Assembly (NCBI GenBank): GCA_022450045.1 | Contig: JAKURD010000005.1 | Coordinates: 98,024 to 162,023, forward strand | DNA length: 64,000 bases | Direction of reading: 5' to 3' | From: Gracilimonas sp. | GTDB taxonomy: Bacteria > Bacteroidota > Rhodothermia > Balneolales > Balneolaceae | In this document: positions 1 to 64,000 of the stretch, piece by piece | How positions within the stretch are numbered: the stretch's first letter is position 1 | How the letters are laid out: the number at the start of each line of letters is the position of its first letter | The notes under the pieces: generated by a model | What the model was told of the DNA's origin: nothing | Databases searched by the model: none | Seen by the model: the letters and a program-made list of their open reading frames with translations, nothing else | Made by a program: the position numbers and the translations under genes

Positions 1-717
1 GCAGGAACAGAGATGATGAGAGTTTCTTTATTGGACCGGATGGAAGTGTTGGTTGAAGTGAACGAGAATGACATCGTAAATGTGAATTATGCAGATACCA
101 CAAGGATTGAAGTGGATGCTTATCCTGAACGTAATTTCAATGGAGTAGTTACTGAAATTGCAAATTCAGCACGTGTTACCGGTAGTGGTACCAATGAGCA
201 GGTAACCAATTATCAGGTTAAAGTCCGCATTGTTACACCGCATAACCTGGATAGCAGCTCTGAGCAAATGGTTCGTTCCGAGACATCCGAAGATCCTGAG
301 AAAATGTTTGTGCCAAACTTCAGACCGGGAATGTCTGCAACGGTAGATATTGAAACACAAACAGCTGTTAATGTAGTATCAGTTCCTATTCAGGCGGTTA
401 CGGTTCGTGATTTTGCGGAAGATCGTGCTTCTGAAAATGAACAATCAGATTCAGCAGAAATTATGTTAACAAGCAGTCAGGACGAAGGTCTTGTCATTCA
501 GGAAGAAGATATCCGTAAAGTGGTTTTTGTCGTAAAGGATGGTAAAGCGGTGCGAAAAGAAGTTGAAACCGGTATCAGTGATAATTCTCATATCCAGATA
601 CTTTCAGGTTTGGAGGCAGGAGAAGAAGTTGTGATCGGGAGTTACAGAACGCTTTCAAACAGCCTCAATGATGGCGACAATGTAAAAGTAAATAACAAAT
701 TAGCAGCTATAAATTAA
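1..717 (+). CDS. RND/ABC efflux periplasmic adaptor (HlyD/MacA family), 3' part
   Basis: The reading frame is open from the first base, so the 5' end of the gene lies outside the window and about 238 codons are present. The visible part has the beta-barrel and membrane-proximal domains of a membrane fusion protein: the VEVNENDI stretch near the start, a FRPGMSATVDIET segment, and a C-terminal GLEAGEEVVIGSYRTL segment. Such adaptors link an inner-membrane pump to an outer-membrane channel. The next gene, 6 bp on, is an ABC ATPase of the MacB/LolD type, so a MacA-MacB-like tripartite exporter is likely. The family is clear; the substrate is unknown. Confidence 0.85.
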   Translation, partial: AGTEMMRVSLLDRMEVLVEVNENDIVNVNYADTTRIEVDAYPERNFNGVVTEIANSARVTGSGTNEQVTNYQVKVRIVTPHNLDSSSEQMVRSETSEDPEKMFVPNFRPGMSATVDIETQTAVNVVSVPIQAVTVRDFAEDRASENEQSDSAEIMLTSSQDEGLVIQEEDIRKVVFVVKDGKAVRKEVETGISDNSHIQILSGLEAGEEVVIGSYRTLSNSLNDGDNVKVNNKLAAIN

Positions 718-723
718 TTACCC

Positions 724-1446
724 ATGACTAAGAAACCGGTCATTCAGATCACTGATCTTACAAAAGTGTACCAAATGGGACATACCGAGGTGCACGCACT
801 TGCGGGTGTCAGCTTTGATGTGATAGAAAACGAATATATTGCGATCATGGGGCCTTCCGGCTCCGGTAAATCAACGCTGATGAATATGATCGGCTGCCTG
901 GATACACCAACATCCGGTGAATATATCCTCAACAATAACCGGGTTAGTGAAATGGATGATGCCGAACTTGCTGAGGTTCGCAACCGTGAGATCGGATTTG
1001 TATTTCAGACTTTCAACTTGCTCCCAAGGACTTCCTGCCTTGCCAATGTTGAACTCCCTTTGATCTATGCCGGGATGAGATCTGCTGACCGAAAAGAACA
1101 GGCACGGGAAGTACTAACTAAAGTTGGACTTGGGGACAGGGTAGATCACAAGCCAAATGAACTTTCAGGCGGCCAGCGCCAGCGTGTGGCGATTGCGAGA
1201 GCCCTGGTGAATAATCCCTCCATTTTATTAGCGGATGAGCCTACAGGTAACCTGGATACTAAGACAGGGGAAGAGATCATGTTGCTCTTTGAAGAACTTT
1301 ACCGACAGGGAAATACGATCATTGTTGTGACTCACGAGCAGGAAATCGCAGATCATGCCCGGCGCATTGTCAGGCTTCGGGATGGATTGATAGAAACAGA
1401 TCAAGTCGTTGAAGTTCCTGTATTAGCAGAATACCAGTTTGCCTAA
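724..1446 (+). CDS. ABC transporter ATP-binding protein (MacB/LolD type)
   Basis: 240-residue nucleotide-binding subunit. Walker A GPSGSGKS is at residues 43-50, the Q-loop near 96, the signature LSGGQRQR from 148, and Walker [13 protein letters not shown] from 168. The sequence follows the MacB/LolD/FtsE subfamily, which drives permeases that act on periplasmic or lipoprotein substrates. It starts 6 bp after the adaptor gene, so the two are probably co-transcribed. The permease is not in this stretch; it is either upstream of the window or elsewhere. A terminator follows directly. Confidence 0.9.
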
Positions 1447-1470
1447 TGACAATAAAAAATTACCAGAAAC

Positions 1471-1502
1471 AAAAAAGGCGCTCTGTGAGCGCTTTTTTTT
1501 TG
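1471..1502. terminator. Bidirectional intrinsic terminator
   Basis: GCGCTC (1478-1483) and GAGCGC (1487-1492) form a perfect stem with a TGT loop, with an A-run before and a T-run after. It lies between convergent genes and can serve both. Confidence 0.85.
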
Positions 1503-1527
1503 ATGTAAAAATTTAGAACAGGATCTT

Positions 1528-2610
1528 TTATCTAAAGCTGATTCCTATGCCTGCATTGGCTGTAAAGTAGTTAGCCAGGGTAGCTTCGCCGTAGAAAGCT
1601 AATACGCCAAGTCTGAACCTAAACCCACCTAAGAGGTGAACAGAGCTTTCACTATCGAGACCAAATGAAACCGGATCTGAGACAACATTATAGAAGGTTT
1701 GACCAGCTACATCTGTATTTACGGGGTAGTCACCGGTAATATCCAGATCAAGTGATGCAGTTTGATACCCAACACCTCCGTAAACAGAGATAAGAGGTAA
1801 AGACTTACCAACCAATGCATTCATAACAAATGAATTGAATTGTGTTTCCAGCACTTGCTCACTGAAATCCGGATTTGGGTTACTGGTAAGTGATGGATCA
1901 TTTGGATTTCGGGCACCTTGTGATGGTACATCCAGGTTAGCATTCACTGTCATGCTGTTAAAACCAAGCATTACGGAAATATCAACTGGTATTACTGCAC
2001 TTGCAGGCAGCCATTGAGTAATGTCATGCTTAATAGCTCCACCAATAAGCCCAACATTACCATAATCCTCAATTTCAGTTTTAGGGAAAAAACGTACGGT
2101 TACATCTGTTCCTTTAATGAGCCCAAGACTTGCCTGGACAATAGGGGCAGGTACAGCGGAAAATCCGGAACCCTGGGGCATATTAAATCTGGCTATTTCA
2201 TTTCCATTCTCTTTTACAACTAATTCAGTGCCGATTGTATTTTCACCTGCTATTGTTGGAGTAACAGGGTTTTCACCAGCAGCAACTTCGATCTTTTGCA
2301 AATTTAGAGATGAAATATCAAAAGACTGATTTTTTGTTGGTACAAAAGCAAGTGAAGGCCGTATTTGAAGACTAAAACCTAAAGTTTTTTTAGGTGCTGC
2401 AGATTCCGTCCAACCGGCATTTAAGCCGGTTCCAAATCCAGTTGGAAAAGGTCGTAAATATTCTTTTGTTAAAACAGTAGCATCCTCCGCACCGGCTCGT
2501 AATACTTCGCCAATATCTCCAATTTGAGCTTGTACACTACCGACCGTAGCAATACTTATGACCATTAGGGCACATAAGCTTTTTATTATTTTTTTGTATC
2601 TGTTAATCAT
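1528..2610 (-). CDS. Secreted DUF6588-like outer-membrane protein
   Basis: 360 residues with a clear N-terminal signal peptide (basic start, hydrophobic core, VQAQ cleavage region near residue 29). The rest alternates hydrophobic and polar residues as in beta-strands, and the C-terminus ends in a strand-like GIGISFR, as expected of an outer-membrane barrel. It resembles the DUF6588 proteins of Bacteroidota, assigned from memory of the family style. No enzymatic motif is visible. It is convergent with the ABC ATPase gene and shares its terminator. Function unknown. Confidence 0.65.
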   Translation of the reverse strand: MINRYKKIIKSLCALMVISIATVGSVQAQIGDIGEVLRAGAEDATVLTKEYLRPFPTGFGTGLNAGWTESAAPKKTLGFSLQIRPSLAFVPTKNQSFDISSLNLQKIEVAAGENPVTPTIAGENTIGTELVVKENGNEIARFNMPQGSGFSAVPAPIVQASLGLIKGTDVTVRFFPKTEIEDYGNVGLIGGAIKHDITQWLPASAVIPVDISVMLGFNSMTVNANLDVPSQGARNPNDPSLTSNPNPDFSEQVLETQFNSFVMNALVGKSLPLISVYGGVGYQTASLDLDITGDYPVNTDVAGQTFYNVVSDPVSFGLDSESSVHLLGGFRFRLGVLAFYGEATLANYFTANAGIGISFR

Positions 2611-2703
2611 TTGTATTCCTTGATTGTTGTTTTTTTGTTATATGCTAATATGTGGATAATTTATGAGATAGGGAAGACTAAATTTGAGTTGCAAATGCCA
2701 TAT

Positions 2704-3609
2704 TTAAAGTGAATCGAGCATATTTAGATAAGACTGATACCTGCTGGCCGCGATTTCACCTCGTTCGTAAGCTTCTGCAACTCCACACTTTGGCTCGTGT
2801 GCATGGGTACAATTACTAAACTGGCAATATTCTCTGGGTTCAAGCATTTCCGGGAAGAACAGAGACAGTTCCCACGGTTCAATATTAACGAGCCCGAATT
2901 CACGAATACCAGGAGTATCAGCAATATAGCCTCCGAAGCTAAGTGGGATTAGCCGGGCAAAGGTAGTAGTGTGCTTCCCTTTATTTGAAAAATCAGAAAC
3001 CTCATTTACCTTAAGATCAAAGGAGGGATCAATAGCATTTATTAAACTGGTTTTGCCAACGCCAGAAGGGCCAATAAAAGCAGAAGTCTTTTTTTCCAGC
3101 AGCTTCTTTAGTTTTTTAAGTGATTCCTCATCTTCAATACTGGTGGTTAAAAATTCGTAGCCCAGACCGGTATATAGATCTCTGAGCTCTTCTGCAAAAG
3201 CTTTGCCACCGCTTTTTGCCAGATCCATTTTATTAATGATGATCACGGGCTTCACTTCATAAGCTTCACAAGTAACTAAAAATCGATCAATGAAGCCCTC
3301 CTTAACCTGTGGCTTTTTTATGGATTGAACGACACAAGCTTGATCTAAATTGGAAACAAGGATCTGTTCTCCTCTTTTGCCATGTGTTGCCTGACGGGTG
3401 ATGTAATTTTCACGCTGGTAGATCTTTTCAATGCTTCCGGACCCATCATCATTTAGGGCAATATCCACCAAATCTCCCACGGCGATAGGGTTGGTTACTT
3501 TTTTATTTTCCAGGCGAAAGCGCCCCGGAAGTCGGGATTCCATAACTTTTTCTCCGGTATCTACGAGATACCAGCTTCCGGTAGATTGTATGACACGTCC
3601 TTTTTGCAT
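2704..3609 (-). CDS. rsgA: Small-subunit ribosome biogenesis GTPase RsgA
   Basis: 301 residues in the circularly permuted GTPase order: an OB-fold first, then G4 NKMD (126-129), then the P-loop GPSGVGKT (180-187), then G3 DTPG (231-234). A C-terminal zinc knuckle uses C262, C267, H269 and C275. This order is diagnostic for RsgA (YjeQ), which matures the 30S subunit and uses GTP hydrolysis to leave it. Length is normal. It stands alone between a secreted-protein gene and a divergent membrane-protein gene. Confidence 0.97.
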   Translation of the reverse strand: MQKGRVIQSTGSWYLVDTGEKVMESRLPGRFRLENKKVTNPIAVGDLVDIALNDDGSGSIEKIYQRENYITRQATHGKRGEQILVSNLDQACVVQSIKKPQVKEGFIDRFLVTCEAYEVKPVIIINKMDLAKSGGKAFAEELRDLYTGLGYEFLTTSIEDEESLKKLKKLLEKKTSAFIGPSGVGKTSLINAIDPSFDLKVNEVSDFSNKGKHTTTFARLIPLSFGGYIADTPGIREFGLVNIEPWELSLFFPEMLEPREYCQFSNCTHAHEPKCGVAEAYERGEIAASRYQSYLNMLDSL

Positions 3610-3714
3610 GCGCCAAAAATAAGGAAGAAGTGCGGATTAACAAGTATATAATCAGAACTTTATAGATTACCAAGAATGTTATGATTTCATATCAATGCTC
3701 TCTAAGTTCTGCCT

Positions 3715-4524
3715 ATGAAATTTGTGTATTCTATTTTTAGGTTTTATATCCAAAGCAGTATGCACGTAGCCCTTGCTGTAACGTGCCTGGCTGTGGTAAC
3801 AGTCTTTGAATTTGGCTTTGTACCTGAACCTGCATTGCTGCTGTTTATCTTCTTTGGAACCATAGTTGGATATAACTTTGTAAAGTATGCAGGCATATCC
3901 AATCAGCATAACCTGAGTATCACGCCCTATATAAACCTGATAAGAGGTTTCTCTGTCTTGTGTTTGGCAGGGGCCGCATATTTTGGCTTGATGCTTCCAA
4001 TGAATGTACTTATCACCGTCGGTATATGTGGGGGATTAACGCTTTTGTACGCCATTCCTTTTTATAAAAGCCGAAATCTGAGAAGCCAGAATGGAATTAA
4101 AATCTTTATCATAGCAATGGTTTGGATAGGGGTAGCTGTTTTGCTTCCTCTTGAATATCATAACCTGAATTTCAGGCCAAAGGTATTTTATCAGTGTTTG
4201 GAAATCTTTTTCTTTGTGATAGCACTGATCCTTCCTTTTGAGATCAGGGATCTGAAATATGATAAAACTGAATTGGGAACACTTCCCCAAAAACTGGGAG
4301 TTTCAAAAACGAAATGGCTGGGTGTGATACTTTTAGCAGGTGCAGGAATTTTAGCCTTTAATCAAAATTATGTGGCTGATGCGCATTTATTCGCAAGCTT
4401 GACCACCTTTGGTTTAACTCTGATACTGGTGTTGGGAGCAAAAGAAGAACAGGGCCGATTTTACGCTTCGTTCTTTGTGGAAAGTATGCCAATCGTGTGG
4501 TTGTTTCTCATGCTATGGTTTTAA
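3715..4524 (+). CDS. UbiA-like membrane protein with altered first motif
   Basis: 269 residues with about eight hydrophobic segments. The second half contains RDLKYDKTELGTLPQKLGV, which matches the second Asp-rich motif (DxxxD) of UbiA prenyltransferases. The first motif, normally NDxxDxxxD in the loop after helix 2, is replaced by the region YNFVKYAG, which lacks the aspartates. It may be a divergent or inactive UbiA-fold protein. It is divergent from rsgA and convergent with rlmD. Substrate unknown. Confidence 0.6.
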   Translation: MKFVYSIFRFYIQSSMHVALAVTCLAVVTVFEFGFVPEPALLLFIFFGTIVGYNFVKYAGISNQHNLSITPYINLIRGFSVLCLAGAAYFGLMLPMNVLITVGICGGLTLLYAIPFYKSRNLRSQNGIKIFIIAMVWIGVAVLLPLEYHNLNFRPKVFYQCLEIFFFVIALILPFEIRDLKYDKTELGTLPQKLGVSKTKWLGVILLAGAGILAFNQNYVADAHLFASLTTFGLTLILVLGAKEEQGRFYASFFVESMPIVWLFLMLWF

Positions 4525-4545
4525 TTGAGATCTTTATTTATAAAA

Positions 4546-5955
4546 CTAATTTCTCAGCTTCAGTTTAGCCACAGCCTCAATATGATAGGTTTGAGGAAAC
4601 ATGTCCACGGGCTGAACTTCTTCAATTTCATACACTGAATTCAATTCTTTAAGATCTCTGGCCATGGTAGAACTGTTGCAGCTCACATAAACAATTTTGG
4701 GTACTTTAAGCTCGCATAACCGCTTAACTACATCAGGATGCATTCCTGCTCGCGGGGGGTCAGTAATAAGCACATTTGGAGCTCCGTATTCGTCAACCAC
4801 CTCTTGAGTAAACACATCCTTCATATCTCCTTTAATGAAAGAGACATTCTTGACTCCATTCTCTTCAGCATTAAACTTTGCATTCTTCACCGCCACATCA
4901 ACCAGCTCAATTCCAAGAACGTGTTTTGCGGGCTTACTCATGAATAAGCTCAAGGTTCCTACTCCGCAATACAAATCATACACAATGTCGCCATCTTTTA
5001 AACCGGCGTAATTTCGGGCAATTTCATACAGGGTCTCAGCTTGAGCCGTATTCGTTTGGAAGAAGGCGTTAGGATGTATTTTGAAAGTGAATTCGCCGAT
5101 CTTATCTACGATAAAACCAGGGCCGTGTAAAACATGTTGAAACCTTCCGACAGCTGTAGGACTTTTGGTATCATTCACATTATTTATAACCGTAGTGATG
5201 AATGGAAACTCTTTCAATAAAGCCTCACTCATTTTCTTCATTATATCCTGATCATCCTTGTAGGTCACCAGATTTACCATGAAATCATCGGTGTGATAGG
5301 AATTACGAATCATAATGTGGCGCAAAAAACCGGAATCTTCAAACGTATCGTAAGGAGTAATTCCGTTCTTAATGCAGTAGTTTCGAATGAAATCTAATAT
5401 TTCAAATGATTCCGGCACCTGAAGATGACATTCTTTTAAGTTCAGGATCTTATCAAATCTGCCGGGTGCATGGAGTCCGGCAGCAAAAGCAGAATCATCC
5501 ACATATTCATCACGCTGGATTTCCTCTTCGGTCAACCACCGTCGGGAGCTTATACTGTATTCCATTTTGTTGCGATAGTAAAATTCTTTCTCGGCACCTA
5601 CACCGGTTTTAACAATGGAATCATCCAGGTGACCGATACGACTCATGTGGTCACGAACTTGTTGTGTTTTATACTCAAGCTGTTTTTTATAAGGGATATG
5701 CTGCCAGCTGCATCCTCCGCAAACGCTGGCATGCCGACACTTTGGTTGAATGCGATGAGGACTGGGTTCGAGGATCTCAAGGAGTTTGGCCTCGCGGTGC
5801 TTTTTCTTTTTTTTGATGATTCGAGCTTTCACTTTATCACCGGGTGTTGTGTTCGGCACAAAAACGGCAAGGCCGTCAACTTTTGCTAATCCTTTTCCTT
5901 TAAATGCGGCATCAATGATATCTAATTCCACTTCCTGACCTTTTTTTAGCGCCAT
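4546..5955 (-). CDS. rlmD: 23S rRNA (uracil-C5)-methyltransferase, RlmD/RumA family
   Basis: 469 residues. An N-terminal TRAM domain comes first (KGQEVELDI start, GKGLAKVDG). A 4Fe-4S cysteine cluster (CRHASVCGGC) follows near residues 73-82. The C-terminal methyltransferase domain has a SAM motif DLYCGVGTLSLF, ITDPPRAGMH and the catalytic VYVSCNSSTMARD. The family methylates uridine C5 in 23S rRNA. Whether the target is U1939 or U747 cannot be told from sequence. It runs 3 bp after the upstream cyclic-nucleotide-domain gene, so the two are likely co-transcribed. Confidence 0.93.
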   Translation of the reverse strand: MALKKGQEVELDIIDAAFKGKGLAKVDGLAVFVPNTTPGDKVKARIIKKKKKHREAKLLEILEPSPHRIQPKCRHASVCGGCSWQHIPYKKQLEYKTQQVRDHMSRIGHLDDSIVKTGVGAEKEFYYRNKMEYSISSRRWLTEEEIQRDEYVDDSAFAAGLHAPGRFDKILNLKECHLQVPESFEILDFIRNYCIKNGITPYDTFEDSGFLRHIMIRNSYHTDDFMVNLVTYKDDQDIMKKMSEALLKEFPFITTVINNVNDTKSPTAVGRFQHVLHGPGFIVDKIGEFTFKIHPNAFFQTNTAQAETLYEIARNYAGLKDGDIVYDLYCGVGTLSLFMSKPAKHVLGIELVDVAVKNAKFNAEENGVKNVSFIKGDMKDVFTQEVVDEYGAPNVLITDPPRAGMHPDVVKRLCELKVPKIVYVSCNSSTMARDLKELNSVYEIEEVQPVDMFPQTYHIEAVAKLKLRN

Positions 5956-5958
5956 AAT

Positions 5959-6507
5959 CTATGCGGATTCCTCGCGACTTTCTTCGTAATACGTTTTAAA
6001 TTGAATATTCAATGCCACTTGTTCCCCTGCCAATTCTGCCAGTTTCTCTGCTGTTGTTTCAAGTTGGCGAAGGGCAATATTAGTAAGTGTTTGCAAAAAT
6101 TTAACGGCAATTTGTGGGTGCCGGTCCCTCAGTACTTCAAAATCAGGTTTAAAGAATCCCAGCAGATCACAATCAGTCATGCATTTAGCCGATGATTTTC
6201 GCCGGAGATTATACCCGATGGAAAGGGCACCAAAGCTATCCGGTGACTTGAGTTCCAGTTGAGTAATGAGTTCATCAGGAGCTTCCTGATCAGGGGTACC
6301 GATAGTAAGCTGTATGTTCCCGCTTTCAATAAAGTACATACCAGTCCCGGGGTCATTTTTATAGAATACATATTCGCCTTCTTTGTAACTCCGGCGATGG
6401 CAAAGTTGTAAGAACTCATAACGTTCAGCCGGATTCAGATTAGCCAGGAAAGTTGACTTGAAGACAATGTTAGACTGATCTTTTAGATGTTTTAATTTAT
6501 CAAACAT
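5959..6507 (-). CDS. Cyclic nucleotide-binding (CRP/FNR-type sensor) domain protein
   Basis: I choose the start MFDKLKHLKDQ (182 residues). The frame stays open upstream, but only by running into the preceding gene; this start lies 17 bp after its stop. Residues about 20-130 fit a cNMP-binding beta-roll (YKEGEYVFYKNDPGTGMYFIESGNIQL, SFGALSIGYNLRRKSSAKCMTDC). There is no helix-turn-helix; the C-terminus is a long helix. It is therefore a sensor-domain protein rather than a CRP-type regulator. It sits in a row with an Omp85 gene and rlmD. Role unknown. Confidence 0.75.
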   Translation of the reverse strand: MFDKLKHLKDQSNIVFKSTFLANLNPAERYEFLQLCHRRSYKEGEYVFYKNDPGTGMYFIESGNIQLTIGTPDQEAPDELITQLELKSPDSFGALSIGYNLRRKSSAKCMTDCDLLGFFKPDFEVLRDRHPQIAVKFLQTLTNIALRQLETTAEKLAELAGEQVALNIQFKTYYEESREESA

Positions 6508-6523
6508 AGCACCTGTTATTAGG

Positions 6524-8944
6524 TTAAAAGGAATGACCGATACCGAAGCTGAAATATAGTTGCTTATTGTTAAACCAACCAGCCTGAAGGTCATGCAACC
6601 TGAACGTAAAATCAAACCTGACTACCACATATTCCCAATCGAGGCGAAGGCCGGGGCCGCTGCCTACAGCTATTTGGTTATAGAAATTGTCAAACTTGAA
6701 GCGGCCTCGTTCCAATCGGTCTTCATTGTTTTCATCCCTGAAATCGTTTTGAGGGCCGTACCAGATGTTGCCGGCATCGGCAAAGAGGGCAGCATACCAG
6801 TTAGCGCCAAGAAAATCTCGGATGAAAGTCTGTCGTAATTCGGTATAGGCAGCCAGTTTAATTTCACCCCCAGGAATGCTCACATTATCCGTGGAAATAT
6901 CACCAGGGCCAAGCTGAAATGGTGCCCAGCCTCTGATGTCATTACTGCCGCCGGCAAAGAATCTCCTGTTAAGTGGAATTGAGGCAGAACCTCCATAGGG
7001 TTGTGCAAATCCGCCGAATAACCTCCACGCAAGTACACCGGTATTTGAGATGGGATAGTATCGCCTGTAATCTGCTGAAAGTTTAAAAAACCGGCTATAT
7101 CTCAAACTGTTGTCACTGAGTTTGAATAAACTGGGAACATTTCCTTCCAATGTACCCGGAGTGGTGATATGTTTATCAATGAGGTAGGGGATATTACCTC
7201 CCACTGAAACGGAATATTCACTGAAATACCCACGATTTCTTTTAATAAGATCGGTGTTTTGGCTCCGAAACGTATATCGGATTATAGAAGAAACCTGAGG
7301 ATTGAAGTCTTCCAAAATTCGCTGAAGTACAAAGGAATTTTCTCCAAATTCATTTGTGAGATTTCTGATGTAGGAATCAGAAGGATTGGTATCAACCACA
7401 TCAAGTTCAACAAGGTCTAAGAAACTTGAGAAGTTAGGAGTGTGATTTACTTCATACCGCATATTGAATCCTATGTCCGAATTGATATCGAAGAGTAGTT
7501 GATCGGAACGACTATAGGAAAGAAGGTATCGGGTAACACCGCTTCTAAAACCTGGCCGGTTATCCAGAAATGCAAAAGGGAAGTTTATACGAGGTACGGA
7601 ATAATCGGCCCGCAGCTCATAACTCCGGAAAACTGAAGATTGAGTGGCTGTGGTATCGATCTCTTCCAGTACACCGGGGCTCACAAATTCGAAACTGGCA
7701 TTTGCTCCAATGGTAAGATTCTCTGCATTTCCAAATACATTATTGTTATTATAATCTATCCCAAAACCGGTTCCATATCCATACCGCTTCATCCCGAATA
7801 CCTCAGAGGAGATGCTGTGTTTTGTGATGATTTGAAGATCAAAGTAAGCCGGGATCTCCTCTTTGCTGTAATCAGGTTGCGCCTGTTCTTCACGCTGACT
7901 AAAACGCCGGATGTATAACATGCCAAGGTTCTGAAATTCATTCACAGTTTCCAGATATAAAGAGTGATTATACGTATCGCCCGGCCTAAATAAAATCTGA
8001 TCATACATAAGCCTGAACTTGGATTGTGCCCCCGGTTCTTTTTGAAGCAAGACAGTGTGCATGGAATCAGCCGTATGGGGTGGGCCGATAAGGGTATCTT
8101 GCTCGGAATAATCAACGGGAGGTTCAGTATCGCTTAGTCGTACTCGCACATCACCAAAAATATAGGTCTTGCCCGGGCTTATTTGATAGCGGATATCAAG
8201 CATATTTGCTTCCGTAGAATCTTCTTTTACCAAAGCGATAACAGAATCGCGCTGAATAGAGGCATATCCATTATTCTTTAAGAACGTGATGATACGCTGC
8301 TGTTCGATACTAAGGTCCTGAGAATTATACTGCCGGTTTACGGTGAAGGTAGTATCATTAATTCGTCCCCGCGTAAGCTCACTATCGGTAAGAAAATTGA
8401 ACTTTTTTAGAGGATCGGGGAAATCAGGCATTCCACCGTATGATACGGTTCCGATCTGGTAAGCAGGCCCTTCATCAATTATGAATGATACTTCGATTCT
8501 GTTGCTTCTGTATTCCACGATAGAGGTATCAACATTCACGTCAAGGTATCCCAGAGATTGATAATAAAGAGACAATCGTTCCATGTCGTTACCCACAACC
8601 TGTCGATTCAGGTAAGCCGGTTCTTCTCCAAATCTGCCGTTAGAGACTTTCCATATAAAATACCAGGGTGTGAACCGTGGGATGTTTAGAAATTCTCTGT
8701 TAGTTCGGGTACGAACCAATGTGGTAAGGGTACGGTCTTTGATATTATCATTGCCGGAGAAACGGACCCGGCGGACAACATCTTCCGTATTTGTTTCCTC
8801 TTCGATAGTTTGCGCATAAATCGCGTCAGGATAAATAAAATCCATCCATGTACATATACACAGTAAGGAAAAGATTATAAGAAGTCGGGGAGTGGATGTT
8901 AGCAAGGGTGATACAGAAAAACGATTACCGGGTTTATTTGGCAA
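6524..8944 (-). CDS. Omp85-family outer-membrane assembly/translocation protein (BamA/TamA-like)
   Basis: 806 residues with a hydrophobic N-terminal signal, then POTRA-like repeats (for example VRRVRFSGNDNIKDRTLTTL near 57 and a second set at about 140-330). A C-terminal surface-antigen barrel follows, with RRFFAGGSNDIRGWAPFQLGPGD matching the conserved RGF/RGW substrate-exit motif, and a final strand LYFSFGIGHSF ending in Phe. It belongs to the BamA/TamA superfamily. It is less likely to be the essential BamA itself because no skp/ompH-type neighbours are present; a TamA-like role is inferred. Confidence 0.85.
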   Translation of the reverse strand: MPNKPGNRFSVSPLLTSTPRLLIIFSLLCICTWMDFIYPDAIYAQTIEEETNTEDVVRRVRFSGNDNIKDRTLTTLVRTRTNREFLNIPRFTPWYFIWKVSNGRFGEEPAYLNRQVVGNDMERLSLYYQSLGYLDVNVDTSIVEYRSNRIEVSFIIDEGPAYQIGTVSYGGMPDFPDPLKKFNFLTDSELTRGRINDTTFTVNRQYNSQDLSIEQQRIITFLKNNGYASIQRDSVIALVKEDSTEANMLDIRYQISPGKTYIFGDVRVRLSDTEPPVDYSEQDTLIGPPHTADSMHTVLLQKEPGAQSKFRLMYDQILFRPGDTYNHSLYLETVNEFQNLGMLYIRRFSQREEQAQPDYSKEEIPAYFDLQIITKHSISSEVFGMKRYGYGTGFGIDYNNNNVFGNAENLTIGANASFEFVSPGVLEEIDTTATQSSVFRSYELRADYSVPRINFPFAFLDNRPGFRSGVTRYLLSYSRSDQLLFDINSDIGFNMRYEVNHTPNFSSFLDLVELDVVDTNPSDSYIRNLTNEFGENSFVLQRILEDFNPQVSSIIRYTFRSQNTDLIKRNRGYFSEYSVSVGGNIPYLIDKHITTPGTLEGNVPSLFKLSDNSLRYSRFFKLSADYRRYYPISNTGVLAWRLFGGFAQPYGGSASIPLNRRFFAGGSNDIRGWAPFQLGPGDISTDNVSIPGGEIKLAAYTELRQTFIRDFLGANWYAALFADAGNIWYGPQNDFRDENNEDRLERGRFKFDNFYNQIAVGSGPGLRLDWEYVVVRFDFTFRLHDLQAGWFNNKQLYFSFGIGHSF

Positions 8945-8973
8945 CCGCTGCCTCTGATAAAAGGATTTAATAA

Positions 8974-9228
8974 TTAAACGTCGTCGTAGTCGAAGCCTTC
9001 GTCTTCTTCGTTATGGAAAAAGTCTTCTTTACGAATGTAATCGGGCCAGATGTCTTCTATACCTTCATATACAGGTTCTTCACCTTGTTCTATTTCTTCG
9101 AGTTCTTCAAGATTAACAATAACCTGGGTAGGCAGGCCATTACGTTCCGCCCATTCAATAAGTTCTTCTCGGGTGGCCGGGAAGGGGGCGTCATCTAAAG
9201 CTGCGGCTAATTCAACAGTCCAAATCAT
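8974..9228 (-). CDS. DUF2795 small acidic protein
   Basis: 84 residues, strongly acidic, with the MIWTVELAAALDDAPFPATREELIEWAERNG core typical of DUF2795, a small helical domain. The C-terminus is an Asp/Glu-rich tail. It lies 29 bp upstream of the Omp85 gene on the same strand, so it may head that operon. Function is not established for the family. Confidence 0.75.
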   Translation of the reverse strand: MIWTVELAAALDDAPFPATREELIEWAERNGLPTQVIVNLEELEEIEQGEEPVYEGIEDIWPDYIRKEDFFHNEEDEGFDYDDV

Positions 9229-9254
9229 AATTATGTAATTATTTTAAAATGTAT

Positions 9255-9300
9255 GAGTGTAATAAACACAAGTGTGAATAAAACACAAGTGAATAAATAA
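9255..9300. repeat. Short direct repeats in the tatA/DUF2795 divergent promoter region
   Basis: The AT-rich spacer holds two copies of ACACAAGTG, about 19 bp apart (around 9266 and 9285), each followed by a GAATAAA-like stretch. They lie between two divergent genes and could be an operator. This is seen in sequence only; no factor can be named. Confidence 0.35.
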
Positions 9301-9380
9301 ATTTTTTGTTCCAAATTCGTGCCGAAAATATTGTTATCTTCGCACAAATACATCAACTAAATCCTAAGAGGATTATTTTT

Positions 9381-9599
9381 ATGTTTAATAGTTTAGGTGC
9401 CCCTGAAATTCTGATCATCGCCATCATGGTGTTAGTATTATTTGGAGCTAAAAGAATTCCTGAATTAGCCCGTGGATTAGGCCAGGGTATCAAGGAGTTT
9501 CGTCAGGCTTCTAAAGATATAAAGAAAGAAATCGAAGAAAGTTCCCGCGATATTAACGACGCCGCTAATCACGAAGAAACCTCATCTAAGAGTAAATAA
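9381..9599 (+). CDS. tatA: Sec-independent translocase subunit TatA/TatE
   Basis: 72 residues: a short N-terminal membrane helix (EILIIAIMVLVLFGAKRIPELA), the hinge FGAKRIPELARGLGQGI, an amphipathic helix and a charged tail. This is the TatA pattern. The start ATG at 9381 is chosen over an upstream in-frame one because it has an AGAGGA ribosome-binding site nearby and gives the standard TatA start (MFNSLGAPEI). TatA forms the pore for folded, twin-arginine substrates. gatA follows after 8 bp, so they are probably one transcript. Confidence 0.93.
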   Translation: MFNSLGAPEILIIAIMVLVLFGAKRIPELARGLGQGIKEFRQASKDIKKEIEESSRDINDAANHEETSSKSK

Positions 9600-9607
9600 A
9601 AGCAGAT

Positions 9608-11143
9608 TTGAACTACATGACTATTTCAGAGACTCGCGAAAAAGTCTTATCAGGAGAAACAAAACTTCGTGACATTATAGAGCACTACATTCAGCAGATC
9701 GAAGATCAAAATCCCAGGGTCAACGCCTATGTGGATATGGATTTTGATGCTGCCCGAACCCGTGCCGATGAGATCCAGAAAAAGATTGATAACGGTACTT
9801 CCGGTAAACTTGCGGGAGTGGTTATGGGGATAAAAGATGTGATTTCTGAGCGAGGAAAGAAGTTAACTTGTGCGTCAAAAATGCTTTCAAGCTTTGAAAG
9901 CGTCTATGATGCAACTGTGATCCAGCGACTGAAGGCCGAAGATGCCATTTTGATCGGCCGTTTGAATATGGATGAGTTCGCCATGGGTTCAGCTAATGAG
10001 TACAGTAATTTCGGGCCGGTGAAAAATCCGCACGATCCAACCAAAGTACCGGGAGGATCTTCAGGAGGAAGTGCCGCAGCTGTAGCTTCTGGTATGGCTA
10101 TGGTTACGCTCGGTTCTGATACCGGAGGTTCTATACGACAGCCCGCTTCCTATTGTGGAGTAGTGGGCTTAAAGCCAACCTATGGTCGTGTTTCACGCTA
10201 TGGGTTGGTTGCGTTTGCATCTTCTTTTGATTGTATTGGGCCATTGGCTCATTCAGTGGAAGATGCAGCCCGGGTTCTGGAAATTATCGCAGGTTTTGAT
10301 GAACGGGATAATACCTCTTCTGAAAAAGAGAAAGAGGATTATGTTTCAGCGGTTCTGACTCCAAAAAAGGATATCAGGATTGGAGTACCGGAAGAATTTT
10401 TTGGTGAAGGCTTGGATGAAGAGATCAAGGCCGGTATAAATAAGATACTTAAAGATCTTGAAGCTAAAGGGGCTGAATTAGTGCCGGTGAAGCTGCCACA
10501 CACCAAATATGGAATTGCTACATACTATATTTTGGCTACTGCTGAGGCTTCCAGTAACCTGGCTCGCTATGATGGCATTCGCTACGGACATCGGGCAGAT
10601 AAAGACGAAATGCTGGATGAGCTGAAGAAGGAAGAAAAAGCTTTGAAAGAGCAGTTTGAAATAGCTGAGGGCGATACAAAAGCCGCAGTTCAGGAAAAAC
10701 TGGCCAAGCTTGATTCTCCGCTCATTCGCCTCTATAAAAAATCACGTACCGAAAGTTTTGGCGATGAAGTCAAGCGCAGGATTATGCTCGGAACGTATGT
10801 ATTGAGCGCCGGCTACTACGATGCTTATTACGGGAAAGCCCAAAGAGTGCGCCGGCTTATCCAAAACGATTACAAAGAAGCATTCAAGTATGTTGATGTG
10901 ATCGTGAGTCCGACTGCACCAACTACGGCTTTTGATCTTGGTTCAAAACAGGATGATCCCCTTCAAATGTATTTGAATGATATATATACCATCAGCGCAA
11001 ATTTAGCCGGGATTTGTGGAATCAGTGTTCCTGCTGGTACTCACAGCAATGGATTGCCTTATGGTATTCAGTTTGTGGCAGATAGTTTTCAGGAAACGAA
11101 AGTATTGAATGCCGGGCGGCTCGTAGAACTTCAATTATCTTAA
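9608..11143 (+). CDS. gatA: Asp-tRNA(Asn)/Glu-tRNA(Gln) amidotransferase subunit A
   Basis: 511 residues of the amidase-signature family. The Ser-cisSer-Lys triad is visible: K76 (GIKDV), the GGSSGGSAAA motif at 149-158, and S175 in DTGGSIRQPA. GatA releases ammonia from glutamine for tRNA-dependent amidation, with GatB and GatC, which are not in the window. The start may be TTG 9608 or ATG 9617; both give an almost identical protein. It sits directly behind tatA. Confidence 0.96.
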   Translation: MNYMTISETREKVLSGETKLRDIIEHYIQQIEDQNPRVNAYVDMDFDAARTRADEIQKKIDNGTSGKLAGVVMGIKDVISERGKKLTCASKMLSSFESVYDATVIQRLKAEDAILIGRLNMDEFAMGSANEYSNFGPVKNPHDPTKVPGGSSGGSAAAVASGMAMVTLGSDTGGSIRQPASYCGVVGLKPTYGRVSRYGLVAFASSFDCIGPLAHSVEDAARVLEIIAGFDERDNTSSEKEKEDYVSAVLTPKKDIRIGVPEEFFGEGLDEEIKAGINKILKDLEAKGAELVPVKLPHTKYGIATYYILATAEASSNLARYDGIRYGHRADKDEMLDELKKEEKALKEQFEIAEGDTKAAVQEKLAKLDSPLIRLYKKSRTESFGDEVKRRIMLGTYVLSAGYYDAYYGKAQRVRRLIQNDYKEAFKYVDVIVSPTAPTTAFDLGSKQDDPLQMYLNDIYTISANLAGICGISVPAGTHSNGLPYGIQFVADSFQETKVLNAGRLVELQLS

Positions 11144-11155
11144 AACCCGAATTCC

Positions 11156-11920
11156 ATGAACAGGCTGATTGGGAAAACTGCAATTGTTACCGGTGCTACA
11201 GCCGGAATAGGATTTAAAACCGCTGAGTTACTTGCGGAGCAAGGGGTGGATGTGATCATCACCGGGCGCAGAAAAGAACGTCTTGAAGAGATAAAAAATG
11301 ATCTTGAGAATCGGTTTAGAATCAACGTACAAACAGCTCCCTTCGATATTCAGGATGCCGATGCCTGCAGCACTTTTATAGAGGCACTTTCGGTTGATAT
11401 TGACATCCTGGTCAACAACGCCGGATTAGCAAAAGGAACAGATCCGGTCTTCGCCGCTGATTTTGAGGACTGGGATACCATGATAGATACTAATGTGAAA
11501 GGATTGCTGTATCTGTCGAGATTAATTTCGGCCAAAATGAAAGAGCGAAATTCCGGCCATATCATCAATGTTGGCTCCGTAGCAGGACATGAGTCTTATG
11601 CCGGAGGGGTTGTTTACACGGCTACCAAACATGCAGTTAAAGCGATCACCGAATCAACTAAGAAAGATCTGCATGGGACGAATGTAAGGGTGAGTATGGT
11701 TTCTCCCGGTTTGGTTGAAACGGAATTTAGTGAAGTCCGTTTCGGGGGCGATAAAGAAAAAGCCGCCAGTGTGTATAAGGGCATTCAGCCTTTAACTGCT
11801 CTGGATATTGCGGAGATCATCCTATTCGTGGCCAATCGTCCGGCTCATGTAAATATCATGGATACCATCATTTATCCGGTAGCCCAATCTTCAGCAACAA
11901 TGGTACACCGAAATGACTAA
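11156..11920 (+). CDS. Short-chain dehydrogenase/reductase (YdfG-like)
   Basis: 254 residues, classical SDR. It has the cofactor-binding TGATAGIG near residue 13, NNAG at about 87-90, the catalytic Ser in NVGSVAG near 139, and YTATK near 152-156. The layout resembles the NADP-dependent serine/3-hydroxy acid dehydrogenases (YdfG group), but the substrate cannot be read from sequence. It overlaps the next gene by 8 bp, so it is translated as part of an operon with the M28 peptidase, prmA and ppx. Confidence 0.85.
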   Translation: MNRLIGKTAIVTGATAGIGFKTAELLAEQGVDVIITGRRKERLEEIKNDLENRFRINVQTAPFDIQDADACSTFIEALSVDIDILVNNAGLAKGTDPVFAADFEDWDTMIDTNVKGLLYLSRLISAKMKERNSGHIINVGSVAGHESYAGGVVYTATKHAVKAITESTKKDLHGTNVRVSMVSPGLVETEFSEVRFGGDKEKAASVYKGIQPLTALDIAEIILFVANRPAHVNIMDTIIYPVAQSSATMVHRND

Positions 11921-12881
11921 ATGGTTTTTACTTTTTCTACTGATCTTTTTTATTGGCTGCTCAAATTCGGAAACTCCGGGTTTAAAATTTTCTGAAAAGG
12001 GACGGGACGTGCCGGCATTCAATGCCGACTCAGCTTATCATTTTGTACAACAGCAGGTTGATTTTGGCCCCAGAGTTCCAAACTCTGAAGCTCATCGAAA
12101 AGCTATGGCGTATTTTGAAGAGAAACTTCGAAGTTATGCCGGCTCAAATGCAGTTTTTATTCAAAAATTTACGGCTGAAGGATATGATGGAACTCTTGAG
12201 CTTGGAAATGTAATAGCTGCATTCAATTTAAACTCACCTGACAGGGTCATGATCAGTGCACATTGGGATAGTCGCCCAAGGGCAGATATGGATTCGGATT
12301 CAACCCGAAAAGAAGAACCCATTGTTGGTGCAGATGATGGTGGAAGTGGGGTAGCCGTTTTACTTGAATTAGCCCGAATGTTCAGAGATAACCCACCACC
12401 CATTGGAGTGGATATAGTTCTTTTTGACGGGGAAGATTATGGCAAGTCAGGAAGCTTGGAAAAATACTTTCTGGGATCACGATACTGGTCCAATAACCCT
12501 CCAGTGCCGGGATACAGTCCCCGGTTTGGGATCTTACTGGATATGGTTGGGGCTGAAGGTGCTCAGTTTCCCAAAGAACAGTATTCAATGAATTACGCCC
12601 CAAATTTAGTGGATGAGGTTTGGAATATTGCAGATGAGAAAGGGTATGATCATTATTTTTTGAATGAGCAAGGTGCTGCCATTTCCGATGATCATGTAAT
12701 TGTGAATGAAAAAGCCGGAATTCCCATTATCAATATTATCAATCATAGCCGCACGGATCGCGGTAATGCTGAATTTGCTGCATATTGGCACACGCATGGC
12801 GATAATATGGATATCATCAGCAAAGAAACTCTGCAAGCTGTCGGTGATGTGTTGGCTGAACTCATTTACAACCGCTTGTAA
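11913..12881 (+). CDS. M28-family zinc peptidase lipoprotein (glutaminyl cyclase-like)
   Basis: 322 residues. The N-terminus is a lipoprotein signal (hydrophobic run ending IGCSNSE, Cys near residue 16), so it is likely anchored in the periplasm or outer membrane. Metal-ligand motifs of M28 are visible: SAHWDSRP (His), GADDGGSGVAV (Asp), LFDGEDYG (Glu), LLDMVG (Asp), and a late His in YWHTHGDNMD. The short form and the WDSRP motif resemble bacterial glutaminyl-peptide cyclotransferases as well as aminopeptidases. It overlaps prmA by one base. Confidence 0.85.
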   Translation: MTKWFLLFLLIFFIGCSNSETPGLKFSEKGRDVPAFNADSAYHFVQQQVDFGPRVPNSEAHRKAMAYFEEKLRSYAGSNAVFIQKFTAEGYDGTLELGNVIAAFNLNSPDRVMISAHWDSRPRADMDSDSTRKEEPIVGADDGGSGVAVLLELARMFRDNPPPIGVDIVLFDGEDYGKSGSLEKYFLGSRYWSNNPPVPGYSPRFGILLDMVGAEGAQFPKEQYSMNYAPNLVDEVWNIADEKGYDHYFLNEQGAAISDDHVIVNEKAGIPIINIINHSRTDRGNAEFAAYWHTHGDNMDIISKETLQAVGDVLAELIYNRL

Positions 12882-13714
12882 TGGAATATGTTGAGCTTCG
12901 AATAAAACTTCAGGATGACTTCCACGAATTGTTAATAGCCGAACTCTTTGATTTGGATTTCGAAGGTTTTGAGCAGGAGGATGATCTGCTTGTAGCAACC
13001 ATTCCCACCCATCGATTCGATGATACCAAGAGAGAAGAGATTGAGAGAAAGTTGATGGCTTTTGATGAAGCTTCCCTTCTGAGTGAAAAGATCATTGCTC
13101 CCCGAAACTGGAACTTGCAATGGGAGCGAACGATTAAACCGCAGCCCATCGGTAAATTTTACGTACATCCTACCTGGTCAACTTTTGATGGGGATCTTAG
13201 CGATAAGATCGAATTGATAATTGACCCGAAAATGGCTTTTGGAACCGGCTATCATGCTACAACGCGGGTAATGCTGGAATGGATGCCGGAGGTTATCAAA
13301 GAAGGTGATGCGGTTTTAGATGCCGGCACAGGAACCGGAATTCTTGCTATTGCCGCTTTAAAGTTAGGTGCGAAGTCAGCTTTTGGTTTTGATATTGATG
13401 AATGGAGCGAAACCAATGCTAATGAGAATATTCTCCTAAATAAAGCAGATAATTTTAAGGTTAAGCTGGGTTCGACCGAAGTGATACCGGATGGTGAGAT
13501 GTATGATGTGATCCTTGCTAATATCAACAGAAATGCTTTGATCGAGCTGATTCCGGAGTTGCTTAACTTCCTTAATGAAGGAGGCCGGCTGCTGCTTTCA
13601 GGTCTTTTGGAAGAAGATGAGGAAACTATGTTAGAGCAACCCGCACTCAAAGAACTGAGTTATATGGGCACCCGCCGGCATGATGAATGGATAGCCCTGT
13701 TATTTCAAGCATGA
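12881..13714 (+). CDS. prmA: Ribosomal protein L11 methyltransferase
   Basis: 277 residues. An N-terminal substrate-recognition domain (about 1-85) is followed by a methyltransferase domain with AFGTGYHATTRVML and the SAM motif DAGTGTGILAIAALK, then the NPPY-like ANINRNAL. This matches PrmA, which trimethylates L11. The start codon overlaps the stop of the peptidase gene (TAATG), and its own stop overlaps the next start (ATGA), so the string is translationally coupled. Confidence 0.94.
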   Translation: MEYVELRIKLQDDFHELLIAELFDLDFEGFEQEDDLLVATIPTHRFDDTKREEIERKLMAFDEASLLSEKIIAPRNWNLQWERTIKPQPIGKFYVHPTWSTFDGDLSDKIELIIDPKMAFGTGYHATTRVMLEWMPEVIKEGDAVLDAGTGTGILAIAALKLGAKSAFGFDIDEWSETNANENILLNKADNFKVKLGSTEVIPDGEMYDVILANINRNALIELIPELLNFLNEGGRLLLSGLLEEDEETMLEQPALKELSYMGTRRHDEWIALLFQA

Positions 13715-14634
13715 GAGCAGCGATCGACATAGGTACAAATACGGTACTCCTTTTGGCAGCGGAAGTTAACGATGGGGTAATCAGTCCCATTCATGAAGAG
13801 CACCGCGTACCAAGGTTAGGGAAAGGCGTGGACACGGATAAAAATATAAATGAGGCTGCTACTCAACGGGTTACTTTAGCATTGAAAGAATACAAAGATC
13901 TTCTTTTAAGAGATTTTCCGGATCTGGAGAGTGTTGTTGTTACTGCTACCAGTGCAGTTAGAGATGCCCGAAACAGGGAAGAGTTCATGCAGTCCGTAAA
14001 GAAAGAAACAGGTTTTACTATTCGGCTTCTTTCTGGAACCGAAGAAGCAGAGTGGACAGCCTATGGCGCACTTTCTGTATTGGGAGGCGTGCCTCAGAAC
14101 AGGTTGATCATAGATATCGGCGGAGGAAGTACGGAAGTGGCGGCACTTTCCGGAATGAAGATAACCGATGCACATTCTTTCGATATGGGTTCTGTTCGAT
14201 TTACGGAACGTTTTCTAAGGGATGATCCTCCCAAAAAAGAACAGATCTCAGCCTGCAGAAAAGGGATAGAAAATTTATTGAATAATCGCCCTTTTGATAT
14301 AAAGAAAGGTGCAGTCTTGGTTGGCGTTGCAGGTACGGTAACGACACTGGCCGGTATTTCATTAGGACTAACAGAATATCAGCCTGAAAAATTAAATGGG
14401 TATGTCTTAACCTTAGAAAGCATTCGATCGGTCATTGAACGATTTTCTGTAACTCATAGTCAAAAAATGCTGAAAGAACATCCTGTCTATCTAAAGGGGA
14501 GAGCCGATATTTTTATGGCAGGGATGTTAATCCTTGAAGGACTTATGGAGCAGTTTGATATACAAAAACTGATCGCTTCAACGGGGGGAATTCGACACGG
14601 GGCCATTTTAAAGGCACAAAAAAAGCGCCATTAA
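13711..14634 (+). CDS. ppx: Ppx/GppA-family exopolyphosphatase/pppGpp phosphatase
   Basis: Start ATG at 13711, overlapping the prmA stop as ATGA; 307 residues. The N-terminus MRAAIDIGTNTVLLLAAEV is the phosphate-1 motif of the ASKHA fold, and IIDIGGGSTEVAAL near 142 is the second. This is the short form with only the two ASKHA domains, so it may act on polyphosphate or pppGpp. A terminator for the convergent gene overlaps its 3' end. Confidence 0.88.
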   Translation: MRAAIDIGTNTVLLLAAEVNDGVISPIHEEHRVPRLGKGVDTDKNINEAATQRVTLALKEYKDLLLRDFPDLESVVVTATSAVRDARNREEFMQSVKKETGFTIRLLSGTEEAEWTAYGALSVLGGVPQNRLIIDIGGGSTEVAALSGMKITDAHSFDMGSVRFTERFLRDDPPKKEQISACRKGIENLLNNRPFDIKKGAVLVGVAGTVTTLAGISLGLTEYQPEKLNGYVLTLESIRSVIERFSVTHSQKMLKEHPVYLKGRADIFMAGMLILEGLMEQFDIQKLIASTGGIRHGAILKAQKKRH

Positions 14635-14651
14635 CTTAATAATGACGCTTA
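14621..14651 (-). terminator. Intrinsic terminator of the outer-membrane protein gene
   Basis: AAGCGCCATTA (14623-14633) and TAATGACGCTT (14640-14650) form an 11-bp stem with one mismatch. On the minus strand it is followed by a run of T (the A-run before it on the plus strand). It overlaps the end of ppx. Confidence 0.75.
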
Positions 14652-14672
14652 GATATTCCTTAAAATCAGGAA

Positions 14673-15182
14673 TTAGTTACCAAGAGGGAAACGTACACCA
14701 GCTCCAATATTTAACTGATCGGCATCTCCGATAACAAATTTCAGTTCTCCAAACAGATCACCAAAACCTACACCGTATTCTACACCGGCACCAAGGTTTA
14801 AACCAACTTCGGAATTAGAAGCACTTCCTGTATTTGTTCCATCATCGAACTTACTTTTAATGGTTGTATAGTTTAAACCACCAAGAGCGTAAGCAGTCAG
14901 TCCTTGTTCTTCATCGGCATGAAAAACATAGTTTGCGTTCGCATTTAACTCCCACCATGTAAGAGTAGTGTTTCCCATTTCTTCTGGAAAAAATAATCCA
15001 AAATCAACAACCGCTCTGAACTCTTCGTTGATTTGATATACTCCGTCAGCACGAATACCCAGACGTTCAATTTCAGATCCGTACATTAAGCCAACCCCTG
15101 CTTTTACAAATTGTGCTTGTGCAGTTTTTACTGCTAAAACGGAACATAGGACTATTAATACAAGCGTAGTTATTTTTTTCAT
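14673..15182 (-). CDS. Outer-membrane beta-barrel protein (OmpX/OprF-like small barrel)
   Basis: 169 residues with a signal peptide (KKITTLVLIVLCSVLAVKTAQAQ) and alternating strands (AGVGLMYG, FRAVVDFGLFF, LNLGAGVEYGVG, LNIGAGVRF). This is the pattern of a small eight-strand porin-like barrel. It has its own promoter region and a terminator. No specific function can be assigned. Confidence 0.75.
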   Translation of the reverse strand: MKKITTLVLIVLCSVLAVKTAQAQFVKAGVGLMYGSEIERLGIRADGVYQINEEFRAVVDFGLFFPEEMGNTTLTWWELNANANYVFHADEEQGLTAYALGGLNYTTIKSKFDDGTNTGSASNSEVGLNLGAGVEYGVGFGDLFGELKFVIGDADQLNIGAGVRFPLGN

Positions 15183-15339
15183 AGTTATTTTTTTTAGTTG
15201 AAATTATTTTTGCTGCATTTCTGCTTCAACTATTTATGCGTGAATTTTATTGAAAAAAGTTCAATTTCAAAAAAACTACTAAAAAAGACATTTTCATTTA
15301 CCAAAGGCTTTGTATTTTAAGTGCTGAATAATTTACGAT

Positions 15340-15972
15340 ATGTCAGAAGAAAACTCCGAAATTAAAAATAACTCGCCCCGCCAAAATGCCTCTGCAAGTA
15401 GTCTTGAGGACGATAAGTTTGTGGCAGAAGCTTTAGCAGGCAAAGAAGAATCCTACAAGAAGCTTGTAGATAAATACCAAAAACCACTCTATTTCCACGT
15501 TCGTAAGATGATAAAAGAAGTGGAGTTGGTTGAAGACCTTGTGCAAGAGGTATTTATGAAAGCCTTCCACAATCTATCAACCTATAGCAACGAATATGCT
15601 TTTTCAACGTGGTTATACCGAATTGCCACCAATCACACCATAGACTATTTACGTAAGAAAAAGCTGCAAACTTTATCCATTAATCAGCCCTATATGACCA
15701 AGGATGGTGAAATGGAAATGCAGCTCCCGGATGAAAATTTTTCTACTGATGAACCGGTTATAAAAAAGGAGAGAAAGCAGATCGTTCAACAAGCCATCCA
15801 AAATCTGCCTGAAAAGTATAAGGCTGTTATTGAGATGAGGCATATGGAGGAAAAATCGTATCAGGAAATTGCTGAGGTATTGGATTTACCTCTTGGAACG
15901 GTAAAAGCACATATATTTCGGGCAAGGGAACTGCTATACAAGGCATTGATCGACAAGAAGGATAAATTTTAA
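15340..15972 (+). CDS. RpoE-type (ECF) RNA polymerase sigma factor
   Basis: 210 residues. Region 2 (VDKYQKPLYFHVRKMIKEVELVEDLVQEVFMKAF and STWLYRIATNHTIDYLR) and region 4 (LPEKYKAVIEMRHMEEKSYQEIAEVLDLPLGTVKAHIFRARELL) are both intact. About 35 polar residues precede region 2. There is no anti-sigma gene beside it, unlike the ECF operon at 50.8 kb, so it may be a constitutive RpoE/SigW-like factor of this phylum. It stands alone. Confidence 0.9.
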   Translation: MSEENSEIKNNSPRQNASASSLEDDKFVAEALAGKEESYKKLVDKYQKPLYFHVRKMIKEVELVEDLVQEVFMKAFHNLSTYSNEYAFSTWLYRIATNHTIDYLRKKKLQTLSINQPYMTKDGEMEMQLPDENFSTDEPVIKKERKQIVQQAIQNLPEKYKAVIEMRHMEEKSYQEIAEVLDLPLGTVKAHIFRARELLYKALIDKKDKF

Positions 15973-16047
15973 GAACATATTTGACCTTATTTCCAAATTT
16001 GCTGCGCATTTATATATTGAATTACCCAACAATAAAATGTAAAGCTC

Positions 16048-16863
16048 ATGAAATACTCAAATACTATAAAGCTAAGTTCTTTTCTCCTCATTTTTGTGCT
16101 GTTTTTAACAGCCTGTGGCGACGATCCTGCTTCATCAGTTAATGAAGACCCACCTGAATTTCCGGAATTCGAAAATATTGATGCCGATCTTTCTTATTTC
16201 GAACAAAACAGTGAATCGACGAATCAGGAGAATACAAGTAATTTTACTGAAGCATATTTTTATGCAACCGGGCTTTCTTCAGTAACCGCATCAGGATTGT
16301 TCTATACCTCTTTCTTCAATTCTGCCAATCAAAGCGAAGCGGAGTTCAATGATGGGACATGGAGATGGGAATATTCGTATAGCTACGAAGGGGAGACGGC
16401 CTCTATTGTTCTTACCTCTCAAGAGATTGGTAGTAATATAGTGTGGGAAATGAACTGGTCGTATGACGACGGACAAGGGAACTCTTTTGAAGATTATACT
16501 ATGATTGAAGGATCAGTAGCTAAAGATGGTTCTTCAGGGTCATGGACGTTTAATAGCCTCAATCCAGACAATAATCAGGAAGAACCATTCATGGAAACTA
16601 TATGGGAACGATCCGGGGATGAAAACTTTGAATCTACAACGGAATTTTTTGGTGAGGGTGCCGGAGTTCAAACCTATACCTATGCCCAGAATGGAAATGT
16701 CTTTGATGTTACTTACAATGATACCGGTAGCGACAATAATATCTATGTACATTGGAATACTTCTTTACAGACCGGATATTATCAAGAGGGAACTGACACT
16801 GCTGAAAGGTATTGCTGGAATGATAGCTTTACCAATGTTGACTGCTCTACGGTAGGTTATTAA
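16048..16863 (+). CDS. Hypothetical lipoprotein
   Basis: 271 residues. The N-terminus has a lipoprotein signal with a lipobox LTACGDD (Cys near residue 24). The rest is rich in Asn, Ser, Thr and Trp-containing strands (for example DGTWRWEYSYSYEGE), suggesting a surface or periplasmic beta-sandwich. I recognise no family. It follows the RpoE-type sigma gene by about 75 bp and is closed by a terminator. Confidence 0.65.
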   Translation: MKYSNTIKLSSFLLIFVLFLTACGDDPASSVNEDPPEFPEFENIDADLSYFEQNSESTNQENTSNFTEAYFYATGLSSVTASGLFYTSFFNSANQSEAEFNDGTWRWEYSYSYEGETASIVLTSQEIGSNIVWEMNWSYDDGQGNSFEDYTMIEGSVAKDGSSGSWTFNSLNPDNNQEEPFMETIWERSGDENFESTTEFFGEGAGVQTYTYAQNGNVFDVTYNDTGSDNNIYVHWNTSLQTGYYQEGTDTAERYCWNDSFTNVDCSTVGY

Positions 16864-16885
16864 GCTTATCAGACATCTTAAAACT

Positions 16886-16912
16886 AAAGCCGGCTTTAAC
16901 GAGGCGGCTTTT
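16886..16912. terminator. Bidirectional intrinsic terminator
   Basis: AAAGCCG (16886-16892) pairs with CGGCTTT (16905-16911), followed by T residues. It lies between the lipoprotein gene and convergent queG. Confidence 0.7.
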
Positions 16913-16914
16913 TA

Positions 16915-17862
16915 TTAGTTGGAGAGATTATCAGCTACTATCCTAATATTTGATTTAAACTTTTCATATTTGGCCCTTCGGATTGCGCTTCCTTCAAAAA
17001 CTTTATCATATTCTTGTGGGGTTAGGTTTTCCCAGAATTCCAGGTCACGATCGGCTACATAATCCCTGGGATGAAGGTCTTCAAATTGTGCTAAAACAGA
17101 TTTACTGTTCCAGGGGCAAACATCCTGACAGATATCACATCCATAGATCCAGTTTTCGATGTTTGTTTGAAATTTCTTGTCGATATCTTCCTTTAGTTCA
17201 ATAGTGAGGTAGGAGATGCACTTGGTGGCATCAACTCTGTAAGGCTCGTAGATGGCATCGGTAGGACAAGCGTCTATACATTTTGTACAAGAACCACAAT
17301 GATCGGTTACGGGACTGTCATAGCTTAATTCTGCATCTATGATCATCTCCCCAATAAAAAAGAATGAACCAATGTTTTTGTTGAGCAAATTGGAGTTTTT
17401 TCCGATCCATCCAAGTCCGGCACGCTTTGCCCATACTTTATCAAGAACCGGAGCTGAGTCCGTAAAAATACGGCCTTCAAGCCCGCCCAAAAGTTCTTCT
17501 GTAAAACTAAACAGCTTCTTTAAATTTTTTTTGAGGACTTTATGATAATCCCTCCCCTGCGCATATTTCGAGATAAGCGGTTGGTCTTTAACTCCGATTT
17601 GTGCTTTGTGTTTGGGATGATGGTAACTGGCCAAAACCGAAACCACCGTTTTTGATCCTGGTACAAGCAGCGTAGGGTCCACCCGTTTATCGAAGTAGTT
17701 GGTAATCCAATCCATGGTGCCATAGCGTTCTTGCTCTAACCACTCTCCAAGTCTGCGAGCTTCGTTGGGAAGATAGTGTGCTTTAGCAAAACCACAGGCA
17801 TCAAAACCCAGTTGAAGGGCATGGGTGCGGATTTGTTCGGTAAGCTTTTGTTGCTTTAGCAC
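16915..17862 (-). CDS. queG: Epoxyqueuosine reductase QueG
   Basis: 315 residues. The N-terminal domain has LGFDACGFAKAHYLP and LEQERYGTMDWI. Two 4Fe-4S ferredoxin clusters are seen as CGSCTKCIDACPT and CDICQDVCPWN. QueG reduces epoxyqueuosine to queuosine in tRNA using cobalamin. The usual C-terminal HEAT region of long QueG is absent, as in many short forms. The gene lies 31 bp downstream of the FtsE-like gene on the same strand. Confidence 0.95.
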   Translation of the reverse strand: MLKQQKLTEQIRTHALQLGFDACGFAKAHYLPNEARRLGEWLEQERYGTMDWITNYFDKRVDPTLLVPGSKTVVSVLASYHHPKHKAQIGVKDQPLISKYAQGRDYHKVLKKNLKKLFSFTEELLGGLEGRIFTDSAPVLDKVWAKRAGLGWIGKNSNLLNKNIGSFFFIGEMIIDAELSYDSPVTDHCGSCTKCIDACPTDAIYEPYRVDATKCISYLTIELKEDIDKKFQTNIENWIYGCDICQDVCPWNSKSVLAQFEDLHPRDYVADRDLEFWENLTPQEYDKVFEGSAIRRAKYEKFKSNIRIVADNLSN

Positions 17863-17893
17863 AATGAAATTGAATGACTAATTCATTCAGGAT

Positions 17894-18598
17894 TTAAGAT
17901 TTAATGGGAACCAGTTTTTCGCCTTTCCAGACCAGATCCTGAGTTTTTCCATTAACCATACGCACGGTACGGGCTTTGTATTTCTTCACTACCGCATAAT
18001 CGTGGGTGACCATTAACACCGCCATTCCCCGGTTATTGATACTTCTGAGAAGTTCCATGATCTCTTTGGTAGCTTTTGGATCAAGATTTCCCGTGGGTTC
18101 ATCGGCCAGCAGAATCCGGGGTTCATTCGCCAGGGCGCGTGCAATAACTACCCGTTGCTGCTCGCCTCCGGAAAGATCTTTAGGCATATGTTTTCTTCGG
18201 TGGCTAAGCCCGACCATCGTCAATACTTCGAGCACTCGTTGTTTTATGAATTTTGGCTTCTCACCGGTTACCTGAAGGGCAAAAGCTACATTGTCGTGTA
18301 CATTTCTATCCTGAAGAAGCTGAAAATCCTGAAATACAATTCCGAGTCTGCGACGCAACATCGGCACTTCCCGTTCACTGATTTTATTGACAGGATATTC
18401 GGTCACTCTCACGGTCCCCTGATCGGGAACCACATCTCTGTAAAGTAATTTCAGAAATGAACTCTTACCCACTCCGGTAGGGCCTATCAAATAGGAAAAT
18501 TCTCCGTTGTGTAATTTAAAATTAACATTCTCCAGCACCTGTGTGTTGTCGAATCGTAAGGATACATTTTTAAGCTCTATTACTGCTGTTTCTGACAT
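17894..18598 (-). CDS. ftsE: ABC transporter ATPase, FtsE-like
   Basis: 234 residues with Walker [11 protein letters not shown] near 39, signature [15 protein letters not shown] and Walker [20 protein letters not shown] plus LSGGEQQR is typical of FtsE, the cell-division ATPase partnered by FtsX. No ftsX lies nearby, so the specific assignment rests on sequence alone. The gene overlaps the preceding methyltransferase by 19 bp. Confidence 0.8.
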
Positions 18599-19362
18599 CT
18601 AAGTACCATTGTTATGCGGGTGCTGTTTTCGTCTGCATCAACCAAGTCAAAGCCCTCGTATTTTGCTACCTGATGATAGGAGGTTTGTTCCAAAATAGAC
18701 AACATTTCTTGCAGGGAATAAATGCGTTGCTTGTGGACTTCATTAAAGCTTCGGATCACGGTTTTTCCATCTTCAGCCAGTTCTTCAATATCGAACTCGT
18801 TATAGTGAAATTGTTCGCCGGGCTCGTATCTGCTTTCCCTGAAATAGCGATAAGAGCCAAAACTGCCTTCTTCATTATTTAAATAATCCACGGCTTCCAG
18901 TGAATTCTGTGGAGTGGAAAAATCATAAATAAGAAGTCCGCCGGGTTTCAAAATATCCTGACAACCCTGCAGCATTTTCAGAATATCCGCTTCATTATGT
19001 AGATAATTAACACTGTCAAAAACCGAAAAGATGACATCATATTTTTTATTGCTGTTGATATCCCTGAAATCCATGGTGTGAAATTGAACATCTGCTTCCT
19101 GCTCGGCTGCTTTTTGCCGGGCTTTCTCTACCATTGCTTCAGACTGATCGGTGGCTGTAAGTTTGTATTCATCCAGTTCAGAAAGGCAAAGAGCTATTGC
19201 CCCGGTTCCGCAAGCCATTTCCATTACCTCAATGGGATCCGGATGATGAGTCTGAATGACCTCATCGATAAAGTCGGCCCACATTTCATAATCAACATCC
19301 TTCATCAGGGTGTCGTACAAATGGACTAATGCTGAATAGATCTCAGTTTGTTCGGTCTTCAC
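18580..19362 (-). CDS. Class I SAM-dependent methyltransferase
   Basis: About 260 residues from a GTG start at 19362 (VKTEQTEIYSALVHLYDTLMKD). The frame is open further upstream only because it runs antiparallel-free through pdxA in another phase. A SAM-binding motif VMEMACGTGAIALCL and DVIFSVFDSVNYL are visible, as in small-molecule methyltransferases of the UbiE/YdaC style. It overlaps pdxA by 20 bp and ftsE by 19 bp, so the three are one transcript. Substrate unknown; the start is uncertain. Confidence 0.75.
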   Translation of the reverse strand: MKTEQTEIYSALVHLYDTLMKDVDYEMWADFIDEVIQTHHPDPIEVMEMACGTGAIALCLSELDEYKLTATDQSEAMVEKARQKAAEQEADVQFHTMDFRDINSNKKYDVIFSVFDSVNYLHNEADILKMLQGCQDILKPGGLLIYDFSTPQNSLEAVDYLNNEEGSFGSYRYFRESRYEPGEQFHYNEFDIEELAEDGKTVIRSFNEVHKQRIYSLQEMLSILEQTSYHQVAKYEGFDLVDADENSTRITMVLRCQKQQ

Positions 19363-20362
19363 TAATTCGTTTTTTTGCAAGTTCAACAGCCAAATTATAG
19401 GCTTCTTTAAATGAAGATGGATCGGCGATTCCTTTACCCGCAATATCAAAGGCCGTACCGTGATCCGGAGAAGTCCGAATGATCGGAAGTCCTGCAGTAA
19501 AATTAACCCCGCTTCCGAATGAAAGTAATTTGAACGGAGCCAGCCCCTGATCATGATACATAGCTAAAATAGCATCATGTTTGGTATGTAATTTCTGCCC
19601 GAAAAATGCATCGGCAGGAAAGGGGCCATGTAAGATAAGGTCTTGCTGTTGTTCCTTAATTTTGTTTAGGGCAGGCTTTATGATATCGATCTCTTCCATC
19701 CCGATCACTCCGCCATCACCTGCATGGGGATTGAGGCCAAACACAGCGATTTTTGGGTGAGAAATTCTGAAGTCATTTCTCAAACTATTTGCAAGGATAT
19801 TGATCTTTGTCTCTATGAGTTCTTTACTGATCTTTGAAGCAACCTTAGAAATTGGAATATGAGTTGTAACCAAAGCAACTCGTAGGTTTTCGCTTACCAA
19901 CATCATCAAAACGGAATCAGTCTCGGTTTTTGAGGCTAAGAATTCAGTATGACCGGGAATATCAAAGCCGGCCAGGTTCACCGCTTCTTTTGAAATTGGG
20001 GCAGTGACCATAGCATCTGTTCCGTCATTCAAACAAAGTTGTATACAATTTTCGATGGATTGCATGGCTACTTTACCACTTTGTGCGGACTGTATTCCGG
20101 GGGAGTGCTTAATGGTATTCGTTTTCAGTTCCAGAATATTGATCACACTGTTCTTTACTTCAGAAATTTCACGAATGAAATTATAATCGATTCCGGAAAA
20201 AGTGAATTCCTCAGCTCGTTCAATAACTTCCTTAGGCGAAATTATGATGGGTGTGGATCTGTAAAGATCAGCCTGCGCCAACGTTTTGAGAATAATCTCC
20301 GGTCCGATCCCGTTAAAATCACCAATAGAAACAGCTATGTGCGGAATTTTTCTTCTCTTCAT
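19343..20362 (-). CDS. pdxA: 4-hydroxythreonine-4-phosphate dehydrogenase
   Basis: 339 residues. Conserved PdxA features are visible: SIGDFNGIGPEIILK at the start, PGHTEFLA (zinc-binding His), GLNPHAGDGG, and MYHDQGLAPFKLLSFGSGVN near the end. It oxidises 4-phosphohydroxy-L-threonine on the DXP-dependent pyridoxal phosphate route. It follows the GWxTD gene by about 40 bp. Confidence 0.96.
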   Translation of the reverse strand: MKRRKIPHIAVSIGDFNGIGPEIILKTLAQADLYRSTPIIISPKEVIERAEEFTFSGIDYNFIREISEVKNSVINILELKTNTIKHSPGIQSAQSGKVAMQSIENCIQLCLNDGTDAMVTAPISKEAVNLAGFDIPGHTEFLASKTETDSVLMMLVSENLRVALVTTHIPISKVASKISKELIETKINILANSLRNDFRISHPKIAVFGLNPHAGDGGVIGMEEIDIIKPALNKIKEQQQDLILHGPFPADAFFGQKLHTKHDAILAMYHDQGLAPFKLLSFGSGVNFTAGLPIIRTSPDHGTAFDIAGKGIADPSSFKEAYNLAVELAKKRISEDRTN

Positions 20363-20402
20363 AACAGCAGAAACTACAGCTTAAAAGGAGTAATTCACAG
20401 TG

Positions 20403-21776
20403 TCATCGGGTTCCTACTAAAACAAAGTCGCCAAAGCCGGTACTTGCTTCAAATACAAAGGTTCGATCAGAATATTTCCAAATTTCCCGAGTCTTTCCGT
20501 TTGGAGGGAAAATGCGCTCTTTTTCATTTGGCGGACCGTATTTGATATAGACCTCACCCTGATCATTTTCATGGCCCATTGGGTTTTCCTGGCTTCCAAA
20601 TTCCTTAAAAGCATAATCGATTCTTTGATAATATTCAGCCATAAGTTCATTGTAAACGGTATTGGGAGTAGGGTCTCTTTGTTCCCAGAATTCCCTGAAT
20701 TTTCGTTCTCTTTCCTCTTCGTTTCCTCTCTTTATCCGTTCTAATTCATTCTTAGAGAGGATGTATTTGAGCATATCGATGGATATGTTCAGATTGTATA
20801 GGCTGGCTGGCATATCTGGCCAATAGGTACGGAACAGATATCGGACAACGGGTTTTTCTTCACCGTCTTTTGTTAGGGTAAGAAGGTAAGGGGCACTTTC
20901 AAATTGAGATGCAGGGATCTGAACCAGAGCATAGGTAAAAGGATGACCACCCTGAATCAATCTCAGGGAAGGGTTTTCTTTTTTATGGAGTTCTATGGTT
21001 GAATTCGAGTGAACATCACCTTCTTTAAGCTCATAAGAAAAAACATTTGACCCGGAGGTGGTATCATTCTTGGAAATATTCGTGTTATTGACTTTTAAAT
21101 TATAATCAGCTGAAGGATCATAATGCGGAATGCGGACTAAAGCGTGAAAGTCTTCTCCAAATAAGACATTATTCTGCATATTCATCAACCTAAGTGATGT
21201 TATATTGGCACCTGAATTGACCTCCTTGATCAAATATACCTCACCGGTATCCTTTTTATTCAGATCTGGAACCGTAATATTTCTTCGCTGGGTATTCCGT
21301 TCAGAAACTTCCTGCATCATAGAAAGCTGGAGCATGAAATTATAGGTACCTGGGGCAAGCTGCATGCTTAATGCTCCGGATGCATATTTTTCTTTGGATT
21401 GCGTTTCCTCAAAGTTGGCAGTAAATAAGGTATCCCGCCAGGTATCACGTGCAACTGAATTAGCGGAGGGCTGCTGGCGCCGCTTTAACTTTCCCTCAAA
21501 AATTTCAGCATTAAGCCGGATAGTAGAATAAAATTCAGCTTCTTCAGGCGTATTGATATCATTCCCGGAAATTCGTTTAAAAGGAATAAAATCGTTATTG
21601 AACCTGAAAATGAACGCAAGGGTGGAGTTCCCGTTGTCTCCGGGAAGAATAATATTGTCAATGAAAATAGTGGGGCTCTCAGCACGATTTACCAACTGCG
21701 GATAAGAAACTCGCTGGGCGATTAAAGAAGTTGAGATTCCTACAAAAAGAAGCAAAGCTAAAATTCTTTTACTCAT
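20403..21776 (-). CDS. GWxTD-domain secreted protein
   Basis: 457 residues with a signal peptide (LALLLFVGISTSLIAQ). The C-terminal part, from FREFWEQRDPTPNTVYNELMAEYYQRIDYA to GEVYIKYGPPNE and IWKYSDRTFVFE, is the GWxTD domain of Bacteroidota and relatives. The eponymous motif is replaced here by GHENDQG. Family function is unknown; it is probably periplasmic or surface. It lies upstream of pdxA on the same strand. Confidence 0.8.
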   Translation of the reverse strand: MSKRILALLLFVGISTSLIAQRVSYPQLVNRAESPTIFIDNIILPGDNGNSTLAFIFRFNNDFIPFKRISGNDINTPEEAEFYSTIRLNAEIFEGKLKRRQQPSANSVARDTWRDTLFTANFEETQSKEKYASGALSMQLAPGTYNFMLQLSMMQEVSERNTQRRNITVPDLNKKDTGEVYLIKEVNSGANITSLRLMNMQNNVLFGEDFHALVRIPHYDPSADYNLKVNNTNISKNDTTSGSNVFSYELKEGDVHSNSTIELHKKENPSLRLIQGGHPFTYALVQIPASQFESAPYLLTLTKDGEEKPVVRYLFRTYWPDMPASLYNLNISIDMLKYILSKNELERIKRGNEEERERKFREFWEQRDPTPNTVYNELMAEYYQRIDYAFKEFGSQENPMGHENDQGEVYIKYGPPNEKERIFPPNGKTREIWKYSDRTFVFEASTGFGDFVLVGTR

Positions 21777-21889
21777 AAAGATCGTTTTTTTGAATGAATT
21801 AAATCAATATCGGGGTTTACACAATAAATATAATCCCTATTTTCAACGCATCATTTCAAACAAGAGTATTAAGATAAAAAAATCGGTTT

Positions 21890-23521
21890 ATGAGTAACAC
21901 TTCCGGAAGCGATACCAAACATTGGCTACATCAGTTAATCGAAGAATTTGGAAAAATTGAAGGTGAGATAAAACTCGGAGGCGGTCAAAAACGCATCGAC
22001 AAAGAACACGGGAAAGGCAAATTAACGGCCCGTGAACGCGTTGAACGCCTTACGGATGAAGATTCACGTTTTTACGAGTTAGGCCTTTGGGCCGGTTACG
22101 AAATGTATGAGGAGCAGGGCGGATGTCCTTCCGGGGGAGTGATCACCGGTATTGGAGAGGTAAGCGGGCGAAAATGTATGATCGTTGCCAATGACGCTAC
22201 TGTTAAAGCCGGGGCATGGTTTCCGATCACTGCAAAGAAGAATTTGAGAGCGCAGGAGATTGCGATTGAAAACCATATTCCCCTCATTTATCTGGTTGAT
22301 TCAGCGGGTGTCTTTTTACCCATGCAGGATGAGATCTTCCCGGATAAAGACCATTTTGGTCGGATGTTCAGAAACAACGCCGTGATTTCAGCCAAAGGAA
22401 TTCCACAAATCGCGGCCATAATGGGAAGTTGTGTTGCCGGTGGAGCATACCTGCCCATCATGAGTGATGAAGCGTTGATTGTGGATGGTACAGGAAGCGT
22501 CTTTCTTGCCGGGAGTTACCTCGTTAAGGCGGCCATCGGAGAGGATGTGGATAATGAAACCCTGGGCGGTGCTACAACTCATACCGAGATCTCAGGAGTT
22601 ACGGATTATAAGATGGAAGATGATGAAGAATGCCTTGCCACTATCCGCGATCTAATAGATAAATTAGGACCTTTTGACAAGGCAGGATTTAATCGCAAAG
22701 AAGCCAAAGAACCCAAGCGGCCGGCAAGTGATGTGTTTGAGATTCTCCCGGAGGCACGCACCAGTCCGTATGACATGAATGACTTGTTGGAGTGTATTGT
22801 GGATGAAGACAGCTTCACAGAATTCAAAAAGGGATATGGACAAACACTGCTTACCGGTTATGCACGTATCGATGGGTGGAGTGTGGGTATTGTGGCCAAT
22901 CAGCGTACGGTGAGTAGAACCAAGAAAGGAGAGATGCAGATCGGCGGTGTGATCTACTCCGACAGTGCCGACAAAGCCGCCCGTTTTATCATGAACTGCA
23001 ACCAAAAGAAAATACCATTGATCTTTTTCCAGGATGTCTCCGGATTTATGATCGGTAAGCGAAGCGAACACGGAGGTATCATCAAAGATGGAGCCAAAAT
23101 GGTAAATGCTATGAGCAACAGCACGGTCCCCAAGATCACCATTGTGGTTGGGAACAGCTATGGGGCCGGAAATTACGCCATGTGCGGGCGTGCCTATGAT
23201 CCGAGATTCATGTATGCCTGGCCAACAGCCAAGATCGCTGTTATGAGCGGGGCTTCCGCTTCCAAGACACTGATGCAGATTCAGGTGGCCTCCATGAAGA
23301 AAAAAGGCAAAAAGGTTAGCGAAGAAGAACAGAAAGAGATCATGAAAAAGATGAGTGACCGTTACGACCGCCAAACCGATGTTCGCTATGCTGCTTCCCG
23401 CTTATGGGTTGATGGCATTATTAATCCTATCGAAACCAGGGAGCGAATTTCAAAAGCCATTGAATGCGCAAATTTAAATCCTGAGATCGAGGAATTTAAA
23501 ACGGGAGTAATGCAAACATAA
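21890..23521 (+). CDS. Acyl-CoA carboxylase beta subunit (methylcrotonyl-CoA carboxylase-like)
   Basis: 543 residues of the carboxyltransferase family. It has GGGQKRIDKEHGKGKLTARERVE at the N-terminus, a first oxyanion region (GSCVAGGAYLPIMSDEALI), and a second (VGNSYGAGNYAMCGRAYDPRFMYAWP). VANDATVKAGAWFPITAKKNLRAQEIA and YLVDSAGVFLPMQDEIFPDKDHFGR match 3-methylcrotonyl-CoA carboxylase beta closely. That would place it in leucine breakdown, but propionyl-type use cannot be excluded. No alpha (biotin) subunit is adjacent. A strong terminator follows. Confidence 0.9.
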   Translation: MSNTSGSDTKHWLHQLIEEFGKIEGEIKLGGGQKRIDKEHGKGKLTARERVERLTDEDSRFYELGLWAGYEMYEEQGGCPSGGVITGIGEVSGRKCMIVANDATVKAGAWFPITAKKNLRAQEIAIENHIPLIYLVDSAGVFLPMQDEIFPDKDHFGRMFRNNAVISAKGIPQIAAIMGSCVAGGAYLPIMSDEALIVDGTGSVFLAGSYLVKAAIGEDVDNETLGGATTHTEISGVTDYKMEDDEECLATIRDLIDKLGPFDKAGFNRKEAKEPKRPASDVFEILPEARTSPYDMNDLLECIVDEDSFTEFKKGYGQTLLTGYARIDGWSVGIVANQRTVSRTKKGEMQIGGVIYSDSADKAARFIMNCNQKKIPLIFFQDVSGFMIGKRSEHGGIIKDGAKMVNAMSNSTVPKITIVVGNSYGAGNYAMCGRAYDPRFMYAWPTAKIAVMSGASASKTLMQIQVASMKKKGKKVSEEEQKEIMKKMSDRYDRQTDVRYAASRLWVDGIINPIETRERISKAIECANLNPEIEEFKTGVMQT

Positions 23522-23549
23522 GCGAAGTTGAATATTGAATTGAACAGGA

Positions 23550-23578
23550 AAGGGTGCCAATAAGGCACCCTTATTTTT
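23550..23578 (+). terminator. Intrinsic terminator after the carboxylase gene
   Basis: AAGGGTGCC (23550-23558) and GGCACCCTT (23564-23572) form a perfect 9-bp stem followed by TATTTTTA. Confidence 0.9.
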
Positions 23579-23607
23579 AGGGATTCACACATAACGGTTT
23601 TCAAGCC

Positions 23608-24111
23608 ATGAATTACGACCTTTATAAGCAACAAAATGTGATATTTCTTGGGGTGGAAGCAAGCTTTACGCTCATTGATTTCCTGATGTTCTTTTCCAGC
23701 TTTTTGCTGGGATTTATATTTGCGCTTTTCTTCCTGATCTTTGCTTTTGCCTTACTTCAAAAAATCTTCTCCAGATATGAATTTGAGTTCAATAAAGACG
23801 AATATACCATCACCAGATACTATCGGTTTTTCAATTATTTTCGTATAAGGCTGCAAACCATAAGTTTTGGAGATATAGATGAATTCCTGTTGTCCAATTT
23901 TGAAAGCGGTAAAGCTCTTTTCAGTAAAGGAATGAAATCAAAGGAATGGTTCACTTTAAACCTGATGACCAATAACGGCTACATTAGGTTAGTAAAATCG
24001 GAAGAGGAAGAGCTCGATCAACTCTACGAACTTTACCAAGAGCTGGAAGAAAAACTGGATATCTACTTCAAATTCAGGGTAGAATTTTTAGAGGGACCAG
24101 AAAGTCAGTAA
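23608..24111 (+). CDS. Membrane protein, PH-like cytoplasmic domain
   Basis: 167 residues. One long hydrophobic hairpin at about 18-52 (FTLIDFLMFFSSFLLGFIFALFFLIFAFALL) is followed by a domain of alternating strands (YEFEFNKDEYTITRYYRFF, LQTISFGDIDEFLLSNF). That arrangement resembles bacterial PH-like membrane proteins. No motif gives a function. It precedes recO by about 100 bp. Confidence 0.6.
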   Translation: MNYDLYKQQNVIFLGVEASFTLIDFLMFFSSFLLGFIFALFFLIFAFALLQKIFSRYEFEFNKDEYTITRYYRFFNYFRIRLQTISFGDIDEFLLSNFESGKALFSKGMKSKEWFTLNLMTNNGYIRLVKSEEEELDQLYELYQELEEKLDIYFKFRVEFLEGPESQ

Positions 24112-24207
24112 AGCATGTTTGTGACAATAATTTATGAGGCTTATGCCAAACCCTGAAAGTGAAAAAAATGTTTCTTTTGTCCTCTATCTGAGATATGTTC
24201 AATCATC

Positions 24208-24936
24208 ATGATCGTACACACCAAAGCCATAATTTTGCGCGTAATTGATTATCAGGAATCAAGTAAGATCCTGACGGTGCTGTCTGAAGAGCACGGAAAG
24301 ATCGCCCTTATCGCCAAAGGTGCTAAAAAGCCGAAGAATAAACTGGCCGGAATTTTGGAGACAGGGGCTGTTTTGGATGTAGTGTACTATTACAAACAAT
24401 CGAGAGGAGTACAAATCCTCACCGAAGCTTCCGTTCATTATTCCACCGACAGCTTTCGTAAAGATTTTGAACGAGCGGCAATATTATATTCTACGCTGGA
24501 GTTATTGAGTCAACTTACTCACGAGCATGAGGTCAACGAGCCGATCTTTATTTTTGCGCTGAATTTCATCCAATGGCTGGGGGATGCAGAGGAAACCTAT
24601 CCATCGGTATTCACGTATGTTCAGATCAGGCTGGCCGAAATAACCGGTATTGGCTTGGTAAGTGCATTAACCAGGATCCCTGAAATTGCCTATCTGAATA
24701 TTTCATCCGGCACTATTTCGGAACAACCTGAAGAGGAATTATCTTATAAATTAACTATAGCCCAAACTCGTTTTATGATTCTGGCTATGTCCGGTAAAAG
24801 TAAAAAGATATTTAATGCCGGATTAGAGAATGGAGAACTGAAGCAACTTGTTCACCATATAGACGTATATTTTAAATATCATATTGAAGGCTATCAGGAA
24901 AGAAGGTCGGATGCCATTTTTGAACAGATGTTGTAG
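24208..24936 (+). CDS. recO: DNA repair protein RecO
   Basis: 242 residues with the N-terminal OB-fold start (TKAIILRVIDYQESSKILTVLSEEHGKIALIAKGAKKPKNK), the linker GVQILTEASV and an all-helical C-terminal domain. RecO loads RecA on SSB-coated DNA with RecR. The usual zinc cysteines of some RecO are absent. It lies 9 bp before the degQ-like gene. Confidence 0.93.
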   Translation: MIVHTKAIILRVIDYQESSKILTVLSEEHGKIALIAKGAKKPKNKLAGILETGAVLDVVYYYKQSRGVQILTEASVHYSTDSFRKDFERAAILYSTLELLSQLTHEHEVNEPIFIFALNFIQWLGDAEETYPSVFTYVQIRLAEITGIGLVSALTRIPEIAYLNISSGTISEQPEEELSYKLTIAQTRFMILAMSGKSKKIFNAGLENGELKQLVHHIDVYFKYHIEGYQERRSDAIFEQML

Positions 24937-24945
24937 GTAAATACT

Positions 24946-26487
24946 ATGAAAAGGAAAGATCTAATTCTTACAGGGATATTGTTGGTCATGATCGGTATCA
25001 CAGCCGGAACTTTGATTGCCCTGTACACCATAAATGAAGAACTGGCTCCGTTGGCTGAAGTCCGAACCACAGAAATAACCCGCAGCAGTGAACCCTTAAT
25101 TTCTGATGAAGCCCTTGAAGGAGCGGATGCGCGTTTTCTCTTTAAGACGGTTGCCGAGGAAGTGACACCGACCGTTGTTTATATAGAAGCCATTGTTCCT
25201 ATCGAAGGGAAAGTGCCCAAAGATGAGCAACATGAGTTTGAGGATGAAGACGAAGAAAGTATCTGGGATCGTTTAATGCCCCGCCGGGCTAGAACAGTTG
25301 GCTCCGGTGTTTTGATCACTTCAGACGGCTACATCCTCACAAACAATCATGTTATTGATGGAGCTATAGATAAAGGTCTAAGAGTGGTTTTAAGTGATAA
25401 GCGGGAATACCCTGCCAGTGTAATAGGAGTTGACTCCAGCACTGATCTTGCAGTAATAAAGATCAACGGCTCTGACCTTCCTAAAGTAACCGTAGGCGAT
25501 TCGGAATCCCTTGATGTGGGTGAATGGGTGCTCGCTATAGGAAACCCATTTAGGTTGCGTTCTACAGTAACGGCAGGTATTGTAAGCGCACTCAGTCGGG
25601 ATGTGCAGATCATTAACGATCAGATGCGAATTGAGAGTTTTATTCAAACAGATGCCGCTATTAACAGGGGAAACAGCGGAGGCGCATTAGTTAATACAAG
25701 CGGACAGTTAGTTGGAATTAATACAGCCATTGCTTCACAAACGGGAACGTATCAGGGTTATGGGTTTGCTGTACCAAGTAATCTCGCTATTAAGGTAGCC
25801 AAGGACCTGATCGAGTACGGCCGGGTTCGCAGGGCTTTATTAGGAGTAACTATTGCCGGGGTTGACTATGACCGTGCTGTAGAAAAAGGAATGGAGACCG
25901 TACGCGGTGTTGAAATTTTAAATGTATCAGAGAACGGAGCTGCATTTGAATCCGGGATTAGGCCGGGAGATGTAGTGCTTAGGGTGAATGGGATCGAAGT
26001 GAATGAGGCTAATCAATTACAACAGCAGGTTGCAGTGTTAAGCCCGGGTGAAACAGTAAAGCTAAGCATTCTCAGAGAAGGTGAGATCATAGATAAAAAT
26101 GTCGCTTTAAAAATTTTGGAGCAAGAATCCATTCCTGAGATTTCTTCGTATGAACAACCTCTAATACCGGAAGAGATCCCTGAAGGGAATAACGATGGGG
26201 TGATGTATAAAGAATTTGAATCGGGATTTCGGATCATGGCATTAGCGACTCCTGAAGATGCCGAAAAATTTGATCTTTACGTGGATCGGGTGTACAGATA
26301 TTCCGAAGCCTGGAGCCGTGGTTTAAGAGCGGACCAACAAATTTTAAAAATACAAGGAGAAAAGGTTGAAGATCTTTCCGAATTGGAAGAACTTATACGT
26401 CGAAATTTAAATGAAAAAGGATCAGTGACACTTGAGATCGTTAACGAAGAAGGTGCTCATGGTTTTATAGAATTAAAACAGAATTAG
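24946..26487 (+). CDS. HtrA/DegQ-family periplasmic serine protease
   Basis: 513 residues. An uncleaved or cleaved N-terminal hydrophobic helix (LILTGILLVMIGITAGTLIALYTI) precedes the trypsin-like domain. The triad is visible: His in LTNNHVIDG, Asp in SSTDLAVIKI, Ser in RGNSGGALVN. Two PDZ domains follow (about 285-375 and 420-510). It is a Do/DegP-type quality-control protease of the periplasm. It abuts recO and the following lipoprotein gene, suggesting co-transcription. Confidence 0.93.
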   Translation: MKRKDLILTGILLVMIGITAGTLIALYTINEELAPLAEVRTTEITRSSEPLISDEALEGADARFLFKTVAEEVTPTVVYIEAIVPIEGKVPKDEQHEFEDEDEESIWDRLMPRRARTVGSGVLITSDGYILTNNHVIDGAIDKGLRVVLSDKREYPASVIGVDSSTDLAVIKINGSDLPKVTVGDSESLDVGEWVLAIGNPFRLRSTVTAGIVSALSRDVQIINDQMRIESFIQTDAAINRGNSGGALVNTSGQLVGINTAIASQTGTYQGYGFAVPSNLAIKVAKDLIEYGRVRRALLGVTIAGVDYDRAVEKGMETVRGVEILNVSENGAAFESGIRPGDVVLRVNGIEVNEANQLQQQVAVLSPGETVKLSILREGEIIDKNVALKILEQESIPEISSYEQPLIPEEIPEGNNDGVMYKEFESGFRIMALATPEDAEKFDLYVDRVYRYSEAWSRGLRADQQILKIQGEKVEDLSELEELIRRNLNEKGSVTLEIVNEEGAHGFIELKQN

Positions 26488-27018
26488 ATGCCACGAATTT
26501 TTAAAGGGTTTACTTTAGTATTTATAATTACAGCAGGTTTTTTAGGGTGCTCCACATCAGAACAAATAACAGCAGAAATCGAAGAATCTTCAGGCATTTT
26601 TCCAGATTGGTATGTTCAATCAGGATTTTCTGCAGACTCACTTTCCTTTCATAGCTTTGCAACAGCAGTATCATCGGATTCCATCATAGCTATGGCAAAC
26701 GCAGAATTACAGGCAAGGGTGAATTTGGAAAGCTACATTGCCACAAAATTAGAATCAGTTCGGGAACAACTTGAGGATACAGGTTCAGATATCGCCACTG
26801 ATACTGATTTCATTATTACCCTCCGAAACGCTCATAATGAAGTTCAGGAGAATGCTGTTCCGGGTAATAAGTCGGCGGCTAAAGAAGAGAGCTACTACCG
26901 GGGATTTTCCCAGGTTTCTATCACAAAAAAAGAATTGATGGGTCTCCTTGAATCCGGTTTCAGTGGAAAAACACGTTTTTGGAATGCAATCAAAAATTCA
27001 GAAGCACTTACTGATTAA
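26488..27018 (+). CDS. LPP20-like lipoprotein
   Basis: 176 residues with a lipobox (AGFLGCSTSE, Cys near 21). FPDWYVQSG, followed by a segment in which short helices alternate with strands (SFATAVSSDSIIAMANAELQARVNLESYIATKLES), resembles the LPP20 family, whose role is poorly known. It starts at the very base after the protease stop codon and ends one base inside the next gene, so the block is an operon. Confidence 0.65.
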   Translation: MPRIFKGFTLVFIITAGFLGCSTSEQITAEIEESSGIFPDWYVQSGFSADSLSFHSFATAVSSDSIIAMANAELQARVNLESYIATKLESVREQLEDTGSDIATDTDFIITLRNAHNEVQENAVPGNKSAAKEESYYRGFSQVSITKKELMGLLESGFSGKTRFWNAIKNSEALTD

Positions 27019-27416
27019 TGCATAGATTTGTACTGGCCACAATCTTGACAATGTTCATCCTCACTGTCGATGTAGCTGCTCAGCATCAAAATGATAAAAA
27101 GAATACAGTTAAAGTATCAATTTCAGCATCTTATCCTGAAGCTTCGATTCATGGCATTTATAGAACAGATAGTTCTAACGAGCGTTATCAGCAAAGTTCA
27201 GGTTTTGGAGTCTCCGTATCTTACAGCTATCGTTTAATGAATTTCTTAGGTGCAAAAGCCGGATTAGGGTATAACGTTATTTCCGGAGATGACGGGCATT
27301 TAACAGAAAATAGAAAAGTTTCTTTTTCTATTTATGATATTGACTTGGGGGTTAACTTTTTTGTTGCTCCGAACCGAATTCAGGGTCTTTATTGGTCCCA
27401 GCCCCGGGTTTAAAAC

Positions 27417-27433
27417 CTGCACTTTTAGTGCAG
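27417..27433. repeat. Left-end hairpin of the IS200-type element
   Basis: CTGCACT and AGTGCAG form a perfect 7-bp stem with a TTT loop. It shares the apex ACTTTYAGT with the right-end hairpins. Confidence 0.85.
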
Positions 27434-27478
27434 AACTTTAGTATTCCGAAAAAATCTAAAAGGTGGGATTATGGGATT

Positions 27479-27916
27479 ATGGAAAAAGGAATGCGAAGGG
27501 GCAGCCATACGGTAAGGCGGCTGACCTGTCATATAGTATGGGTAACAAAGTACAGATATCATGTTCTGGAAGGGGACATCAAGAAGCGATGTTGGGAGCT
27601 AATCATACAGGTGTGTGAAGGAGAAGAAGTTCAAATATTGAAGGGAGTAGTCAGTAAAGACCATATTCATATTCACATAGAGTATGCACCACGGGTATCG
27701 ATAAGCCATTTAGTGAAACGAATGAAAGGGCGCAGTTCACGGATTTTGCAAAAGGAGTTTCCATTACTTCAAAAAAGGTACTGGGGCAAGCATTTTTGGG
27801 CGACGGGCTATGGAGCCTGGAGCACCGGAAATATAACTGATGAGATGGTAGAGCAATACTTAGAGCACCATAGAAACAAAGAGGATGAAGATAACTCAGA
27901 TTTCATCTTGGAATGA
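27479..27916 (+). CDS. tnpA: IS200-family Y1 transposase TnpA
   Basis: 145 residues from ATG 27479. HIVWVTKYR is the typical start. The HUH pair sits in KDHIHIHIEY, and KRMKGRSSRILQKEFP and the catalytic tyrosine region ITDEMVEQYLEHH match IS200/IS605 TnpA. The reading frame is intact, so the element could be active if its ends are. An upstream in-frame start would lie in the end hairpin and is less likely. Confidence 0.92.
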   Translation: MEKGMRRGSHTVRRLTCHIVWVTKYRYHVLEGDIKKRCWELIIQVCEGEEVQILKGVVSKDHIHIHIEYAPRVSISHLVKRMKGRSSRILQKEFPLLQKRYWGKHFWATGYGAWSTGNITDEMVEQYLEHHRNKEDEDNSDFILE

Positions 27917-27921
27917 GAGGC

Positions 27922-27966
27922 GGGACTTTCAGTCCCAAACCAAACCTCTGCACTTTCAGTGCAGAG
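27922..27966. repeat. Right-end double hairpin of the IS200-type element
   Basis: Two perfect stems, GGGACT/AGTCCC and CTCTGCACT/AGTGCAGAG, each with a TTC loop. Their apex repeats the left end (ACTTTYAGT). Confidence 0.85.
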
Positions 27967-28375
27967 TGGTTTAGTTAAGTGTGGGATACCTTCATAGTTC
28001 TGCCACTTCAGAAAATAATGTCAATCCTGATGTTTTTGACACAAAACAGAATGGAGCAGGCAAGGGAGCTTATTTGGGTATAGCCAATCGGTTCATTATT
28101 AGTGAGCGGTCTAAATTAGAAATCGGTATTAGCGGGGTATTTAGAGAGCTGGATTTTGAAGGCTCTTCTCAATCATTTGCTGTGAAAAACCTTACCGGGA
28201 TAAGCCCGGTATTGAATATTAGCTATGTAATCACTTTTTAGGAAGTTCCATTCTTGTCTCCGTAGTAATAAACTGAAAACTAACATTTACAAAATTTAGA
28301 TTACCCTGCCTTTATTAAGAGTGAATTAATGCTGTTATTGATACCACTTAAATAATTAAAACCAGATTATCTGCT

Positions 28376-29743
28376 ATGAGAAAACATGTACTATTGTTTG
28401 CGTTTCTTTTTGCAGGCTTAAGTATGCAGGGCGTATTCGCCCAAACTACACCAGCCCATGCACTAAAGAACGTAACTATTCACCACGCTGATGGTTCCAC
28501 CACTGAATCGGCCACCATTGTTTGGCGGAACGGTGTGATCGAAGCCATTGGAACAAACGCAGCCATCCCTTTTGATGCTTTTGAGATAGACGGCGGCGAC
28601 AGCCTCCATGTATATCCTGGCTTTATTGATGGTTTTTCTACCCTTGGGAGCCCTTCGCTGCCTAAAGGTCAGGATCTGCCTAAATTAGATGATCCCGGCA
28701 ACCCACCTTACTACCGATCCGGGGTACAACCCGAAAGAAAACCTTCTGAGCTTTTAACGGAAGACAAGAATTTTGAAGCAATTATGAAGGTTGGCTTTAC
28801 AACCGCGGCTTTATATCCTGACGGATACATGCTTCCGGGACAGGTTGAAGCTTTCTATCTCTCTTCAAGCCACAACAATGTTGGACTCATAAAAGGACCT
28901 TTGGGATTGGCCGGTTCATTTGACACGGCACCCGGAGGATGGAGTAGTGGAGCTTATCCATCCACTTTAATGGGAGTGATGGCGAAGTTCCGACAGGTAA
29001 TGTTTGATGCAACCGCTCTTCAACAACACATCAAGTATTATGAGCAAAACCCTGAAATGCCGGCTCCGGATCGGGACCGGGTTCTGGAAGCGATGTTTCC
29101 GCTGGTAAACAACTCAACGCCGCTCTTTTTCGAAGTTGATTCGAAGGAACATATTGAACGAATACTTAAAATTCAGGATGAATTTGGTTTCAATGTGGTC
29201 ATCGTATCCGGTAAGGAAGCTTATGCCAAAGCGGATGAATTGAAACGACGAAATATTCCCGTACTGGCCGGCATTGATTTTACCGATATGCCTAAATGGT
29301 ATGCAGAGATGAAAAAGGAAGAAGAAAAAGATGAAGCTGAAGTTGAGCAGGAGGAAGAAGCAGCTGAGGAAGAAGAAATTTCCGAAGAAGAGCAGAACTA
29401 TCGTGAAAAACAGCTGGAAGCCTGGAAAGCGGAAGTGACCAACATCAAAAAACTGATGGATTCCGGTGTTTCTGTAGGATTCTCTTCAGCCGGACTTGAG
29501 CTTAAAGACTTGTCTGCAAAGATCGAAATATTACTGGATGAAGGCGGCCTTAACGAGACTGACCTGGTAACCCTAATGAGTGCCAATACGGCCAACATTT
29601 TAGGATTGAACCGCACACATGGCAGCCTGGAAAGAGGTAAAAACGCCAGTTTCTCGGTATTTGACAAAGCCATGACCGAAGAAAAAGCGAAAGTACTTCA
29701 CAGTATTTCGAATGGCATTATTCACGAATTTAATGGGAATTAA
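28376..29743 (+). CDS. Amidohydrolase-fold protein lacking the HxH motif (first of three)
   Basis: 455 residues with a signal peptide (LLFAFLFAGLSMQGVFAQ), so probably periplasmic. The fold is that of the imidazolonepropionase/dihydroorotase-like amidohydrolases (VYPGFIDGF at the strand-1 position, LMSANTANILGL and GSLERGKNASFSVFD at the end). The strand-1 HxH metal ligands are replaced by GFSTLG, and the later HCH position by FEVDS. A long acidic segment (about 320-350, Glu-rich) is inserted. It is probably a non-catalytic or altered partner of the next protein. The stop is followed by the next ATG after 4 bases. Confidence 0.8.
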   Translation: MRKHVLLFAFLFAGLSMQGVFAQTTPAHALKNVTIHHADGSTTESATIVWRNGVIEAIGTNAAIPFDAFEIDGGDSLHVYPGFIDGFSTLGSPSLPKGQDLPKLDDPGNPPYYRSGVQPERKPSELLTEDKNFEAIMKVGFTTAALYPDGYMLPGQVEAFYLSSSHNNVGLIKGPLGLAGSFDTAPGGWSSGAYPSTLMGVMAKFRQVMFDATALQQHIKYYEQNPEMPAPDRDRVLEAMFPLVNNSTPLFFEVDSKEHIERILKIQDEFGFNVVIVSGKEAYAKADELKRRNIPVLAGIDFTDMPKWYAEMKKEEEKDEAEVEQEEEAAEEEEISEEEQNYREKQLEAWKAEVTNIKKLMDSGVSVGFSSAGLELKDLSAKIEILLDEGGLNETDLVTLMSANTANILGLNRTHGSLERGKNASFSVFDKAMTEEKAKVLHSISNGIIHEFNGN

Positions 29744-29747
29744 GAAG

Positions 29748-31148
29748 ATGAAGAAACTGATAACACTATGTTTGATCCTTGCTTTTTCTACCACTGCTTA
29801 TGCGCAGGAAAAAGGCTCGGTTCTAATTCAAAATGCAACGGTGATCACTGTTACTAACGGTGATCTGGAAGAAACGGATGTTCTGATCCGTGACGGAATT
29901 ATCCGTGAGATCGGGAAAGATCTCAATGCTCCACGCGGGGTTGAGACCGTAGATGCCACCGGTAAATTTGTAATGCCCGGTATCATTGACGCTCACTCTC
30001 ACCTGAATGGAGTAGATATCAATGAAGCTCGAAACCCGGTTACAGCCGAGGTTACCATGGAAGAATCCGTGGATCCCAACGAAGTGGGTATCTATCACGC
30101 GCTGGCCGGTGGAGCAACCACCATTCATCTTATGCACGGTTCTGCCAATGTAATTGGAGGTCAGGGAGAAACTCTGAAACTGCGATATGGAGTTTCACAG
30201 GAAGAAATGAAATTTGAGAATGCCAAGCGCACCATCAAGTTTGCTTTGGGGGAGAATCCTACCCGTGTACACGGGCAAGGAAGCGGTGTACAGCCCCGAA
30301 CCCGAATGGGAGTTGAACAGGTTGTTCGCGGCCACTTTGATGAAGCCCTCGATTACAAACGCAAACGGGAAGCCTACCTGGAAGCCAAAGCTCAATACGA
30401 CCGTCGCAGTCGTGGTACGCCTCCGGTTCCTGTTGCAGAAAACCTCAGATATGAAGTGCTTAATGATATCATAGAAGGTGAGATCTTTGTTCACTGTCAC
30501 TCATACCGGGCAGACGAGATCCTGATGTTGATGCGTGTTTTCAATGATTATGGAATTGAGAATTACACCTTTCAGCACGCAAATGAGGCATTCAAAGTAG
30601 CAAATGAATTAGCAAAAAATGGAGCCATGACCTCTGTATTCTCTGACTGGTGGGCTTATAAGTTTGAGGTGTACTACTCAACAGCGTACAATGCTTCTAT
30701 CCTGAATGCCAATGGGGTTGTGAACAGTATTAACAGCGACAATGATCAGTTGCTTAGAACGCTGAATCACGAAGCAGCCAAGGTTGTCCGCTACGGTGAC
30801 ACTTCGGTGAATGATGCCATAAAAATGATCACACTGCATCCCGCCATTCAGTTGGGTATTGATGATCGTGTTGGGAGTATTGAAGAAGGCAAACACGGTG
30901 ATGTAGTAGTTTGGGACGGACATCCGCTCAGTATCTACAGCAAAGCTGAAATGACCTTCGTGGATGGAATCAAATACTTTGACCTGGCGAATGATCCTGA
31001 TGACATGCGTATTCAGATCAATCCCGGCAGCGACTTCGATGACGGTTCCAATTTCCGTAAAATCGTGGATAACAGAGATGAAGATGCCTGCATTCAGGAT
31101 ACATTCATTCTGTTACAGGATCAGGCACAAACACACGCTCATAACTAA
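29748..31148 (+). CDS. Amidohydrolase with intact metal site (second of three)
   Basis: 466 residues from ATG 29748, the start that gives a clean signal peptide (LITLCLILAFSTTAYAQ). The HxH motif is intact in GIIDAHSHLNG, HCH in FVHCHSYRADE, QH in TFQHANEA, and an Asp in INSDNDQLLR. It is therefore the likely catalytic member of this operon. The substrate may be a cyclic amide or peptide-like compound, but cannot be read from the sequence. It is 13 bp before the third member. Confidence 0.9.
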   Translation: MKKLITLCLILAFSTTAYAQEKGSVLIQNATVITVTNGDLEETDVLIRDGIIREIGKDLNAPRGVETVDATGKFVMPGIIDAHSHLNGVDINEARNPVTAEVTMEESVDPNEVGIYHALAGGATTIHLMHGSANVIGGQGETLKLRYGVSQEEMKFENAKRTIKFALGENPTRVHGQGSGVQPRTRMGVEQVVRGHFDEALDYKRKREAYLEAKAQYDRRSRGTPPVPVAENLRYEVLNDIIEGEIFVHCHSYRADEILMLMRVFNDYGIENYTFQHANEAFKVANELAKNGAMTSVFSDWWAYKFEVYYSTAYNASILNANGVVNSINSDNDQLLRTLNHEAAKVVRYGDTSVNDAIKMITLHPAIQLGIDDRVGSIEEGKHGDVVVWDGHPLSIYSKAEMTFVDGIKYFDLANDPDDMRIQINPGSDFDDGSNFRKIVDNRDEDACIQDTFILLQDQAQTHAHN

Positions 31149-31161
31149 ACAGGAGAAAAAC

Positions 31162-32478
31162 ATGAAGAAACTCAATATTTTTGCGGTAATTGTTACTCTG
31201 TTGTTTGGTTTAAACGCCACAGCGGAAGCTCAGATAACCGATAAACCCGGATTTGGCAAGTTTGCCATTACAGGAGCCACCATTCATACCGTAACCAACG
31301 GAACCATTGAAAGTGGTATTATTTTAATTGATGGAGAAGAGATCGCCTTTGTAGGTGAAAATGCCCGAATCACTAATGAATACACTCGCATTGATGCTTC
31401 CGGTAAGCATGTCTATCCTGGTTTCATTGACGGATGGTCCGGACTCGGACTCGTTGAGATATCAGCAGTTCCGGTTACGGTTGATAATGCAGAACTGGGA
31501 CAATTCAATCCACACATGTACGCTTTTACCGCGTTCAACCCACATAGTGCTTCGATACCTGTGACCCGTGTAAGCGGTGTTACAACCGTGCTTTCACACC
31601 CAAGCTCAGGCAGTATTGCCGGTAAAGCTGCAGTAATGGATCTTTGGGGATATTCTCCCGATTCCATGGCTGTAAAGAAAAGTGGAGCCCTGATTATGAA
31701 TCTTCCTTCATCTTCCGGTGGTGGCTGGTGGGATGATCGAAGCGAAGAGGAGATCAAGAAGCAATACGAGCAAAACCTTAAAGAGATCAATGATTTTCTT
31801 GATAAGGCTCGTTTTTATAACCAAATGATGAAAGAATACGAATCCGACCCTTCTAATAAAACAAAACCTGATTACGATCCCCGGATGGAGGCTATGCGTG
31901 AAGTTCTTGCAGGCGATGTTCCTGTAGTCATTTCAGTAAATGATGAGCAGGAGATCCTGGATGCAATCGACTGGATCAAAGACAACGATGACATGAATTT
32001 CATCTTTGAAGGTGTAAGGGAAGGATGGCGCGTAGCTGAAGAAATAGCAGAAGCCGGAGTTCCGGTGCTCACTACCACACTTTACACTCCGAGCCGTGAT
32101 TATGATAATTATCAGCGTCCATACCAAAATCCGGGTCTGATGGCACAAGCAGGAGTAAAAGTGGCCGTTGTCTCTGACGACATTGAAAATTCCCGGAACA
32201 CTCCGTTTGAAGCCGGCTATGCCGCTACTTACGGAATGGGAGTGGAGGAAGCGCTCAAAGCTGTAACCATCTACCCGGCTGAGATCTTTGGTGTGGCTGA
32301 CAGGCTTGGATCACTCGAAGCAGGAAAACAGGCCAACCTTTTCATAGCCGACGGCGATCCTTTTGAGCCCATGACGAACATCGAACAGGTATTCATCAAA
32401 GGATACAAGATCCCGATGGTCAGTCGCCATATTCAACTCTATCAGGAATTTTTGGACAGGGATGCGGTTAATGAGTAG
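31162..32478 (+). CDS. Amidohydrolase-fold protein lacking the HxH motif (third of three)
   Basis: 438 residues from ATG 31162, with a good ribosome-binding site (AGGAG) and a signal peptide (IFAVIVTLLFGLNATAEAQ). The strand-1 position reads GFIDGWSGLG instead of GxxDxHxH, and the next His pair is VISVNDEQE. The C-terminal GSLEAGKQANLFIADGDPFEP is typical of the family. Like the first member it is likely not a metal hydrolase on its own. An intrinsic terminator follows, so the three genes form one operon. Confidence 0.8.
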   Translation: MKKLNIFAVIVTLLFGLNATAEAQITDKPGFGKFAITGATIHTVTNGTIESGIILIDGEEIAFVGENARITNEYTRIDASGKHVYPGFIDGWSGLGLVEISAVPVTVDNAELGQFNPHMYAFTAFNPHSASIPVTRVSGVTTVLSHPSSGSIAGKAAVMDLWGYSPDSMAVKKSGALIMNLPSSSGGGWWDDRSEEEIKKQYEQNLKEINDFLDKARFYNQMMKEYESDPSNKTKPDYDPRMEAMREVLAGDVPVVISVNDEQEILDAIDWIKDNDDMNFIFEGVREGWRVAEEIAEAGVPVLTTTLYTPSRDYDNYQRPYQNPGLMAQAGVKVAVVSDDIENSRNTPFEAGYAATYGMGVEEALKAVTIYPAEIFGVADRLGSLEAGKQANLFIADGDPFEPMTNIEQVFIKGYKIPMVSRHIQLYQEFLDRDAVNE

Positions 32479-32530
32479 TAATTGAGAGTTGATGGAGTAA
32501 TTTAGCACTGTACAACGTTATATTTTAGTT

Positions 32531-32563
32531 AAACCCCGTGCATTAGGTTGTTCGGGGTTTTTT
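32531..32563 (+). terminator. Intrinsic terminator of the amidohydrolase operon
   Basis: AAACCCCG (32531-32538) pairs with CGGGGTTT (32553-32560), followed by T residues. Confidence 0.85.
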
Positions 32564-32654
32564 GCTGAAAAGAAATGTCATTACGAATGTGAAATATGAA
32601 GGCAGGATATGATCATGGCGCACAAGAGGTAGCGGAGGAGGATTTGCCCATGTT

Positions 32655-33009
32655 AAAGTGAGTTCGAGATAAAGAATGTTAGAATAGCTGCAAGATCCAC
32701 CTGACAGATACCACGTCTGATGGATGGGGCTGATCGATGATACAGACGCAGAATGCTGGATTAGGATACGAACTGAACATGGTGTCCTAATCAAGCAATC
32801 GGTCAGATGGACTTGGAGCCATCGGACCGGGAGGTAGATTAAAGAACCACGAATTCGATCTGATGGATTACCCATTTGATCGATGGATTAGGCCCCTGAA
32901 GGAATACATAGAGGAAGATCAGGCCAAGGTTCCCCAAATCAAACAATAGGTCAGACAGACCTGGGGCCGTCAGGCTGGCTCGATTCCAATAGATCATATT
33001 CAGCTTAAA
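32655..33009 (+). repeat. Degenerate copy 1 of the AACGTGAGTTC miniature element
   Basis: The first ~78 bp, from the AAAGTGAGTTCGAGATAA end, closely match the left part of the 35464-35642 element over 76 bp. The right end is not clean (CATATTCAGCTTAAAG instead of the AACGTGAGTTC inverted repeat). Inside, an element of about 39 bp with GGTCAGAYRGACYTGGRGCC occurs twice (32789-32827 and 32937-32975) and again, shortened, in the 35.5-kb copy. No gene is seen here. It looks like a decayed or recombined copy. Confidence 0.6.
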
Positions 33010-33050
33010 GATCATATGTTATTCATGCAAACTTTTCTCAGCTGAAAGAT

Positions 33051-33251
33051 TTTGACACGCTAACATATCAGACACGAAAGTAAAGGTCCTTAAATTCCTG
33101 GCCGAGAGGAAATTCACATAAAGGGATCTCTAAAGAGGTGTATTTATCGGGAGGTGGAATCAGATATCATATCCGTAACATTTATAATAAGCTGGACGTG
33201 AGCAACAAAAGTGAAGCGGTGGCAAAAGCGCTGCGGGATAAATTAATCTGA
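33051..33251 (+). pseudogene. Decayed C-terminal domain of a LuxR/NarL-type response regulator
   Basis: Translated with two frame shifts, the segment reads DTLTYQT, then VKVLKFLAE, then HKGISKEVYLS, then GGIRYHIRNIYNKLDV and NKSEAVAKALRDKLI, ending at TGA 33249-33251. This matches the HTH end of the intact regulator at 38631-39275 (IGKEIYLSVDGVRHHIRNIYQKLEV). The receiver domain is not recognisable upstream. It is a remnant of a second copy of that regulator in the repeat island. Confidence 0.75.
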
Positions 33252-33271
33252 AAGTTAAAAGAAAAGACCTT

Positions 33272-33297
33272 AAAACCGCATAACCATGTAGTGCATT
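33272..33297. promoter_or_regulatory. Palindromic site A (CCRCAT-N4-ATGYRG)
   Basis: CCGCAT-AACC-ATGTAG, about 20 bp after the stop of the regulator remnant. The surrounding 26 bp align with sites at 38559 and 39289 that flank the intact regulator. Confidence 0.45.
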
Positions 33298-33444
33298 CCT
33301 CTCAGATGTTACCGATAATTGGGGCGTATCATATAAATATGGTTTGGGTTTTTAGGGGAACATTTTAGAGTAGTGAATATAATTTCATTCTAACCTAACG
33401 TGAGTTCTATTAGACTTCCCTTGACTTGTCAAAGTAGATAAACT

Positions 33445-33641
33445 GGTTATTTTTACCTAATAACCAGCCAGCCACAGAAAGGCTAAACGTGAGTTCAGAG
33501 CATAAAGACTCTACATCTCGAATGAGCCCCTGTGGCTGATTTACTTCTATTACTTCATTCTAAATAGCATCCCAGTCCTTGCCTTCAAAGACAAACAGAC
33601 TACTAATAGAATCAGAAGCAGTAATAGTAAGCTGGTTGATT
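33445..33641 (+). ncRNA. Candidate IS110 bridge RNA (seekRNA)
   Basis: Three structures can be drawn in order. First, a 5' hairpin GGTTAT/ATAACC (33445-33465). Second, a stem CAGCCACAG/CTGTGGCTG (33469-33477, 33530-33538) with inner stems GGCT/AGCC and AGAG/CTCT, leaving an internal loop. Third, a stem CTATTAC/GTAATAG (33547-33553, 33621-33627) with cap AGTC/GACT. Loop 2 strands are AACGTGAGTTC (33486-33496) and ATCTCGAA (33515-33522), matching the target AACGTGAGTTCGAGAT. Loop 3 strands are ATAGCAT (33564-33570) and CTAATAGAAT (33603-33612), matching the element's own right and left ends. This is the known bridge-RNA plan of 5' stem, target loop, donor loop. The RNA ends are not defined. Confidence 0.8.
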
Positions 33642-33669
33642 ACTTCGAACTCTAAAATCATCACTTTTT

Positions 33670-34694
33670 ATGGATACTTCAACTTTGCTTTCCGTTGTGG
33701 ATTGTTACGTAGGTATTGACGTTTCCAAGTCTTGGTTAGACTGTTATTTACGCCCGAAAGGAACACATATATGCACAGATAATACCACAGAAGGATTTTA
33801 ACACATACAAGATTGGCTTATCAATCAAGGTTGTCGCCCTCAAACACCGTTGTGTGTTTGGAAAATACAGGGATCTATGATGATCAGCTGCTGCAGGTCA
33901 TGCATCAGGCAGGCTGGATATGTGCCGTAGAACATACCCGGGTGCTGGAAAAAGTGACTCCTCAACACCATCGTAAGGATGATGGGTTTGATGCGGCTAA
34001 ACTGGCCGAATATGGCTACCGGTACCTGGATGAGTTACACCTATTTCGTCCTACCCGTCGGGTCATCAAGGGCCTTCGGCAATTGTTTAATGAGCGTCGC
34101 CGGTTAGTCGGCCAACGCGCTTCGGTAAAAACAAAACAGACGCAATCGCGTCAATTAACGGTTACCAGTAGCCTTGTCGAGCAAAGCTGGCAGGCTCAAA
34201 TGAATTGTTACAATCACCAAATACAAGCTATAGAACAGCGAATACGTGATTTGATTCACGCTCATGCTCCCATACAACAATACGATGAGGTACTGCAACG
34301 TATCCCTGGAGTGGGTGAGGTGACCTCCTGGATGTGGATCATTCAATTTTATGGAGAGAGCCAACTAGATGCAAGAAGCATTGCCTCCCGGTTTGGATTT
34401 GCTCCTCACACCTATCGCTCAGGAAGTTCAGCACATGGAAAAACGCGCTCTTCCGGTCATGGGGTTTCCCAAATGAGACAGTATATGAGCATGGCCGTAC
34501 GCTCGGCTTGTACGCATTGTAATAAGTTTCGATCCTATAAAGAGCAGAAAGAAATAGAGGGCAAGAATTGGCCTGTTATACGAAATAACACCATTAATAA
34601 GCTTATTAAAATTATGTGTGCGATATGGAATAGTAAGTCCCCATATCAAAAAAATCACACATCCCGATTTGACCAACAAAAAAATGCAGCTTAA
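33670..34694 (+). pseudogene. IS110-family DEDD transposase, inactivated
   Basis: The start ATG 33670 gives DCYVGIDVSKSWLDCYLRPKGTH, the first catalytic Asp region. A TAA at 33799-33801 interrupts what reads as GF-stop-HIQDWLINQG, and about 30 bp later a single-base loss shifts the frame. The remainder continues as NTVVCLENTGIYD (Glu), KDDGFDAAKLAEYG (Asp-Asp) and the C-terminal domain with RIPGVGEVTSWMW and FGFAPHTYRSGSSAHGKT (catalytic Ser region). Two independent lesions argue against programmed frameshifting. Confidence 0.88.
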
Positions 34695-34904
34695 AACTTG
34701 ATAAAGTCATAGCATTCGAGATAAGAACTAAGTTAAAAGGATAAAAATGGATGCGTGTGGTCATTCCCGTGGAAACGGGAATCTAATGGTTGCTATTACT
34801 TCCGTATTCGATACCTGACCAGCCATAAGATTTCGGGCATTCGCCGCGAAATGACCATTCAACGTACTCAACAGATGGTCTTTATATCGAATTCACGTTA
34901 ACCT

Positions 34905-35171
34905 AAAGAACTGCAAAAGTCAGTCCTTGAAATGCCAGGCTTTTATTTTTTACGTCTAAGTTCAACAAGTAAGCGTAACACGAAAAGGTTTTACCCTTAG
35001 AAATTTTACCTACTTGCGAAATATAAAATAGGATATCTAACTATTTAAAACCATAACCTACTTGCAGTTATTGAAATTTGCTGCGTATTTCAAAACAGCA
35101 TAAGTATGTGGTGTCACATCAATAAAAAATTATTACATTTTGTCAAATCTTAACTAAATCGAGAAAATGCT
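34905..35171. other. AT-rich intergenic stretch without recognisable content
   Basis: I see no gene, hairpin with a T-run, or known repeat here. The last 40 bp may hold the promoter of the small gene that follows. Confidence 0.4.
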
Positions 35172-35417
35172 ATGGGGTTAATGTTATCAAATAAAACAGA
35201 GGTTGAAGTAGAAGTTAAAGTAAAAGGAAACACGCTGGGATCAGTAAGAAGTAATGACAGAAGTTCATTTCCACAGGTCCCCCATAATTTAATGGGGCTG
35301 GAACTTACAACTAAGGATAAATGTAATGATCCGATTTACATAAAATTTGATCATATTGTGAATAAGGATGATGATTCTATAATGCACATTTTTGGAGAGT
35401 TGGGACATCCTGAATAG
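35172..35417 (+). CDS. Small hypothetical protein in the repeat island
   Basis: 81 residues starting MGLMLSNKTEVEVEVKVKG. It is polar, with alternating residues suggesting beta-structure, and has no signal peptide or recognised motif. It lies between two miniature elements, with no neighbour on its strand until the histidine kinase. The ribosome-binding site is weak and an alternative internal ATG exists. It may be a real orphan cargo gene or a chance frame. Confidence 0.4.
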   Translation: MGLMLSNKTEVEVEVKVKGNTLGSVRSNDRSSFPQVPHNLMGLELTTKDKCNDPIYIKFDHIVNKDDDSIMHIFGELGHPE

Positions 35418-35463
35418 GGCACAGAATAATCTTATCACAACTGGTTAACTTAATAAGTTAATC

Positions 35464-35642
35464 AACGTGAGTTCGAGATAAAGAATGTTAAAATAGCTAT
35501 TAGATCCATCTGACGGATACCCCGTCTAATGGATAGGGGCTGAATAAAGGTGATAAACTGAATGAAAACGCTCAGACGGACTTTAAGCCGTCAGGCCGTA
35601 ACTCAAAGGGTTTGACAAGGATGATTATATTGAACTCACGTT
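35464..35642 (+). repeat. Miniature inverted-repeat element, copy 2 (intact)
   Basis: 179 bp bounded by perfect inverted repeats AACGTGAGTTC (35464-35474) and GAACTCACGTT (35632-35642). Inside are two imperfect hairpins: ATCCATCTGACGG with CCGTCTAATGGAT, and GACGG with CCGTC (35575-35590 region). No coding capacity. Its left end, AACGTGAGTTCGAGAT, is exactly the sequence that the IS110 guide strands match. It ends 34 bp before the histidine kinase start and could carry part of its promoter. No clear target duplication is seen. Confidence 0.8.
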
Positions 35643-35676
35643 AAATAAATAAACAAGATAAATAGCGTAATTTGGA

Positions 35677-38556
35677 TTGAGAATAATAAGGCTCATCTTA
35701 ATATCGGCCATCTTTATCTCTATAAACGTGGCTTGCCTTGAGGCCCAGCCACAAATTGGGTCTGAAATTCTAGCACATTATTCGCCCGAAGAGTACGGAG
35801 GCTTTGTTCAAAACTGGTCCGTCAATCAGTTACAGAACGGGGTAATGGTTTTTGGAAACGGTATGGGTATGCTTTTCTTTGACGGGACCAAATGGACCTT
35901 TCTTCACAGCAACAATAATAAAATGATCCGATCTTTGCTGGAAATGGAAAATGGAGAAATGTATTATGGCGGGAATCAGGAGATAGGAAAGCTCGAGTTC
36001 AATGACAGAGGAGAACCCATACTTCAGCCTTTTGAAAACCTTAAAGATTATAGTTTTTCAGACGTTTATGATGCTTTCGAATTTAACGGTGAAGCTTATT
36101 TCAGAAGTTTTGATTACTTATTTAAAATAAATGAAAATGATCAAATTAAGGCTGTGCTTGAACGTCAGAAAAATAATATTGGTACGGCAATTAACCACGG
36201 AGACAGGTTGCTGGTTACAATTTATAATCAAGGATTATATGAACTGGACAAAGACTCTTTGATTCATTTGGCTCAGGGAACCAGCCTGAAGGATAAATTA
36301 GTGTATAAAATGCACAGTCTGAATCCTGATACATTGTTGATTATGACACGGGCCAGTGGGCTATTTATTTACGAAGGACTGGAAATAAAACCATTTAAAA
36401 CGGAAGTAGATGAACAACTAAGGCAATACAGGGTATATCGGGCTGAAACTCTTCATTCCGGGAATATAGCACTTGCAACTCTTGGGGGAGGTGTTTTTGT
36501 GATTACTCCCACCGGCGAACTGGTAACTGTAATTGATGAAGATGACGGCCTCCGGGACCTACAAGTATTTGGGCTTTTTGAGGATATGGAAAATAACTTA
36601 TGGTTAGCTTTGAATACGGGTATTACTAAAGTTTCAATACAAACTAATGCTAAAGTATTCAGTGATATTAATGGACTTGAGGGCAGTGTTATTGAAATTG
36701 TTGACACCGATCAAGGAGTTGTAATTGGGACAACATCCGGGCTTTATAGCTATGAATATGAATTTGGAAAAATTTTAAAAAAAATCATCCCTGAAATTTC
36801 CAGGGTTTTTTCGATTGCAAAAATAGATAATAATCTAATTATAGCATCATCTGAAGGTTTATATCATTTATATGATGGGGTAATAGAGCGAGTTGACTCA
36901 AAATCATATAGATCGGTGACGGCCGATAGTGAAAGCAAAATGATTTTTGCTTCTACATATCAAATTATTAAGAGATGGATTTTGAAAGATAATAAATTGA
37001 GAGATCCTGCAGAACATGCTGTGGATGATATAGTTGCCAAACAGATGTTATATGATACAGAAAACAACGAAGTCAGGGCAGTTTCTTTAGAAGATGAATT
37101 CTACCTGGGCACTTTATCCTCAAAGATTAACTTTAGAAAAATAGCTTCCGTAAACATTAACAATATTACTGATTTGGATTTAGTAGAGGACAGATTATTT
37201 ATTTCTGCAGTTAATGGGTTATACGAGTATGATAGAACCACCGATAGTTTAATAATAACTGATTATTTTGGAGACCATGATATATTAAACGGAAATCAGA
37301 TTTTTAGGCTGGAAGAGGTTGACGAAAACAGTTTTTGGGTAGTTGCAGATAAACATTTGAACAGACTTGAAAAAGACGGTGAGAATTGGAACGTTATCAA
37401 TAGGCCTTTTAAATATTTAAGCCGGTTTTTCGAACCTTATGTAGTATTGGAAAGTGATCATCAAGATCTATGGCTTGGATCTGATTCAAAAATAATTTGG
37501 CTGAAAAGTTCAGAATACAATCCTTCAATCACTCCTCCGATTACCCGCATATCAACTATTTTTCTTGAAAAAGACTCTTTGTTTTATGGTGGGTTTGGGG
37601 AATTTGATGACAATATCAGGTTTCCATATGAACAGAAAGAATTTAGGTTTGAATTTAGTAACTCGAGTTACTTAGCATCTGCACTCAATCAATATCAGTT
37701 TCAGTTAGAAGGATATGATGATGTTTGGAGCGATTGGAGGAAGGAAACCCGTAAGGATTATACAAATCTCATGGAAGGTTCTTACACTTTTAAAGTTCGG
37801 AGTAAAGATGTGTTTGATGAAATTGGAACAGAAGCCAGTTTTGCCTTTGTTATTCTCCCTCCGTGGTATAGAACCTGGTGGGCATATTTACTCTATACTT
37901 TTACTATTGCAGGGATCTTGTATATGGCTTACAAGATCAGGGTAAATCAATTGTTGCGGGTTGAACGCATTCGGAATAACATTGCCAGTGATCTTCATGA
38001 TGAGGTTAGTGCCACACTCAGTAGCATCAGTTATTTTGCGCAGGCCATCCAAAGTGATAAGGTTAAGAAAGATAAAGACCGCTTTGTGAAGCTGATCGCT
38101 AACAGTGCAGGGGATGCCAAAGAAAAGATCACCGACATCGTATGGGCTATCAATCCGGAACATGACGACTGGCAAGCTTTTCTGTCAAAATGCAGGAGGT
38201 ATGCTTCCGATCTTTTGGAGAGTAAAAACATGAAATACAGCCTTAAGATCGATGAATATATTCCCGGAAAGCTGGATATGCAGTTGCGACAGCACCTATG
38301 GCTGATCTTCAAAGAGATGGTGACCAACGCCACCCGCCACTCCAATGCCAGGCAGCTGGATGTGATCATGAATTACGAAGCCGGGCAGTTAAAATTGGTA
38401 GTCCAAGATGATGGAAAGGGAATAGAAATTGACAAAGTTAAAAAAGGGAACGGTCTGGTGAATATCCAAAAGAGGGTGGATCTAATTGGAGGAGATATTA
38501 CACTTAAAACCTCTGACGGATTTGGTACCCGCTGGATCTTAAAAGTTTCGATTTAA
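35677..38556 (+). CDS. Propeller-type sensor histidine kinase (two-component regulator propeller, Y_Y_Y, HisKA_3)
   Basis: 959 residues from a TTG start. A signal-peptide-like N-terminus is followed by a periplasmic beta-propeller of about 600 residues (repeats such as NNLWLALNTGITKVS and FYGGNQEIGKLEF), then a Y_Y_Y domain (YQFQLEGYDDVWSDWR, EGSYTFKVRSKD). One membrane helix follows at about 732-755. The cytoplasmic part has the phospho-acceptor His in SDLHDEVSATLS (near 773) and an HATPase domain with DDGKGIE and GNGLVNIQKRVDLIGG. It is a membrane sensor of the HisKA_3 type paired with the regulator downstream. The signal sensed is unknown. Confidence 0.92.
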   Translation: MRIIRLILISAIFISINVACLEAQPQIGSEILAHYSPEEYGGFVQNWSVNQLQNGVMVFGNGMGMLFFDGTKWTFLHSNNNKMIRSLLEMENGEMYYGGNQEIGKLEFNDRGEPILQPFENLKDYSFSDVYDAFEFNGEAYFRSFDYLFKINENDQIKAVLERQKNNIGTAINHGDRLLVTIYNQGLYELDKDSLIHLAQGTSLKDKLVYKMHSLNPDTLLIMTRASGLFIYEGLEIKPFKTEVDEQLRQYRVYRAETLHSGNIALATLGGGVFVITPTGELVTVIDEDDGLRDLQVFGLFEDMENNLWLALNTGITKVSIQTNAKVFSDINGLEGSVIEIVDTDQGVVIGTTSGLYSYEYEFGKILKKIIPEISRVFSIAKIDNNLIIASSEGLYHLYDGVIERVDSKSYRSVTADSESKMIFASTYQIIKRWILKDNKLRDPAEHAVDDIVAKQMLYDTENNEVRAVSLEDEFYLGTLSSKINFRKIASVNINNITDLDLVEDRLFISAVNGLYEYDRTTDSLIITDYFGDHDILNGNQIFRLEEVDENSFWVVADKHLNRLEKDGENWNVINRPFKYLSRFFEPYVVLESDHQDLWLGSDSKIIWLKSSEYNPSITPPITRISTIFLEKDSLFYGGFGEFDDNIRFPYEQKEFRFEFSNSSYLASALNQYQFQLEGYDDVWSDWRKETRKDYTNLMEGSYTFKVRSKDVFDEIGTEASFAFVILPPWYRTWWAYLLYTFTIAGILYMAYKIRVNQLLRVERIRNNIASDLHDEVSATLSSISYFAQAIQSDKVKKDKDRFVKLIANSAGDAKEKITDIVWAINPEHDDWQAFLSKCRRYASDLLESKNMKYSLKIDEYIPGKLDMQLRQHLWLIFKEMVTNATRHSNARQLDVIMNYEAGQLKLVVQDDGKGIEIDKVKKGNGLVNIQKRVDLIGGDITLKTSDGFGTRWILKVSI

Positions 38557-38558
38557 TG

Positions 38559-38585
38559 AAAACCACATTGTTATGCAGTGTTATT
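38559..38585. promoter_or_regulatory. Palindromic site B (CCRCAT-N4-ATGYRG) between kinase and regulator
   Basis: CCACAT-TGTT-ATGCAG, 2 bp after the kinase stop and about 45 bp before the regulator start. Its 26-bp context aligns with sites A and C. Confidence 0.5.
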
Positions 38586-38630
38586 TTCTGCATAAGGCCT
38601 TAGATTTAAATATCTAATCTGAAACCCAAA

Positions 38631-39275
38631 ATGGATCAAGTGATAAAAATAGGCATTGTAGAGGATAATGAGTACATGAGAGAGGGATGGGAGACCTTCA
38701 TTGAGCATGAGGAGGATCTTGCAGTGATCGGTAGTTTTGGGTCTTGTGAAGAAGCGTTCGAATCGGATGCCATTAACAGGGTAGATCTGATGATCATGGA
38801 CATCGGGTTACCCGGTATGACGGGCATTGAGGGAGTTAAGTATATGCGCGAACATCATCCCGATGTTAACATCATAATGGCAACTATTCACGATGACAAT
38901 GATCACATTTTTGACGCCTTGAAAGCCGGTGCGGTTGGCTATCTCATGAAAAAAGTAACTCCGGATGAATTGGTAGAAGCCATTCGGAATGCGCATAAAG
39001 GCGGCTCACCCATCACCCCGAACATTGCCCGCAAGATTATTTCCACTTTTCAGCAGGCAGCATACATGGAGGAGGAACTCTCAGAGCGGGAGATCCAGAT
39101 CTTAAACCAGCTCTCTACAGGCCGGTCTTATGCAGCTATAGGCAAAGAGATCTATTTATCGGTGGATGGTGTCCGTCATCATATTCGTAATATTTATCAA
39201 AAACTGGAGGTTCACAGTCGCTCAGAGGCTATTGCAAAAGGAATTAATAAAAAAATTATACGCCCAAACGACTGA
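38631..39275 (+). CDS. NarL/FixJ-type response regulator
   Basis: 214 residues. Receiver domain with the acidic pair ED at 11-12, phospho-acceptor D57 (MIMDIGLPGMTG) and Lys 107/108. LuxR-type HTH at about 150-210 (LSEREIQILNQLSTGRSYAAIGKEIYLSVDGVRHHIRNIYQKL). It lies 74 bp after the propeller kinase gene and is its evident partner. The spacing and the palindrome in the gap leave room for its own promoter and autoregulation. Confidence 0.93.
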   Translation: MDQVIKIGIVEDNEYMREGWETFIEHEEDLAVIGSFGSCEEAFESDAINRVDLMIMDIGLPGMTGIEGVKYMREHHPDVNIIMATIHDDNDHIFDALKAGAVGYLMKKVTPDELVEAIRNAHKGGSPITPNIARKIISTFQQAAYMEEELSEREIQILNQLSTGRSYAAIGKEIYLSVDGVRHHIRNIYQKLEVHSRSEAIAKGINKKIIRPND

Positions 39276-39288
39276 CAGATGATTTGTG

Positions 39289-39314
39289 AAGACCACATAA
39301 TTATGCGGTTCATT
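39289..39314. promoter_or_regulatory. Palindromic site C (CCRCAT-N4-ATGYRG)
   Basis: CCACAT-AATT-ATGCGG, about 15 bp after the regulator stop. It is the most symmetric of the three copies. Confidence 0.5.
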
Positions 39315-39380
39315 TCTAAATATCCTTCTTTAGATTTTTAAAGCATTAGTCCTTCCAAGACTAAACTAACCTTAGACACC

Positions 39381-39416
39381 AAAACCCTGCTTTTTGATAA
39401 AAGCAGGGTTTTTTTA
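39381..39416 (+). terminator. Intrinsic terminator after the two-component genes
   Basis: AAAACCCTGCTTTT and AAAAGCAGGGTTTT form a 14-bp stem with a TGAT loop, followed by T residues. Confidence 0.9.
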
Positions 39417-39483
39417 TTTCACATGCAGTGAAAATATCCCGATATTCCGCCCGAATTTCAGTTGTATCAAATAAGCAGTCTTT

Positions 39484-40854
39484 ATGAAAGAATTTATCCG
39501 AATCGCATCAGGTCAGGGTTTTTGGGGCGATCTTCCGAACGCTCCGGTTAATCAGGCAAAAAAAGGACCCATCGATTATCTTGTAATGGATTATCTGGCT
39601 GAAGTCACCATGTCCATTATGCAGAAACAACGGATGCGAAATCCGGATTGGGGATATGCCAGAGATTTTGTGAATGTTGTGGAACAGGTGTTGCCAGAGA
39701 TCAAAAATGATGGGATCAAAGTGATCAGCAATGCAGGCGGGGTGAACCCAAATGCTTGTAAAGATGAGATCCTGAAAGTTGCCAAAAAGAAAGGATATAC
39801 CGGACTCAAAGTAGCGGTTGTGGACGGGGATGACATTCTGGAACAAATTGATGAGCTGATCGCTGATGGACACGAACTTAAGAACATGGATGACGGCCGC
39901 CCGATCTCAACGATCAAGGATCAGCTATTGAGTGCCAATGTTTATTTTGGATGCCAGCCTATTGTTGAAGCGCTTGCCAAAGGGGCGGATGTGATTATCA
40001 CAGGCCGTGTTACAGATACCGGGCTAACCCTTGCTCCCATGATCCACGAATTTGGCTGGGAATCGGATGATTTTGATAAGATAGCTATAGGTACTATTGC
40101 CGGGCATATTCTGGAATGCGGAGCTCAATCCTCAGGCGGTAACTTTACGGATTGGGAAAAGGTGGAAGACTTTACAGATATCGGTTTCCCGATCGTACAG
40201 GCATATCCCAATGGCGAGTTTTTTGTTACCAAGCATGAGGGAACCGGCGGACTTGTAAGTGCCATGACGGTAAAAGAGCAATTGCTTTATGAAATTGGGG
40301 ATCCGGCTGAGTATATCACTCCTGATGTGATAGCAGATTTTACTTCCATTAAAGTGGAGGAGACCGGGAAGAACAAAGTTAAAGTAACCGGAATTAAAGG
40401 CCATCCTGATACGCCTACTTATAAAGTTTCAGCAAGTTATAATGACGGCTATAAATTAGCTGCAACCCTGGTTTACTGCTGGCCCGATGCACTTAAGAAA
40501 GCCGTAAAAGGTGCGGAAATTCTTGAGAAAAGGGCGGAAGCTCTTGGGCTTGAATTCAATGAGTTTAACAAAGAATACATCGGCTATAATGGCAATTCAG
40601 AAAAACCCATTACAGAGGAAGCTTTGAATACCGAATTTGATGAGATCCAGATGCGGGTATCGGTATCGGGAGAACGTAAAAACGATTTAAATCGCTTTGG
40701 GATGGAAATTGCACCTCTTATCTTAACCGGGCCCAGCGGAGTTACAGGCTTTGCCGGCGGGCGCCCTAAAGCAAGTGACGTAGTGGCTTACTGGCCTGCA
40801 TTATTGGACAAAGGGGCTGTCACACCAAGAGTCACAGTTTTTGAAATTGATTAA
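39484..40854 (+). CDS. AtuA-like (DUF1446) acyclic-terpene/branched-acid utilisation protein
   Basis: 456 residues. FIRIASGQGFWGDLPNAP at the start, ISNAGGVNPNACKDEI, and GRVTDTGLTLAPMIHEFGW are hallmarks of the DUF1446/AtuA family. In Pseudomonas AtuA is encoded with the citronellol catabolism genes; in many bacteria a homologue lies near methylcrotonyl-CoA or acyl-CoA carboxylase genes. Here such a carboxylase subunit is about 16 kb away, so a link to branched-chain acid breakdown is only suggestive. Confidence 0.82.
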   Translation: MKEFIRIASGQGFWGDLPNAPVNQAKKGPIDYLVMDYLAEVTMSIMQKQRMRNPDWGYARDFVNVVEQVLPEIKNDGIKVISNAGGVNPNACKDEILKVAKKKGYTGLKVAVVDGDDILEQIDELIADGHELKNMDDGRPISTIKDQLLSANVYFGCQPIVEALAKGADVIITGRVTDTGLTLAPMIHEFGWESDDFDKIAIGTIAGHILECGAQSSGGNFTDWEKVEDFTDIGFPIVQAYPNGEFFVTKHEGTGGLVSAMTVKEQLLYEIGDPAEYITPDVIADFTSIKVEETGKNKVKVTGIKGHPDTPTYKVSASYNDGYKLAATLVYCWPDALKKAVKGAEILEKRAEALGLEFNEFNKEYIGYNGNSEKPITEEALNTEFDEIQMRVSVSGERKNDLNRFGMEIAPLILTGPSGVTGFAGGRPKASDVVAYWPALLDKGAVTPRVTVFEID

Positions 40855-40892
40855 AGATAACCGCCGATAAATTTTTCAACGGCAAAATACAG

Positions 40893-41927
40893 ATGAATAT
40901 GAAGATCGCAGTAATTGGAGCAGGAATTTCAGGGTTGGCAGCAGGTCGTGAACTGGTAAAAGCAGGACACGAAGTTGTGGTTTTTGAAAAAAGCGGAGGC
41001 TATGGAGGGCGGCTTGCAACCCGCTATGCAGGTAAAGGAAATGAACAGAAGCTTGATCATGGGGTTCCCTGCTTCACAGCCAAATCCGAAGAATTTAAAG
41101 AGCTTGTTGCTGAGTTAACTTCCAAAGGGATATTGACTACCTGGGAGGGAATCTTTGCACATCGCGATGAAAACGGTGAAATATCAGAATCAAGTCCTGA
41201 TTCTGAATATTACATTGCAAAAGAAGGCATGAATTCAATTGGGAGGTATATTGGCCGGAATCTGGATATTCGCTTCAATGAGAAAGTGGGAGGTTTGACA
41301 CACATCGGTGAAAACAGGCGAAAGAAGAAAAGCTGGATGCTGAATTTCCCCACAGCCTTAACTGAAAGTGCGGATGCCGTCGTGATCTCAGCTCCGACCC
41401 GCCACGCTTATGCCTTGCTTAATACCACCATCGATGAAATCGAAACATTGAAGATGGTTCGTGAAATTGACGAGGTGGAATATGAGTCTCAGTTCACACT
41501 TCTAAGCGGTTATTCCGGAGTGCAAATGCCGGAATGGAATGCTTTGGAATGTGATGATGATATCATTGAATGGATCTCGAATGAATCTACTAAAAGAAAT
41601 TCGGGTAAGAATGCCTTAGTAATTCATACTACTTCTGAATTTGCTAAAAAGAATATGGATACTGCTCGGGAAAAGGTTGAAGAGCTTATCGCAGACCGAT
41701 TGACAACGATCTTGGGGGGATGGGCCGCACTTCCGGAGTGGCAGCAGCTTCACTTCTGGAGATACAGTCGAGTTAAAAATCCTCTTCCGCACGATTTTAT
41801 GGAGATTCGCGGAAACGACACGCCGCTCGCTTTGGTTGGAGGCTATATGAATGGCAACACCGTTGAATCGGCATACCTTTCAGGATTAAAGCTTGGGAAA
41901 CACTGGGCTGAACAATTCGCTGACTAA
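40893..41927 (+). CDS. FAD-dependent oxidoreductase (renalase/amine-oxidase-like)
   Basis: 344 residues with the dinucleotide fold IAVIGAGISGLAAGRELVKAGHEVVVFEKSGGYGGRLATRY at the N-terminus and a C-terminal ALVGGYMNGNTVESAYLSG typical of renalase-type flavoproteins. ATG 40893 is used; ATG 40899 is an alternative. Substrate unknown. It lies about 40 bp after the AtuA-like gene and about 30 bp before the ABC exporter, all on the same strand. Confidence 0.82.
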   Translation: MNMKIAVIGAGISGLAAGRELVKAGHEVVVFEKSGGYGGRLATRYAGKGNEQKLDHGVPCFTAKSEEFKELVAELTSKGILTTWEGIFAHRDENGEISESSPDSEYYIAKEGMNSIGRYIGRNLDIRFNEKVGGLTHIGENRRKKKSWMLNFPTALTESADAVVISAPTRHAYALLNTTIDEIETLKMVREIDEVEYESQFTLLSGYSGVQMPEWNALECDDDIIEWISNESTKRNSGKNALVIHTTSEFAKKNMDTAREKVEELIADRLTTILGGWAALPEWQQLHFWRYSRVKNPLPHDFMEIRGNDTPLALVGGYMNGNTVESAYLSGLKLGKHWAEQFAD

Positions 41928-41959
41928 AAATAATATTAAGCCAACTAACCGGATCAGGT

Positions 41960-43753
41960 TTGGGCGCTCTTAAAGAACTCAACAAATACCTTAAGAAGTA
42001 TAAAGGCACGATGGTACTCGGAGCCCTTTTCTTGACGGCTTCCAATTTTTTCCTCGTTTGGATACCGGTGCTTATACGCCGCACCATGGATGAAGTGGAA
42101 TCACTTGGTAATGAAGGATTTGAAGTTCCATCCAATATCGTTCAAACGCTTTTTTCTACAGAAGCCTCCAAGATTCTGGCTACCAATTCTTTGATACTCA
42201 TTGGCACGGTGATGTTGTATGGCGTTCTGTTATTTGCCACCCGCCAAACCCTGATCGTGACTTCCCGGAAGGTGGAGTTTGACATCCGGAATGACATTGT
42301 GAAGAAATTAATGAATTTGCCCCAGCGTTATTTCGCGGAAAATTCATCCGGAGAAACTTATGTACGGGCTACGGAAGATGTTGGAAAAGTACGCGATTAT
42401 TACGGCCCGGTTATCATGTACAGTATTAATACCATAACGCGTGCCGGTTTTGTTTTGGCCATGATGTTTTTTGTAAATCCTGAACTGACCTTCTGGGCTC
42501 TCATTCCTCTGCCTTTCATTTCTGTATTTGCTTACTGGATCACCGGGTTCATACACCGGCATTCTACCATTATTCAGGAGCAATATTCTACCATGGCAGG
42601 CCGGGCTAAAGAGACCTTTTCTGCCATTCGTTTGATCAAAGCGTACAATCGCATCGACTATGAACAGCAGCTTTTTGAGAATGAAAGTGAGGATTACCGG
42701 AAAAAGAAATTACGTCTTGATATGATTGAATCCTTGTTTCATCCGGCACTCAACTTTCTTATTGGGTTATCGTTGCTGATCGTTGTATGGAAAGGCGGAG
42801 AAATGGTAATAGAAGGGACGATAACGGTAGGTAACATCGCGGAATTCCTGATCTATGTTGCATATCTGACTTGGCCTGTCGCTGCTTTGGGTTACACGAC
42901 CAATCGATTTCAGCGATCACTTGCTTCATGGAATCGAATACAGGAATTAATGAACGAACCGATCGAGATCAAAGATGCTGAAGACAAGGTAGATCAGGAA
43001 GTGAAAGGGCATTTACAATTTAAGGGAGTAGGTTTTAATTATCCCGGTTCAGACGAAATGGTGCTCAAGAATATATCGTTTGAGATCAATCCAGGTGAGA
43101 ATATTGCTATTGTAGGCAGAACCGGCTCAGGGAAATCAACATTGGTACAATTAATACCCCGATTATTCGACCCAACGGAAGGAGAAATATTACTGGACGG
43201 TAAAAACTTGAAAAATTGGTCTCTTTCAAGAATAAGGGAAGCAATTGGTTTTGTACCTCAGGAAACCTTCTTATTTTCAGATACGATCAGCGATAACATT
43301 TCATTTGGTGTTGAAGATGCTTCGGAAGCCTTGGTCGAAGAGGCAGCAGAGAAGGCACAGGTAAAAGAGAATATTTTGGATTTTGAGAAAAAATTTAAGA
43401 CTATGCTTGGAGAACGGGGTATTACCTTATCAGGTGGACAAAAGCAAAGAACAGCAATAGCAAGAGCCCTGATCAAAGACCCCAAAATCTTAATATTCGA
43501 TGATTCTCTCAGTGCAGTTGATACCAAAACAGAAGACGCGATCTTGAAACATTTACGACAAGAGTTAAGTGGAAGAACAACCATCATGATCAGTCATCGC
43601 ATTTCCACAATTAAAGACGCAGACAAAATTTACTATATAGAAGAAGGACAAATTGTAGAGACAGGTACCCACGAAGCCTTGTTGGCTAAAGATGGCAGAT
43701 ATACAGCTATGTACAACAAGCAAATATTAGAACAAGAATTGGCAGAAATATAA
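41960..43753 (+). CDS. Half ABC exporter with degenerate catalytic site (subunit A)
   Basis: 597 residues from a TTG start. The GGATCAGG upstream and the GALKELNKYLKKYKG beginning fit exporters of this class. The N-terminal six-helix membrane domain is followed by an NBD with Walker A GRTGSGKST and canonical signature LSGGQKQR. The Walker B Glu is replaced by Asp (ILIFDDSLSAVD), and the H-loop ISHRIST is present. This is the pattern of the degenerate-site subunit of heterodimeric exporters such as TM287. The likely partner is at 45106, with RNase Z between them. Confidence 0.88.
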   Translation: MGALKELNKYLKKYKGTMVLGALFLTASNFFLVWIPVLIRRTMDEVESLGNEGFEVPSNIVQTLFSTEASKILATNSLILIGTVMLYGVLLFATRQTLIVTSRKVEFDIRNDIVKKLMNLPQRYFAENSSGETYVRATEDVGKVRDYYGPVIMYSINTITRAGFVLAMMFFVNPELTFWALIPLPFISVFAYWITGFIHRHSTIIQEQYSTMAGRAKETFSAIRLIKAYNRIDYEQQLFENESEDYRKKKLRLDMIESLFHPALNFLIGLSLLIVVWKGGEMVIEGTITVGNIAEFLIYVAYLTWPVAALGYTTNRFQRSLASWNRIQELMNEPIEIKDAEDKVDQEVKGHLQFKGVGFNYPGSDEMVLKNISFEINPGENIAIVGRTGSGKSTLVQLIPRLFDPTEGEILLDGKNLKNWSLSRIREAIGFVPQETFLFSDTISDNISFGVEDASEALVEEAAEKAQVKENILDFEKKFKTMLGERGITLSGGQKQRTAIARALIKDPKILIFDDSLSAVDTKTEDAILKHLRQELSGRTTIMISHRISTIKDADKIYYIEEGQIVETGTHEALLAKDGRYTAMYNKQILEQELAEI

Positions 43754-43818
43754 ATAAACCGGGGCTCCTTGTATGAAAGCAATGCCCCAACAAAACATAC
43801 ATTACGGGAGATAGAACA

Positions 43819-45093
43819 ATGATTGTAGTACCTTTAGGAGTAGCATCGGCAACCCCAACAGCCGTTCGGCATCTACCCTCAGTTGCCTTATGGAGAGAAG
43901 GAAGTGTATTCCTTTTCGATTGTGGAGAAAATACACAAATGCGCATGCTGCAAGCCGGCATCAAGAGATCAAAGATCGAAGCAATATTCATCACACATTT
44001 TGATGTAGATCACTATTCAGGATTGCTTGGTTTGCTGGCCACACTTCAGCTTCAACGCAGAGAAAAACCATTGCACATTGTTGGTCCGAAAGGAATTAAG
44101 GATTTTGTGGAATGGAATTTAAAATTCGCAGACATTGATACCAATTATGAGATCACCTTCCACGAGATCGCAGAAGATATTGAATCGGACGTGGTGCATG
44201 ATGAAGATGAATATTATGTAGAAGCCCGACCGCTCAAGCATACCAAATTCTGTGTTGGATATCGGTTTCAGGAAAAGGATAAACCCGGAAAAGTTGATGC
44301 TGATAAGGCAGAGAAAATGGGGATATCGAAAGATGAGCAGTTCAAAGAATTGAAAGCCGGAAAAGATGTAACCCTGAATGATGGCAGCGTTGTTAAATCA
44401 TCGGATATAGTAGGCCATCCTCGTCCTGGCGACAGCTTTGCATACGTCACCGATACAGAATATACACCAAATGCCGTTAAACTGGCTATGAACACCAACA
44501 TCCTTTATCATGAAGCCACCTTTGGTAAAGAACTGAAAGATAAAGCTGGTGAAACAGGACATTCTTCCACAGTAGATGCTGCACGTGTGGCAACCGAAGC
44601 TCAAACTAAACTTCTGGTGATCGGACATTTCTCAGCTCGGTACACCAATGAACATGATTTACTGAAAGAGGCCCGCGAAGGATTCTATCCCGCTTGGCTG
44701 GCGAACGAACTACGCCCTATTTTCACGGATCCAATGCACGAACGGGGCATTATTACGCCAAAAGTTGAGATCAATGAGATCGATAAGAACTCCGGCGGAA
44801 GTAATTACAAGGGGAAAAAGAACTACAAGAGCGGTGGCAAAAAGAACTTGAGGAGTCGTAAAGGCGGAAGTTCCAGCCGTGGCAGAAGCAGTTCCCGAGG
44901 TAGCAGCAGCCGGGATCGAAGTAGCAGCTCACAGAGGTCTGACAGCCGCGGTAAAAGCGACAATTACAAAAGAAAGACTTACGGAAGCAGTACCTATAGC
45001 GCAAATATAAAAGATAAAAAAGACGATTCTGATTCAAATTCACCCCGAAAGATCACTCCAAGATCTTCCTATGATGATTTTGATAGATTCTAA
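43819..45093 (+). CDS. rnz: Ribonuclease Z with altered metal motif and Ser/Arg-rich tail
   Basis: 424 residues, about 120 longer than usual RNase Z. The core has FLFDCGENTQMRM, ITHFDVDHYSGL (the usual HxHxDH, with Asp in place of the second His), TDTEYTPN, LYHEATF, GHSSTVDAA and GHFSARY. The end (residues about 320-424) is Lys/Gly- and Ser/Arg-rich, with SSRGRSSSRGSSSRDRSS, likely disordered and RNA-binding. It sits between two half-transporter genes, possibly co-transcribed. RNase Z trims tRNA 3' ends; whether the altered motif changes metal use is unknown. Confidence 0.85.
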   Translation: MIVVPLGVASATPTAVRHLPSVALWREGSVFLFDCGENTQMRMLQAGIKRSKIEAIFITHFDVDHYSGLLGLLATLQLQRREKPLHIVGPKGIKDFVEWNLKFADIDTNYEITFHEIAEDIESDVVHDEDEYYVEARPLKHTKFCVGYRFQEKDKPGKVDADKAEKMGISKDEQFKELKAGKDVTLNDGSVVKSSDIVGHPRPGDSFAYVTDTEYTPNAVKLAMNTNILYHEATFGKELKDKAGETGHSSTVDAARVATEAQTKLLVIGHFSARYTNEHDLLKEAREGFYPAWLANELRPIFTDPMHERGIITPKVEINEIDKNSGGSNYKGKKNYKSGGKKNLRSRKGGSSSRGRSSSRGSSSRDRSSSSQRSDSRGKSDNYKRKTYGSSTYSANIKDKKDDSDSNSPRKITPRSSYDDFDRF

Positions 45094-45105
45094 ACAAACA
45101 ATTAA

Positions 45106-46881
45106 GTGAGCAACAAACAAGATTCCAAAGCCGTCGATACCACTCTGATTCGGCGGCTTTATTTTTTTCTAAAACCCTACCGCTGGTTCGTTCTATTAGC
45201 CATCAGCCTTACTTTGTCGGCGTCCTATTTAGGTACGATACGTCCAAAGCTTACCCAGATCGCAGTCGATGAGTACATCGCTGTAGATGATTTTGAGGGA
45301 CTGTGGTGGATCATAACCTTGTTGGGAGGGGCATTACTTGGCGAATTTATCTTGCTGGTTTTCAACACCTATATAACCAGATGGTTTGGGCAGAATGCAC
45401 TGTATTCACTTAGAAATACCGTCTTCAAAAAGATCCAAACGCTGAATGTTCAGTTCTTCGATAAAAATCCCATAGGCCGGCTTATTACCAGAACCACCAG
45501 TGACATTGAAGCCCTAAGTGAATTATTATCCGATGGCGTAGTTGCGATAATTGGTGATCTGTTTCGCATAATCTTTATCCTTTACTTCATGTTTAGCATG
45601 AATTGGGAGCTGAGTATAGTCACCCTTACTGTATTGCCTATCTTATTCTATGCCACGTTTTGGTTCAAGGCCAAAGTTAGAGTCACGTTTCTTGAAGTGA
45701 GGGATAAGATTGCCCAGTTGAATTCCTTTGTGCAGGAACACATAAATGGGATGGATGTGGTTCAGCTCTTCAACAGAGAAGAGAAGCAGCGAAAGAAATT
45801 TGAAAAGATAAATGCTGGTCACCGTGATGCGTACATTGAGACGATCTTCTACTTTGCGATTTTCTGGCCTATTGTGGAAGTAACTGCAAGTTTGGCTATG
45901 GCGCTCATTGTCTGGTATGGTGGAGCAAGAGCCCTTATGGATGGAGTAACCTTTGGTGTATTGTTAGCCTTTATACAATACGCCCGTCAGTTTTTTCGCC
46001 CGATTCAAGGTTTGTCGGAAAAGTTCAACACTCTTCAATCTGCCTTAGCATCCTCAGAACGGATATTTGGAGTATTAGATACCAAAACAAGAGTTATTGA
46101 AACAGATACTCCTACAGCCATCAAAGACCCAAAAGGAAAGATCGAATTTGAGAACGTATGGTTTAAGTACAATGAAGATGAAGACTATGTGTTGAAAAAT
46201 GTTTCTTTTACTGCTGAACCCGGAGAGGACATTGCCATTGTTGGGGCAACCGGAGCCGGAAAAACAACGATCATAAATATCCTGATGCGCTTTTACGATA
46301 TCGAAAAAGGCAGTGTTAAAATCGATGGAGTTGACATAAGAGATCTTACACTTTATGACCTCCGCTCACATTTTGGGTTGGTTTTACAAGATAATGCACT
46401 ATTCTCAGGATCTATCCTTGATAACATAACGCTGGGGCATCCTGATATTACCAGAGAGCAAGTGATTGAAGCAGCACATAAAGTGGAGGCACACCGATTC
46501 ATTGAAAAACTTCCTGAAAGCTATGATTATGTACTTCAGGAAAGGGGCGCTTCTTTGTCGATGGGGCAACGACAGCTTATTTGTTTTGTAAGAGCCCTCG
46601 TTTATAATCCCGAAATTCTGATCCTGGACGAAGCAACTTCCAGCGTGGATTCTGAGACTGAAGCGTTGGTAACTGAATCCAGCCGCCTTATGATGGAGGG
46701 CAGAACATCTATAGTGGTTGCTCACCGTCTTTCTACCATTCAACATGCTGATAAGATCCTGGTAATGCACAAGGGACAGATCAGGGAATCAGGGAGTCAT
46801 CAGGAGCTTATTTTACAGGAAAATGGCCTCTATAAGAAGCTATACGAATTGCAATATAAGGATCAGGTTTTGGCAGAATAA
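45106..46881 (+). CDS. Half ABC exporter with intact Walker B (subunit B)
   Basis: 591 residues from a GTG start 12 bp after the RNase Z stop. The membrane domain begins FLKPYRWFVLLAISLTLSASYL. Walker A is GATGAGKTT, Walker B keeps Glu (ILILDEATSSVD), but the signature is LSMGQRQL, with the first Gly replaced by Met. It pairs with the subunit at 41960: its signature would complete that subunit's degenerate site, and its own Walker motifs would use the canonical LSGGQ of the other. A terminator follows. Confidence 0.88.
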   Translation: MSNKQDSKAVDTTLIRRLYFFLKPYRWFVLLAISLTLSASYLGTIRPKLTQIAVDEYIAVDDFEGLWWIITLLGGALLGEFILLVFNTYITRWFGQNALYSLRNTVFKKIQTLNVQFFDKNPIGRLITRTTSDIEALSELLSDGVVAIIGDLFRIIFILYFMFSMNWELSIVTLTVLPILFYATFWFKAKVRVTFLEVRDKIAQLNSFVQEHINGMDVVQLFNREEKQRKKFEKINAGHRDAYIETIFYFAIFWPIVEVTASLAMALIVWYGGARALMDGVTFGVLLAFIQYARQFFRPIQGLSEKFNTLQSALASSERIFGVLDTKTRVIETDTPTAIKDPKGKIEFENVWFKYNEDEDYVLKNVSFTAEPGEDIAIVGATGAGKTTIINILMRFYDIEKGSVKIDGVDIRDLTLYDLRSHFGLVLQDNALFSGSILDNITLGHPDITREQVIEAAHKVEAHRFIEKLPESYDYVLQERGASLSMGQRQLICFVRALVYNPEILILDEATSSVDSETEALVTESSRLMMEGRTSIVVAHRLSTIQHADKILVMHKGQIRESGSHQELILQENGLYKKLYELQYKDQVLAE

Positions 46882-46883
46882 AA

Positions 46884-46914
46884 AAAGGCCTGCGATTTCT
46901 CACAGACCTTTCTA
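46884..46914 (+). terminator. Intrinsic terminator after subunit B
   Basis: AAAGGCCTG (46884-46892) and CAGACCTTT (46903-46911) form a stem with one mismatch; a short T/A tract follows. Confidence 0.65.
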
Positions 46915-46946
46915 GGGTTCATGTTTAAATATTTAACAGAGTGTGT

Positions 46947-47753
46947 TTAGTTCAGATCTAACTCTACGTTGCCAATGTTATTGGTTTCGCCAACAGTGAC
47001 TTGAACATCAGTAGTATCCTTAACTTGATAGTTAGTGTTTGTTGGATTTATTGAAACGGTATAGCTCCCTTCTTCAAGTCCAATTAATCTGAACGTTCCA
47101 TCATTTTCGTCAGCATAGGTTGAAGACAAAGTATCTCCGTTAGCGATAGCGTAAACTACAGGCTCAGCTTCAAATGGCGTTACACTACCTTCGATATTAC
47201 CGGTAATAGCCTGATTAGTGGCTTTGATCACAGGTTTCAGAATGTATCCTTGTCCAGAAGATTCATTTCCGGTAACTACAACCGAACGACTGGCATCAAA
47301 ATCGAGTAACAGGGTATAAGTAATATCCGGCTCGATCTCTGCATTTACATTCAATTTAATTCCTGTTTGGGCACCACTTGGAATGAACATATCATTTGAT
47401 TGTCCGTCAATGACTACGCTGTGCCCATCACTACTTAGAATCAGACGTACTTGTTCGTAGATACCGGGTTCAAGTTCTATTTCTCCCAAAGGCTGTAATA
47501 CTCCGTTTGTGAGTTCCAGAAGATCGAAAACCTGCCCGGGAGCACCTACTGTGATCCAGCCTTCCTCATCGGTACCGTTATTAACCTGCACGCTTTCTAT
47601 AAAAACGTTCACTTCATCATAATTGGCCGGTGCATCGTGAAGAAGAACCTGGAAGCTACCTGTTCGGCTATCTGATTGGGTGCCACATCCAATAAGCATG
47701 AATGTGAAGATCACAAGGGTTGCTATTGTTTTAAATATTTTTGAGTATATCAT
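46947..47753 (-). CDS. DUF4382 lipoprotein
   Basis: 268 residues with a lipobox (FMLIGCGTQ, Cys near 23). The N-terminal half, GSFQVLLHDAPANYDEVNVFIESVQVNN through GIYEQVRLILSSDGHSVVID, is the DUF4382 domain. A second beta-domain with a carboxypeptidase-regulatory-like strand pattern (GTFRLIGLEEGSYTVSINPTNTNY) follows. Location is the periplasm or outer membrane. It has its own promoter, identical in type to that of the ECF sigma operon upstream, so it is probably in that regulon. Confidence 0.8.
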   Translation of the reverse strand: MIYSKIFKTIATLVIFTFMLIGCGTQSDSRTGSFQVLLHDAPANYDEVNVFIESVQVNNGTDEEGWITVGAPGQVFDLLELTNGVLQPLGEIELEPGIYEQVRLILSSDGHSVVIDGQSNDMFIPSGAQTGIKLNVNAEIEPDITYTLLLDFDASRSVVVTGNESSGQGYILKPVIKATNQAITGNIEGSVTPFEAEPVVYAIANGDTLSSTYADENDGTFRLIGLEEGSYTVSINPTNTNYQVKDTTDVQVTVGETNNIGNVELDLN

Positions 47754-47795
47754 AATAATATTGTTTTGATTTTTTGTTGTTAGGTGTCTTTACTC

Positions 47796-47824
47796 ATGCG
47801 ACGACTAACTTTCGGTTTGGTTAC
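47796..47824 (-). promoter_or_regulatory. ECF-type promoter of the DUF4382 gene
   Basis: Read on the minus strand: -35 GTAACCAAACC, 10-bp spacer, -10 CGTCGCAT. The same 11 and 8 bases with the same spacing occur before the sigma gene at 51472-51500. Confidence 0.75.
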
Positions 47825-47943
47825 TGAATTAAATTATTTTTTAAAAAGTCAAGATGAGCAAGGTAGAAATAATGATAACTATCACTTATGGGTGGGACAG
47901 ATAAAAGAGAAAAGCGGGGAGATTTTAAAAATTGATTAACGAA

Positions 47944-48837
47944 TTAACCGCCACCTCCATTATTTCCGCCTCGGGTATTGTCAGGCCTTCCGGGTAAACC
48001 TGATGGAGGTCCGCCCCCAATTTTCCCGTTAAATAATCCTTGCAGAATTTCAGACGCAGGTGAGCCTGATTGTATTCGGTCTAAAATGCCATTTAATACA
48101 TTGCCTGCGGGTATTTGCCCTTTGTTCTGTGCTATTTTCATTGCGGAAGGTAGTTTTTGTAAATCCGTTGAATCAAAGCCGCCTTTTAAAGATCGAATAA
48201 CAAGCTCAGTTGTTAACTGCTGATTTTCAGCACTAGTTGGAAGATCGGGGAGTATCGTTAAAGAGGTAACTACTTCATTTCTGCTGATATTAGAAAGAAG
48301 ATCCTGGTTATCTAATTCATCTAAGAACCCATTCAGTACATTTTCAGAAAACCCCTGATTCAAAGCTCTGGCTGTTACTTTAAGCATATTATTTCTAAAT
48401 TCTTGTGCCGACTCCGGGCCTGATCTATTGGCCATATTCTGGACTCCAGGCTTTTGGATCCAATTGTTAACGATAGGCGCAGCATTTTGAGTAGAGACCT
48501 TCAGACCTTCCAAAACATTTAACAAGACATCAATGGGGACTCCTTTGGCCATGCCTTCGGATGTTTTTTGGAGGATCATGTCGAAAGGAAGGTTTTCTTC
48601 TGCAAGAGCTACGGCAGGTTTAAGTATTTCAGAGAGCTGATCGTTGCTGATGCCATTTGCTTCAGCCCGTTCTTGCAGTTTAGAAATATAAGAGGCATCA
48701 AGTCCTAATTCCGTAGCTTTCTGGGTCAGAACAGAAAGCGAATTCTGTTGTGCAAAAAGCGAAAATGGCAGTGACATGATTATGCTCACCAAAGCAAGCC
48801 TGACCATCTTTTTTGATATGTTTTTCAGTGTATTCAT
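47944..48837 (-). CDS. Hypothetical exported protein with Gly-rich tail
   Basis: 297 residues with a signal peptide (LALVSIIMSLPFSLFAQQ). The body is helical, with repeated Leu-rich units of about 35-40 residues (ATELGLDASYISKLQERAEANGIS, LPFDMILQKTSEGMAKGVPIDVLLNVLEGL). The C-terminus is Gly/Pro-rich (GGGPPSGLPG, NNGGGG). I recognise no family. It ends the ECF sigma operon, 15 bp after the gene with the second glycogen-binding domain. Confidence 0.6.
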   Translation of the reverse strand: MNTLKNISKKMVRLALVSIIMSLPFSLFAQQNSLSVLTQKATELGLDASYISKLQERAEANGISNDQLSEILKPAVALAEENLPFDMILQKTSEGMAKGVPIDVLLNVLEGLKVSTQNAAPIVNNWIQKPGVQNMANRSGPESAQEFRNNMLKVTARALNQGFSENVLNGFLDELDNQDLLSNISRNEVVTSLTILPDLPTSAENQQLTTELVIRSLKGGFDSTDLQKLPSAMKIAQNKGQIPAGNVLNGILDRIQSGSPASEILQGLFNGKIGGGPPSGLPGRPDNTRGGNNGGGG

Positions 48838-48852
48838 TTTATTACCAATTAC

Positions 48853-50118
48853 TTATTCAACAATTTTTAGAGCATTAACACCACCAAAGCTGTCATTAAC
48901 CGTAGTAGTGTCATTTGAAAATTCCAGCCAATTCTGTTCATTGTCGCGTATAACCAATATTCTGTACTCATACAGACCGGGTTCAAGGTTTAAGGAGGCG
49001 ACATACTTATTTCCTGAAGTCTCTCTAAGGGGAATACCGGGTTTTTCCCAGTTATTAAAATCCCCGACAACATATAAATTCCCTTCGCCCCGAAATTTCA
49101 AAGTAATCTGGTGTTCCTCATCCTTATAATTCCATACAGGTTCAACGATATTTTTTCGTGAAGAAATTATGTTCGGGATGAATGAAAATCGTAATCCACC
49201 TGAAATTTGAACATCTGAGATCCCCGTTTCGAGGGAACTTGACTGATACAATAGTCGGTCAGCAGATACAAAAGCGGCGATATTATTAGTGACCGGATAA
49301 GCAGCTTCAAGTTTAAATCTCCATATCTGATCATCTATTGACTGGGTTTGTGTGGTTGTTCCTCCGGGTGGGCCGAATGGGCCTCCAGGTCCACCTCCAT
49401 CATCAATAGTAGTTGTAAATTCAGAACTATAGTTAATGAACTGTATTTCTGAGGTTAACTTACTTCCATTTAGAAATGAACGCCCAAGAGACATTGAAGT
49501 TGAAAGTCCATTTTGTGGCGAACTTAAATTATCTAAACTGCCATAGATACCTGCTTTTAACTGCCAGCGAAAATTAAACCAGCTTTCAAATTCAAGGCTG
49601 TAAGAATTAAAACGATTACTGGTATCAGGACTATTTGGCAGGTTTGTGTATTCTCTGAAATTTGAACCGATCTTGAAATTCAATGAAGTAAAACCAGATG
49701 GAAACCAGGTAATATAGGGTCGAATCCAGCTAAGATTTCTTTCGAGATCTGATTGAAATGCACTGGTTCCTGCTACTATTCCGGCATTAAAGTTTTGATC
49801 AATGTCGATCAGATATTTTCCATAAGCGAGATAGCCATGCCATGCAGGTTGTTCTGAAAAAAATGGTTCATATATATAGCCTCCGTTTATGTCAAACTTA
49901 TGCTTTCCCTTATCCCAAAAAAGCTGGCCAAATGTAGAATTAAAGCCGTAACCGGAATCATAAGTTCTATTCCATTCAGAGAAAAAGGGATTCAGATAGG
50001 TATTTGTTGAATACCCCGCTCTGAACTCAGATGTAATGGTGGTCTGTACATCCTGTGATTTAGATGAAAATGGCAATATGGAGCCTATCATTAGCATAGT
50101 TATAACTTTTATCCTCAT
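48853..50118 (-). CDS. Outer-membrane protein with C-terminal glycogen-binding-like (CBM48/AMPK) domain
   Basis: 421 residues with a signal peptide (TMLMIGSILPFSSKSQ). Most of it reads as outer-membrane barrel strands (STFGQLFWDKGKHKFDINGGYIYEP and others). The last 80 residues (GEGNLYVVGDFNNWEKPGIPL, LEPGLYEYRILVIRD) are an early-set CBM48/AMPK-beta-like domain, as in the neighbouring membrane protein. It overlaps that gene by ATGA. The pair probably senses or binds a glucan or similar polymer, which is inference from the domain only. Confidence 0.75.
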   Translation of the reverse strand: MRIKVITMLMIGSILPFSSKSQDVQTTITSEFRAGYSTNTYLNPFFSEWNRTYDSGYGFNSTFGQLFWDKGKHKFDINGGYIYEPFFSEQPAWHGYLAYGKYLIDIDQNFNAGIVAGTSAFQSDLERNLSWIRPYITWFPSGFTSLNFKIGSNFREYTNLPNSPDTSNRFNSYSLEFESWFNFRWQLKAGIYGSLDNLSSPQNGLSTSMSLGRSFLNGSKLTSEIQFINYSSEFTTTIDDGGGPGGPFGPPGGTTTQTQSIDDQIWRFKLEAAYPVTNNIAAFVSADRLLYQSSSLETGISDVQISGGLRFSFIPNIISSRKNIVEPVWNYKDEEHQITLKFRGEGNLYVVGDFNNWEKPGIPLRETSGNKYVASLNLEPGLYEYRILVIRDNEQNWLEFSNDTTTVNDSFGGVNALKIVE

Positions 50119-50837
50119 AGATAGATTATCGCATTTTTATTTCCAAAACCGTCATCTTCATACATTGTGGCAAGTGGGTCGGTGACCCAGTTTTCTCCGT
50201 TCACTACAAACATATACTTGTTCTCTCCGCGGGGCATGGCAAAAAAGCCGGTCCAAACATCTTTGCCATTTACCTGCTGTTCGGTAAGCTCATAAGGCTG
50301 CCAGTCATTGAAATCGCCGGCAATGGCTATTTTATTTGCATTTTCATCTACATAAATAAACCGGACCCAAACCAATTCTTCATTATCGGAAACAGTTTGT
50401 GTTGCAACCTCTTCTTTGCTTTGAACGATCGCATCTGTATCTGTATTTGATTGATTAAGATATAAGAAAAGGGCGGGAATAAGAATTACCAACGTAACAG
50501 CAAAGCCTATAAGTGCAGGACTGAGTTGATAATTGCGTGGTGTAAAAATGGATTGAAGCCAGCTTAAGATGTTGGGTATAAGTGGTATTTGTTCAACCTC
50601 TTGTGGTTGTTCTTCCAGCTGATCGATTTGCATCATTACTTTATTGGAAAATCCCTCAGGTACTTCAAATGATTTACGATCGAAAGAAGGATCTGAAAAC
50701 GATTGTCGTAAAAAAAGCTCAAACCTCAGTGATGACCTTAGTTCGGAATCATCTGCTATGGCATGTAAAGCTTCTTTCTCTTCATAAGCTGATAACTCAT
50801 GGTCCAGATATTTTCTAAGAAGTTCTTGTTTATTCAT
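50115..50837 (-). CDS. Probable anti-sigma factor with C-terminal glycogen-binding-like domain
   Basis: 240 residues. The N-terminus (NKQELLRKYLDHELSAYEEKEALHAI) resembles anti-sigma N-terminal regions. A membrane helix is at about 106-128 (LIGFAVTLVILIPALFLYL), and the outer part has a CBM48/AMPK-like domain (IAIAGDFNDWQPYEL, PRGENKYMFVVNGENW). It lies 7 bp after the ECF sigma gene, the normal place for its anti-sigma factor. The domain outside the membrane suggests that carbohydrate binding releases the sigma; this is inference. Confidence 0.75.
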   Translation of the reverse strand: MNKQELLRKYLDHELSAYEEKEALHAIADDSELRSSLRFELFLRQSFSDPSFDRKSFEVPEGFSNKVMMQIDQLEEQPQEVEQIPLIPNILSWLQSIFTPRNYQLSPALIGFAVTLVILIPALFLYLNQSNTDTDAIVQSKEEVATQTVSDNEELVWVRFIYVDENANKIAIAGDFNDWQPYELTEQQVNGKDVWTGFFAMPRGENKYMFVVNGENWVTDPLATMYEDDGFGNKNAIIYL

Positions 50838-50844
50838 AACTCTG

Positions 50845-51408
50845 TCACATTTTATGTTTCATAAATTCTCTTAACTCGGCCCGAGCCCTGTGAACTCTTT
50901 GCTTAAGTGCATTAACGCTGACATCCAGCTGTTTTGAGATCTCTTTATAAGATAACCCTTCATCGTATTTCAGTAAAAATGCCTCCGCATAATCAGGGGT
51001 TATATTTCGTAATGCTTCATACAATAGGATATTGGTTTCTTTAGTTTCGATTTCGTATTCCGGTGAAATGGAATGCCTTGTTAAACTTTGGATTTCATGA
51101 GATTCCATTTCACTAAAATTTTTATTTTTCCGGCGAATGTTTTTCACATAATCGCGACAGTGGTTCATGCTTATCACATATAGCCATGAGGAAAATTTTG
51201 ACCGCCCGTCAAAAATTTCCAGTCGCTCATAGGTTTTAACGAAGATTTGCTGAGCCAGTTCTTCAACAAGCTCATCCTCTTTTACAAATTTACGAACCAC
51301 ATGAAATACCATCGGCGCATATTTGTCGATCAGTTCTGAATATCTGTTATGCTCACCGCAAATAATTTTGTCAATAATTTGATTTTTCGAATTTTCACTA
51401 TTCTGCAT
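50845..51408 (-). CDS. ECF RNA polymerase sigma factor
   Basis: 187 residues. Region 2 (LIDKYAPMVFHVVRKFVKEDELVEELAQQIFVKTYERL, SSWLYVISMNHCRDYVKN) and region 4 (ALRNITPDYAEAFLLKYDEGLSYKEISKQLDVSVNALKQRVHRARAEL) are intact. It heads an operon with a membrane anti-sigma-like protein and an outer-membrane protein. Its promoter contains the motif GTAACCAAACC-N10-CGTCGCAT, also found before the DUF4382 gene, so it probably activates itself. Confidence 0.92.
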   Translation of the reverse strand: MQNSENSKNQIIDKIICGEHNRYSELIDKYAPMVFHVVRKFVKEDELVEELAQQIFVKTYERLEIFDGRSKFSSWLYVISMNHCRDYVKNIRRKNKNFSEMESHEIQSLTRHSISPEYEIETKETNILLYEALRNITPDYAEAFLLKYDEGLSYKEISKQLDVSVNALKQRVHRARAELREFMKHKM

Positions 51409-51471
51409 TAAGCTTTGCCATAAAGTAGATTATGGTTATAACATACCTAAAATATTCCATTCGTTTATCCA

Positions 51472-51500
51472 ATGCGACGACCGAAGGCAGGTTTGGTTAC
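51472..51500 (-). promoter_or_regulatory. ECF-type promoter of the sigma operon (autoregulatory)
   Basis: Read on the minus strand: GTAACCAAACC (-35), 10-bp spacer, CGTCGCAT (-10), giving a leader of about 55 nt before the sigma start. The AAC and CGTC cores are those of classical ECF promoters. Confidence 0.75.
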
Positions 51501-51653
51501 TTAATTTTTTTAAATTTTAGTTAGTTAGATAGAATTCAATATGAAAATGAAGGAAAGAACAACGGTATTTTTATATGAGTTATAAGGTTGGGAAAGTCAG
51601 CAAATTATTAACAAATGAATTCGTATTTTCTTTTAACAAAAGAGGAAAATATT

Positions 51654-51917
51654 ATGGCAGATTCAAAAAAAAAATCAACAGTAAAAAAAGATATCGAAGA
51701 AACCATTTACGATACCACCGAGAAGCTTCAGGATAAAGCTGAAGAGACGTACGATGTGTTATTGGATCGTTTGAAATATGAGCGGGATGGCTTGGAGCGC
51801 GAGCTAAAGCATGAGTATCGAAATGCACGTCGCTATGTACGCGCTCACCCTGAACAAGGCTTGGGAATAGCTTTTGTTGCAGGACTGGTGCTTGGCGCCT
51901 TATTGACAAGAAAATAA
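51654..51917 (+). CDS. YqjD/DUF883-like small membrane protein
   Basis: 87 residues from ATG 51654, which follows an AAGAGG ribosome-binding site; an earlier in-frame ATG is less well placed. The charged helix (DIEETIYDTTEKLQDKAEETYDVLLDRLKYERDGLERELKHEYRNARRYVRAHP) is followed by one short C-terminal membrane segment (LGIAFVAGLVLGALLTRK). This matches DUF883-type proteins thought to associate with the membrane, and possibly with ribosomes in YqjD. It lies just before prfB. Confidence 0.75.
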   Translation: MADSKKKSTVKKDIEETIYDTTEKLQDKAEETYDVLLDRLKYERDGLERELKHEYRNARRYVRAHPEQGLGIAFVAGLVLGALLTRK

Positions 51918-51935
51918 AAAGTTTAAAATATACAG

Positions 51936-53046
51936 ATGGCAATTAATACAGATAACCTGCAGGAACTCTATGAGCGAATTGACGCGCTCAGGAGGTACCT
52001 TTGACTACGATAAAAGAAAAGTACGCATAATAGAACTCACCGAACATACGCAAGATCCGGAGTTCTGGAACGATCCTGCTAAAGCTCAGGCGATCATGAA
52101 GGAGTTGGATCACGAGAAGAGCCTGGTCGAGGGGTGGGATAACCTCGACTCTTTACGCGAGAGCATCAATGTATATCTTGAATTTCAGGAAATGGGAGAA
52201 GAGGTAGAATCCGATCTTGAGGCTGAATATAAAAAGCTTGAAAAAGCCTTAGAGGAAATGGAACTCCGAAATATGCTCAGCGGCCCTGATGACCACAGGG
52301 ATGCGATCGTTAACTTCAATCCCGGAGCCGGTGGAACAGAAAGTCAGGATTGGGCTGAGATGCTCTATCGCATGTACACCCGCTGGGCTGAAAAGGCCGG
52401 ATTTAAAGTTTCTGTTGTCGATTACCAGGATGGGGATGTAGCCGGACTTAAGAGTGCCACTATAGAAGTTCAGGGTGATAATGCGTATGGATTTCTTAAA
52501 GCGGAAAGCGGAGTACATCGTCTTGTACGTGTCTCTCCATTCGACAGCAACGCTCGCCGCCATACTTCTTTTTGCTCCGTATTTGTGGCTCCGCTTATTG
52601 ATGATACCATTGAAGTGGACATCAACGAGAGTGAAGTTGAATTGCAGCGATTTCACTCAAGTGGAGCCGGCGGACAGAACGTGAATAAAGTGGAAACGGC
52701 CGTTCGCCTGATTTGGGAAGGAGAACTTTCGGATGGACGAACAGAACGGGTAGTAGCTGAATGTCAGCAGGAGCGGTCGCAGCTTCAGAATCGCGAAAAA
52801 GCAATGGTGTTGCTTAAATCACGCATCTATGAACTTGAAAAGGAAATTCAGGAAGCTGAAAAAGCCAAGCTGGAAGGTTCAAAAGGTAAAAACGAATGGG
52901 GTTCACAAATACGAAGCTATGTGTTTGATGACCAGCGCGTTAAAGACCACCGTACAAACTACGAAACGAGTGATGTGAGCGGGGTAATGGATGGCGACCT
53001 CGATGAATTCATAAAAGCATACCTGCTTCAGGATGCCGAAGTATAA
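51936..53046 (+). CDS. prfB: Peptide chain release factor 2, with programmed +1 frameshift
   Basis: The first 22 codons (ATG 51936 to CTT 51999-52001) end at an in-frame TGA (52002-52004). The sequence AGGAGGTACCTTTGAC gives the internal SD-like AGGAGG, the slippery CTT and the TGA-C stop, the classical RF2 frameshift signal. Reading continues in the +1 frame from GAC 52003, for 369 residues in all. The RF2 recognition tripeptide SPF (VRVSPFDSNARRHTSF) and the GGQ loop (SSGAGGQNVNKVETAVR) are intact. The autoregulation is thus the standard one: low RF2 favours the shift. Confidence 0.97.
51989..52005 (+). promoter_or_regulatory. prfB +1 programmed frameshift site
   Basis: AGGAGG (internal Shine-Dalgarno-like), a short spacer, CTT then TGA C. 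The spacing matches the E. coli prfB site. It decides the true start and length of prfB. Confidence 0.95.
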
Positions 53047-53064
53047 TCAGTACAAATTTTTCCC

Positions 53065-53664
53065 ATGATCAAGGTTGGAGTTACAGGCGGAATCGGCTCA
53101 GGCAAAACTACTCTCTGTAAAGAATGGGGAAAAATGGGAGCCTATATACTTTATGCGGATGATCTTGCTAAAAAATTGATGAATGAAAATGAGGAATTGA
53201 AATCAAAGATCGTGAAGGTATTTGGGGAACAATCCTATGATGCTTCCGGAGATTTAGACCGATCCTATCTTGCCAGTGAAGCATTTGAGAAAGGCAGGGT
53301 AGAAGAGTTGAATGAACTGGTACACCCCGTGTTATGGAAGAAAGCAAAAGATATCGCAGAAGAGAAGAAAAGGGAGGGAGTAAAAGTGTTTGCTAAAGAA
53401 GCAGCCATCTTATTGAATAACGGTCGCCCTAAAGGTCTTGATTATGTAGTGCTTCTGCTTGCCGATGAAGAAAACCGTATAGATCGCACAAAAGAGAGAG
53501 ACCAGACTTCAGAAAACCGGATTCGGGACAGAATTTCAAAACAACCTGATTTTAATGAGCTTATTCCCTTGGCTGATCTCGTTATTACCAATGACGGTAG
53601 TTTAGAAGAACTAAAAAACAAATCACGTCAAGTTTTTAAAAACATTATAGAACAAACTCAGTAA
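53065..53664 (+). CDS. coaE: Dephospho-CoA kinase
   Basis: 199 residues. The P-loop GVTGGIGSGKTTL is at 6-18. YADDLAKKLM, LVHPVLWKKAKD and ILLNNGRPKGLDYVVLL (the CoA-binding lid region) match CoaE. It carries out the last step of CoA synthesis. It lies 18 bp after prfB, so the two may be co-transcribed. Confidence 0.95.
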   Translation: MIKVGVTGGIGSGKTTLCKEWGKMGAYILYADDLAKKLMNENEELKSKIVKVFGEQSYDASGDLDRSYLASEAFEKGRVEELNELVHPVLWKKAKDIAEEKKREGVKVFAKEAAILLNNGRPKGLDYVVLLLADEENRIDRTKERDQTSENRIRDRISKQPDFNELIPLADLVITNDGSLEELKNKSRQVFKNIIEQTQ

Positions 53665-53740
53665 ATGAAAAAGTATAAAGATTTTGAACCTCAAACATCT
53701 TTATATTCTCAAAAAAGCGCTTCCAAAACATTAAACTGAT

Positions 53741-54772
53741 ATGGTAAGTAAAAAAAATTCTAGATTGGAAACCTTAGAAGAATATATTATTCAAAACCAG
53801 AATAGGTTTCCCGGAGCTACAGGTGAACTTTCACAACTACTCAGAGACATCGGTTTAGCGGCCAAGATCATTTCGAGAGAGGTGAATAAAGCGGGGATCA
53901 CCAATATTCTGGGTGTTGACGGTTCCACGAATATACATGGGGAAGCAGTTAAAAAATTAGATCTATTTGCTGATCAACAGCTTATTTCAGCCTTGGACCG
54001 TTCGCTTATTACATGTATGGTGATCTCCGAAGAAAATGATGGGATCGTAAAGATGAGCAGCAAAAATGGTAAGTATATTGTGTACTTAGATCCGCTTGAT
54101 GGCTCTTCCAATATCGATGTGAATGTTTCTATAGGAAGTATCTTCTCAGTTTATATGAGGGAGGCCCGTTACGACTCCTCACTCAGGGAATCGGATGCAT
54201 TGCAACCCGGTGTTCGTCAGGTTGCTGCCGGTTACGTATTATATGGTTCCAGTACCATTTTAGCCTATACCACCGGTTTAGGCGTTTCCCTTTTTACGTT
54301 AGATCCAAGCATCGGTGAATTCATTTTGAGTGACCGGATGATAAAAATGCCGGATTATGGAAACATTTATAGCATCAATGAAGGAAGTTATAATTCCTGG
54401 GACCTTGGGCTTAAACAATATATCAAATACTGCCAGGAGGAAGAAGAAGAATCAGGAAGGCCTTATTCTGCGAGGTATATTGGATCAATGGTAGCTGATA
54501 TTCATCGTACACTGATTAAGGGCGGTATCTTTATTTATCCGCACAGTAAAAGATATCCGCATGGTAAATTGCGATTGATGTATGAATGCAATCCGTTGAG
54601 TTTTATCATAGAACAGGCAGGAGGGGCGGCTACTGATGGCGAAAAGCGGATCATGGAGTTGGAACCCACCAAAATTCACCAACAAACTCCTATCTATATA
54701 GGCTCTAAAAAGAATGTAGAGGATGTAATGAAATTTTTGGAAGAGCATCATAAGTCAGTACCTCAGGAATAG
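53741..54772 (+). CDS. fbp: Class I fructose-1,6-bisphosphatase
   Basis: 343 residues. GVDGSTNIHGEAVKKLD, VISEENDG and VYLDPLDGSSNIDVN (metal-binding DPLDGSS motif) and the C-terminal GKLRLMYECNPLSFIIEQAGG are all class I FBPase signatures. It is the gluconeogenic phosphatase. The gene lies alone, between coaE and a miniature element. Confidence 0.97.
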   Translation: MVSKKNSRLETLEEYIIQNQNRFPGATGELSQLLRDIGLAAKIISREVNKAGITNILGVDGSTNIHGEAVKKLDLFADQQLISALDRSLITCMVISEENDGIVKMSSKNGKYIVYLDPLDGSSNIDVNVSIGSIFSVYMREARYDSSLRESDALQPGVRQVAAGYVLYGSSTILAYTTGLGVSLFTLDPSIGEFILSDRMIKMPDYGNIYSINEGSYNSWDLGLKQYIKYCQEEEEESGRPYSARYIGSMVADIHRTLIKGGIFIYPHSKRYPHGKLRLMYECNPLSFIIEQAGGAATDGEKRIMELEPTKIHQQTPIYIGSKKNVEDVMKFLEEHHKSVPQE

Positions 54773-54933
54773 TCTTTAGCAGCCAAAGACTGAACCCCTT
54801 CACTTGTGTACCGGAAGAATGGCTTTACGATAAAGACAGGTTGACTGGTGTTGACTGGTAGTCAGGTACGCAAGCGAGTCGTTTACGGCATCTCGGTTAC
54901 GTTTTATCCTTAACTAATATTATTTTAAGTTCA

Positions 54934-55213
54934 TTAATACCAATCGCGTCCTAAACGTTGAAATACATTTTGGCAAAACGATCCTTCAAAAGGATTCTCG
55001 CAGATTTCTGCTGAATAGCGATGTGTTTTGATAAAAGATCATCAGCGCTCCGAGCGCAGCGATTCCCACGAAGTGAAACTCAGCGGGTTAATCGGCGTGC
55101 CTCTGCGAGAAAAAAAGGGGATTGATTTTAAACATGTCAGCTAATCCGTTTTTATCTTCGAAAACACAGGTCTTTTTTCAATTTTAAAAACGTTTAGGAC
55201 GCTATTGCATTAA
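54934..55213. repeat. Miniature inverted-repeat element with GCGTCCTAAACGTT ends
   Basis: GCGTCCTAAACGTT (54946-54959) has its exact inverted copy at 55189-55202. The similarity continues outward (CAAT, then TTAAT, with one mismatch and one gap) to about 54934 and 55213. Inside are palindromes: ATCCTT/AAGGAT, TCTCGCAGA/TCTGCGAGA (54996-55004, 55102-55110), and GCGCTCCGAGCGC (about 55035-55047). No coding frame is convincing. It is a typical small non-autonomous element; the family is unknown to me. Confidence 0.7.
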
Positions 55214-55224
55214 TTAAGATAGTT

Positions 55225-55518
55225 ATGAGAATAATTGCAATTCAAAAAGAAATTTTGGGACTATCGAAAAGAGACTTTGTGCCACATCTCAGGGATGAAG
55301 CCCGGCGTGGTTGGGATTTATATAAGGAAGGAGTGATTAGGGAAATGTATTTTCGGAATGATAAGCCCGAAGCAGTGCTTATTCTTGAATGTAAGGATGT
55401 TAAAGAAGCTGAAGAGAAACTCTCAACATTGCCTCTCGTTCAAAAAGGACTTATTTCTTTTGAGCTGATTCCGCTTCGCCCATATTATGGATATGAACGA
55501 TTGTTCGAAAAAGAATAG
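55225..55518 (+). CDS. YciI/muconolactone-isomerase-like small protein
   Basis: 97 residues in a ferredoxin-like alternation (MRIIAIQKEILGL, AVLILECKDVKEAEEKLSTLPLV, LISFELIPLRPYYGYERL). The style is that of small dimeric alpha/beta-barrel proteins (YciI, muconolactone isomerase-like). No catalytic residue can be fixed. It begins 11 bp after the miniature element, which may supply its promoter. Confidence 0.55.
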   Translation: MRIIAIQKEILGLSKRDFVPHLRDEARRGWDLYKEGVIREMYFRNDKPEAVLILECKDVKEAEEKLSTLPLVQKGLISFELIPLRPYYGYERLFEKE

Positions 55519-55527
55519 AACCGCTGT

Positions 55528-56013
55528 TTAGAAGCGAATACGCATTCCTTCCCGAATGTCATTTGAAACAGCATAGCCTGCATTAGTTTCTACCACATAT
55601 TGAGCCGGGCCGTCTGAAAATAGCTGCTTAGTGTTAAAAGGTGAGGTACTATGATGAATACGGATGATCACACTGTCGGCATTAACAAACATGATATCAA
55701 GCGGCAGGGGAGTATTTGCCATGTAGAAACTAAGTTCTTCCTCCGCAGGAAAGATAAAAAGCATTCCGGCATCGGCAGGTAACTGGGTGACATCCATCAG
55801 TCCCTGATTTCGCTCCTGCTGGTCATCGGCAACGGCGACGGTAATTTTCGATATTTCTTCATTATCCTGATTTAGAAAAGTCACTTCTTTAATTAGCTCA
55901 AGCTGTCTTCCCTTTTTTTGTTCCGGCTGATCTTCGGACTTTGTATCCTGACAGGATACAAAAAGACTGACAACTAATATGCTTGTGAACACTGTTATAG
56001 AGATGGATTTCAT
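55528..56013 (-). CDS. DUF192 lipoprotein
   Basis: 161 residues with a lipobox (SLFVSCQDTKS, Cys near 21). The domain ERNQGLMDVTQLPADAGMLFIFPAEEELSFYMANTPLPLDIMFVNADSVIIRI is DUF192. Function is not established. It is convergent with the YciI-like gene and divergent from the translation operon. Confidence 0.85.
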   Translation of the reverse strand: MKSISITVFTSILVVSLFVSCQDTKSEDQPEQKKGRQLELIKEVTFLNQDNEEISKITVAVADDQQERNQGLMDVTQLPADAGMLFIFPAEEELSFYMANTPLPLDIMFVNADSVIIRIHHSTSPFNTKQLFSDGPAQYVVETNAGYAVSNDIREGMRIRF

Positions 56014-56159
56014 AAGATCTGAGTTACGGTATATGACTGCAGGAATTGTTCAATGTTTGATGATACCTCTAAATTAAGTCAAAACTTCTTAACCAAAAAA
56101 TGAATCTGCTTTCAATCCTTTTGTTTCATTGAAATTTAGACGAAATAAAGCTACCTTTG

Positions 56160-56200
56160 GAAGGCAGTGAGCGTCGGAAGGCACTCGCTTTTTTTTGTTT
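56160..56200 (+). promoter_or_regulatory. Possible leader hairpin before rimP
   Basis: AAGGCAGTGAGCG, then AAGGCACTCGCT and a run of T. AGTG/CACT can pair, with the T-run after it resembling an attenuator, but the stem is short and interrupted. Leaders before rimP in other bacteria often hold such a hairpin; I see only a weak one. Confidence 0.3.
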
Positions 56201-56215
56201 CAGAATTTGGTGTAA

Positions 56216-56680
56216 ATGCAAATAGATATCATACAAAATATTAAAGACTTAGCGGAACCGCTTGCCGCAGAACACGATCTCTTCGTTGTAGATGTGGAAC
56301 TGAAAACGGGAGGCGGGCAAAACGAAGTTTGGGTGTTACTTGATAGCGAAGATGGTGGTGTGAACATAGATCATTGTTCTAAAATTAGCAAAGAACTCGG
56401 TTTTTTGATCGAGGCTCATGAGCTTTTTGATAACAAATACAGACTGAATGTTTCATCGCCCGGACTAAGCCGCCCATTGAGTGATAAAAGGCAATACAAG
56501 AAAAACGAAGGTCGCGTTGCTACCATCAAATTCAAAAATGCAGCCGGTGAGTATAAAAAGATTGAAGGTGTTATCACTGGTATTCTGGAAGATAACGTTG
56601 CTATAACCGATGAGGAGGAAGTTGAAACAGAGATTCCTTTTGAAGCAATTGTTGAAACCAAAATCATCCCCGTAATTTAA
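56216..56680 (+). CDS. rimP: Ribosome maturation factor RimP
   Basis: 154 residues. LAEPLAAEHDLFVVDVELKTGGGQNEVWVLLD, ISKELGFLIEAHELFDNKYRLNVSSPGLSRPL are diagnostic RimP features. It assists 30S maturation and starts the rimP-nusA-infB operon here. The next gene starts 13 bp later. Confidence 0.95.
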   Translation: MQIDIIQNIKDLAEPLAAEHDLFVVDVELKTGGGQNEVWVLLDSEDGGVNIDHCSKISKELGFLIEAHELFDNKYRLNVSSPGLSRPLSDKRQYKKNEGRVATIKFKNAAGEYKKIEGVITGILEDNVAITDEEEVETEIPFEAIVETKIIPVI

Positions 56681-56693
56681 TTAAGCCAAACTG

Positions 56694-57950
56694 ATGCAGA
56701 ACGAATTATCAAAACAGATTATCTCCTCATTTGCAGAGATCGCACATGAGAAAGGCATTGATCGCGATATGCTTCTTTCCATACTGGAAGATGTATTTCG
56801 TACTATGATCCGCAAAAAATATGAGTCTGACGAAGCCTTTGAGGTGATCTTGAATGCTGACCGGGGGGAAATTCAGATCCTTCATGTGCAGGAAGTGGTT
56901 CCTGCCGATGAGTTAACTGATCCGGTCGCTGAGATCACTTTAGAAGATGCTCAAAAAGTAGATCCTGACGCCGAACTCTATGATGAATTAGCTCAGGAAA
57001 TTCAGATCACGGATTTCGGCCGACGTGCTGTTACTATGGCACGACAGCAGCTGGCCCAGCGTATCCGGGAAATTGAAAAAGACAATATTTATGAAGACTA
57101 CACCGACCGTGTAGGCGAGATCATTCTCGGTGATGTATATCAGGTTCGCCAGAATAAAGATATCCTGGTTAATCATAACGGTGTAGAGCTGCTGCTTCCA
57201 AAAAGTGAGCAGATCTATAAAGATCGCTATCGTAAAGGAGATACCATCCGCGCCGTAGTAACCGGAGTGCACATGCGCAACGGAAACCCGACGGTGATTA
57301 TCTCCAGAACCTCAGAATTATTCTTAGAGAGATTATTTGAGAACGAGATCCCTGAAGTATTTGACGGAATTATTGAATTGGCACGCATAGCACGTTCGCC
57401 GGGCGACCGATCCAAAGTTGCGGTATTATCTCATGATGAGCGCGTTGATCCGGTTGGTGCCTGCGTGGGAATGAAGGGAATTCGAATTCACGCCATTGTA
57501 CGTGAATTGCAGAATGAGAACATCGATGTGATCAACTTCACCCCTGATAAAATTGAATTCATCAAACGAGCACTTCAACCTGCAGAAGTTTTGAAAGTAG
57601 AGCTGGATGAAGCAAATAAGCACGCAAATGTGCTTGTGCCGGCCGATGAAGTCTCAAAAGCCATTGGTAAGGGGGGCGTAAATATTCGTCTGGCATCGAA
57701 ACTGGCCGAGGTTGAAATTGATGTATATCGCGAAGTTGAAGAAGAAGACGATATTGATATTGACGAATTCGAAGTTGATTTCGGAGCGGATGTAATTCAA
57801 ATGCTGCACGACATCGGTTGTGATACTGCTCGTGCTGTGCTGGAATTAAACGCAGAAGAGTTAGTAAGCAGAACGAACGAACAAATAGATCCCGAGCTTG
57901 CAGAGAAGATTATGAGTGTAATTGCATACGAATTTGAGGACGAGGCTTAA
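56694..57950 (+). CDS. nusA: Transcription termination/antitermination protein NusA
   Basis: 418 residues: N-terminal RNAP-binding domain, S1 (about 128-200; VGEIILGDVYQVRQNKDILV), KH1 and KH2 (ERVDPVGACVGMKGIRIHAIVRELQNENIDVI, then SKAIGKGGVNIRLASKLAEVEIDV), and a short acidic C-terminal extension with helix-hairpin-helix-like repeats (LHDIGCDTARAVLELNAEEL). The double acidic AR domains of E. coli are absent, as in many bacteria. It lies between rimP and infB. Confidence 0.96.
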   Translation: MQNELSKQIISSFAEIAHEKGIDRDMLLSILEDVFRTMIRKKYESDEAFEVILNADRGEIQILHVQEVVPADELTDPVAEITLEDAQKVDPDAELYDELAQEIQITDFGRRAVTMARQQLAQRIREIEKDNIYEDYTDRVGEIILGDVYQVRQNKDILVNHNGVELLLPKSEQIYKDRYRKGDTIRAVVTGVHMRNGNPTVIISRTSELFLERLFENEIPEVFDGIIELARIARSPGDRSKVAVLSHDERVDPVGACVGMKGIRIHAIVRELQNENIDVINFTPDKIEFIKRALQPAEVLKVELDEANKHANVLVPADEVSKAIGKGGVNIRLASKLAEVEIDVYREVEEEDDIDIDEFEVDFGADVIQMLHDIGCDTARAVLELNAEELVSRTNEQIDPELAEKIMSVIAYEFEDEA

Positions 57951-58006
57951 ATCGGCAATTCCATTTAAAAATTCTTAGTTTAAAAGCTCACATTTAAAAC
58001 CCATTT

Positions 58007-60850
58007 ATGACGTCTAAAAGACCTAAACCATTATTTAAAGTTGCAGCGGAATTTAATGTTGCCACACAATCCATCGTGGATACATTAAATGACAACGGCT
58101 TTGATGCAGCAAATCGTCCTAACTTCAAGATCACGCCTGAAATGTATGTGGCGCTTGATGAAGTATATGGAGAAGACAAAGCGAAAAGTGCTGATCATGA
58201 CAAAGCCCGTGAGGAGTACGAAAGTCGCCGCAGTCAAATGATGAACCAACGTAACGATAGCGTAACTATCGATAACGTATTGGAGCCCATCGAAGACAGT
58301 ATAGGTTTAGAGCCCGAAGATGAAACTGCTGACCTGGAACCTGAAGATGAGCCTCAGGATGAAGCTGATTTAGAGCCTGAGGAAGATCAGGAGGAAGACG
58401 AAGAAGCAGAAGACAAAGAGGTAAAAGCGAAGACGAAGAAGAAAGAGGAGAAGGCGGCTAAAGAAGAAGAAGAGGACAAGAAAGAAGAGGCAGCAAAGAA
58501 AAAGGCGGAAGAAGAAAAAAAGAAAGCCGAGAAGGAAAAAGCTGAAAAGGCGGCCAAAAAAGAGAAAGAGGCCAGGCAGAAAAAAGAAAAAGAGGAAGAA
58601 AAAGCTAAAGCTGAGGCTAAAACCAAGAAAGAGCAATCTAAAGATACAGAAGCTGAAAAAGACGCTGATTCCGAAGATAAAGATGAAGAGGTAGAAGCAA
58701 GCAAAGAAGATGAGGAAGAGGAAGAAATAATTCGCGGGGCAGCCGGCAAACTTAAAGGAACTAAAGTATTAGGAAAAGCTTCTTTCACAAGCGATATCGC
58801 TGATAAGAAGAAGCGCAAGACCAGAAAGCGCCGAAAAGACCAGAAGGATGACAGCTCATCCAAAAAAGATGATAGCAGTTCAAAATCAAGAAAAACCTCC
58901 AAGAAGAAACGGAAGAAGAAAACTGAGATCGATGAGACCGATGTAGATAAGATGATGCGCGAAACCATGAAGAAGATGCAGTCTTCCAAGACCGTGGGCA
59001 GTAAGCGTTCAAAACGGCGTCGTGAAAGAAAAGAAGAGCGTGAGGAAGAGCTGCAAAAGCAGGCGGAACTCGAAGAACTCGAATCAGATATTGTTGAAAC
59101 TACCGAGTTTATCACCGCCAACGAATTGGCTGATCTTCTCGATGTAGGTGTAAATGATATTATTTCAGTTTGCATGTCCATTGGGCTAATGATAACGATC
59201 AACCAAAGATTGGATGCCGGTACCATTGAATTGGTAGCTGAAGAATTTGGTAAGGAAGTTGAATTCATTGATGCCGAGGAACTTGATGAAGAGCTTACTA
59301 TCCCGGAGGATGAAGAAGAAGATCTGCGTCCACGCGCACCAATTATCACGGTGATGGGACACGTTGATCACGGTAAAACTTCTTTGCTTGATTACATTCG
59401 GGAAGAGAAAGTTGCAGCTGGTGAGGCCGGTGGTATTACCCAGCACGTTGGTGCATATCAGGTGGTACATAACGATAATGAGATAACTTTCCTTGATACT
59501 CCTGGTCACGAAGCCTTTACCGCTATGCGTTCCCGTGGTGCTCAGGCAACAGATATTGTAATTCTTGTAGTTGCAGGTGATGATTCTGTGATGCCCCAGA
59601 CTATTGAGGCCATAAATCACGCCAAAGCGGCCGGTGTACCAATTGTGGTAGCCATCAACAAGATGGATAAAGAAGGAGTGAATCCGGATCGTATCAAAGC
59701 TGAGCTTTCTGAACATGACGTGATTGTTGAGGAATATGGCGGACAGGTTCAGTATGCAGAAGTTTCTGCCCACACAGGACAGGGAATTGAAGACCTGCTC
59801 GAAAAAGTATTGATCGAAGCTGAACTCTTGGAACTTAAAGCAAATCCTGATCGGCGTGCTGACGGCGTTGTACTTGAAGCCCGGCTTGATAAAGGAAAAG
59901 GAATTGTTGCAAATATCCTGGTGCAAGGCGGTACGCTTGAAGTTGGAGATCCATTTGTGGCCGGGCCTTGTTATGGCCGTGTGCGTGCGATGGAAAATGA
60001 TCGTGGTAAACGGATTCAAAAAGCAGGTCCATCCACCCCGGTTCAGCTTATGGGTTTTGATGATATGCCGCAGGCCGGTGATAAGCTTATTGTAGCAGAA
60101 GACGAGAAAACAGCCAAAGAAGTGGCCAGCGAAAGAATGCAGATCCGTCGCGAGCAGGCTATGCGCTCAACCAAGCACATGACACTGGATGATATTTCAC
60201 GCCGACTGGCTCTTGGCGAAGTTTCAGAATTGAACATCATCATTAAGGCTGATGTAGATGGCTCGATCGAGGCTCTTTCCGGATCACTCCAGAAACTGGG
60301 TACCGATGAGGTTTCAGTAAACATTATTCACACCGGTGCAGGAGCTATTTCTGAATCGGATGTATTGTTAGCATCTGCTTCTGATGCGATCATAATTGGC
60401 TTCCAGGTACGGCCCACAGCTCAGGCTCGTAAACTTGCCGAAGAAGAAGAAATTGATATCCGGCTCTTCAGCGTAATCTACGATGCCGTTGATGAAGTAA
60501 GAGATGCTCTTGAAGGCTTACTCTCACCGGAGATCAAAGAGCAAATGATGGGTGTTGTTGATGTTCGCGAGATCTTCAAAGTTTCCAAAGTGGGAACCAT
60601 TGCCGGTTGTTATGTAACGGAAGGCAAGGTGGAAAGAAACAACCCGATCCGCCTGGTTCGCGACGGTATTGTGATCTATGATGGAGAGATCGATGCTCTT
60701 AAGCGTTTCAAAGATGATGTAAAGGAAGTTACATCCGGTTATGAATGCGGTATAAGTATCAAGGGATACAACGATATCAAAGTCGGTGACCAGATCGAAA
60801 GTTACAAGATCACTGAGCAGAAACGTACCCTTGAAGATTCAGCAGGATAG
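58007..60850 (+). CDS. infB: Translation initiation factor IF-2
   Basis: 947 residues. A small IF2-N domain comes first (RPKPLFKVAAEFNVATQSIVDTLN). A very long charged linker of about 270 residues follows, dominated by Glu/Lys with Lys/Arg clusters near 260-340. The G domain has GHVDHGKTSLLDY near 450 and NKMD near 558. The C-terminal domains bind initiator tRNA. The linker is coded by GAA/AAG-rich sequence whose antisense gives a false Ser-rich frame. It fits the operon with nusA and rbfA. Confidence 0.97.
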   Translation: MTSKRPKPLFKVAAEFNVATQSIVDTLNDNGFDAANRPNFKITPEMYVALDEVYGEDKAKSADHDKAREEYESRRSQMMNQRNDSVTIDNVLEPIEDSIGLEPEDETADLEPEDEPQDEADLEPEEDQEEDEEAEDKEVKAKTKKKEEKAAKEEEEDKKEEAAKKKAEEEKKKAEKEKAEKAAKKEKEARQKKEKEEEKAKAEAKTKKEQSKDTEAEKDADSEDKDEEVEASKEDEEEEEIIRGAAGKLKGTKVLGKASFTSDIADKKKRKTRKRRKDQKDDSSSKKDDSSSKSRKTSKKKRKKKTEIDETDVDKMMRETMKKMQSSKTVGSKRSKRRRERKEEREEELQKQAELEELESDIVETTEFITANELADLLDVGVNDIISVCMSIGLMITINQRLDAGTIELVAEEFGKEVEFIDAEELDEELTIPEDEEEDLRPRAPIITVMGHVDHGKTSLLDYIREEKVAAGEAGGITQHVGAYQVVHNDNEITFLDTPGHEAFTAMRSRGAQATDIVILVVAGDDSVMPQTIEAINHAKAAGVPIVVAINKMDKEGVNPDRIKAELSEHDVIVEEYGGQVQYAEVSAHTGQGIEDLLEKVLIEAELLELKANPDRRADGVVLEARLDKGKGIVANILVQGGTLEVGDPFVAGPCYGRVRAMENDRGKRIQKAGPSTPVQLMGFDDMPQAGDKLIVAEDEKTAKEVASERMQIRREQAMRSTKHMTLDDISRRLALGEVSELNIIIKADVDGSIEALSGSLQKLGTDEVSVNIIHTGAGAISESDVLLASASDAIIIGFQVRPTAQARKLAEEEEIDIRLFSVIYDAVDEVRDALEGLLSPEIKEQMMGVVDVREIFKVSKVGTIAGCYVTEGKVERNNPIRLVRDGIVIYDGEIDALKRFKDDVKEVTSGYECGISIKGYNDIKVGDQIESYKITEQKRTLEDSAG

Positions 60851-60932
60851 GTTATTGAGCTGTGATGTAAATATTGCAGCTTAAACTTCTTCCCTCAGAA
60901 CTAAAGTTTTAAATTAATTCTTACCTACAATC

Positions 60933-61307
60933 ATGGGTTTCAGACCTGAAAGATTAGCAGCTGTCATTAAACGCGACCTTGGTGAGATCATTCAACAGTC
61001 CTATCAGCCAAGCGATACTTTTGTTACCGTGACGAATGTGATAATGACGGATGATCTGTCTATTGCCAAAGTGTATTTAAGCGTGTTTTCACCCGGCAGA
61101 GATGATAAACCTGTGTATGAATTCATTGATGAACATATTAATGAGATCAGGTATGAATTAGCTTCCAAAATAAAAAATCAGGTTCGAAAAATCCCTGAAC
61201 TTCATTTCTACGAAGATGACACAGCCGAATACGTGAATAAAATGGAAGAGCTATTGAAGAAAGTTGATATTCCTGAAGAAGATCCGGATTCACCCAGTGA
61301 AGATTAA
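60933..61307 (+). CDS. rbfA: Ribosome-binding factor A
   Basis: 124 residues, with RPERLAAVIKRDLGEIIQQSY at the start and LRYELASKIKNQVRKIPELHFYEDD-like features (IRYELASKIKNQVRKIPELHFYEDDTAEYV). RbfA is the cold-shock 30S maturation factor. It lies 82 bp after infB and 4 bp before truB. Confidence 0.94.
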   Translation: MGFRPERLAAVIKRDLGEIIQQSYQPSDTFVTVTNVIMTDDLSIAKVYLSVFSPGRDDKPVYEFIDEHINEIRYELASKIKNQVRKIPELHFYEDDTAEYVNKMEELLKKVDIPEEDPDSPSED

Positions 61308-61311
61308 ATAA

Positions 61312-62055
61312 ATGGCCCGAGCTCTCCCTTTGGATGAAATTCCTGTCTATGGTAAACACAATTTACCATCCAAAGAGACCGACTTGAAAGAAGGAGGGAT
61401 GTTCATCATTGACAAGCCTCTCGAATGGTCAAGTTTTGATGTGGTGAAATTCCTGAGGAAGAGAATAAGAGTAAAGAAAGTTGGCCATGCCGGAACCCTT
61501 GACCCCTTAGCTACCGGTGTGTTGATCCTTTGTTGCGGCCGGGCAACTAAATCCATATCTCTTATCCAGGATCTCCCCAAAGTTTATACGGCTGAAATCA
61601 CATTCGGTCAAGCAACTACCACCTATGACTCTGAAGGCGAAGTAACTGAAACAGCCGATTGGGAGCATATCACAAAAGAAAAGATTGAATCTGCTTTAGC
61701 GGATGAATTTTTGGGAACTGTTGAGCAAATTCCCCCTATGTACTCTGCCCTTAAATATGGCGGTAAAAAACTATATGAACTTGCACGGAAAGGAGAGGAG
61801 GTGGTTCGGTTGCCTCGTCAGGTTACTTTTCACGAACATTCAATTCTCAATTTCGCCCCACCGAAACTGACCCTTAAAACTATATGCAGTAAAGGTACGT
61901 ACATCCGGTCACTTGCAAGAGATCTGGGGGAAGCTTTACATTCAAAAGCCTATTTGAGTGGCTTGGAACGAACTTCTATAGGACATTTTTCAATAGAGGA
62001 AGCATTAACTCCCCATGAAATGGGAGATCAATTGAAGGAAATATGGCTGAATTAA
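61312..62055 (+). CDS. truB: tRNA pseudouridine-55 synthase TruB
   Basis: 247 residues. MFIIDKPLEWSSFDVVKFLR and GHAGTLDPLATGVLILC (catalytic Asp) are diagnostic, and YSALKYGGKKLYELARKGEEV is the RNA-contact region. It is somewhat shorter than E. coli TruB, lacking most of the C-terminal PUA part. It overlaps ribF by 13 bp. Confidence 0.96.
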   Translation: MARALPLDEIPVYGKHNLPSKETDLKEGGMFIIDKPLEWSSFDVVKFLRKRIRVKKVGHAGTLDPLATGVLILCCGRATKSISLIQDLPKVYTAEITFGQATTTYDSEGEVTETADWEHITKEKIESALADEFLGTVEQIPPMYSALKYGGKKLYELARKGEEVVRLPRQVTFHEHSILNFAPPKLTLKTICSKGTYIRSLARDLGEALHSKAYLSGLERTSIGHFSIEEALTPHEMGDQLKEIWLN

Positions 62056-62972
62056 TCGAACTAAAGAATATTACGCATCAATCTAATTCCGTGGTTACCG
62101 TTGGAACCTTTGACGGAGTTCATAAAGGTCACAGGGCGTTAATTGATGCGGTTGTGACTAAAGCCGACGAACGAAATGCGAGAAGCGTAGTGGTAACTTT
62201 CGACCCGCATCCTCGGGAGATCATCAATCCCGGAAAAGGAGGGATCAAGCTGCTAACCACATTAAAAGAGCGATGTGAGATTCTTGAAGATCTTGGAGTG
62301 GACGTGTTATTGGTGATTCCATTTGACCGCGATTTTTCACTGCTTACATCCGAAGAATTTGTTCGGAAAATTATACATAAAAAAGTTGGGGTCAGTGAAT
62401 TTGTGATTGGGTACGACCATCACTTTGGCCGCGATCGTGAAGGCACCATTGAAACTATCAAGAAACTCGGTGCTGAACTTGGGTTTGATTATTATGTGGT
62501 CTCAAAACAGGAGATGGGAGATGTGACCATCAGCAGTACGGTGATTCGTCGAACTCTTGCCGAAGAGGGCAACGTAAAAAAAGCTGCGGAATACCTGGAC
62601 CGTAATTACCTGCTTAATGGAATTGTTATGCATGGCGATGAGCGGGGGAGAACCATCGGTTACCCGACTGCAAACCTAAAACCTGAGCATGAGAATAAAG
62701 TGATCCCTAAAAATGGGGTCTATGCTGTTAAAATCCGGGTTCAGGGAGAATGGTTTGGTGGTATGATGAACATCGGGGTACGGCCTACCTTCGATGATCC
62801 TGTTCGAACTGTAGAAGTAAACATATTCGATTTCTCCCGTGAAATTTATGGGGATACCATCCAGGTACGTTTTATTGACCGCATAAGAGATGAGCAAAAA
62901 TTTGACGGAATAGACGAACTGAAAGCACAGTTGGATTCCGATAAACAAAAAAGTTTAGAGATTTTGGGGTAA
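62043..62972 (+). CDS. ribF: Bifunctional riboflavin kinase/FAD synthetase
   Basis: 309 residues. The nucleotidyltransferase half has VTVGTFDGVHKGHRALID and GYDHHFGRDREG; the kinase half has GDERGRTIGYPTANL and the final REIYGDTIQVRFIDRIRDEQKFDGIDEL. It makes FMN and FAD. It ends the operon; the usual next gene in relatives, rpsO, is not seen before the window's end. Confidence 0.96.
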   Translation: MAELIELKNITHQSNSVVTVGTFDGVHKGHRALIDAVVTKADERNARSVVVTFDPHPREIINPGKGGIKLLTTLKERCEILEDLGVDVLLVIPFDRDFSLLTSEEFVRKIIHKKVGVSEFVIGYDHHFGRDREGTIETIKKLGAELGFDYYVVSKQEMGDVTISSTVIRRTLAEEGNVKKAAEYLDRNYLLNGIVMHGDERGRTIGYPTANLKPEHENKVIPKNGVYAVKIRVQGEWFGGMMNIGVRPTFDDPVRTVEVNIFDFSREIYGDTIQVRFIDRIRDEQKFDGIDELKAQLDSDKQKSLEILG

Positions 62973-63032
62973 CGTTTATATATATGAGCTTTGGCGCGTA
63001 TCGGCACGAACCTCTCCAAATAAAAACTGACT

Positions 63033-63057
63033 TTGGAAAATCTGTAGAATTTTCCAA
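63033..63057. repeat. Hairpin TTGGAAAAT/ATTTTCCAA
   Basis: A perfect 9-bp stem with a 7-nt loop, without a T-run, in the debris after ribF. Confidence 0.6.
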
Positions 63058-63093
63058 GTGTGGACTGACCAAGTTATAGCCTATATATGGTTG

Positions 63094-63257
63094 TTAAGCA
63101 CGGTGTTTTTTCTGCGTTTTGCTCTTTTTCTGTTCAAAATATTCGACTATTTCTTCTGGACTTAAATTCATTATACCCTTTGAAATTCTGTTCCTTTGTC
63201 ACGCATAAATTTTACCGCATCAAAGGTTTTTTTGGTATTTTTTTCTTTAGTTTTCAT
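63094..63257 (-). pseudogene. Frameshifted small antitoxin-like gene
   Basis: From ATG (63257) the frame reads MKTKEKNTKKTFDAVKFMRDKG and soon stops. One base over, it continues RISKGIMNLSPEEIVEYFEQKK and ends at 63094. The two halves together resemble the small proteins (KTFD-MMR- then SPEEIxEYF) often found near toxin genes in Bacteroidota. 164 nt is not a multiple of three, as expected for a single-base indel. No toxin gene is visible next to it. Confidence 0.55.
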
Positions 63258-63293
63258 AAGTTATTAATGGCTCTATGTTGATTTGTGTGGGTA

Positions 63294-63322
63294 GGGCTAA
63301 AAACGTTTCTATTGTTTAGCCC
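63294..63322. repeat. Hairpin GGGCTAAA/TTTAGCCC
   Basis: A perfect 8-bp stem with a 13-nt loop, about 35 bp upstream of the broken small gene. Confidence 0.5.
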
Positions 63323-63412
63323 ATTAACCAGCATATTTTGGCAGAGCGTATTCCATGATTTTACGTTAGCGGTAGCCTGTAAACCCAGAGGAAGCCCAAT
63401 GAACCCTTCCGA

Positions 63413-63435
63413 CCTCTCCTTCGCAAGGAGAGAGG
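63413..63435. repeat. Palindromic repeat CTCTCCTT-CGC-AAGGAGAG
   Basis: A perfect 8-bp stem with a CGC loop. The right half (CCTTGC, AAGGAGA) appears again at the end of the IS110 copy at about 63491-63506, so the repeat may be that element's target. Confidence 0.65.
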
Positions 63436-63504
63436 GGTCTGAGTCTATTTAAAGGCGGATGCCGATTAAACCTATAACCTTCAACAACGCGTCCTTCTCC
63501 TTGC

Positions 63505-64000
63505 GAATACTATGACTAAATCAAGTGGATTAGGCTGATTTTTTATATTTCCTGATCATTTTTTGAGTGTGCTCCGGATCATACGCTGCCTGGTTATTCC
63601 ACATGGCACAATACAGACGGAGTAGTTTATTGATGATGTTGTTAATGGCAACCAGTTCGTGTTTCCCCTCGGCAAGTTTCTGCTCGTAGTACTCGTAGTA
63701 CTCGTGGTAGTGCGGGTGGTGGTACGCCACACTGCGGGCTGGCTGATGCATCCATCGCCGCATCTCGGAGTTCCCGTGACCAGAGGACCTGTCGGGGCTT
63801 TTTACCGAACTTCCAGAGCGTCGCCCATGGGGAGCAAATCCAAATCGGGAAGAGATTTTTCGGGCATTCAATTGGTTTTGCCCTGCAAAAAGGGTTAGCC
63901 AAAACCGTCCGGTTACCGGACCAATTTCGGGAGCCGTCTTCATGGTTTGGTGGCGCTACCAGAGCACCGGGTCTTGGCGAATCAACGCGTCCATTGTCTG
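63505..64000 (-). mobile_element. IS110-group element, 3' part (continues beyond the window)
   Basis: Right end AGTCATAGTATTC, read on the minus strand, at about 63505; then GCAAGGAGAAGG of the host. It matches the right end of the other IS110 copy (AGTCATAGCATTC) at 12 of 13 bases, with the same 24-bp distance from the transposase stop. The rest of the element lies past the window edge. Confidence 0.75.
63530..64000 (-). pseudogene. IS110-family transposase, C-terminal part, with in-frame stop
   Basis: The C-terminal domain reads KTAPEIGPVTGRFWLTLF, QLNARKISSRFGFAPHGRRSGSSVKSPDRSSGHGNSEMRRW (catalytic Ser region) and NNIINKLLRLYCAMWNN. It is homologous to the copy at 33.7 kb. A TAG at 63956-63958 interrupts the upstream frame, where it continues DALIRQDPVLW-stop-RHQTMKTAP. 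The gene is therefore probably broken, unless translation restarts at ATG 63943. A short repeat of Tyr/His/Glu codons (YHEYYEYYE) is seen near the middle. Confidence 0.75.

What the first reader, a model, noticed from the sequence alone, without database searches (positions are those of the whole stretch)
33469..33538. IS110 leader RNA whose target loop matches the end of the miniature element it occupies
In the candidate bridge RNA, the internal loop closed by CAGCCACAG/CTGTGGCTG has a 5' strand AACGTGAGTTC (33486-33496) and a 3' strand ATCTCGAA (33515-33522, reverse complement TTCGAGAT). Together they spell the target AACGTGAGTTCGAGAT. That 16-mer is present intact at 35464-35479, the left end of a 179-bp miniature element, and nearly so at 32655. 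The IS itself sits precisely there: the left flank ends AACGTGAGTTC and the right flank begins (TC)GAGATAAG. Published bridge RNAs of IS110 elements guide insertion this way. What is unusual here is guidance to a repeat terminus, which would give a mobile element an abundant, non-essential home.
Basis: partly seen in the sequence, partly recalled or inferred. Interest (0 to 1): 0.9.

Follow-up and report, generated by a model that had tools for sequence, protein, structure and literature searches.

The report
RNA-guided jumping gene in repeat tip
A bacterial jumping gene of a known RNA-guided kind carries a guide RNA whose reading loop spells the tip of a small repeated DNA element, and it sits exactly in that tip; this fits known biology, with a neat new kind of address.

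Summary
An IS110-type element (33408-34715) lies inside a 193-bp miniature inverted-repeat element (MITE). Joining its flanks gives a whole MITE, 95% identical to a sibling and bordered by the 5-bp repeat AACCT. The leader upstream of the transposase gene folds as a two-loop bridge RNA; its target loop spells AACGTGAGTTC + TTCGAGAT, the MITE's left tip.

Relatives test the idea. In Gracilimonas mengyeensis a 67%-identical element with an unbroken frame and nearly the same guide sits in the same tip of a different MITE. Of ten genomes of the genus, only these two are rich in the tip (88 and 43 places; others 0-3). For 12 elements (the window's and 11 relatives), loops match their own flanks (mean 14.5 of 18) better than other groups' flanks (8.3); the true pairing scored highest of 5,040. 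Donor loops fit too.

So the mechanism is well supported by comparison, untested by experiment. Two corrections: the window's transposase gene is broken (stop plus frameshift), so this copy is probably dead; and homing to repeats is published for this family (REP, attC, Tn21 ends). New here: a MITE tip as the address, one of several targets within one clade.

The parts
33408..34715 (+). IS110-type element, 1308 bp, left end TATTAGAC..., right end ...GTCATAGCAT
   Evidence: Ends read by motif in the window element and relatives; joining the flanks restores a whole MITE
33406..33407 (+). core TC at the left junction
34716..34717 (+). core TC at the right junction
33397..33407 (+). left 11 bp of the interrupted MITE, AACGTGAGTTC
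34718..34899 (+). rest of the interrupted 193-bp MITE, ending in the inverted end (reverse complement AACGTGAATTCGATAT)
   Evidence: joined element 95% identical to L102, 193 bp
33392..33396 (+). AACCT, left copy of the MITE's target duplication
34900..34904 (+). AACCT, right copy of the MITE's target duplication
33462..33637 (+). candidate bridge RNA body: AACCAGC 33462-33468 pairs with GCTGGTT 33631-33637 and encloses the two guide loops in the family fold (the window's own minimum-energy fold pairs the 5' arm locally instead); transcript ends not known
33469..33538 (+). target-binding stem-loop
33486..33496 (+). left target guide AACGTGAGTTC
33515..33522 (+). right target guide ATCTCGAA (reverse complement TTCGAGAT)
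33563..33570 (+). donor guide AATAGCAT, matches the right end CATAGCAT at 7 of 8
33601..33610 (+). donor guide TACTAATAGA, matches the reverse complement of core + left end at 8 of 10
33670..33801 (+). 5' part of the transposase frame (VGIDVSK motif), ends in an in-frame TAA at 33799-33801
33813..34694 (+). 3' part of the transposase frame in another reading frame: part of DEDD_Tnp_IS110, and Transposase_20
34698..34703 (+). TTGATA, would be the -35 box of a circle-junction promoter (17-bp spacer once the ends are joined)
   Evidence: function inferred
33411..33416 (+). TAGACT, would be the -10 box of that promoter
   Evidence: function inferred
35464..35642 (+). empty 179-bp MITE with the exact 16-bp target at its left tip

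Best explanation
This is an IS110-type insertion sequence of the bridge-RNA kind. Its leader RNA has a target loop whose two strands specify the left tip of an abundant MITE (AACGTGAGT-TC-GAGAT) and a donor loop that specifies its own two ends. The recombinase, guided by this RNA, joined a circular form of the element to one MITE tip at the TC core. Shown by sequence: position and borders, the MITE target, the RNA structure, guide-flank and donor-end matches, and an independent insertion of a relative at the same tip. Inferred: RNA expression, binding to the recombinase, the circle and the chemistry. The window copy has since decayed in its transposase gene.
For: Joined flanks make a 193-bp MITE, 95% identical to sibling L102 and bordered by AACCT on both sides. 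G. mengyeensis L016: same tip in another MITE of 183 bp with an AAAT duplication, other surroundings, frame without stops. Tip with up to 1 mismatch: 88 and 43 places in those two genomes, 0-3 in the other 8 of 10 of the genus, reversed control 0 in all 10. Guide-by-flank matrix of 12 elements: own mean 14.5 of 18, 116 cross-group cells mean 8.3, largest 13; true pairing unique best of 5,040 permutations over 7 representatives (left side alone 1 of 5,040, right side alone 4 of 5,040). Donor guides match own ends in 12 of 12 at 7 of 8 (right end) and 7-8 of 10 (left end), changing with them between groups. Structure: 36 pairs, 98.0% of cells paired, 14 pairs changed on both sides, 0 of 500 shuffles as high on those measures. 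Homologous to IS621 and ISCro4 transposases, E about 1e-25. Junction promoter boxes in 13 of 13 rows. One later relative, L149, has GCCTGAA at the expected place of its right guide, matching its right flank TTCAGGC.
Against: No experiment. Loop limits for one search were read by eye after the flanks had been printed. Weak cases: L044 (group B) left side 5 of 10, total 11, within the range of cross cells (largest 13); L053 right side 3 of 8, total 12; L050 and L044 have right flanks cut by the contig end. Rfam gave no match at gathering score. The D-group alignment gave an unfavourable covariation term (+2.2; 7 of 44 pairs changed on both sides), and 'further pair types' was reached by 29 of 500 shuffles. 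In group C the left junction reads TT, not TC, in 4 of 4. The window's transposase frame is broken and there is only one copy in the genome.
Confidence: 0.9

Rival explanations
1. The target match is a by-product: the leader carries a captured piece of MITE end with no guiding role, and the IS entered the MITE through protein recognition or chance.
For: The genome holds 88 copies of the tip, so MITE fragments are plentiful and nested insertions are likely.
Against: The two loop strands lie in the positions where relatives carry other sequences that match their own, different targets; only a bipartite 11 + 8 nt match is present, divided by a hairpin, one strand in reverse complement; two insertions in two species share the exact position.
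Confidence: 0.05
2. The G. mengyeensis and window insertions are one ancestral insertion inherited by both, so they count as one event.
For: The IS copies are related (67% amino acid identity) and the guides nearly identical.
Against: The two occupied MITEs differ in length (193 and 183 bp) and in interior sequence, have different flanking duplications (AACCT; AAAT) and different surroundings.
Confidence: 0.04
3. The RNA acts mainly as a regulator of the transposase (leader or small RNA) and the guide match is secondary.
For: For ISPpu9, an element in REP sequences, the abstract start in the search listing reports small RNAs that regulate the transposase gene (PMC8450116).
Against: Both target and donor guides fit their DNA; regulation does not predict this. 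The two roles may coexist.
Confidence: 0.03

Closest known systems
IS621 (IS110 family, E. coli), bridge RNA system
   Same: Homologous recombinase (E 6e-26); leader RNA upstream of the gene with a target loop and a donor loop; 2-bp core; target in a repeated intergenic sequence, REP (PMC11208160, passages seen)
   Different: Core TC rather than CT; target is the terminal inverted repeat of a MITE; right target guide here matches 7 bp including the core; host is a Gracilimonas-like bacterium; window copy broken
ISEc21 seekRNA (IS110 type) and ISPa11, ISKpn4, ISPst6 (IS1111 type)
   Same: RNA-guided choice of site; targets include REP and attC (PMC11187229, passages seen); natural change of guide between related elements (ISEc11 and ISXne4) is described there
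   Different: IS1111-type elements have the long non-coding region downstream of the gene and subterminal inverted repeats; here the region is upstream, as in the IS110 type
IS4321 / IS5075 (IS1111 family) in Tn21-family ends
   Same: Targets the terminal inverted repeat of another mobile element (title in the reference list of PMC11187229; the paper itself is not held)
   Different: IS1111 type; the host element is a large transposon, not a MITE
ISPpu9, ISPpu10, ISPa11, ISRm19 in REP sequences
   Same: IS110-family elements found at a fixed position in repeats: 7 of 7, 7 of 7, 6 of 6, 4 of 4 copies in the paper's table (PMC1525189, passages seen)
   Different: Targets are REP palindromes; published before guide RNAs were known

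Membership tests
IS110 family, IS110 type (bridge RNA elements) | DEDD RuvC-like domain and Transposase_20 domain | tested here: met
   Window open frame: PF01548 39.9 bits, PF02371 43.2 bits, both above cut-off; L016: 70 and 44 bits
IS110 family, IS110 type (bridge RNA elements) | Long non-coding region upstream of the transposase gene | tested here: met
   About 260 bp between left end 33408 and frame start 33670
IS110 family, IS110 type (bridge RNA elements) | Structured RNA with two guide loops | tested here: met
   no Rfam match at gathering score
IS110 family, IS110 type (bridge RNA elements) | Target loop matches left and right flanks | tested here: met
   Window 10 of 10 left and 7 of 8 right; family matrix
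IS110 family, IS110 type (bridge RNA elements) | Donor loop matches the element's own ends | tested here: met
   Window 7 of 8 and 8 of 10
IS110 family, IS110 type (bridge RNA elements) | Same dinucleotide core at both junctions | tested here: met
   TC / TC in the window and L016; left junction TT in 4 of 4 group C relatives (there the right-end motif itself required TTC)
IS110 family, IS110 type (bridge RNA elements) | Promoter formed at the circle junction | tested here: met
   TTGAnn-17-TAGACT in 13 of 13 rows by sequence (TTAGAC was part of the motif used to find left ends); activity not tested
IS110 family, IS110 type (bridge RNA elements) | RNA bound by the recombinase; circle and recombination seen | not testable with these tools
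   needs experiment
IS1111 type | Long non-coding region downstream of the gene | tested here: not met
   Stop codon at 34694, right end at 34715
Active, self-moving element (state, not family) | Unbroken transposase frame in the window copy | tested here: not met
   In-frame TAA at 33799 and a change of frame before the open 3' part; L016 has no stops inside
MITE | Short, terminal inverted repeats, many copies | tested here: met
   31 of 40 fetched loci hold an inverted pair of ends (2 mismatches or fewer each) within 420 bp
MITE | Target-site duplications | tested here: met
   22 of 39 pairs have identical 4- or 5-bp flanks, against 105 of 1,464 cross-locus pairings; 35464-35642 itself shows none
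MITE | An autonomous partner transposon with the same ends | not tested
   No dedicated search; none stood out in the hit list

The most novel reading that the evidence does not exclude
One clade of IS110 elements in this bacterial family is repeatedly re-aimed, by changes in its RNA target loop, at whatever repeat is common in its host: MITE tips, integron attC-like sites, palindromes and other intergenic repeats. The MITE tip is read asymmetrically (the end that fits the right guide is used in 2 of 2 cases), and some G. mengyeensis MITEs also carry a second clade guide's target inside, making a MITE a shared landing pad that several guides have converged on.
Probability: 0.4. Interest if true: 0.6.

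Novelty: new member of a known kind. Interest (0 to 1): 0.45.

Why it matters
It is a clean natural case for RNA-guided insertion outside the model elements: guide, donor loop, target, empty sites and an independent second insertion can all be read from sequence. It shows that a mobile element can be addressed by RNA to the tip of another mobile element, and the clade offers natural pairs of guide and target for recombinase engineering. It also makes testable how such elements change address over evolution.

Tried and rejected
Rejected: captured MITE fragment without a role (relatives carry other sequences at the same loop positions that match their own flanks); one inherited insertion (different MITEs and surroundings); IS1111 type (region upstream, not downstream).

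Led nowhere or went against the broad reading: Rfam search, 0 matches at gathering score. The attC-like target of group C is not repeated as a string: 2 matches in six genomes against 3 reversed controls. Integron integrases above cut-off were in 9 of 9 genomes searched, also those without a group C element, and lay on the contig of an element only in G016 (about 3.9 kb from one, about 15 kb from a partial one), so the attC label for group C rests mainly on sequence likeness recalled from knowledge. The group D2 target of G063 is not repeated: 2 places against 4 controls. Group B palindromes are fewer in G021, which bears the IS (8 strand matches, 4 sites), than in G022, which does not (31). 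The D1 target is common also in genomes without a D1 element found (G022 46, G026 17) and only 6 in G021. The D4 target (G068) was not tested. The stricter claim that the hits are MITE ends uses (2 mismatches); the 38 of 41 allows 3 mismatches, which by my own estimate chance alone would give in roughly 4 of 10. The donor scan picked other places in several rows (RE side for L025, L026, L060, L056; LE side for L044, L026); the aligned positions were then scored. The left side of the later relative L149 could not be tested because no left-end motif was found. Translation was in a wrong frame. The reading that MITEs lack an autonomous partner was not searched.

Full report
Location. The window is part of contig C45 of genome G000. 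A relative's record is Gracilimonas mengyeensis DSM 21985; G022, whose contig C2 has the same length and the same element and flanks, is in the window's genus, so the host is probably a Gracilimonas species (inference).

Anatomy. The element runs 33408-34715. Left of it stands AACGTGAGTTC, right of it TCGAGATAAG. Removing it in a script gives a 193-bp element with inverted ends, 95% identical to L102 and at least 86% to ten of the 39 MITE pairs compared, flanked by AACCT on both sides. So the IS split one end of an existing MITE. The occupied end fits the 16-base guide reading fully; the MITE's other end differs at 2 of 16.

The MITE. AACGTGAGTTC occurs 50 times in G000 and its reversed control never. 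I fetched stretches for 41 of the 50; 4 more are in the window and 5 were not fetched. Of the 40 stretches, 31 hold a pair of inverted ends with at most 2 mismatches each within 420 bp. Of 39 pairs, 22 have identical 4- or 5-bp flanks, against 105 of 1,464 cross pairings. Several interior types share the same tips. With one mismatch allowed, the 16-base tip is found at 88 places in G000, 43 in G022 and 0 to 3 in the other eight genomes of the genus.

The RNA. The target stem-loop folds with z = -4.95, the 231-nt leader with z = -3.90. In an alignment of seven relatives a shared fold has an outer stem, a target loop and a donor loop; 98.0% of cells pair, 14 of 36 pairs changed on both sides, and none of 500 shuffles reaches this, though 29 of 500 reach the number of further pair types. 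Four of the seven are close relatives and the structure comes from the same alignment. A second alignment of five more distant members gave a two-loop fold too, but with an unfavourable covariation term.

Guides against flanks. For 12 elements the loop strands were compared with every element's flanks. Own totals out of 18 were 17, 18, 11, 14, 16, 16, 12, 13, 13, 14, 15 and 15 (mean 14.5); 116 cross-group cells averaged 8.3 with a largest of 13. Over seven representatives the true pairing was the single best of 5,040. The weak ones are L044 and L053. Loop limits were drawn by eye with the flanks known. A later relative in another family, L149, has a 7-base right-guide match at the expected place; an 8-base match was absent, its left side could not be tested.

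Donor loop and promoter. At aligned positions the donor guides match the right end at 7 of 8 in 12 of 12 and the left end at 8 of 10 in 9 and 7 of 10 in 3 of 12; differences between groups (TATT, TGTT, TTTT at the left end; GCAT, GTAT at the right) are followed by the RNA. Joining the ends gives TTGAnn, 17 bases, TAGACT in 13 of 13 rows. The seekRNA paper says that abutted ends create a promoter in this family (PMC11187229, passages).

Second insertion. L016 in G. mengyeensis sits in the same tip of a 183-bp MITE with an AAAT duplication, elsewhere. Its transposase frame is unbroken and matches the IS621 and ISCro4 transposases of solved structures.

State of the window copy. The frame beginning at 33670 stops at 33799; the rest is open in another frame from 33813. 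The leader occurs once in the genome, and other IS110 proteins there are at most 45% identical over part of their length. This copy is most likely a fossil.

Clade targets. Group B (G021) sits in CCCGA....TCGGGA palindromes; group C (G010, G014, G016, G020) in an attC-like site; D1 (G021, G023) at CTCCTCGCAATGAC, D3 (G067) at ACTCCCCTCAAGGGGA. Repetition is clear for A, D1 in G023 (38 places, control 0) and D3 (71 in G067, control 7); weak for B and for D1 in G021 (6, control 1); absent for D2 and for the exact C string; not tested for D4. So homing to repeats is common in the clade, not universal.

Comparison with what is known. Mechanism and family are those of IS621-like bridge RNA elements and IS110-type seekRNA elements (PMC11208160, PMC11187229, passages seen). 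REP targets were catalogued in 2006 (PMC1525189, passages), and an IS1111-family precedent for targeting transposon ends is known by title. Literature searches with bridge RNA, IS110, seekRNA, MITE and terminal inverted repeat terms listed no paper whose title or listed abstract start describes a MITE tip as an IS110 target; I saw only listings for most of them, and only open-licence papers are held. I file this as a new member of a known kind.

Noticed in passing
window 63554-63955 (-): Part of a second IS110 transposase, 45% identical over residues 157-287, at the contig end; its right end GTCATAGTAT is followed by TCGCAAGGAG.
   Followed up: no
window 32655-32670: A further copy of the MITE tip with one mismatch, continuing like the 35464 element; its other end was not found.
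   Followed up: partly
G022 MITE loci L071, L081, L083: 4 of 11 G. mengyeensis MITEs examined carry, inside, a sequence within 2 mismatches of the D1 target CTCCTCGCAATGAC, so one MITE offers sites for two guides of the clade.
   Followed up: partly
L018-L021, L041 (G010, G014, G016, G020): Group C elements sit in attC-like sites; in G016 an integron integrase above cut-off lies about 3.9 kb from one of them.
   Followed up: partly
L053 (G010): Right target guide no longer matches its flank (3 of 8) while the left still does (9 of 10): guide drift or a change of address in progress.
   Followed up: no
G021 contigs C8, C25, C29, C37, C39: Group B left guide CCGAGTGTG is one base out of step with its palindromic targets; the fit is mainly on the right side.
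   Followed up: no
genome G000: MITE ends come in several interior types (AAAGAATGTT, AAGAACTAAG, AAAGACCATC, AATTATCCTC) combined in different pairs, as if ends were exchanged between copies.
   Followed up: no
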